From positions 1 through 21,537 of the IMG/VR virus record IMGVR_UViG_3300025128_000404: a stretch of 21,537 nt of DNA; one strand, 5' to 3'. A model generated the notes under the pieces. It saw nothing but the letters and a program-made list of their open reading frames with translations, did not search any database and was not told the DNA's origin. Below, one piece after another: positions 1 to 21,537 of the stretch. Made by a program: the position numbers and the translations under genes. Source of the stretch: a virus. Position 1 is the first letter of the stretch. Each line of letters opens with the position of its first letter.

Positions 1-822
1 GAAGAAGGTGGTATGTTATCTATGTCATGGGATAGTGTAAACTTCATGAACATGGTACACAATCAAAACAGTTCTGTGCAACAAGGAACAGGTGGTTCAA
101 ATGCTCCACAAGCAGGGGACTTATACTATGGAGCTAACCCAACAGCAAGTATGCCAAGATTTTCTTTGATGCAATCAATCACTCAAACCGATGTAGGTGA
201 GCCTTATCACAATGGTAGTAGCGCTAATGATGGTACTGGATACCCAAGTACAGCGCCATATTATTTTTCACAAGGCACTATAAAAATGTTACACCACGCA
301 GGCAACTCAGTAGCAAATGCTGGAGTAGAAGTAGCAAAAATTAGAAGTTTTGCTATATCTGTATCAAATGGAGAAGAACCAAGATATTATATTAGTCAAC
401 AAGGAAAAAGAGCTAGAGGCCCCTATGAAATTAGAGAGGGTGCTAGAGAGTACTCAATGTCAGCTACTATTGTATTACCGGACTCTGTAGCAGCAAGTTC
501 AACAGCTGAAACAGGAGGTCTTGAATTTTTCAAACAACTTCTATTAGAAGGAGATTTTGGTGGTGACAATGCTAATAAAATAGGTTTTGCTGCGAGTTTA
601 AAATTTGAACGAGGTACAAATGACTTTATAATAATAGATATACCAACTTCTAGTACCGCAGGAACACCAACAGCACCAACTAATCAACTAAACAGTCAAG
701 GATTATTTATATTAAGCGCTAATCACGGTATAGGAGGTGAAAGTGCTTTAGAGGTAAATCTTGACATGACGTTCAGGTCGCTTAGAATAGTAATAGAAGA
801 TAGTGTGGGAGTATACCCATAA
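1..822 (+). CDS. Major tail (tube) protein, 5' partial
   Basis: Probable tail tube subunit, polymerising to form the tail lumen. The frame is open to the first base of the window (GAA GAA GGT GGT before the ATG at 13), so the true start is probably upstream and the ATG at 13 is internal. The first half is rich in Gly, Ser, Asn and Gln; from about residue 110 there is a beta-rich core with a pattern seen in tube proteins (sisvsNGEEPRYYI, then RGPYEIREG, then an alternating hydrophobic strand and a long loop). No catalytic motif is visible. The call is supported by position: it immediately precedes a tail assembly chaperone with a frameshift and a tape-measure-like gene, the standard tail order. 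A capsid decoration or other structural protein is the main alternative. Confidence 0.6.
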   Translation, partial: EEGGMLSMSWDSVNFMNMVHNQNSSVQQGTGGSNAPQAGDLYYGANPTASMPRFSLMQSITQTDVGEPYHNGSSANDGTGYPSTAPYYFSQGTIKMLHHAGNSVANAGVEVAKIRSFAISVSNGEEPRYYISQQGKRARGPYEIREGAREYSMSATIVLPDSVAASSTAETGGLEFFKQLLLEGDFGGDNANKIGFAASLKFERGTNDFIIIDIPTSSTAGTPTAPTNQLNSQGLFILSANHGIGGESALEVNLDMTFRSLRIVIEDSVGVYP

Positions 823-843
823 AAAATAAAAAAGGAGAATTAT

Positions 844-1218
844 ATGGCAAAGAATAGTGATACGTTTGATTATTCAAAATATCAAGTAAAGTCCGAATTA
901 CAAACACATACTTTAAATATTGAGGAGACAGGAGATTCTTTTGAAGTTACAGTTAAACAACTGTCATGGGTAAAAAGAAATCAACTAGTTTCTAAATGTT
1001 TACAGGTAGGAAGTAAGGGAGAACAGTCATTTGATGGTGATTTATACATTAGAGAATGTTTAAAACAAATGATAGTTGAAGCGCCATGGGGAGCTACAAC
1101 AGAAACATTTTTGCTATCAATTGATGAAAGATTAGGAAAAGCATTAGAATCATTAGTTCCAACAGCTTTTGGAGCAGATGAAGGAGGTGTCTCGCCCGAC
1201 GAAATAAAAAAAGGATAA
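844..1218 (+). CDS. Tail assembly chaperone, short (gpG-like) form
   Basis: This 124-residue zero-frame product is the probable short tail assembly chaperone, which coats the tape measure protein before tail tube polymerisation. The start has a good Shine-Dalgarno (AAAGGAG at about 832-838). The protein is small, acidic and mixed alpha/beta, with no enzymatic motif; its role is inferred from position between the tube and tape measure genes and from the -1 frameshift signal at its end. The last codons are ATA AAA AAA GGA TAA. Lambda gpG and gpGT, and equivalents in most siphophages and myophages, are made this way. Most ribosomes should terminate here and give this short form. Confidence 0.75.
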   Translation: MAKNSDTFDYSKYQVKSELQTHTLNIEETGDSFEVTVKQLSWVKRNQLVSKCLQVGSKGEQSFDGDLYIRECLKQMIVEAPWGATTETFLLSIDERLGKALESLVPTAFGADEGGVSPDEIKKG

Positions 1219-1439
1219 ATTTATTTTTTTTAGATTGGAATAAAGTAAACCCAGACGAAAGATTGGTTTTCAGTCACTGGGCTACAATCTTAAAATTATT
1301 AAAAATAGGTATTTCTTGGGACGCAATACACAGTTTAACTGAAACGGAAATTTATATAATTTTAGCTTTTGAATCAGTTATACAAGATAAACAACATGAA
1401 GAAGAATTAAGACAAATGAGTAAATCAAGATTAACATAG
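844..1439 (+). CDS. Tail assembly chaperone, -1 frameshift fusion (gpGT-like) form
   Basis: Slipping back one base on A AAA AAA (1206-1212) replaces the Gly-stop end by 75 further residues, giving a product of about 198 residues that ends at TAG 1437-1439. The extension begins RINLFFLDWNKVNPDERLVF and ends in a helical, charged segment (EEELRQMSKSRLT). It has no plausible start of its own: the frame has a stop (TGA) at 1179-1181, no ATG until 1416, and no SD-spaced start. Without frameshifting, 1219-1439 would be an unexplained open gap between tightly packed genes. In the lambda system the T extension binds the tube protein while the G part binds the tape measure; the same role is inferred here. 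Confidence 0.75.
1181..1212 (+). promoter_or_regulatory. Programmed -1 frameshift site with SD-like stimulator
   Basis: The slippery heptamer A AAA AAA lies at 1206-1212 in the correct phase (last base of ATA plus two AAA codons), so both tRNAs can re-pair perfectly after a -1 slip. A strong match to the anti-Shine-Dalgarno sequence, AAGGAGGTG (1181-1189), lies 16 bases upstream inside the coding region. Such internal SD sites stimulate -1 frameshifting in E. coli dnaX, although there the spacing is shorter. No strong stem-loop is obvious in the AU-rich downstream sequence. Confidence 0.75.
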
Positions 1440-1453
1440 GGGGATATTAGAAG

Positions 1454-2245
1454 ATGGTAATGGGTCGAGGTCGAGAAGTTATAGCCGACGTTATAATGTC
1501 CACATTCGCTACAGCCGGATTAATTTATGAAGGCGGTAAAATGAAAGTGGAAAAAAAAATGGGCGCTGAAGGAGCTGACGAAGAGGGTAAAAAACGTTCC
1601 TTACAAAAAGCTATAATACAAGGACCTATTAAGACTATTGGGTTTTTAGGTAGAATCTCTAAAGGTCTGTTAGGTACCTTCGGTATTCAGTTTAGTATTG
1701 CTTCTATAATGAAACAATCTCAGATATTTACGGGTACGTTAGGTACTATATTTCAAATTTTAGGAGCATTAGTTGATGTTATGCTAGCTCCATTTATGCC
1801 TCTTTTTGTTAGAATAATTAGACGTATGGTTACGTGGATACCTATTGTGCAAGAAAAAGCTGAACAAGCAGCAGCGTGGTTGGAGAGGTCATGGCTATCT
1901 AATGAAGGGGATACAATGAATTTCCTAGTAGGTGTTATTGTTAAAGCTGTAAGTGTTATTCCTTGGGGAAAAATCTTAGGGGCAATCCTTTTTAACAGAG
2001 CTGGATTAGCTATAGGAGCTTTAGGAGTTGGCGCAGCACTAGCTCCGTTTACCGGAGGAACATCTTTACTATACGGGGCAGGGGTAGCAGCAGCTGTGGC
2101 TGGAACCGCCGGGGCAGAAAATATGATGGGAGTAGGGACACAAAATAATTTTGATGCGACAATGGAGAACCGAAGGAATGAAGAATCATTTTTTTCAAGT
2201 GTAGGCGGTTTGTTTCAGTCAATGGACTCATTTAGGATTAGATAA
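1454..2245 (+). CDS. Short tape-measure-like tail protein
   Basis: Probable tape measure protein of 263 residues, following the tail chaperone as in most tail modules. The start has an SD-like AGGGGGA (1438-1444); a second ATG at 1460 is possible. Residues about 70-125 form hydrophobic/amphipathic helices containing the sequence LVDVMLAPFMPLFVRIIRRM, and residues about 165-225 are a Gly/Ala-rich hydrophobic stretch with probable membrane-spanning helices, both usual in tape measure proteins. It lacks the long coiled coil of typical members, which are 600-2000 residues. At the usual ~1.5 angstrom per residue it would specify a tail of only about 40 nm. Alternatives are a membrane-active tail protein with the real ruler elsewhere. 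Confidence 0.55.
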   Translation: MVMGRGREVIADVIMSTFATAGLIYEGGKMKVEKKMGAEGADEEGKKRSLQKAIIQGPIKTIGFLGRISKGLLGTFGIQFSIASIMKQSQIFTGTLGTIFQILGALVDVMLAPFMPLFVRIIRRMVTWIPIVQEKAEQAAAWLERSWLSNEGDTMNFLVGVIVKAVSVIPWGKILGAILFNRAGLAIGALGVGAALAPFTGGTSLLYGAGVAAAVAGTAGAENMMGVGTQNNFDATMENRRNEESFFSSVGGLFQSMDSFRIR

Positions 2246-2255
2246 AGGATAAAAA

Positions 2256-2843
2256 ATGGATGCTAATTTAAACGTTTTTTTAAGAGATAACACGCACAAT
2301 GATGCTAATTGGAGACTTTTGTTAAAAGTTGACCAATTTTCTATATCTTATTCGAGAACCCCTATACATATTGCTATTCCTTACTCTGAACCAGAAATTT
2401 TTGATTTAGGAGCTACACGACCTAGTATAACCATTTCAGGAGTTGTAGATACAATAGGTGGAAATGTCTCTAACACAACATCTAATTTTTGGGGAATGGC
2501 TAGTGAAACTATTACAGGCCCAAACGGAAGTGGCGGCACTAATAGTAAAGTATACTACATACCTTATAAAAACTATTTAGAAGAAAAACTAATAACCTTA
2601 ACTACTGACGCAGCTGTGGATTTACAAATTGAAGTAGGGGATGCCTTATATTCTAAAGCACTAAGCAGTTCTAATCAATCTACTGGAGGCGGGATTTATT
2701 CAGTAGCAGTCCAACAATTTCAATTTTCATTAGCGCCGGGTATGGAAGACCGGTATCAATTTAGTATTCAATTTGTTGCTAAATTTAGAACAGGTTCTAC
2801 TTATAGAGCGGCAGCTACTACCGACAAAATAGCATTTCCATAA
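2256..2843 (+). CDS. Probable distal tail / tail-tip (Dit-like) protein
   Basis: A 195-residue beta-rich protein between the tape-measure-like gene and the hub/fibre gene, the usual position of a distal tail protein joining tube to tip. SD AAAGGA lies just upstream of the ATG. Visible features are an N-terminal strand region (WRLLLKVDQFSISYSR), then FDLGATRPSITISGVVD, a loop rich in Ser, Gly and Asn, a PYKNYLEEKL helix, and a C-terminal sandwich-like segment (FSLAPGMEDRYQFSIQFVAKFR). The lGatrp-x-itisG pattern and the final strand resemble baseplate/tail-tip proteins of the tube fold, but I cannot assign a named family. No enzymatic motif is seen. Confidence 0.45.
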   Translation: MDANLNVFLRDNTHNDANWRLLLKVDQFSISYSRTPIHIAIPYSEPEIFDLGATRPSITISGVVDTIGGNVSNTTSNFWGMASETITGPNGSGGTNSKVYYIPYKNYLEEKLITLTTDAAVDLQIEVGDALYSKALSSSNQSTGGGIYSVAVQQFQFSLAPGMEDRYQFSIQFVAKFRTGSTYRAAATTDKIAFP

Positions 2844-2855
2844 AGAGAGGCAAGT

Positions 2856-5800
2856 ATGACATCAAAAACAAGAAGAGTTATAGTTGCTTATTACGACTCA
2901 TCAGCTGGAGGGTGGGTTGATTTAAGAGAGGCTCCATGGACAGGTAGTTCTTACGATTATTACAATGCGGGTTCTGGTGATACAGATACAACTCATCCAA
3001 GCGCCTGTGTAAACTTCAGAATGGTTGATACTTTATATACTCCAATGAAGGCTACCATAAGAATTAAAAACCAAGCCGCTAAACCTATGGCAGGCAGTCC
3101 GGGCAGTGCTGGGAGTCAGGGGCCATGGACGGATAAAGTTCCAATTTACTCAAAAATAAGGGTAAAAGATGGGCAGTCAGACCAAGTTTATTTTTATGGA
3201 TTAGTGTATGACATTCAAGATAATATTAACGCCCAAAGGGGTTCATTAACTTTGGTATGTTACGACATGCTAAAAGAACTTGAAGACACGTCAGGAGCCG
3301 CAGCTAAAAATTTATTAGTTAGTGGTTCACACGAAGATTTTTATAGGGCTTATGACACTACTTCTGCCACTGATAAAGCCGGATATTATGGTGTTCCACC
3401 GACTGAGTTAACTACAGCTATAAATGATAGTGTAACCTCTGTAATAGTTGAAGAAACTGAAGGTATCCAAATTGGAACAACTATACAAATAGAAAATGAA
3501 AACATGACAGTTACTGCTGTTAATAGAACAACTAAAACACTAACCGTAGCTACAAGGAGTACTGATAATGAAGCACATTCTGCGGGTTCCGTAGTTCGTG
3601 TTATAAACGAAGAACCTAATTCTAACAGTGGAATAATAAAAAGTATTATAAATTTAAATACTATAAACATTGATACTCCAAGTAGTACCAGTGATTCTAC
3701 AGCAGAAAATAGATTTAAAGATTCTACAGTATTATATCGCCCATTTATACCAAAAGCTTTAACGGGAACAACAAAACCAAATGACGTGGTGTACAACACA
3801 GGAGATGAAAACACATCTTTATTGTCTAATGTACAAAATCTAGCTGTTACTGATATACATACTGCGTGGAGTACATCAGCACCACTAGTTACTGGGTACA
3901 CTTATTATGTAGACCCAAACTTCCAAGATGCCGCTGCATCAGATGAAACCCCTCAAGCTTTCTTTAATTACTTCCCTAAAGGATACAGACCTACTGGTGG
4001 GAGAAATTATTCAGCTCCAACTTTTACCACGGGAGCCACAACAAATACCACACCGAGTACAGGAACTTTTGACCAAGGTTTAAATCTTTATCACCCTGAC
4101 TTAGCTAGAACAGACGCAGGTAAATTTACAGAGACAGGTAGAATGGTGCCTATGACATCTTGGGATTTCTCTAAAGAAAACGGAGATGACGTAATTTCTG
4201 GCCTAGACGTTACGTACAGTGAAGTAATAGGATTCAACGGGTCTGAAATGATAACCGCAGACGAAAGAACTGATTTATTTATTTATGTAGAAGGAAATAT
4301 AACTAATGCTGGAAATTTATTACAAGGATTTCATTGGAACGTCAAAGCCACTCCCCCCGCAGACCGAAAGTCTTTACAAATAGAATTGGGTAATAACATG
4401 CTTATAAACGGCTCCGGTAATAAAGGCGATTCAGCTACTACGTCAGGAAATAATTTTTCAACAGACGCGGGGTACGAAAGTGCAGAGTTTTTACACGTAG
4501 CATTAACAACCCTTAGTTCTGGAATCAGTAGTTCGGCTACAACCTTGACTGTTGGTAGCACAGCAGGTTTTTATGTGGGGCAGTATATTCGACTAAAGAA
4601 CGGAAGTAATGCTGAAGAAATAATGCAGATTTACGAAAAAACCAATGCAACTACTTTAAAAGTTGAAAGGGCTAAAAATGGCATATATACAGCACATACA
4701 TCAAGTCAAGATGTTTATGCATATAGAGTGGGGCGCATCCAATATGTAGATAAATCAGGTGCTTCTGATGGTAGTGGTGGATATAATGATATTTCAGGTG
4801 CTGGGATGTTAATATCTCATATAGACGAAAAAGTAGCCAAAGCTCACCCAGATATAAGTGCATCAGTTTATTGGCAAACATCTAGCCCAAAAACATGGTT
4901 GGGTGAAGTTAGTGGGTCCAGTTTTGTCTTAACTTATAGCCCACAAAATAGTCACAGTTTGTTCAGAAGAGCTACTTATAAAGTAAGAAGTAATGAACAC
5001 GCAGAGGGTTCATCAAGTGACATTGTTAGAAGCCAAACATATAACGCATTAAAAAGAAAAAGCCGGTCGACTATTAGAGGCTTTGTAGGGACATTTAGAC
5101 CTCCTAGATATTATTTTGATGACACTATAGCAGCCGTAGATTCAGTAGCACAAACTCAAGCACTAGATTTAAGTGGTTCCACAGACCCTAGAGTTGAAGG
5201 ACTTACTGTAGGAATGGTGTGTAATCAACTAAGCGGTGGAGCACCATCAGGTGTTTTTGGCTACATAACCGCAGTTGCGGGTGCTACAGCTACAGTTAAA
5301 TGGAATACAGGAAGTGGTGTAAGCGCAGGAGCAGTTATTAGATTTTATGTGCCTGTACGAGCCGGAGATTTAATAAAAGTAAAAAATGATATTGTTGATG
5401 TAGACACAATTTTTACTGTTACTAAAGTAGATTATACTGAAGATAATGGAGTTATTCTTACAACATATAATATAGTAGGAGCCCAAGACCACAAAAGGTC
5501 ATCTGAATTATTAAGTTTTAAACCATCGGGAGTAGACATTAGTATCCCATCAGGGACAGCAAATTCGTCGTCTGGATTAGCAGATACTCCAGTTTTTACT
5601 AACCTAAAGTTTAAATCTTTGAGCGCCACCAGCTTTTCGTGGAATGCTGCAACTATTAGCTTTGGAGGAGAAACATGGAATGTTGATGGCGCTACAGCAA
5701 CATCAACCACAGGACCTGCGACCAGTTTTGCTACGGGCACAACTTACGTTATTTACGCTATAAAAGGTAACAGGGAACTACGAGTAGTGACAGAAGCTAC

Positions 5801-7601
5801 CTATGAAGCAAGAGTTTCTAGGTTTTACGATTCTAATATTATAAAACTAGCAACAGCAACAGCCCCAAGACCTAGTGGTGGAGAGTTCATGAAGATTACC
5901 GTTGGACGTAATGTAAAAGGTACTGATACTCGTGATAGAGTAAGTTTTTCTGACTTAACAGCCGGTGGCGAACTAGATTTAAGGACCGATGCTACGCAAA
6001 ATTTAACAGGATTAATTCAAGCTAACCTGACAGCTTCAGCGACAACATTTGAAGTTAACAATAAAGATGGTACTAGGCCTTATTATATAGGACAAGATAT
6101 TATTTATAACGATGAAGTTATGGAAGTTACTAGTACTACTGAAGGTGGGGGTTCTAATGATACAATTACCGTTTCTCGTCCTAACCCAATCGCCCATACT
6201 TTAACTGGGGGAACTGCTGACACAATAAAAGGTACGTATAATCATGGTACCTTTAGACCAATAGAATTAAACGATAGTTTTGCAACAGCTTTTTATAGGA
6301 CATCTATAAGTGGTAGCAATGTATTGTCTAGGTCACAATTGTTAACTATGGGAACTCTTGTAGGTACAGATTTTGTTGCTGGAGGCTCTTTAGGAAACCA
6401 AGCAAATATACAAATTCAAGATGGGCACGTAGAAATAAGAAGCTCTACATCAGGTGCTTATCGCATAACTTGGACATCTGCAGGAGCCGGACTTCATGGT
6501 TCTCTGTTTATGGCTTCGGGCTATTTATATTTAGAAGAAGCAGATGAGTCTGACAATTATGTTGGTATAACAGCTAATCATGACCCTAATACATATATAA
6601 GATGGGATGGTTCAGACGAACTTGCTCTTTATTCAGGCGGTTATAAGTCTTTTTATACAAAGGCTACTTCAGCTTCTAATGGTTCTATATATGTAGAAGG
6701 TTCTTACACTTGGATAGACGACCCGGATACATATATAACAGCTGTTTCAGACCAACTAAAGTTTTATTCTGATGGTGAGCTGGCTTTTTATACAGAAGCA
6801 TCCACATCTGCAAATGGTTCTATATATGTAGAGGACAAATACTCATGGATAGATGACCCGGATACATATATAACTGCAGCAAGTAATCAAATAACTTTTT
6901 ATACAGGCACAACTTCGGCAGCTCGTATAGATAGTAGCCAAAACTTTAGAGTCGAAACAACGGATGCTTTTATATACTCAAAAGGAGGATATACCTTTGT
7001 AGACGATGATAATACATATATTACTGCCGGTTCGGATAAAATAAATTTTTATACTGCGGGTGCAAATCTTAGAGTTGAAATAGACTCAACAGGTATTAGA
7101 AGTGAAGAAGGAAACAATTCTACTCCGGGATTTTCTTTTGTAGCCGACCCAGACACCGGAATGTACCGAAGCGGTGCCAATCAATTAGGGTTTTCGTTTG
7201 GGGGAACGGCAAGAATATATATGTCTAATGCAGGTTTGGGCTCTGCGTCTAGTGGAACAGCAGATTTATTAGTTACAGGAAAAGGAGAATTTGGTGGGGA
7301 TGTTTATAGTGGCGGTAGTGTGTTATCATCAGACAAGACGTATAAAACAAATATTGTAGATAACCCATATGGTTTGAATGTTATAGACCAACTAAAACCA
7401 AAGCAGTATACGTTTAAACAAGACAAATCTGAAAGGCTTGGTTTAATTGCACAAGATGTAAAAGAAATCTTACCTGATTTAGATGTTGTTGTAGGAAAAG
7501 AAGGTACCTACTCTATGAGGTATGAATCTTTTATACCGATATTGATAAAAAGTATACAAGAATTAAAAACAGAAATAGATAAATTAAAGGAGGACAAATA
7601 A
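2856..7601 (+). CDS. Tail hub/fibre protein with C-terminal S74 chaperone domain
   Basis: A 1581-residue protein, probably the tip/receptor-binding component. The N-terminal ~155 residues (KIRVKDGQSDQVYFYGLVYD, then LTLVCYDMLKELED) resemble a baseplate hub beta-barrel, and a second hub-like segment is near residues 835-880 (GDLIKVKNDIVDVDTIFTVT). Three copies of a small beta module (motif: satTl.V...fxvGq.I...E.M.V...L.V.R...aHt.g) lie near residues 185-250, 548-623 and 1049-1120. Residues about 1230-1410 carry four DPDTYI-type repeats, followed by a FVADPDTGMYRSGANQLGFS motif. The last ~90 residues are a Peptidase_S74 intramolecular chaperone: S1492-D1493, then K-x-NI, LKPKQYTF, RLGLIAQDV, and a terminal helix. 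In this family the domain assists trimer folding and then cleaves itself off just before the conserved Ser. SD AGAGAGG precedes the ATG. Confidence 0.85.
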   Translation: MTSKTRRVIVAYYDSSAGGWVDLREAPWTGSSYDYYNAGSGDTDTTHPSACVNFRMVDTLYTPMKATIRIKNQAAKPMAGSPGSAGSQGPWTDKVPIYSKIRVKDGQSDQVYFYGLVYDIQDNINAQRGSLTLVCYDMLKELEDTSGAAAKNLLVSGSHEDFYRAYDTTSATDKAGYYGVPPTELTTAINDSVTSVIVEETEGIQIGTTIQIENENMTVTAVNRTTKTLTVATRSTDNEAHSAGSVVRVINEEPNSNSGIIKSIINLNTINIDTPSSTSDSTAENRFKDSTVLYRPFIPKALTGTTKPNDVVYNTGDENTSLLSNVQNLAVTDIHTAWSTSAPLVTGYTYYVDPNFQDAAASDETPQAFFNYFPKGYRPTGGRNYSAPTFTTGATTNTTPSTGTFDQGLNLYHPDLARTDAGKFTETGRMVPMTSWDFSKENGDDVISGLDVTYSEVIGFNGSEMITADERTDLFIYVEGNITNAGNLLQGFHWNVKATPPADRKSLQIELGNNMLINGSGNKGDSATTSGNNFSTDAGYESAEFLHVALTTLSSGISSSATTLTVGSTAGFYVGQYIRLKNGSNAEEIMQIYEKTNATTLKVERAKNGIYTAHTSSQDVYAYRVGRIQYVDKSGASDGSGGYNDISGAGMLISHIDEKVAKAHPDISASVYWQTSSPKTWLGEVSGSSFVLTYSPQNSHSLFRRATYKVRSNEHAEGSSSDIVRSQTYNALKRKSRSTIRGFVGTFRPPRYYFDDTIAAVDSVAQTQALDLSGSTDPRVEGLTVGMVCNQLSGGAPSGVFGYITAVAGATATVKWNTGSGVSAGAVIRFYVPVRAGDLIKVKNDIVDVDTIFTVTKVDYTEDNGVILTTYNIVGAQDHKRSSELLSFKPSGVDISIPSGTANSSSGLADTPVFTNLKFKSLSATSFSWNAATISFGGETWNVDGATATSTTGPATSFATGTTYVIYAIKGNRELRVVTEATYEARVSRFYDSNIIKLATATAPRPSGGEFMKITVGRNVKGTDTRDRVSFSDLTAGGELDLRTDATQNLTGLIQANLTASATTFEVNNKDGTRPYYIGQDIIYNDEVMEVTSTTEGGGSNDTITVSRPNPIAHTLTGGTADTIKGTYNHGTFRPIELNDSFATAFYRTSISGSNVLSRSQLLTMGTLVGTDFVAGGSLGNQANIQIQDGHVEIRSSTSGAYRITWTSAGAGLHGSLFMASGYLYLEEADESDNYVGITANHDPNTYIRWDGSDELALYSGGYKSFYTKATSASNGSIYVEGSYTWIDDPDTYITAVSDQLKFYSDGELAFYTEASTSANGSIYVEDKYSWIDDPDTYITAASNQITFYTGTTSAARIDSSQNFRVETTDAFIYSKGGYTFVDDDNTYITAGSDKINFYTAGANLRVEIDSTGIRSEEGNNSTPGFSFVADPDTGMYRSGANQLGFSFGGTARIYMSNAGLGSASSGTADLLVTGKGEFGGDVYSGGSVLSSDKTYKTNIVDNPYGLNVIDQLKPKQYTFKQDKSERLGLIAQDVKEILPDLDVVVGKEGTYSMRYESFIPILIKSIQELKTEIDKLKEDK
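6540..7090 (+). repeat. Four tandem DPDTYI-type fibre repeats
   Basis: Degenerate coding repeats in the distal fibre, each with an (D/N)xxTYI core and an F/Y-Y-(T/S) strand. The TYI anchor codons begin near 6588, 6726, 6861 and 7011, so the periods are 138, 135 and 150 bases (45-50 residues). Repeats 2 and 3 are nearly identical in DNA: AATGGTTCTATATATGTAGA occurs at 6678 and 6813, and ACCCGGATACATATATAAC occurs at about 6721 and 6856. This fits recent duplication or recombination in a beta-repeat shaft. Confidence 0.8.
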
Positions 7602-7789
7602 TGCCAGACATAACAGTATCATTTACAGACGCACAATGGACAAGAATTGTAGCAGCATCTTCGTATATTAAAGGACCAATGGGTTCTGGGGATGTTGACG
7701 CAGATTTTCTTAAAGCTATGTGGAAAGAAAATATAACTACACAAGTCAAAGCGTATGAAAGAGAACAAGCGTCAATCGCAGAGTTTTAA
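7601..7789 (+). CDS. Small tail-fibre-associated protein
   Basis: A 62-residue protein whose ATG overlaps the fibre stop (TAATG), preceded by a strong SD (AAAGGAGG, 7587-7594), so it is translationally coupled to the fibre. The sequence begins MPDITVSFTDAQWTRIVAAS, continues with a short acidic loop and ends in a helix with EREQASIAEF. Small proteins with this look occur after fibre genes in other phages; their function is not known to me. A fibre assembly helper is possible from position alone. Confidence 0.7.
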   Translation: MPDITVSFTDAQWTRIVAASSYIKGPMGSGDVDADFLKAMWKENITTQVKAYEREQASIAEF

Positions 7790-8147
7790 AATTATACAGT
7801 ATAGATATGATAACCCACATGATACTCTCCAACAGATTGGGGAGGCATTTAAGGTATCTAGGCAGTATGTATTTAAAGTACTAAAACAAAACGAAGTTCC
7901 AACTCTTCGGGCTAAAAAACTAAAAAATGCTCGGCATTGTAAAATATGTGGGGAACTTAGTACAAAATTAGTTCATGATGGAAGTTGTCACTTTCAATAT
8001 TATAACCTAAAAATAAACTGCGCTACGTGTAGAATACCTTTTTATCGTAAACGTAGTCAAATAGTTCAAAAATACAATCAAAACTTTAAAAACAGCTATT
8101 GTTCACTATCTTGTTACCATAAAGCTCGCACAGCTAGACAGCTGTAA
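7755..8147 (+). CDS. Helix-turn-helix / zinc-ribbon DNA-binding protein
   Basis: A 130-residue, strongly basic protein. Residues about 24-45 (TLQQIGEAFKVSRQYVFKVLK) are a clear helix-turn-helix of the resolvase/Xre type. Cysteine pairs follow: C62-x2-C65, C89-x2-C92 and C116-x3-C120, with C78 between, compatible with two zinc-binding sites; the last (YCSLSCYHKA) resembles zinc ribbons attached to HNH nucleases, but no HNH catalytic motif is present. The gene overlaps the preceding one by 35 bases and has only a weak SD, so the start is uncertain. It ends 21 bases before the sigma factor gene, next to a predicted promoter and palindrome, so a regulatory role in the switch between modules is plausible but inferred. 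Confidence 0.65.
   Translation: MKENKRQSQSFKIIQYRYDNPHDTLQQIGEAFKVSRQYVFKVLKQNEVPTLRAKKLKNARHCKICGELSTKLVHDGSCHFQYYNLKINCATCRIPFYRKRSQIVQKYNQNFKNSYCSLSCYHKARTARQL
8130..8145. promoter_or_regulatory. Palindrome overlapping the -35 box (operator candidate)
   Basis: Perfect inverted repeat ACAGCT-AGAC-AGCTGT. It covers the whole -35 hexamer (8135-8140) of the promoter for the sigma factor gene and the last codons of the HTH protein gene. A repressor bound here would block RNA polymerase. Short stems occur by chance, so this is tentative. Confidence 0.4.
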
Positions 8148-8162
8148 AAAACCTAATATAAT
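8135..8162 (+). promoter_or_regulatory. Sigma-70-type promoter giving a leaderless sigma factor mRNA
   Basis: TAGACA (8135-8140; 5/6 match to TTGACA), a 16-base spacer, then a perfect TATAAT (8157-8162). The usual start, about seven bases after the -10 box, falls at 8169, the A of the sigma factor ATG. No SD precedes that ATG, consistent with leaderless translation. Confidence 0.65.
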
Positions 8163-8168
8163 TACAAT

Positions 8169-8864
8169 ATGGAAATAAACGATAAATTAGTCCTTCAATG
8201 GGAGCCTAAAATCCAAAAAATGTTATCTACAACAGATATTATTGGTATGGACCGTGAAGACATAGCTCAAGAGCTGAGAATTGCCTTAGTAAAATCTGCT
8301 AAGAAATTTGATGAGACTAAGGGGGTTTTGTTCCACACATATTTACACACATCTTTAGTAAACACCATACGTACGTTAATTACTAAAGCGCAAAGAATAC
8401 CTATCTCAAGAAGTTTAGATGAAACATATGATGGTGATAATTTTCATGTATCATCTAAAATTTTACAGGCTCTTATAAATCCTGTAGACACCTTAGAGGA
8501 AACGGAGATTTCTTTATGGTTAGAAAATCAAGAATTAGAAAATAATGAAAAATATTTTTTAGAACTAAAACTCAAAGGGCTTACGATGGATGAGATTACT
8601 TTAAAGCTTCGACATGAATTTATCAAACGAGTAATGTTTTTTGCTGATTTTTATGATGTTTTTGGTGAAGTTCCTGACACTCTTTTCTTCCAACAATTAG
8701 CAGATAGGATTTTAGAGTTTTATAGTTCATCATATAAAGTTAGAGAAAATATAAAGAATAAAATACTACAAAGATTGGAGACTGAAAATGCCGAGAAGGA
8801 AGAGGCTACGAGGGAAACTGATACAGAAATCCAAGAGCAGGGTGAAGGATTCGCAGCAATTTAG
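8169..8864 (+). CDS. Phage sigma-70-like RNA polymerase sigma factor
   Basis: A 231-residue protein likely to redirect host RNA polymerase to phage promoters. Residues about 26-90 match sigma region 2 (DREDIAQELRIALVKSAKKF, then a T-Y-L-x2-S-L-V-N-T-I-R stretch and KAQRIPISRSLDE). A region-4-like segment is near residues 124-145 (YFLELKLKGLTMDEITLKL), followed by an unusual helical extension and an acidic tail. The ATG has no SD but has its own promoter immediately upstream. The last 77 bases overlap the next gene in another frame. It heads the replication block, so it may drive late or tail genes, or amplify its own block. Region 4 is divergent, so promoter specificity cannot be predicted. 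Confidence 0.75.
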   Translation: MEINDKLVLQWEPKIQKMLSTTDIIGMDREDIAQELRIALVKSAKKFDETKGVLFHTYLHTSLVNTIRTLITKAQRIPISRSLDETYDGDNFHVSSKILQALINPVDTLEETEISLWLENQELENNEKYFLELKLKGLTMDEITLKLRHEFIKRVMFFADFYDVFGEVPDTLFFQQLADRILEFYSSSYKVRENIKNKILQRLETENAEKEEATRETDTEIQEQGEGFAAI

Positions 8865-9027
8865 AGTTATTGCTGAAAACAAGACCCCGCAAAACTTTTG
8901 GTTATTTGGAGAGTATTCTTCTCTAGATGATGCAAAGGAAGAAATTGACAAACTACATACACCTGATGTAAATTATTATATATACTCAGAATTAAATAGA
9001 GTCTTATATACAAAGATAGGTGAATAG
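8788..9027 (+). CDS. Conserved small phage protein (overlaps sigma factor)
   Basis: A 79-residue protein starting inside the sigma factor gene with a good SD (GGAG 8777-8780, 7 bases to ATG). The N-terminus is very basic (MPRRKRLRGKLIQKSK), followed by an alpha/beta domain of about 50 residues: QQFRVIAENKTPQNFWLFGE, an acidic helix (SLDDAKEEIDKL), and YYIYSELNRVLYTKIGE. The strand-helix-strand pattern looks like a genuine domain and not an accidental frame. Function unknown; the basic head would allow nucleic acid or polymerase contact. Confidence 0.7.
   Translation: MPRRKRLRGKLIQKSKSRVKDSQQFRVIAENKTPQNFWLFGEYSSLDDAKEEIDKLHTPDVNYYIYSELNRVLYTKIGE
9016..9020 (+). promoter_or_regulatory. SD ATAGG selecting the TTG start of the helicase
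   Basis: A possible GTG start at 9020 would share its first base with this SD. The TTG at 9029 is 8 bases downstream, the correct spacing, and is in frame. TTG starts are also used by primase and polymerase. Confidence 0.5.
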
Positions 9028-9028
9028 A

Positions 9029-10282
9029 TTGGCAAGCCCTAGTTATGAATTTATAGAGTCGGCTATAATATTTGGTTTAAACGATGCCGACAAATTAAAA
9101 GAATTTAATTATCATTCTAATGATTTTGCAAAGCATGGCGACGCATTTAAATTTGTTGGTGATTATTTGGATAAGTACAGTAATTTTCCTACTGAAGAGG
9201 TCCTTATAGAAAATTTTCCTACCTTAGACCCAACAGCCAAGTCACAGACGTTCTCATACGCACTGGACATGTTTAAAAGCCAAGTGTTACAACGCGCTGT
9301 GGTTAAAACAGTGCAACAGCAGAGAGAATTAGTAAAAGAAAACCCTAAACAAGCTATAGCTAATATTATGAGTGGTTTATCAGACGTTGATTTGGTGTAC
9401 GATGAAGATATCAAAACGTATGACCAAGGAACCACTGAGCGTGTACAAGAGTGGGAAGAAAGAAAAACACGTAGAAAAATGGGTGATGGTCTTATGGGCA
9501 TACCCACAAGTTTCAAATTTATTAATCAAAACGGTATAGGGTGGCAACCCGGTGAGCTTATTGCAGCATTTGCTAGACCAACAGTCGGTAAGACGTGGTT
9601 ATGTGTACATGCAGCGGCAACTGCGGTACATAATGGATTTAAAACCTTGTTAATTTCTACTGAAATGCCTAATCCTCAGATTGTTATGCGTTTAGATGTA
9701 GCTTTAGCTAAGATGAAAGGGTACAACTTTTCACACAGAGCCATACGTCATGGGGACGAAATGGACATAGAATCATATATAAAGTTTTTAAAAGAATCTA
9801 ATAAACAATCATTATTGGTTTGTGATGGTATAGCTGGGCAAACCGGAATATCATTAGAGTCAATCGCAGGATTGATTAGAAAACATAACCCTAAATTTGT
9901 TGTTATTGATGGTGTTTACTTACTTACAACAAAGGATACTGATAAAGCTGCATGGGAGCAATCACATGGAATTTTTTACGGGTTGAAAAATTTAGCAATA
10001 TCTACAAATACTCCAATCATGGTATCAACACAAGCTAACAGGGATGCTTCAAATGAATTTCTTCCTCCTTCAGCAGCGCAAGTTGCTTTTGGGGATGCAT
10101 TAATAAGAGCCGCTGATGTAGCAGTTGCGATGGCTAAGGTCGAGGACTATAACGATAAAAGGTTGATTCAATTTGCCAAATATCGAGATGGTGAGTTAGC
10201 GCATGATAGGATATACATGCAGTGGGGTGTAGATAATGGAACAATACATGAACTATCCGACTTTGAAGTCGAATATGAATAG
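9029..10282 (+). CDS. dnaB: Replicative DNA helicase, DnaB-like
   Basis: A 417-residue hexameric 5'-3' replicative helicase. The N-terminal ~100 residues are the helical DnaB N-domain; the C-terminal RecA-like domain has Walker A ARPTVGKT (K188), normal for DnaB, then a TLLISTEMP motif (H1a-type), VVIDGVYLL Walker B, and a STQANRD-type H3 motif with downstream ADVAVAM. The start is chosen as TTG 9029 over GTG 9020 because of SD spacing. It overlaps nothing but follows the preceding stop by one base, and sits with primase, SSB and polymerase. It is slightly shorter than cellular DnaB (~470), typical of phage versions. No separate loader gene is recognised. Confidence 0.9.
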   Translation: MASPSYEFIESAIIFGLNDADKLKEFNYHSNDFAKHGDAFKFVGDYLDKYSNFPTEEVLIENFPTLDPTAKSQTFSYALDMFKSQVLQRAVVKTVQQQRELVKENPKQAIANIMSGLSDVDLVYDEDIKTYDQGTTERVQEWEERKTRRKMGDGLMGIPTSFKFINQNGIGWQPGELIAAFARPTVGKTWLCVHAAATAVHNGFKTLLISTEMPNPQIVMRLDVALAKMKGYNFSHRAIRHGDEMDIESYIKFLKESNKQSLLVCDGIAGQTGISLESIAGLIRKHNPKFVVIDGVYLLTTKDTDKAAWEQSHGIFYGLKNLAISTNTPIMVSTQANRDASNEFLPPSAAQVAFGDALIRAADVAVAMAKVEDYNDKRLIQFAKYRDGELAHDRIYMQWGVDNGTIHELSDFEVEYE

Positions 10283-10286
10283 GAGG
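10281..10286 (+). promoter_or_regulatory. Strong SD AGGAGG selecting ATG 10293
   Basis: A perfect AGGAGG spanning the helicase stop, 6 bases before ATG 10293. It shows that upstream in-frame ATGs at 10236 and 10275, which lie inside the helicase gene or before the SD, are not the start. Confidence 0.75.
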
Positions 10287-10292
10287 CCTATA

Positions 10293-10481
10293 ATGGGAAT
10301 TTTTTCATGGTTAGGTGGAACTACTGAAGATGACATAGTAGTTACTACCGGAAAAAGCAAAGGGAGAGGCAAACCAGTAACAAAAATTACTGTCGGAGAC
10401 ATCAGGAACAGAAGAGTTGTTGATGAGAACGGGTTTGTAAATAAAGTTGTGCTTTTCCTTACTACCACAAAAAGGAAATAA
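10293..10481 (+). CDS. Small basic protein between helicase and primase
   Basis: A 62-residue unrecognised protein with a strong SD. The N-terminus is short and hydrophobic (MGIFSWLGG), followed by an acidic patch (TEDD), a Gly/Lys-rich segment (TTGKSKGRGKP) and a beta-rich basic C-terminus ending VLFLTTTKRK. No domain recognised. Its position between helicase and primase hints at a replication role such as loader or nucleic acid binding; this is inference only. Confidence 0.6.
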   Translation: MGIFSWLGGTTEDDIVVTTGKSKGRGKPVTKITVGDIRNRRVVDENGFVNKVVLFLTTTKRK

Positions 10482-10483
10482 AA

Positions 10484-11344
10484 TTGATTGATTGGCATTC
10501 TATCCTTTTGAAATACGGTGTCTCAGTAGAGAACACAGAAGAAGTAATGATTAGCTGTCCTTTCCACGAAGACAGAAGGGAATCTTGCGCATTAAATTTA
10601 GAAAAAGGCGTATGGATTTGTTTTGCTGGCTGTGGTCAAGGCGGGCTAAAAGGGTTTATAAAAGAATATTCAGGCAAATCTTGGGATGCAATAAATGCAG
10701 ACATACAAGAAGAAGAGCTTGATTTGAACTGGGACTTTTTAGACGAAATAATTGTTGAAGAAGAACCACAGACATACGAAGAACCCGAAGGATTAGAAGA
10801 CGTGCCAAGTAACCATTGGATTTATGAGAGAGGTTTTAATAAATCTACTATAGAACGATGGGATTGCAGGACAAATAAATACTTAGATTTTATGATACCT
10901 GTAAAAAATATAGATAATGAAGTGTTGGGATGGATAGCAAGAAGAAGAAATGCTATTCCAAAATACATGTACTCCAAAGGATTTGCGAAAGCAAAAACAC
11001 TATTTGGTATAAATCAAATACTTGATACAAATAAAATTTATTTAGTAGAAGGTGCTTTAGATTGTATGTGGTTGAATCAACATGGGTATTCAAGTTTAGC
11101 CATTTTGGGAGCAAGTATCTCCCGAAAACAAGTAGAACTCATAAGTTCTTTGCGACCTTCTGAGGTAGTCTTATCATTAGATAATGACGCAGCGGGTCAA
11201 AAAGGCATTGATAAAGCTACGGTTGACATGAATAGTAGATTTTTGTTATCATATTTAAGATTACCCAAAAATTATAAAGATGTTCAAGAAATAAGAAACA
11301 TCGAAACATTACATAAGGTGATAAAAAATACAACAATTTTTTGA
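10484..11344 (+). CDS. dnaG: DNA primase, DnaG-type
   Basis: A 286-residue primase that makes RNA primers for lagging-strand synthesis. The N-terminal zinc finger has C25-x2-H28, C46 and C50 (SCPFHED, then WICFAGCGQGG), the CHC2 pattern. The Toprim domain has YLVEGALD (E189), LAILGAS and VVLSLDNDAAG (D233, D235), the metal-binding residues. It is much shorter than E. coli DnaG (581), lacking the C-terminal helicase-binding domain, as in other phage primases. It begins with TTG, three bases after the previous stop, with SD AAAGGAA at about 10471. Confidence 0.9.
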   Translation: MIDWHSILLKYGVSVENTEEVMISCPFHEDRRESCALNLEKGVWICFAGCGQGGLKGFIKEYSGKSWDAINADIQEEELDLNWDFLDEIIVEEEPQTYEEPEGLEDVPSNHWIYERGFNKSTIERWDCRTNKYLDFMIPVKNIDNEVLGWIARRRNAIPKYMYSKGFAKAKTLFGINQILDTNKIYLVEGALDCMWLNQHGYSSLAILGASISRKQVELISSLRPSEVVLSLDNDAAGQKGIDKATVDMNSRFLLSYLRLPKNYKDVQEIRNIETLHKVIKNTTIF

Positions 11345-11345
11345 T

Positions 11346-11350
11346 AGGAG
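11346..11350 (+). promoter_or_regulatory. SD AGGAG selecting ATG 11356
   Basis: AGGAG lies 5 bases before ATG 11356. A TTG at 11341 is in frame but has no SD, so the SSB-like gene should start at 11356. Confidence 0.65.
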
Positions 11351-11355
11351 ATAAC

Positions 11356-12036
11356 ATGAGTGGTATAGCACGAATACAAAAAAGAATAGATGAGACAAGA
11401 AAACCTGCCTCTACAAGTAATGCGCCCGGAAGGGAGCTTTGGTTTAGAGATGGGGACCAAGTGTTTATGTCTTCAATTGCTACTGGAGCAGAAGACGATA
11501 AATTTTTAGACGAGATTTATTTATACACCCTAAGAGTAGGGAATGGATTTACTAACGTTCTAAAAGATGACAGGGTGGACACAAGCGCCATACCTGACGA
11601 GAATAGACCGTCACACAAGTTTGCTGTATGGGCATACGTACATAACGTAATCCACACAGAAAAACGAAATGACGATTGGGAAGAAGTTGAAGGACCTGCT
11701 GGCAAGAAAATGTATAGAGAAGATATAAACGATTTTAGAATTATATCTTTGAGCTTCGGAAGAAGTGACTATATATGGAATCAGCTAGTAGATGTTTACA
11801 GTGACTGGGGCGCTTTGAATAAAGGTGTCATAAGAGTCAAAAGAACTGGTCAAGGGATGTATGACACATCTTACTCAATTACAGCTACTCCAAAACAGGA
11901 TGTAATTCCTGAAGACAAGATGGCTGAACTTGATGACCTACCACTAATCAAAGATTACTTCTTTGAGAGATACGGCACATTTACCTTGCCGGAAGGTGGT
12001 TTGACTGACGACAAAGACGACGACGAACTTTTTTAA
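11356..12036 (+). CDS. Probable single-stranded DNA-binding protein
   Basis: A 226-residue protein, ATG start with SD, between primase and polymerase, the usual SSB position. Central region is beta-rich and plausible for an OB fold (LWFRDGDQVFMSSIATG, then HKFAVWAYVHNVIHTEKR, then DFRIISLSFGRSDYIWNQLV). The C-terminus is acidic and ends DDKDDDELF: an acidic tail with terminal Phe is typical of T7 gp2.5 and bacterial SSBs, where it docks other replisome proteins. It is not similar enough for me to place in either family by eye. SSB is needed in large amounts, fitting the strong ATG/SD start beside weak TTG starts of its enzyme neighbours. An alternative is another replisome accessory factor. 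Confidence 0.65.
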   Translation: MSGIARIQKRIDETRKPASTSNAPGRELWFRDGDQVFMSSIATGAEDDKFLDEIYLYTLRVGNGFTNVLKDDRVDTSAIPDENRPSHKFAVWAYVHNVIHTEKRNDDWEEVEGPAGKKMYREDINDFRIISLSFGRSDYIWNQLVDVYSDWGALNKGVIRVKRTGQGMYDTSYSITATPKQDVIPEDKMAELDDLPLIKDYFFERYGTFTLPEGGLTDDKDDDELF

Positions 12037-12048
12037 GAAAGTCTCGTT

Positions 12049-14019
12049 TTGTCAGTAGTTACTAATAGCTCCTTTCAACACGACATTGATTCACTGAGGT
12101 CGGTATTAGAGGTAGCACCGACCTTGGTGGTTGATGTTGAAACAAATGGACTGGAGCCATATAAATCCAACCAAATTTGCGGGGTAGGAGTAGGTGAACC
12201 TAATCACTTAGGTTTGATGCAATATTACCCATTCAGACACCATCAAGGTGAAAACCTTACTTTTGAAAAGTTACAACAACTTATTAATCTTTTAAACGGT
12301 TCAGTAAAAACATACATTGGTTATAATATCAAGTTTGATTTACATTTTCTGAACAATGAGGGATTAGAAGTCTTATCTAAAAAACTAGTTGATGTCATTG
12401 TAATGGCACGTCTAATAGAACACTCAGATATAAAAGAACTTGGCTTAACTCCTACAGGTAAAAGGAGAGTTGGTCCCGAAGCAGTGCAGTATGATATTGA
12501 TACTAAGAAAGTGTTACGTTCTAATAAATGGAACAAAGACTTTTCTTTAGCACCTCCTGATATTTTAGGGGAGTACTGTAAAAAGGATGTGTCTTTGACC
12601 GCAGACCTTTATGAAAGATTTACTAAAGAAGTCCAAAGAACTAAACAACAACGTATTTTTGATATGCAATGTGACCTCACAAAAGTTTTATATAAGATGG
12701 AACGTCGAGGTATACCTATTGATGTAAATTATGCTAAAAGGTCTAAAGATTCAATAAGTCAACGGTTGCAAGAGGTTGAACAAGAAATATTTAGAATAGC
12801 TGACACAGAGTTTAATGTATCTAGTCCAGCGCAAATTGGGGAGGTGTTTACTTCTTTAGGTATAGAGTCTCCAGTAAAGACTCCAAAAGGTAAGGATTCA
12901 TGGAGTGAAGCAGCCTTAGTAAGTATAAACCACAGACTAGCTGGTCTTATTAGACAATATAGGACTCTAGAGAAGCTCGTATCTACCTATATAGAGCCTT
13001 ACGTGGACACTGATGTGATGCACACCTCTTTTTGTAATTGGGGCACTGCTACAGGGAGATTATCTAGTCGAGGTCCGAATCTTCAAAACATTCCACGAAA
13101 TCATTTTAAATTGGGGGAGCGGGATTTATCTGAAGAAGAACGGGCTAATATAAAAGGGAAGATTGCTGCCACTGTGAGCGCTAAAGGAATTTCCATGAAT
13201 ACGGAGTTATCCGATGATGTTTTAAAAACGTGGTCTTTTGTGGGGGATGAATCCTATGACAGTCAAGATTCCTCTCAAATTTCAATTAGGCGCTTGTTTG
13301 TACCCCGGAAGGGTTACTCACTAGTAGGGTTTGACTACAGCCAAATGGAAGTAAGAGTTTTTATGTACCACTTTCGGAATAAAAAAATAGATGAAATATT
13401 ATCTAAAGATGATGTGGATTTTCACAGTGAAGCTGCTAAGTTAGCTTTTAAAGTAGATGAGTCTTCTGATAAATTCAAAGAATATCGTCAGGCGGCTAAG
13501 GCAATAACATTTGGGACTATATATGGAATAGGCAATACAAAGCTTTCCCAACAATTAAATACTTCGCCACGAGAAGCCGGTCAATATAAAAAACAATATT
13601 TCGCTGCAATGGAAGGCTCAAAAGATTTTTTTGATAAAGCCGTAAACAAGGTGGCTTTAGATGGGCAAATAAGAAGTAAATATGGACGGTTATATAAAAT
13701 ACAAAGAGACTTTGGATACAAAGGTGTAAATTATCTCGTTCAAGGTCTTAGCGCAGACTTATTGAGTGAGCGCATGTTAGAAGTAGATAAGTACCTAGAT
13801 GGTAAAAAAAGTAATCTACTCTTACAGGTACATGATGAGATTATATGTGAGATACACGACTCGGAATTAGAAAGTGTTCCATATAAAATAAAAGAGCTGT
13901 TAAAAAATAATAGTTTAGATATCCCGTTAGATGTGGATATGGAGATATTTCAAGGCTCATGGGCGGTAAAGAAAGATTTGAAACCACTAACCTTTGACGA
14001 TTTGATTGACTGGGACTAA
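12049..14019 (+). CDS. polA: Family A DNA polymerase with 3'-5' exonuclease
   Basis: A 656-residue replicative polymerase without a 5' nuclease domain, T7-like in architecture. Exonuclease: Exo I D29-x-E31 (VVDVETNG), Exo II N93/D97 (GYNIKFDLHF), Exo III Y176/D180 (YCKKD). Polymerase: TGRLSSRGPNLQNIPR, motif A DYSQME (D429, E434), motif B R480-x3-K484-x3-F488-x3-Y492 (QAAKAITFGTIYG), and motif C H595-D596-E597 (LQVHDEI). All catalytic residues are present, so proofreading and synthesis should both work. F488 is at the E. coli Phe762 position, where Phe, Tyr or Leu varies among marine phages. It begins TTG, 12 bases after the SSB stop and in the same frame; the next ATG would remove Exo I. Confidence 0.95.
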   Translation: MSVVTNSSFQHDIDSLRSVLEVAPTLVVDVETNGLEPYKSNQICGVGVGEPNHLGLMQYYPFRHHQGENLTFEKLQQLINLLNGSVKTYIGYNIKFDLHFLNNEGLEVLSKKLVDVIVMARLIEHSDIKELGLTPTGKRRVGPEAVQYDIDTKKVLRSNKWNKDFSLAPPDILGEYCKKDVSLTADLYERFTKEVQRTKQQRIFDMQCDLTKVLYKMERRGIPIDVNYAKRSKDSISQRLQEVEQEIFRIADTEFNVSSPAQIGEVFTSLGIESPVKTPKGKDSWSEAALVSINHRLAGLIRQYRTLEKLVSTYIEPYVDTDVMHTSFCNWGTATGRLSSRGPNLQNIPRNHFKLGERDLSEEERANIKGKIAATVSAKGISMNTELSDDVLKTWSFVGDESYDSQDSSQISIRRLFVPRKGYSLVGFDYSQMEVRVFMYHFRNKKIDEILSKDDVDFHSEAAKLAFKVDESSDKFKEYRQAAKAITFGTIYGIGNTKLSQQLNTSPREAGQYKKQYFAAMEGSKDFFDKAVNKVALDGQIRSKYGRLYKIQRDFGYKGVNYLVQGLSADLLSERMLEVDKYLDGKKSNLLLQVHDEIICEIHDSELESVPYKIKELLKNNSLDIPLDVDMEIFQGSWAVKKDLKPLTFDDLIDWD

Positions 14020-14033
14020 AAAACTGATAGTAT
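14006..14033 (+). promoter_or_regulatory. Extended -10 promoter before the small-gene block
   Basis: TTGACT (14006-14011; 5/6 match), a 16-base spacer ending in TGA, then TAGTAT (14028-14033), giving an extended TGN -10 element. An alternative -10 is TATATA at 14031-14036. Predicted starts are about 14040-14043, on or just before ATG 14043, which has no SD: a second leaderless or near-leaderless start. Confidence 0.5.
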
Positions 14034-14042
14034 ATAAAGACA

Positions 14043-14309
14043 ATGGGCAAGTATAACGAAGAGCAAATAATAAAAGAAATATCTGAGTATGTAAACAATA
14101 CATACGACGAACATTACAGTGAAGGTGAAGTACAGACTTTAGACTTTATCGATGCTTGTGGTGATGCGCCAGCTTTTTGTAGAAGTAACATACTAAAGTA
14201 TGCATCTAGATATGATAAAAAGGGCACACCTAGAAAAGATATATTAAAAATAATACACTATGCAATGTTACTGTTGCATTTTAATGACAAGGAGAATAAG
14301 AATGAGTAA
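14043..14309 (+). CDS. DUF3310-like small protein
   Basis: An 88-residue protein. Residues about 35-82 match the DUF3310 pattern of many phages (TLDFIDACGDAPAFCRSNIL, then KYASRYDKKG, RKDILKIIHYAMLLL), a small helical domain sometimes annotated as nucleotide kinase-like without proof. It is the first gene after the second predicted promoter and has no SD. It ends overlapping the ATG of the next gene. Function unknown; DUF3310 proteins often lie near nucleotide metabolism or replication genes. Confidence 0.65.
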   Translation: MGKYNEEQIIKEISEYVNNTYDEHYSEGEVQTLDFIDACGDAPAFCRSNILKYASRYDKKGTPRKDILKIIHYAMLLLHFNDKENKNE

Positions 14310-14706
14310 CGTTGAAAGACCAAATGAATATCAGATGACCTTTGGGGACGTTTATTACAATAGTGAACATGAGATGCTTTTAGGAGAAAAAGTAATTAAA
14401 GATTTTATACGAGGGTTTCAACATGCAATAGTAGTAAAAGAAAAACACTTAGATTCAAATGAATGGGACGACTTAAGGGACCCCCTTTCAATAGAATGGA
14501 TGGAAATAGGACAAAAGGAGCATGACAAAGGGACTTTTAATTGTGGTCCGTATCTACAGGGTTATTCATTTGGAGCTGATATAGTAGCTAACAAAATATC
14601 AAAAGCTGATTATGATAATTATATTGCCCAATATGAAAGCTATAAAAACAGTTTTTGGGATAATAGACCTGACGTTGATAATTTATTAGATGACAAAGAA
14701 GAATGA
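14302..14706 (+). CDS. Acidic hypothetical protein
   Basis: A 134-residue protein starting at ATG 14302 with SD AAGGAGA at 14289-14295, 6 bases upstream; an earlier in-frame ATG at 14260 lies inside the previous gene without SD. It is acidic and rich in Asp, Glu and Tyr, mostly helical, and contains GPYLQGYSFGADIVANKISK and ends NRPDVDNLLDDKEE. No family recognised. It is in a translationally coupled chain with its neighbours (overlaps of 8 and 4 bases). Confidence 0.65.
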   Translation: MSNVERPNEYQMTFGDVYYNSEHEMLLGEKVIKDFIRGFQHAIVVKEKHLDSNEWDDLRDPLSIEWMEIGQKEHDKGTFNCGPYLQGYSFGADIVANKISKADYDNYIAQYESYKNSFWDNRPDVDNLLDDKEE

Positions 14707-15161
14707 TAACTAAGAAAAAATACGAACTAAATAAAAACTTTTCACACGACCTAAAAGCCGGTGTAATAAGAGAAGAAAAACTGGCTGAGATATTAGCTGA
14801 TAAACCAATTGAAGTTAAAACTGAGATGGGTATGTGGAAAGACACGGGTAACCTAGCGATAGAAATAGAGTTTGATGGTAAGCCGAGTGGCTTATATAAA
14901 ACAGAATCTGAATATTGGTGGCATAATTTAGAGGTTAGAAACGAAGAATATATGTCTTTGTTTTTTAAAGTAGCTACCTTAAAGGAAATTGTAGAAAAAA
15001 TTATAGAAAACTATCCGCATAGAGTAAGGATGGGTGGAGACGATAACCTAAGTAAATTAGTGTTAGTCCCACTGGCGGGGTTGTTTTTTCTAAAGGAGAA
15101 AGATTTAAATTGGCGGAAAGCGCCAACAAACAAAAAAGGAGAAGATGATGGCAAAAGTTAG
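14703..15161 (+). CDS. PD-(D/E)XK nuclease-like protein
   Basis: A 152-residue protein, ATG overlapping the previous stop (ATGA). Residues 20-60 read GVIREEKLAEIL, then IEVKTE and WKDTGNLAIEIEF-GKPSG: an acidic residue (E24 or E25) upstream of E37-x-K39 fits a PD-(D/E)XK nuclease core, followed by a conserved-looking YWWHNL segment. Phages of marine bacteria encode relatives with the EVKTDxxWxxTGN-type pattern. It could be a structure-specific nuclease acting with the recombination genes downstream. The missing canonical Asp leaves activity uncertain. Confidence 0.5.
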   Translation: MITKKKYELNKNFSHDLKAGVIREEKLAEILADKPIEVKTEMGMWKDTGNLAIEIEFDGKPSGLYKTESEYWWHNLEVRNEEYMSLFFKVATLKEIVEKIIENYPHRVRMGGDDNLSKLVLVPLAGLFFLKEKDLNWRKAPTNKKGEDDGKS

Positions 15162-15366
15162 TGCACACTTAGGATTTACATTTAGAGTAGGCCCATTAGA
15201 ACAAAACCAATATGGTAGAGTAGATTTGACTATAGACCAGATTGATACAGAGTTACCACTAGAGGCACAATTAGAAGAATCTAAAGTAGTAGCTGATGTT
15301 GTTTGGGATGTACTTAAAGACAAAGTAGATGCTCAAATTGAGGATATGTTAGATGATGGAAAATAG
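15148..15366 (+). CDS. Small hypothetical protein
   Basis: A 72-residue protein with SD AAGGAG (15137-15142); ATG 15148 (MAKVSAHLG) is 5 bases downstream and is preferred over the adjacent ATG 15145. The N-terminal half is beta-rich (HLGFTFRVGPLEQNQYGRVD), the C-terminal half an acidic helix (VADVVWDVLKDKVDAQIEDM). Overlaps the genes on both sides by about 14 bases. Not recognised. Confidence 0.6.
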   Translation: MAKVSAHLGFTFRVGPLEQNQYGRVDLTIDQIDTELPLEAQLEESKVVADVVWDVLKDKVDAQIEDMLDDGK

Positions 15367-15610
15367 TATACCTAGCAGAGCTCAGGTATTAGAAGCTATT
15401 TTAGCCGAACGGGAAAGACAAGACCAACTATGGGGTGAACAGAACCACGATGACTCTTGGTGGAATATACTAACGGTTGAAAAAAATGGTCACATAGCGG
15501 AAGAAATATTTGGGAACAGTGACACAAAGTTATTTATAGAATTAATTCAAACAGCAGCTACATATTTTGCATGGGCTGAGTCGGTTCAAAGGAGACATAA
15601 AAATGGATAA
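15353..15610 (+). CDS. MazG-like / phage ERxRQDxxWG family protein
   Basis: An 85-residue helical protein with the motif AILAERERQDQLWGEQNHDD near residues 15-34, followed by VEKNGHIAEEI and ELIQTAATYFAWAESV. This resembles small phage proteins related to the all-alpha NTP pyrophosphohydrolase (MazG) fold, which clear non-canonical or alarmone nucleotides; the metal-binding EExxE is only partly visible (EKNGHIAEE). Start ATG 15353 or 15356. The stop overlaps the RecA start. Confidence 0.45.
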   Translation: MMENSIPSRAQVLEAILAERERQDQLWGEQNHDDSWWNILTVEKNGHIAEEIFGNSDTKLFIELIQTAATYFAWAESVQRRHKNG

Positions 15611-16544
15611 AAATGCAGAAGATGCTATAGAAAAACTATTAAAGGATAAACATTTAAATTTTCAAAAAGGTGACAGCAATGATTTTGTAACAAATCGAAT
15701 ACCTTTTAATATACCAGCGCTAGATAAACTTACTGGAGGTGGTATCCCATTCAAGAAAATGACTCTTATATATGGTCCAACTAATGTAGGAAAATCTTAT
15801 TTAGCATCTCAAATAGTTGTGAATGCACAGAAAATGGGTGGTAAAGCTGTTTGGATAGACACAGAGCTTTCATATGATAGAGATTGGATGAGAACCTGTG
15901 GAGTTGACGACCAAAAGATACTTGTGTCTCAACCAACTACCGGAGAAGAAGCTTTAGAACACGTTCGACAAGCGATGGTAAACGGTTTTGAGGTTATAGT
16001 GTTAGACAGTATAGCCGGTCTTGTACCTACAAATATATTAGAAGAAGAGTTTGGCAAAAGCCCAATGGCGTGGCAATCAAGGTTTGTAAACACAGCGTTT
16101 CCTAGATTGTTTCCACATCTCCAAAACGGTTCAGCTTTTGTTGCTATAAACCAAGTACGTGCTAGTATGGGGCCAGTAGCTCTAGACGCTATGCCTGCAG
16201 GTCAGGGGCAAGTGTTCTTTTCCCACTCTATTCTACAGGTTCAGAGAAAAGGATGGATAACAGAAGGCGAGAAAAAAGTAGGGTTTGATATGAATATCAG
16301 ACTAAGAAAAACTAAAACAGGTGGTGAAAATTGGGACTCTGCTATTGTGCCTTTCAGAGTAGAAGGTGGAATTGATGTTCTTGAGAGTTATATTCGGGAT
16401 GCAGTAGACCAAAAACTAATTATACAAAAAGGCGCTTGGTATTCATATGGGGACATAAAGGCTATGGGTCTAAATGGTATAAAAGCAAAGTTTTTAGAGG
16501 ATGATAAACTGTTTGAAAAGCTTCAAAATGAACTTACCTCCTAG
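15603..16544 (+). CDS. recA: RecA/UvsX-type recombinase
   Basis: A 313-residue strand-exchange ATPase. Start ATG 15603 has a strong SD (AAAGGAG 15588-15594); an earlier ATG at 15567 is inside the previous gene. Walker A GPTNVGKS at residues 58-65, E at the VWIDTE motif (catalytic Glu position), Walker B VIVLDS (D135), a loop-1-like SPMAWQSRF region, and a FVAINQVRASMG segment matching RecA VFINQIR. The C-terminal domain is short compared with E. coli RecA (353). It should pair homologous DNA during replication-linked recombination and repair, acting with the SSB and the nucleases that follow. Confidence 0.9.
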   Translation: MDKNAEDAIEKLLKDKHLNFQKGDSNDFVTNRIPFNIPALDKLTGGGIPFKKMTLIYGPTNVGKSYLASQIVVNAQKMGGKAVWIDTELSYDRDWMRTCGVDDQKILVSQPTTGEEALEHVRQAMVNGFEVIVLDSIAGLVPTNILEEEFGKSPMAWQSRFVNTAFPRLFPHLQNGSAFVAINQVRASMGPVALDAMPAGQGQVFFSHSILQVQRKGWITEGEKKVGFDMNIRLRKTKTGGENWDSAIVPFRVEGGIDVLESYIRDAVDQKLIIQKGAWYSYGDIKAMGLNGIKAKFLEDDKLFEKLQNELTS

Positions 16545-16833
16545 AGATTTTACTGAACAAGAACTTATTATAGCTAAATGTTTAGATGAGTTTGGGCTTA
16601 GGTACGATGAGCAGGTTTACTACCACCCTTACATAGTAGATTTCTACATACCAGAGATAAAAATGGTGGTTGAGGCTGACGGAATATATGGACATCTTTC
16701 TAAAAGAGATGCGCAGAGAGATAAAGAACTGCTATTATTAGAAGATATTGAGTATATTATACATATAAAAGAAAAAACATTAAAAAAAGTAAAGGAAAAA
16801 TTATGGCTGGAATTAAACAAATTAAGCCAATAG
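16528..16833 (+). CDS. Vsr/DUF559-like nuclease
   Basis: A 101-residue protein of the very-short-patch-repair/DUF559 endonuclease fold: PYIVDFYIPEIKMVVEADG-IYGH gives D38, E49, D51 and H56, the usual metal-binding set, followed by DAQRDKELLLLEDIEYIIHI. Start ATG 16528 overlaps the end of recA; an alternative start at 16501 is deeper in recA. SD is weak. Family members nick or cut DNA, in phages often at structures or mismatches. Immediately between RecA and a Cas4-like nuclease, so recombination processing is likely; homing-type nuclease behaviour is possible. Confidence 0.7.
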   Translation: MNLPPRDFTEQELIIAKCLDEFGLRYDEQVYYHPYIVDFYIPEIKMVVEADGIYGHLSKRDAQRDKELLLLEDIEYIIHIKEKTLKKVKEKLWLELNKLSQ

Positions 16834-17477
16834 GTCCAAAGAACCATATAAAAAACGATTTGTGGTTATCTGAAATAATTGATGAACATTTAAGGGGTAC
16901 TATGACAGCGCCTCGGACAGGAGTGTTTCATCCATCTGTTATTAGCAACCCATGTGATAGATATGTTTGGTTATGTTATCATGGTAAGATGGTAGACCAA
17001 CCACTACCTGCTAATCTACAAAGGATTTTCCAAAATGGTAACTTTTTAGAGGAACGTGTAGAGACATGGTTGAAAGCTTTAAACATATTAGTGGATAGGG
17101 AAGTTTCTGTAAAGCAGGACATCCCACCTATTTCAGGGCGTATCGACTTCTTAATTAAACATTATACTTATGGGATTACCCCCATTGAGTTGAAATCAAT
17201 TAATACAGCGGGTTTTTCAAAACTAAGAGGTCCTAAACCAGAGCATCAAACTCAAATTCAAATGTATTTAAATATGGGCGGCTATGAAAAAGGCACTGTT
17301 TTATATGAGAATAAAAATGACCAAAAGATAAAAACCTTTATCGTAGATAGGGACTTAGACCAATGGAATAACCTTTTAGACAGGTGTTTCAGAATACAAG
17401 AAGCGCTTATAGCTCCTGAAAAATGCACAGGGAACACTTGGTGTAATTGTAAACTAGTTCCTTTAGGAAGCGTGTAA
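16803..17477 (+). CDS. Cas4/RecB-like exonuclease (PD-(D/E)XK)
   Basis: A 224-residue nuclease. Conserved elements in order: C51 (NPCDRYVW), F-x2-G-x3-E (F76, G79, E83), D115 (ISGRIDFLI), E129-x-K131 (PIELKS), and Q151-x3-Y155 (QIQMYL), the RecB/Cas4 motif set. Three more Cys, C208, C214 and C216, at the C-terminus complete a one-plus-three arrangement like the 4Fe-4S cluster of Cas4/AddB, although their spacing is unusual. SD AAAGGAA precedes the ATG, which lies inside the previous gene (31-base overlap). Likely resects ends for RecA. No CRISPR genes are nearby, so this is not CRISPR adaptation. Confidence 0.8.
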   Translation: MAGIKQIKPIGPKNHIKNDLWLSEIIDEHLRGTMTAPRTGVFHPSVISNPCDRYVWLCYHGKMVDQPLPANLQRIFQNGNFLEERVETWLKALNILVDREVSVKQDIPPISGRIDFLIKHYTYGITPIELKSINTAGFSKLRGPKPEHQTQIQMYLNMGGYEKGTVLYENKNDQKIKTFIVDRDLDQWNNLLDRCFRIQEALIAPEKCTGNTWCNCKLVPLGSV

Positions 17478-17974
17478 TGGAAGAACGAGAGACTAAATGG
17501 ACTCCTATGAAGGCTTTAGGACGAGTGGCGAAGCGTGTGGATGCTTTAGGTATACCCATATTTGACCCACATCTTCCAGAGACAGAAGAGCTGGTTTTTT
17601 CAGAATTAGCTAATGCTACTGACAAAGAATTAGAAAAGTATTTAACTATTTATGGTGGATACAATGCCTTTCTACAAACAAAAATTGCTGACATAGAGGC
17701 AGTATTAGGAGCTTTGGAAGCATCTTTTAGTGAAGGATATAGTAAAGCGGCTTATACTGTTTGCAAAGAACATGAGCAGAAGGGCAATAAACGTCCGACT
17801 AACGACTTAATTAGAGGTGAGGTGTTAGATTCTTTCGATGCCTTAGCGCAACTTAAAAAAGATATTATTGAACAAACGGCAGAAATAAGAAGACTACGAG
17901 GTTTATTAGAAACTTACAAAGAAGCTTATGGAACTGTAAGTAGAGTAGTAACCTTGAGAACTAAGCGAGATTAG
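17477..17974 (+). CDS. Helical hypothetical protein in recombination cluster
   Basis: A 165-residue protein; ATG overlaps the stop of the nuclease gene (TAATG). The first ~45 residues are basic then Pro/acidic; residues about 45-165 look helical with coiled-coil-like stretches (ALAQLKKDIIEQTAEIRRLR). One Cys only and no enzymatic motif. Not recognised. Between the Cas4-like nuclease and RuvC, it could be a recombination mediator or nuclease partner; inference from position only. Confidence 0.65.
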   Translation: MEERETKWTPMKALGRVAKRVDALGIPIFDPHLPETEELVFSELANATDKELEKYLTIYGGYNAFLQTKIADIEAVLGALEASFSEGYSKAAYTVCKEHEQKGNKRPTNDLIRGEVLDSFDALAQLKKDIIEQTAEIRRLRGLLETYKEAYGTVSRVVTLRTKRD

Positions 17975-17975
17975 A

Positions 17976-18431
17976 GTGAAACAATTTTTAGGACTGGACA
18001 CATCCAGCAGAGCTATTCATGGGGCGGTTGTAGATAAAGACGAAAAATTAGTTGGTCTTTATAAATGGGGTAGTGATAAAAAGAATGCTGGAGAAAGATT
18101 TCCGGAAATAGTAGTTGAATTTTCTAAGGAAATGAGTAAAATAAATATAATAGATAATGCTGCAGTAGAAGCTGCAATTTTTGTACAAAACAGAAAGTCA
18201 CTAATTTCATTAGCTAGTATAATTGGAGCTACTTGGGCAGTATTAGTCTTAAATGGTATAGAAACATCTTTGATACACCACGCTGAATGGAAGAAAGAAA
18301 TTCTAGGTAAGGGTAGTTTAAAGAAAGATGCAATTATGGAATATGCAATAGACAAGTGGGGAGACAAATTTCCCGAACAAGATTACGCTGATGCAGCATG
18401 CATAGCGTTATGGAACAAAAGGAGGTTCTAG
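17976..18431 (+). CDS. RuvC-like Holliday junction resolvase
   Basis: A 151-residue RNase H-fold nuclease. LGLDTSSRAIHGAVVD gives D8; VEAAIF gives E65; the C-terminal QDYADAACIALW gives D136 and D139, the RuvC acidic set, with KKEILGKGSLKKDAIMEYAI before it like the GxG..K region of RuvC. It begins with GTG one base after the previous stop, and ends inside the SD of the next gene. Likely resolves four-way junctions or branched replication DNA before packaging, as in T4 and lambda-type resolvases. Confidence 0.8.
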   Translation: MKQFLGLDTSSRAIHGAVVDKDEKLVGLYKWGSDKKNAGERFPEIVVEFSKEMSKINIIDNAAVEAAIFVQNRKSLISLASIIGATWAVLVLNGIETSLIHHAEWKKEILGKGSLKKDAIMEYAIDKWGDKFPEQDYADAACIALWNKRRF

Positions 18432-18432
18432 T

Positions 18433-18948
18433 ATGAGTATAGCTGGTGGACTAACCAAGGTAGTTAGAGGTTTTCAAATGTTTTTCCCGGGTAAGACGGA
18501 AGAAACTAAAAGAGAGTATAAAGACAAATTTCCTAAGAAATTACCTACTCTTGAAGATGTAAAAAAAGAATATGGGGCTGTTGTTTGGTGTAAGTTTGCT
18601 AAATGTGGTAGTAACCAACAAGTAAAAAATTTACAGAGAACTACAGGAACTTTATTGAAAAGACAAAATTATACCCCAATTAATGAACAAGAACATGTTT
18701 GGGCTGGGGTATGTACTAGAGGTGAGATAGGAATGCAATTCAATGAAATAAGATTACCCGGTGGCTCTAAGGTAAAGGTTCCGAGTTGTTACACAGCACA
18801 TACAGATAAAACAGGATACTGGGATTTCTCTCAATTCCTAAACTCAGATGGAAGTCCATTAGGAGGAAACATAGATTCACAACATGTGTCAGATGCTGGA
18901 TATAGCATGGATGATTCAAACAGTATTTATGACCAATTTAAAGATTAA
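18433..18948 (+). CDS. Hypothetical protein before terminase
   Basis: A 171-residue protein with a strong SD (AAAAGGAGG 18417-18425). N-terminus basic and amphipathic (GGLTKVVRGFQMFFPGKTEE), then a domain with cysteines (WCKFAKCG, GVCTRGE, PSCYTAH) and two Trp (VVWCK and GYWDFS), and an acidic Ser/Asp-rich C-terminus. Mixed alpha/beta. Not recognised. Position between the RuvC-like resolvase and terminase small subunit suggests a role in DNA processing or packaging. Confidence 0.65.
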   Translation: MSIAGGLTKVVRGFQMFFPGKTEETKREYKDKFPKKLPTLEDVKKEYGAVVWCKFAKCGSNQQVKNLQRTTGTLLKRQNYTPINEQEHVWAGVCTRGEIGMQFNEIRLPGGSKVKVPSCYTAHTDKTGYWDFSQFLNSDGSPLGGNIDSQHVSDAGYSMDDSNSIYDQFKD

Positions 18949-18953
18949 AAATT

Positions 18954-19454
18954 ATGCCTAAACATATACCAAACGAAATAAAACTAAATGCTATGGAGCT
19001 GTTTTTAAAAGGTGATAAATCCGCTAAAGAGATAGCAGCTGAGGTGTCCACAGAAGAACACGCGGTGGCTGCGCCTACTATTTATATGTGGGCTAAGAAA
19101 GACCATTGGGGCGAACAGAAAGCGGTAGCTATATCGGACCAACAAAATAAGCTGGCCGAGAGTGAGGGGGAAAGATTTGCTCGATTACAAACAGAGCAGT
19201 TGGACACCTATACAGATATTGCTAACAAAGCCGGTAGAGAAATGAAAGGATTAACTTTTGACAGACCTCTTGATGCAGTTAGAGCAGCGGATATTGGTAT
19301 AAAGGGACAGCGTGAAGTATTACAAGGCATGATAAATATGGAGTTTGTCCAAGATATCATGACAGTTTTAATTGAAGAAATTGGAGACCAAGACACTTTA
19401 CAAAGAATTGGTGTGAAGTTGAAAGCCATAGAACAAAAACACCGAGAGGTTTAA
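18954..19454 (+). CDS. terS: Terminase small subunit
   Basis: A 166-residue protein, ATG with weak SD. An N-terminal helix-turn-helix (residues about 20-50: KSAKEIAAEVSTEEHAVAAP, then TIYMWAKKDHWGEQ) is followed by a helical oligomerisation region and acidic/basic C-terminus. This is the usual small terminase architecture: DNA recognition plus ring assembly, delivering DNA to the large subunit. The immediate neighbour is the large terminase gene (one base between genes), which strongly supports the call. Confidence 0.75.
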   Translation: MPKHIPNEIKLNAMELFLKGDKSAKEIAAEVSTEEHAVAAPTIYMWAKKDHWGEQKAVAISDQQNKLAESEGERFARLQTEQLDTYTDIANKAGREMKGLTFDRPLDAVRAADIGIKGQREVLQGMINMEFVQDIMTVLIEEIGDQDTLQRIGVKLKAIEQKHREV

Positions 19455-19455
19455 A

Positions 19456-21126
19456 ATGGCTAAAGATATTGTAAGTGTTGAACAAGCATTTAATATGCTA
19501 TCTGATGGACTACTTGAGCAAAAAAGATATGAAGTAGGCACTTTCAGAGAGTTTATTGAAAATATATGGGCTCATTCTTTTGACAACCCAGAGTACTTTA
19601 AGGCTTGGCATGTAAGTTTACTTGCGGAAGATGTTGAAGAATGTTTAGCAGAAGGGCTAAACTATGTGGGTATTCTACCTCGTGGACATTTTAAATCTAC
19701 AATATTAGGGCATGCATTTAGTGTTTGGAGATTGCTGAAGGCTCCTAGGGATATGTCTATACTTTATCTTTCTTATAGTGATGGTATGGCTAAATATCAT
19801 ATTGCAGAGATAAATAAAATTGTTGCGAGGAATCCTATTATTCCTGAACTACTTATTAATCGAAATCCTAAAGCAGACTTTTCCGCTAGATTTTATAAGA
19901 ACAATCAACCTATGGAAATAATGCATGGTGGGTTGTTTTCTTTCAAACGAGGAATGCACGTGAATGGCGCTTTGATTGCTGATGACGTTTTGAGAGACCC
20001 TGAGAACCCCTTGAATATGGGGCAAATAACTAAAGTAGAAGACCACTTCATGACAGAATCTATGTTCATACCTTTGAAGGAAGCGCCTGTAATAGTTGTG
20101 GGAACACCAATGATGCCCGGAGATATATTAGCAAAACTACAAGATGACGAGAGATTCAAAGCTAGGGTTCTACCAGCGCTAGACCCAGTACCCGGAAGAA
20201 GGGTGTTGGCTCCCGAGATAATGGATGAGAAATATTTATTGGCGCAACAGAAAGCTAGACCTAAATCCTTTGCATCAGAGTTTATGTTAGTGCCTCACTT
20301 TGCTACAGAGTCATATTTCAATGAAGAGGATATTACAAAGTGTGAACATGAAAATTTAAGGTCTGCCCCAGCGACTAAAAAATTTACAGACTGGCAATCA
20401 GGAGACCAGATTTTTGGAGGCTTTGATGTTGGTAAGAAAAAACACCCATCTCACTTAGTTATTTTTAGAAAACGAGGAGAAGATATAGAACAAATACACC
20501 ATTCTTTCTTAGATGGCTGGAGTTATTCAGACCAAATAGAATATTTGAATGAAGTTGCCGATAATTTTGATTTAACTTCAGGGTATATAGATAACACTAG
20601 AGGTGAATTAGAAGACCGTGGGTTAGACTCTAGATGGAGAGGAATGCATTTCTCACAAAAAAGTAAAAATACCATGGCTTCGGTCTTTGAAAATTTCGTT
20701 CATTCTGGTATATTAAAACTAATCAAAGACGAAAGACAAAAGCAGCAGATTCTGTCCGTCAGTAATGAATTAAAAGCTCCTGATACTCCAATGGGTCATG
20801 GGGATGCTTTTTTCTCAATTGCAATGGCGTTACAGGCAGCCCATGATACAGCATATAAGTTTGTAGATTTAGGCAGTGCGACCGATTGGTTCAATGCTAT
20901 AAGTCCGGGAGAAACCCCGGAAAGTCGAAGTCAGATGATGGATGAGAGGAAGGGAGGTTCGGAAGAACTAAAACCTAAATTAAACCCATTACAGATGGAA
21001 CCATTAAACCCAATTGACAGGGCAGATACAGCTCCTAATCCTATGTGTAAGGAAACTGTATGTAACCCGAATTTTTGGGTATCAGAACGAGGTCTATGCC
21101 TTTATTGTGGCTTTAGACAAAAATAG
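19456..21126 (+). CDS. terL: Terminase large subunit with C-terminal zinc-finger tail
   Basis: A 556-residue packaging motor and nuclease. ATPase: Walker A-like PRGHFKST (K80, S81), Walker B LIADDV (D176/D177), coupling motif VVGTP (T217). Nuclease (RNase H-like): D324 (GGFDVG), D379 (GYIDN) and D450 (GHGDAFF). SD GAGAGG precedes the ATG. The C-terminal ~30 residues hold C531-x4-C536-x11-C548-x2-C551, a zinc-ribbon-like motif not part of the standard large terminase core. It translocates DNA into proheads and cuts it; the tail may contact portal, DNA or small subunit. Confidence 0.9.
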   Translation: MAKDIVSVEQAFNMLSDGLLEQKRYEVGTFREFIENIWAHSFDNPEYFKAWHVSLLAEDVEECLAEGLNYVGILPRGHFKSTILGHAFSVWRLLKAPRDMSILYLSYSDGMAKYHIAEINKIVARNPIIPELLINRNPKADFSARFYKNNQPMEIMHGGLFSFKRGMHVNGALIADDVLRDPENPLNMGQITKVEDHFMTESMFIPLKEAPVIVVGTPMMPGDILAKLQDDERFKARVLPALDPVPGRRVLAPEIMDEKYLLAQQKARPKSFASEFMLVPHFATESYFNEEDITKCEHENLRSAPATKKFTDWQSGDQIFGGFDVGKKKHPSHLVIFRKRGEDIEQIHHSFLDGWSYSDQIEYLNEVADNFDLTSGYIDNTRGELEDRGLDSRWRGMHFSQKSKNTMASVFENFVHSGILKLIKDERQKQQILSVSNELKAPDTPMGHGDAFFSIAMALQAAHDTAYKFVDLGSATDWFNAISPGETPESRSQMMDERKGGSEELKPKLNPLQMEPLNPIDRADTAPNPMCKETVCNPNFWVSERGLCLYCGFRQK

Positions 21127-21140
21127 ATAAGGAGAAATAA

Positions 21141-21537
21141 ATGACATTAAAAGATAAACTAAACCCATCCCATTCAATTACTGACCAAGCAGAAGTAATT
21201 CTAAATCATAGGTATTATTTAAAAGATAAAAAAGGGGATGTTGTTGAAGACTCAACGAAATTATTCGAAAGAGTAGCTGACGCTATTTCTAAAGTCGATA
21301 TTGAGTATGGTAAGTTACCAGTAGATGCTGAACTTACAGCAAAAGATTTTTATGCTATTATGTCTAATTTAGAGTTTATCCCCAACTCTCCGACACTGAT
21401 GAATGCCGGGACAGAGCAAGGAACCTTATCAGCTTGTTTTGTGTTACCACTAGAGGATTCTATGGAAGGAATAATGAAAGCAGCACACGATGCAGCCATG
21501 GTACAAAAATTTGGTGGAGGAACAGGTTTTTCTCTTT
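21141..21537 (+). CDS. nrdJ: Class II (B12-dependent) ribonucleotide reductase, 3' partial
   Basis: The first ~132 residues of a ribonucleotide reductase; the gene runs off the window. Start ATG 21141 with SD AAGGAG (21129-21134). Visible motifs: EFIPNSPTLMNAG (N82-S-P-T) and LSACFVLPLEDSMEGI (C99, the N-terminal redox Cys position), then QKFGGGTGFS. This pattern is typical of adenosylcobalamin-dependent NrdJ enzymes, which reduce ribonucleotides without a separate radical subunit and work in aerobic and anaerobic cells. It would raise dNTP supply for replication. Class II is favoured over class I by these motifs, but the missing 3' part is needed to be sure. Confidence 0.85.
   Translation, partial: MTLKDKLNPSHSITDQAEVILNHRYYLKDKKGDVVEDSTKLFERVADAISKVDIEYGKLPVDAELTAKDFYAIMSNLEFIPNSPTLMNAGTEQGTLSACFVLPLEDSMEGIMKAAHDAAMVQKFGGGTGFSL

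Follow-up and report, generated by a model that had tools for sequence, protein, structure and literature searches.

A lambda G/GT-type -1 frameshift predicted in the tail assembly chaperone gene of an uncultivated marine phage family, with varied candidate stimulators

Among described systems, the closest to the locus analysed here is the gpG/gpGT tail chaperone of phage lambda, whose slippery site is G GGA AAG; Xu, Hendrix and Duda reportedly described a wider set of tail chaperone frameshifts in 2004. For the chaperones of T4-like phages, termination-reinitiation rather than frameshifting has been proposed. Elsewhere, the IS911 frameshift has a branched structure, and an upstream Shine-Dalgarno (SD) sequence is effective in -1 shifting at spacings of 9-14 nt (PMC5009743) or, according to Sharma et al., 6-17 nt before the second base of the motif (PMC4066793). 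In E. coli, slippery heptamers that lack a stimulator give shift rates just 2 to 10 times the background, which is about 0.055% (PMC4066793), so some stimulator is expected here if the rate is near that of lambda. Here we consider a 21,537-base viral fragment from IMG/VR (the window, by which we mean this whole stretch of DNA) derived from an uncultivated marine phage, in which the original prediction placed a lambda G/GT-type frameshift with an internal SD-like stimulator. The parts of the locus and its two neighbors described below lie on the + strand.

The window has a GC content of 36.8% and carries genes for DNA polymerase A, RecA, DnaB, a DnaG-type primase, a sigma-70 region 2 protein and ribonucleotide reductase, a gene set that points to a bacteriophage as its source. 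The phage-encoded protein with the sigma-70 region 2 domain lies at 8169-8864 (Pfam E 1.1e-9). Directly 5' of the locus, a gene that is incomplete at the window edge (1-822) encodes a probable tail tube protein, which matches Pfam Phage_tube_2 (E 9e-6, just under the Pfam cut-off) and PHROG 290 (E 5e-7). The 3' neighbor (1454-2245) encodes a 263-aa protein that returned no family match and is, by its place in the gene order, the probable tape measure protein; if it is one, its length implies a short tail.

Between these genes lies ORF1 (844-1218), whose 124-aa, G-like standard-decoding product is identified by its fold and profile as a tail assembly chaperone. Naming it by direct Pfam or PHROG match was set aside, as these matches, including weak ones to PHROG chaperones, were insufficient by themselves. 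Searched with Foldseek against a library of viral structures, the ORF1 model (pLDDT 72) matched the chaperone of the haloarchaeal virus HHTV-2 (E 9e-7), two Bacillus phage chaperones (E<=4e-4) and Mu gp41 (E 0.016), and hhalign paired ORF1 with HHTV-2 gp47 at 97% (E 6e-11), the two proteins sharing 29.6% identity; a sequence search of solved structures gave no meaningful match. The -1 frame extension (1212-1439), which would be read after the slip as a T-like domain, is modeled as a compact, all-helical domain (pLDDT 94.9) that found no fold relatives in the viral structure library and, searched by sequence on its own, no matches.

The putative shift site stands at the end of ORF1, where frame 0 reads the A7 run at 1206-1212 as (AT)A AAA AAA and then GGA TAA, the in-phase heptamer thus being followed after one codon by the stop at 1216-1218, a spacing equal in 45 of the 69 loci introduced below. 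The -1 frame has a TGA at 1179-1181, is open from 1182 onward to the TAG at 1437-1439, overlaps ORF1 by 37 nt and would yield, after the slip, a fusion of 198 aa. Re-reading of the sequence confirmed the originally predicted coordinates of ORF1, the in-phase A7, the -1 frame and the SD-like element, and bore out the statement that the -1 frame contains no plausible start, its earliest ATG, GTG or TTG being the TTG at 1263, 19 codons past the start of the heptamer. Three more in-phase A7 runs occur in genes of the window (1552, 16782 and 18561), so the heptamer alone proves nothing; the one at the shift site rises above chance because it is conserved across loci.

That conservation was assessed in a family of 69 non-redundant loci (<90% nucleotide identity, window included) gathered by searches of viral contigs and divided into a discovery set of 37 loci, which includes the window, and a validation set of 32 more. 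A scan of genome_contigs found no relative, HHTV-2 was the sole match in the phages collection, and the searches made returned no match to lambda. In 69/69 loci there are two frames arranged in this way and, inside their overlap, a heptamer of the form X XXY YYZ in phase, including the approximately half of the relatives in which the overlap spans only 16-22 nt, and homologues down to about 45% identity retain both frames and a slippery heptamer. The heptamer is A AAA AAA in 66 loci and T TTA AAA, A AAA AAC and T TTT TTC in one each, these three all being diverged members; elsewhere in the ORF1s of the family, an in-phase A7 occurs nowhere in 7,994 codons. Fused frames or a non-conserved extension, which the original prediction named as outcomes that would speak against a shift, were found in none of the 69 loci, all of which keep the extension. 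Where it had called for an alignment of both signal elements, the heptamer proved conserved throughout and the SD-like element was absent from most relatives. The layout, the heptamer and the chaperone fold and profile strongly support a tail-chaperone -1 frameshift of the lambda G/GT type, and from the sequence evidence we regard this programmed shift, of a kind already known, as very probably real, a judgement that covers the frameshift and leaves its stimulator aside.

Two other routes to the downstream product have to be weighed against the same data. The TAATG stop/start overlap found at the end of ORF1 in 17/69 relatives would suit separate synthesis of ORF2 by termination-reinitiation, with no fusion made; however, the window has no start upstream of the TTG already mentioned, 33/69 loci (window included) have no ATG, GTG or TTG within 12 codons of where the conserved extension starts, an argument against separate initiation, and reinitiation leaves both the conserved in-phase heptamer and its substitutions unexplained, making this route highly improbable. 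The TAATG of L011, L012, L015, L016, L019 and others has its ATG in the -1 frame, and reinitiation could act there in addition. We give still less credence to a fusion mRNA arising by transcriptional slippage, an idea that homopolymer A runs naturally invite (A9 in L129 and L135, A8 in L092) but that sits poorly with the A7 in tandem-slip phase, in runs just 7 long, of 43 of the first 46 loci and with the use of T TTA AAA and A AAA AAC by diverged members; heptamer exchanges that keep the tandem-slip geometry point to slippage of the ribosome rather than of RNA polymerase. With runs of 9, 9 and 8, L129, L135 and L092 are loci in which transcriptional slippage could supplement ribosomal slippage. 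A +1 shift was also considered and set aside. The ribosomal -1 shift being the preferred reading, the question becomes what stimulates it.

In most relatives, RNA structure downstream of the heptamer exceeds codon-constrained chance, as judged against a folding null in which the protein sequence and the codon usage of the individual locus are preserved, and this result was replicated in an independent set. Folding in the discovery set peaks directly 3' of the heptamer, where 50-nt segments that begin 10 and 20 nt from its first base give mean z values of -1.35 and -1.34; flanking sequence shows little or none. The validation set of 32 loci gave a mean z of -1.23 for the near region (p 5e-9) and of -1.97 for +4 to +126 (p 9e-15; + positions are counted from the first base past the heptamer), with -0.28 (p 0.07) for a control region. 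A single hairpin common to the family was rejected as the form of this structure, since subgroups differ in their hairpins, a local FL..EEK stem among them, and yield no consensus. One subgroup, picked by amino acids only (Ala in both arms), possesses a 7-bp helix that pairs +8 to +14 (GGCUUUC) with about +107 to +113 (GGAAGCC), exceeds the synonymous null in both sets (discovery, z 6.9; validation, z 4.0), and is maintained by the codon pairs GCU/GAA, GCA/GAU and GCG/GAC. RNAalifold recovered exactly this helix unaided, with compensatory changes, and 0/500 shuffles matched its covariation score. The 5' arm starts 7 nt past the heptamer in every one of the 20 Ala/Ala loci, and the covarying helix, which is common to about 19 loci (L011, at 1720-1845, and about 18 others), closes a domain of about 105 nt. 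Within the open-access literature, this long-range helix appears to be an undescribed type of stimulator for tail chaperones.

The conserved helix is an unexpected result, as is its absence from the window's lineage. The window and its nearest relative, L002, carry Leu-Phe where the subgroup has Ala-Phe, and the 7-bp helix is broken in them; the two are 84% identical over the fusion, and a pattern search for further relatives of this kind found none besides L002. Folding of the window from +4 to +126 is weaker than the null (z +1.24), the near region gives z +1.26 with no hairpin by the Sharma criteria, and only one of the 69 loci has less downstream structure. The earlier remark that no downstream stem is evident thus stands for the window and fails as a description of the family, most of whose members are structured. 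The window's lineage may have lost the helix or may never have had it, the deep branches of the family tree being poorly supported.

The SD-like element of the window, AAGGAGGTG at 1181-1189, is a possible 5' stimulator whose anti-SD pairing (-14.5 kcal/mol) is the strongest among the 69 loci; compared with synonymous recoding, it is not clearly beyond chance (p=0.09). Its spacer to the A7 run is 16 nt, or 18 nt from the GGAGG core (1183-1187), and so lies beyond the 9-14 nt range and at or past the edge of the 6-17 nt range, within which only AGGTG, at 17 nt, falls (PMC4066793). Position-blind SD tests over 4-20 nt were null across the family (p=0.107, and p=0.72 in the validation set), and a position-by-position profile showed an anti-SD excess at spacings of 13-17 nt only. 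At 14-16 nt the enrichment reached p=0.01 in the discovery set, p=0.04 in the validation set and p=0.0025 among the 46 loci that share less than 70% identity. This is a small effect, and the position-specific test followed the position-blind failures and is weaker evidence for that. A comparison of SD conservation at synonymous sites between the window and L002 was uninformative, the two being too alike (88/107 codons identical). For the proposal of an internal SD stimulator the outcome is accordingly mixed, with a mild family enrichment at the window's spacing on one side, and absence from most relatives and a spacer past the optimum on the other; the element is a plausible candidate stimulator in the window.

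Across the 69 loci, SD strength and downstream structure (+4 to +126) trade off weakly (Spearman -0.32, p=0.007; independent contrasts, p=0.017, or p=0.023 minus the window and L002); with a short-range measure of structure in the first 37 loci, the correlation was not significant. This relationship, the rank of the window as first of 69 in SD strength and second in lack of structure, and the enrichment at 14-16 nt in both sets are all consistent with a shift stimulated in this phage by the SD-like element alone, in place of the downstream structure of its relatives. We hold that reading only tentatively, given a spacer of 16-18 nt that falls outside the 9-14 nt range, an enrichment test chosen post hoc, scrambled anti-SDs that themselves reach z -0.9 to -2.0, a locus (L109) that combines a strong SD with a strong stem, and the near identity of the window and L002, which makes them almost one observation. 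Less probable again is stimulation by a weak AU-rich helix formed by 1219-1228 (5' arm) and 1301-1310 (3' arm), near the position of the family helix, with the SD-like sequence incidental to a Glu-Gly-Gly linker. RNAfold assigns this helix a pair probability of about 0.5, L002 carries a 13-bp version of it, and the p value of the SD-like element given its amino acids is compatible with such a linker, but the helix is not better than the synonymous null (p=0.10 and 0.33, and similarly at 15 C), the +4 to +126 region folds more weakly than its null, and AU-rich pairing arises easily by chance at 37% GC. Returning to the SD-like element, the broader proposal that stimulators have been exchanged within the family, such that most members use downstream structure (the covarying helix of about 100 nt in one subgroup) and in the lineage of the window that structure gave way to reliance on an internal SD, placed 16-18 nt upstream, farther than the distances at which SDs are known to work, is in our estimation rather doubtful.

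Under the mechanism that we propose, the majority of ribosomes would end ORF1 at 1216-1218 and release the short chaperone, and a minority, with two tRNA-Lys on A AAA AAA, would slip back one base and continue as ...IKKRINLFFLDW... to make the 198-aa fusion. Its added all-helical domain would be the counterpart of lambda's T; that the fusion is produced, at what rate, and that it joins tape measure and tail tube are inferred. In most relatives, structure in the downstream RNA is the probable determinant of the rate, in one subgroup by way of the +8/~+107 helix, and in the window the strong SD-like element, perhaps together with the AU-rich helix, may be the best remaining candidate, on weak support.

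Set beside known systems, the site resembles E. coli dnaX in its A-rich heptamer decoded by tRNA-Lys and in the SD-like element upstream, and departs from it in that dnaX combines a 3' hairpin with a less distant SD, whereas the window has neither a supported stem nor SD spacing of 9-14 nt. The -1 frameshifts of IS911 and the IS3 family likewise pair a heptamer with stimulators of both the SD and the structural kind, but they serve transposase genes, and in the phage chaperone family the arms of the 7-bp helix lie about 100 nt apart. HHTV-2 gp47/gp48 includes the closest named homologue of ORF1, gp47, yet belongs to an archaeal virus and lacks an X XXY YYZ heptamer where gp47 ends. The present loci extend the tail-chaperone frameshift to a large family of uncultivated marine phages for which the collections searched contain no close relative in culture, and their 69 sites, almost uniform in shift motif and varied in stimulator, allow SD, structure and the limit of SD distance to be compared directly. 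The likeness to lambda gpG/gpGT lies in the adjoining tail tube gene, the short chaperone with its -1 extension and the heptamer directly before the ORF1 stop, and the differences lie in the use of A AAA AAA by the window and in the conserved long-range helix of its relatives; we read the window's site as an ordinary lambda G/GT-type frameshift with an unusual stimulator, and the original prediction, taken as a whole, is partly supported.
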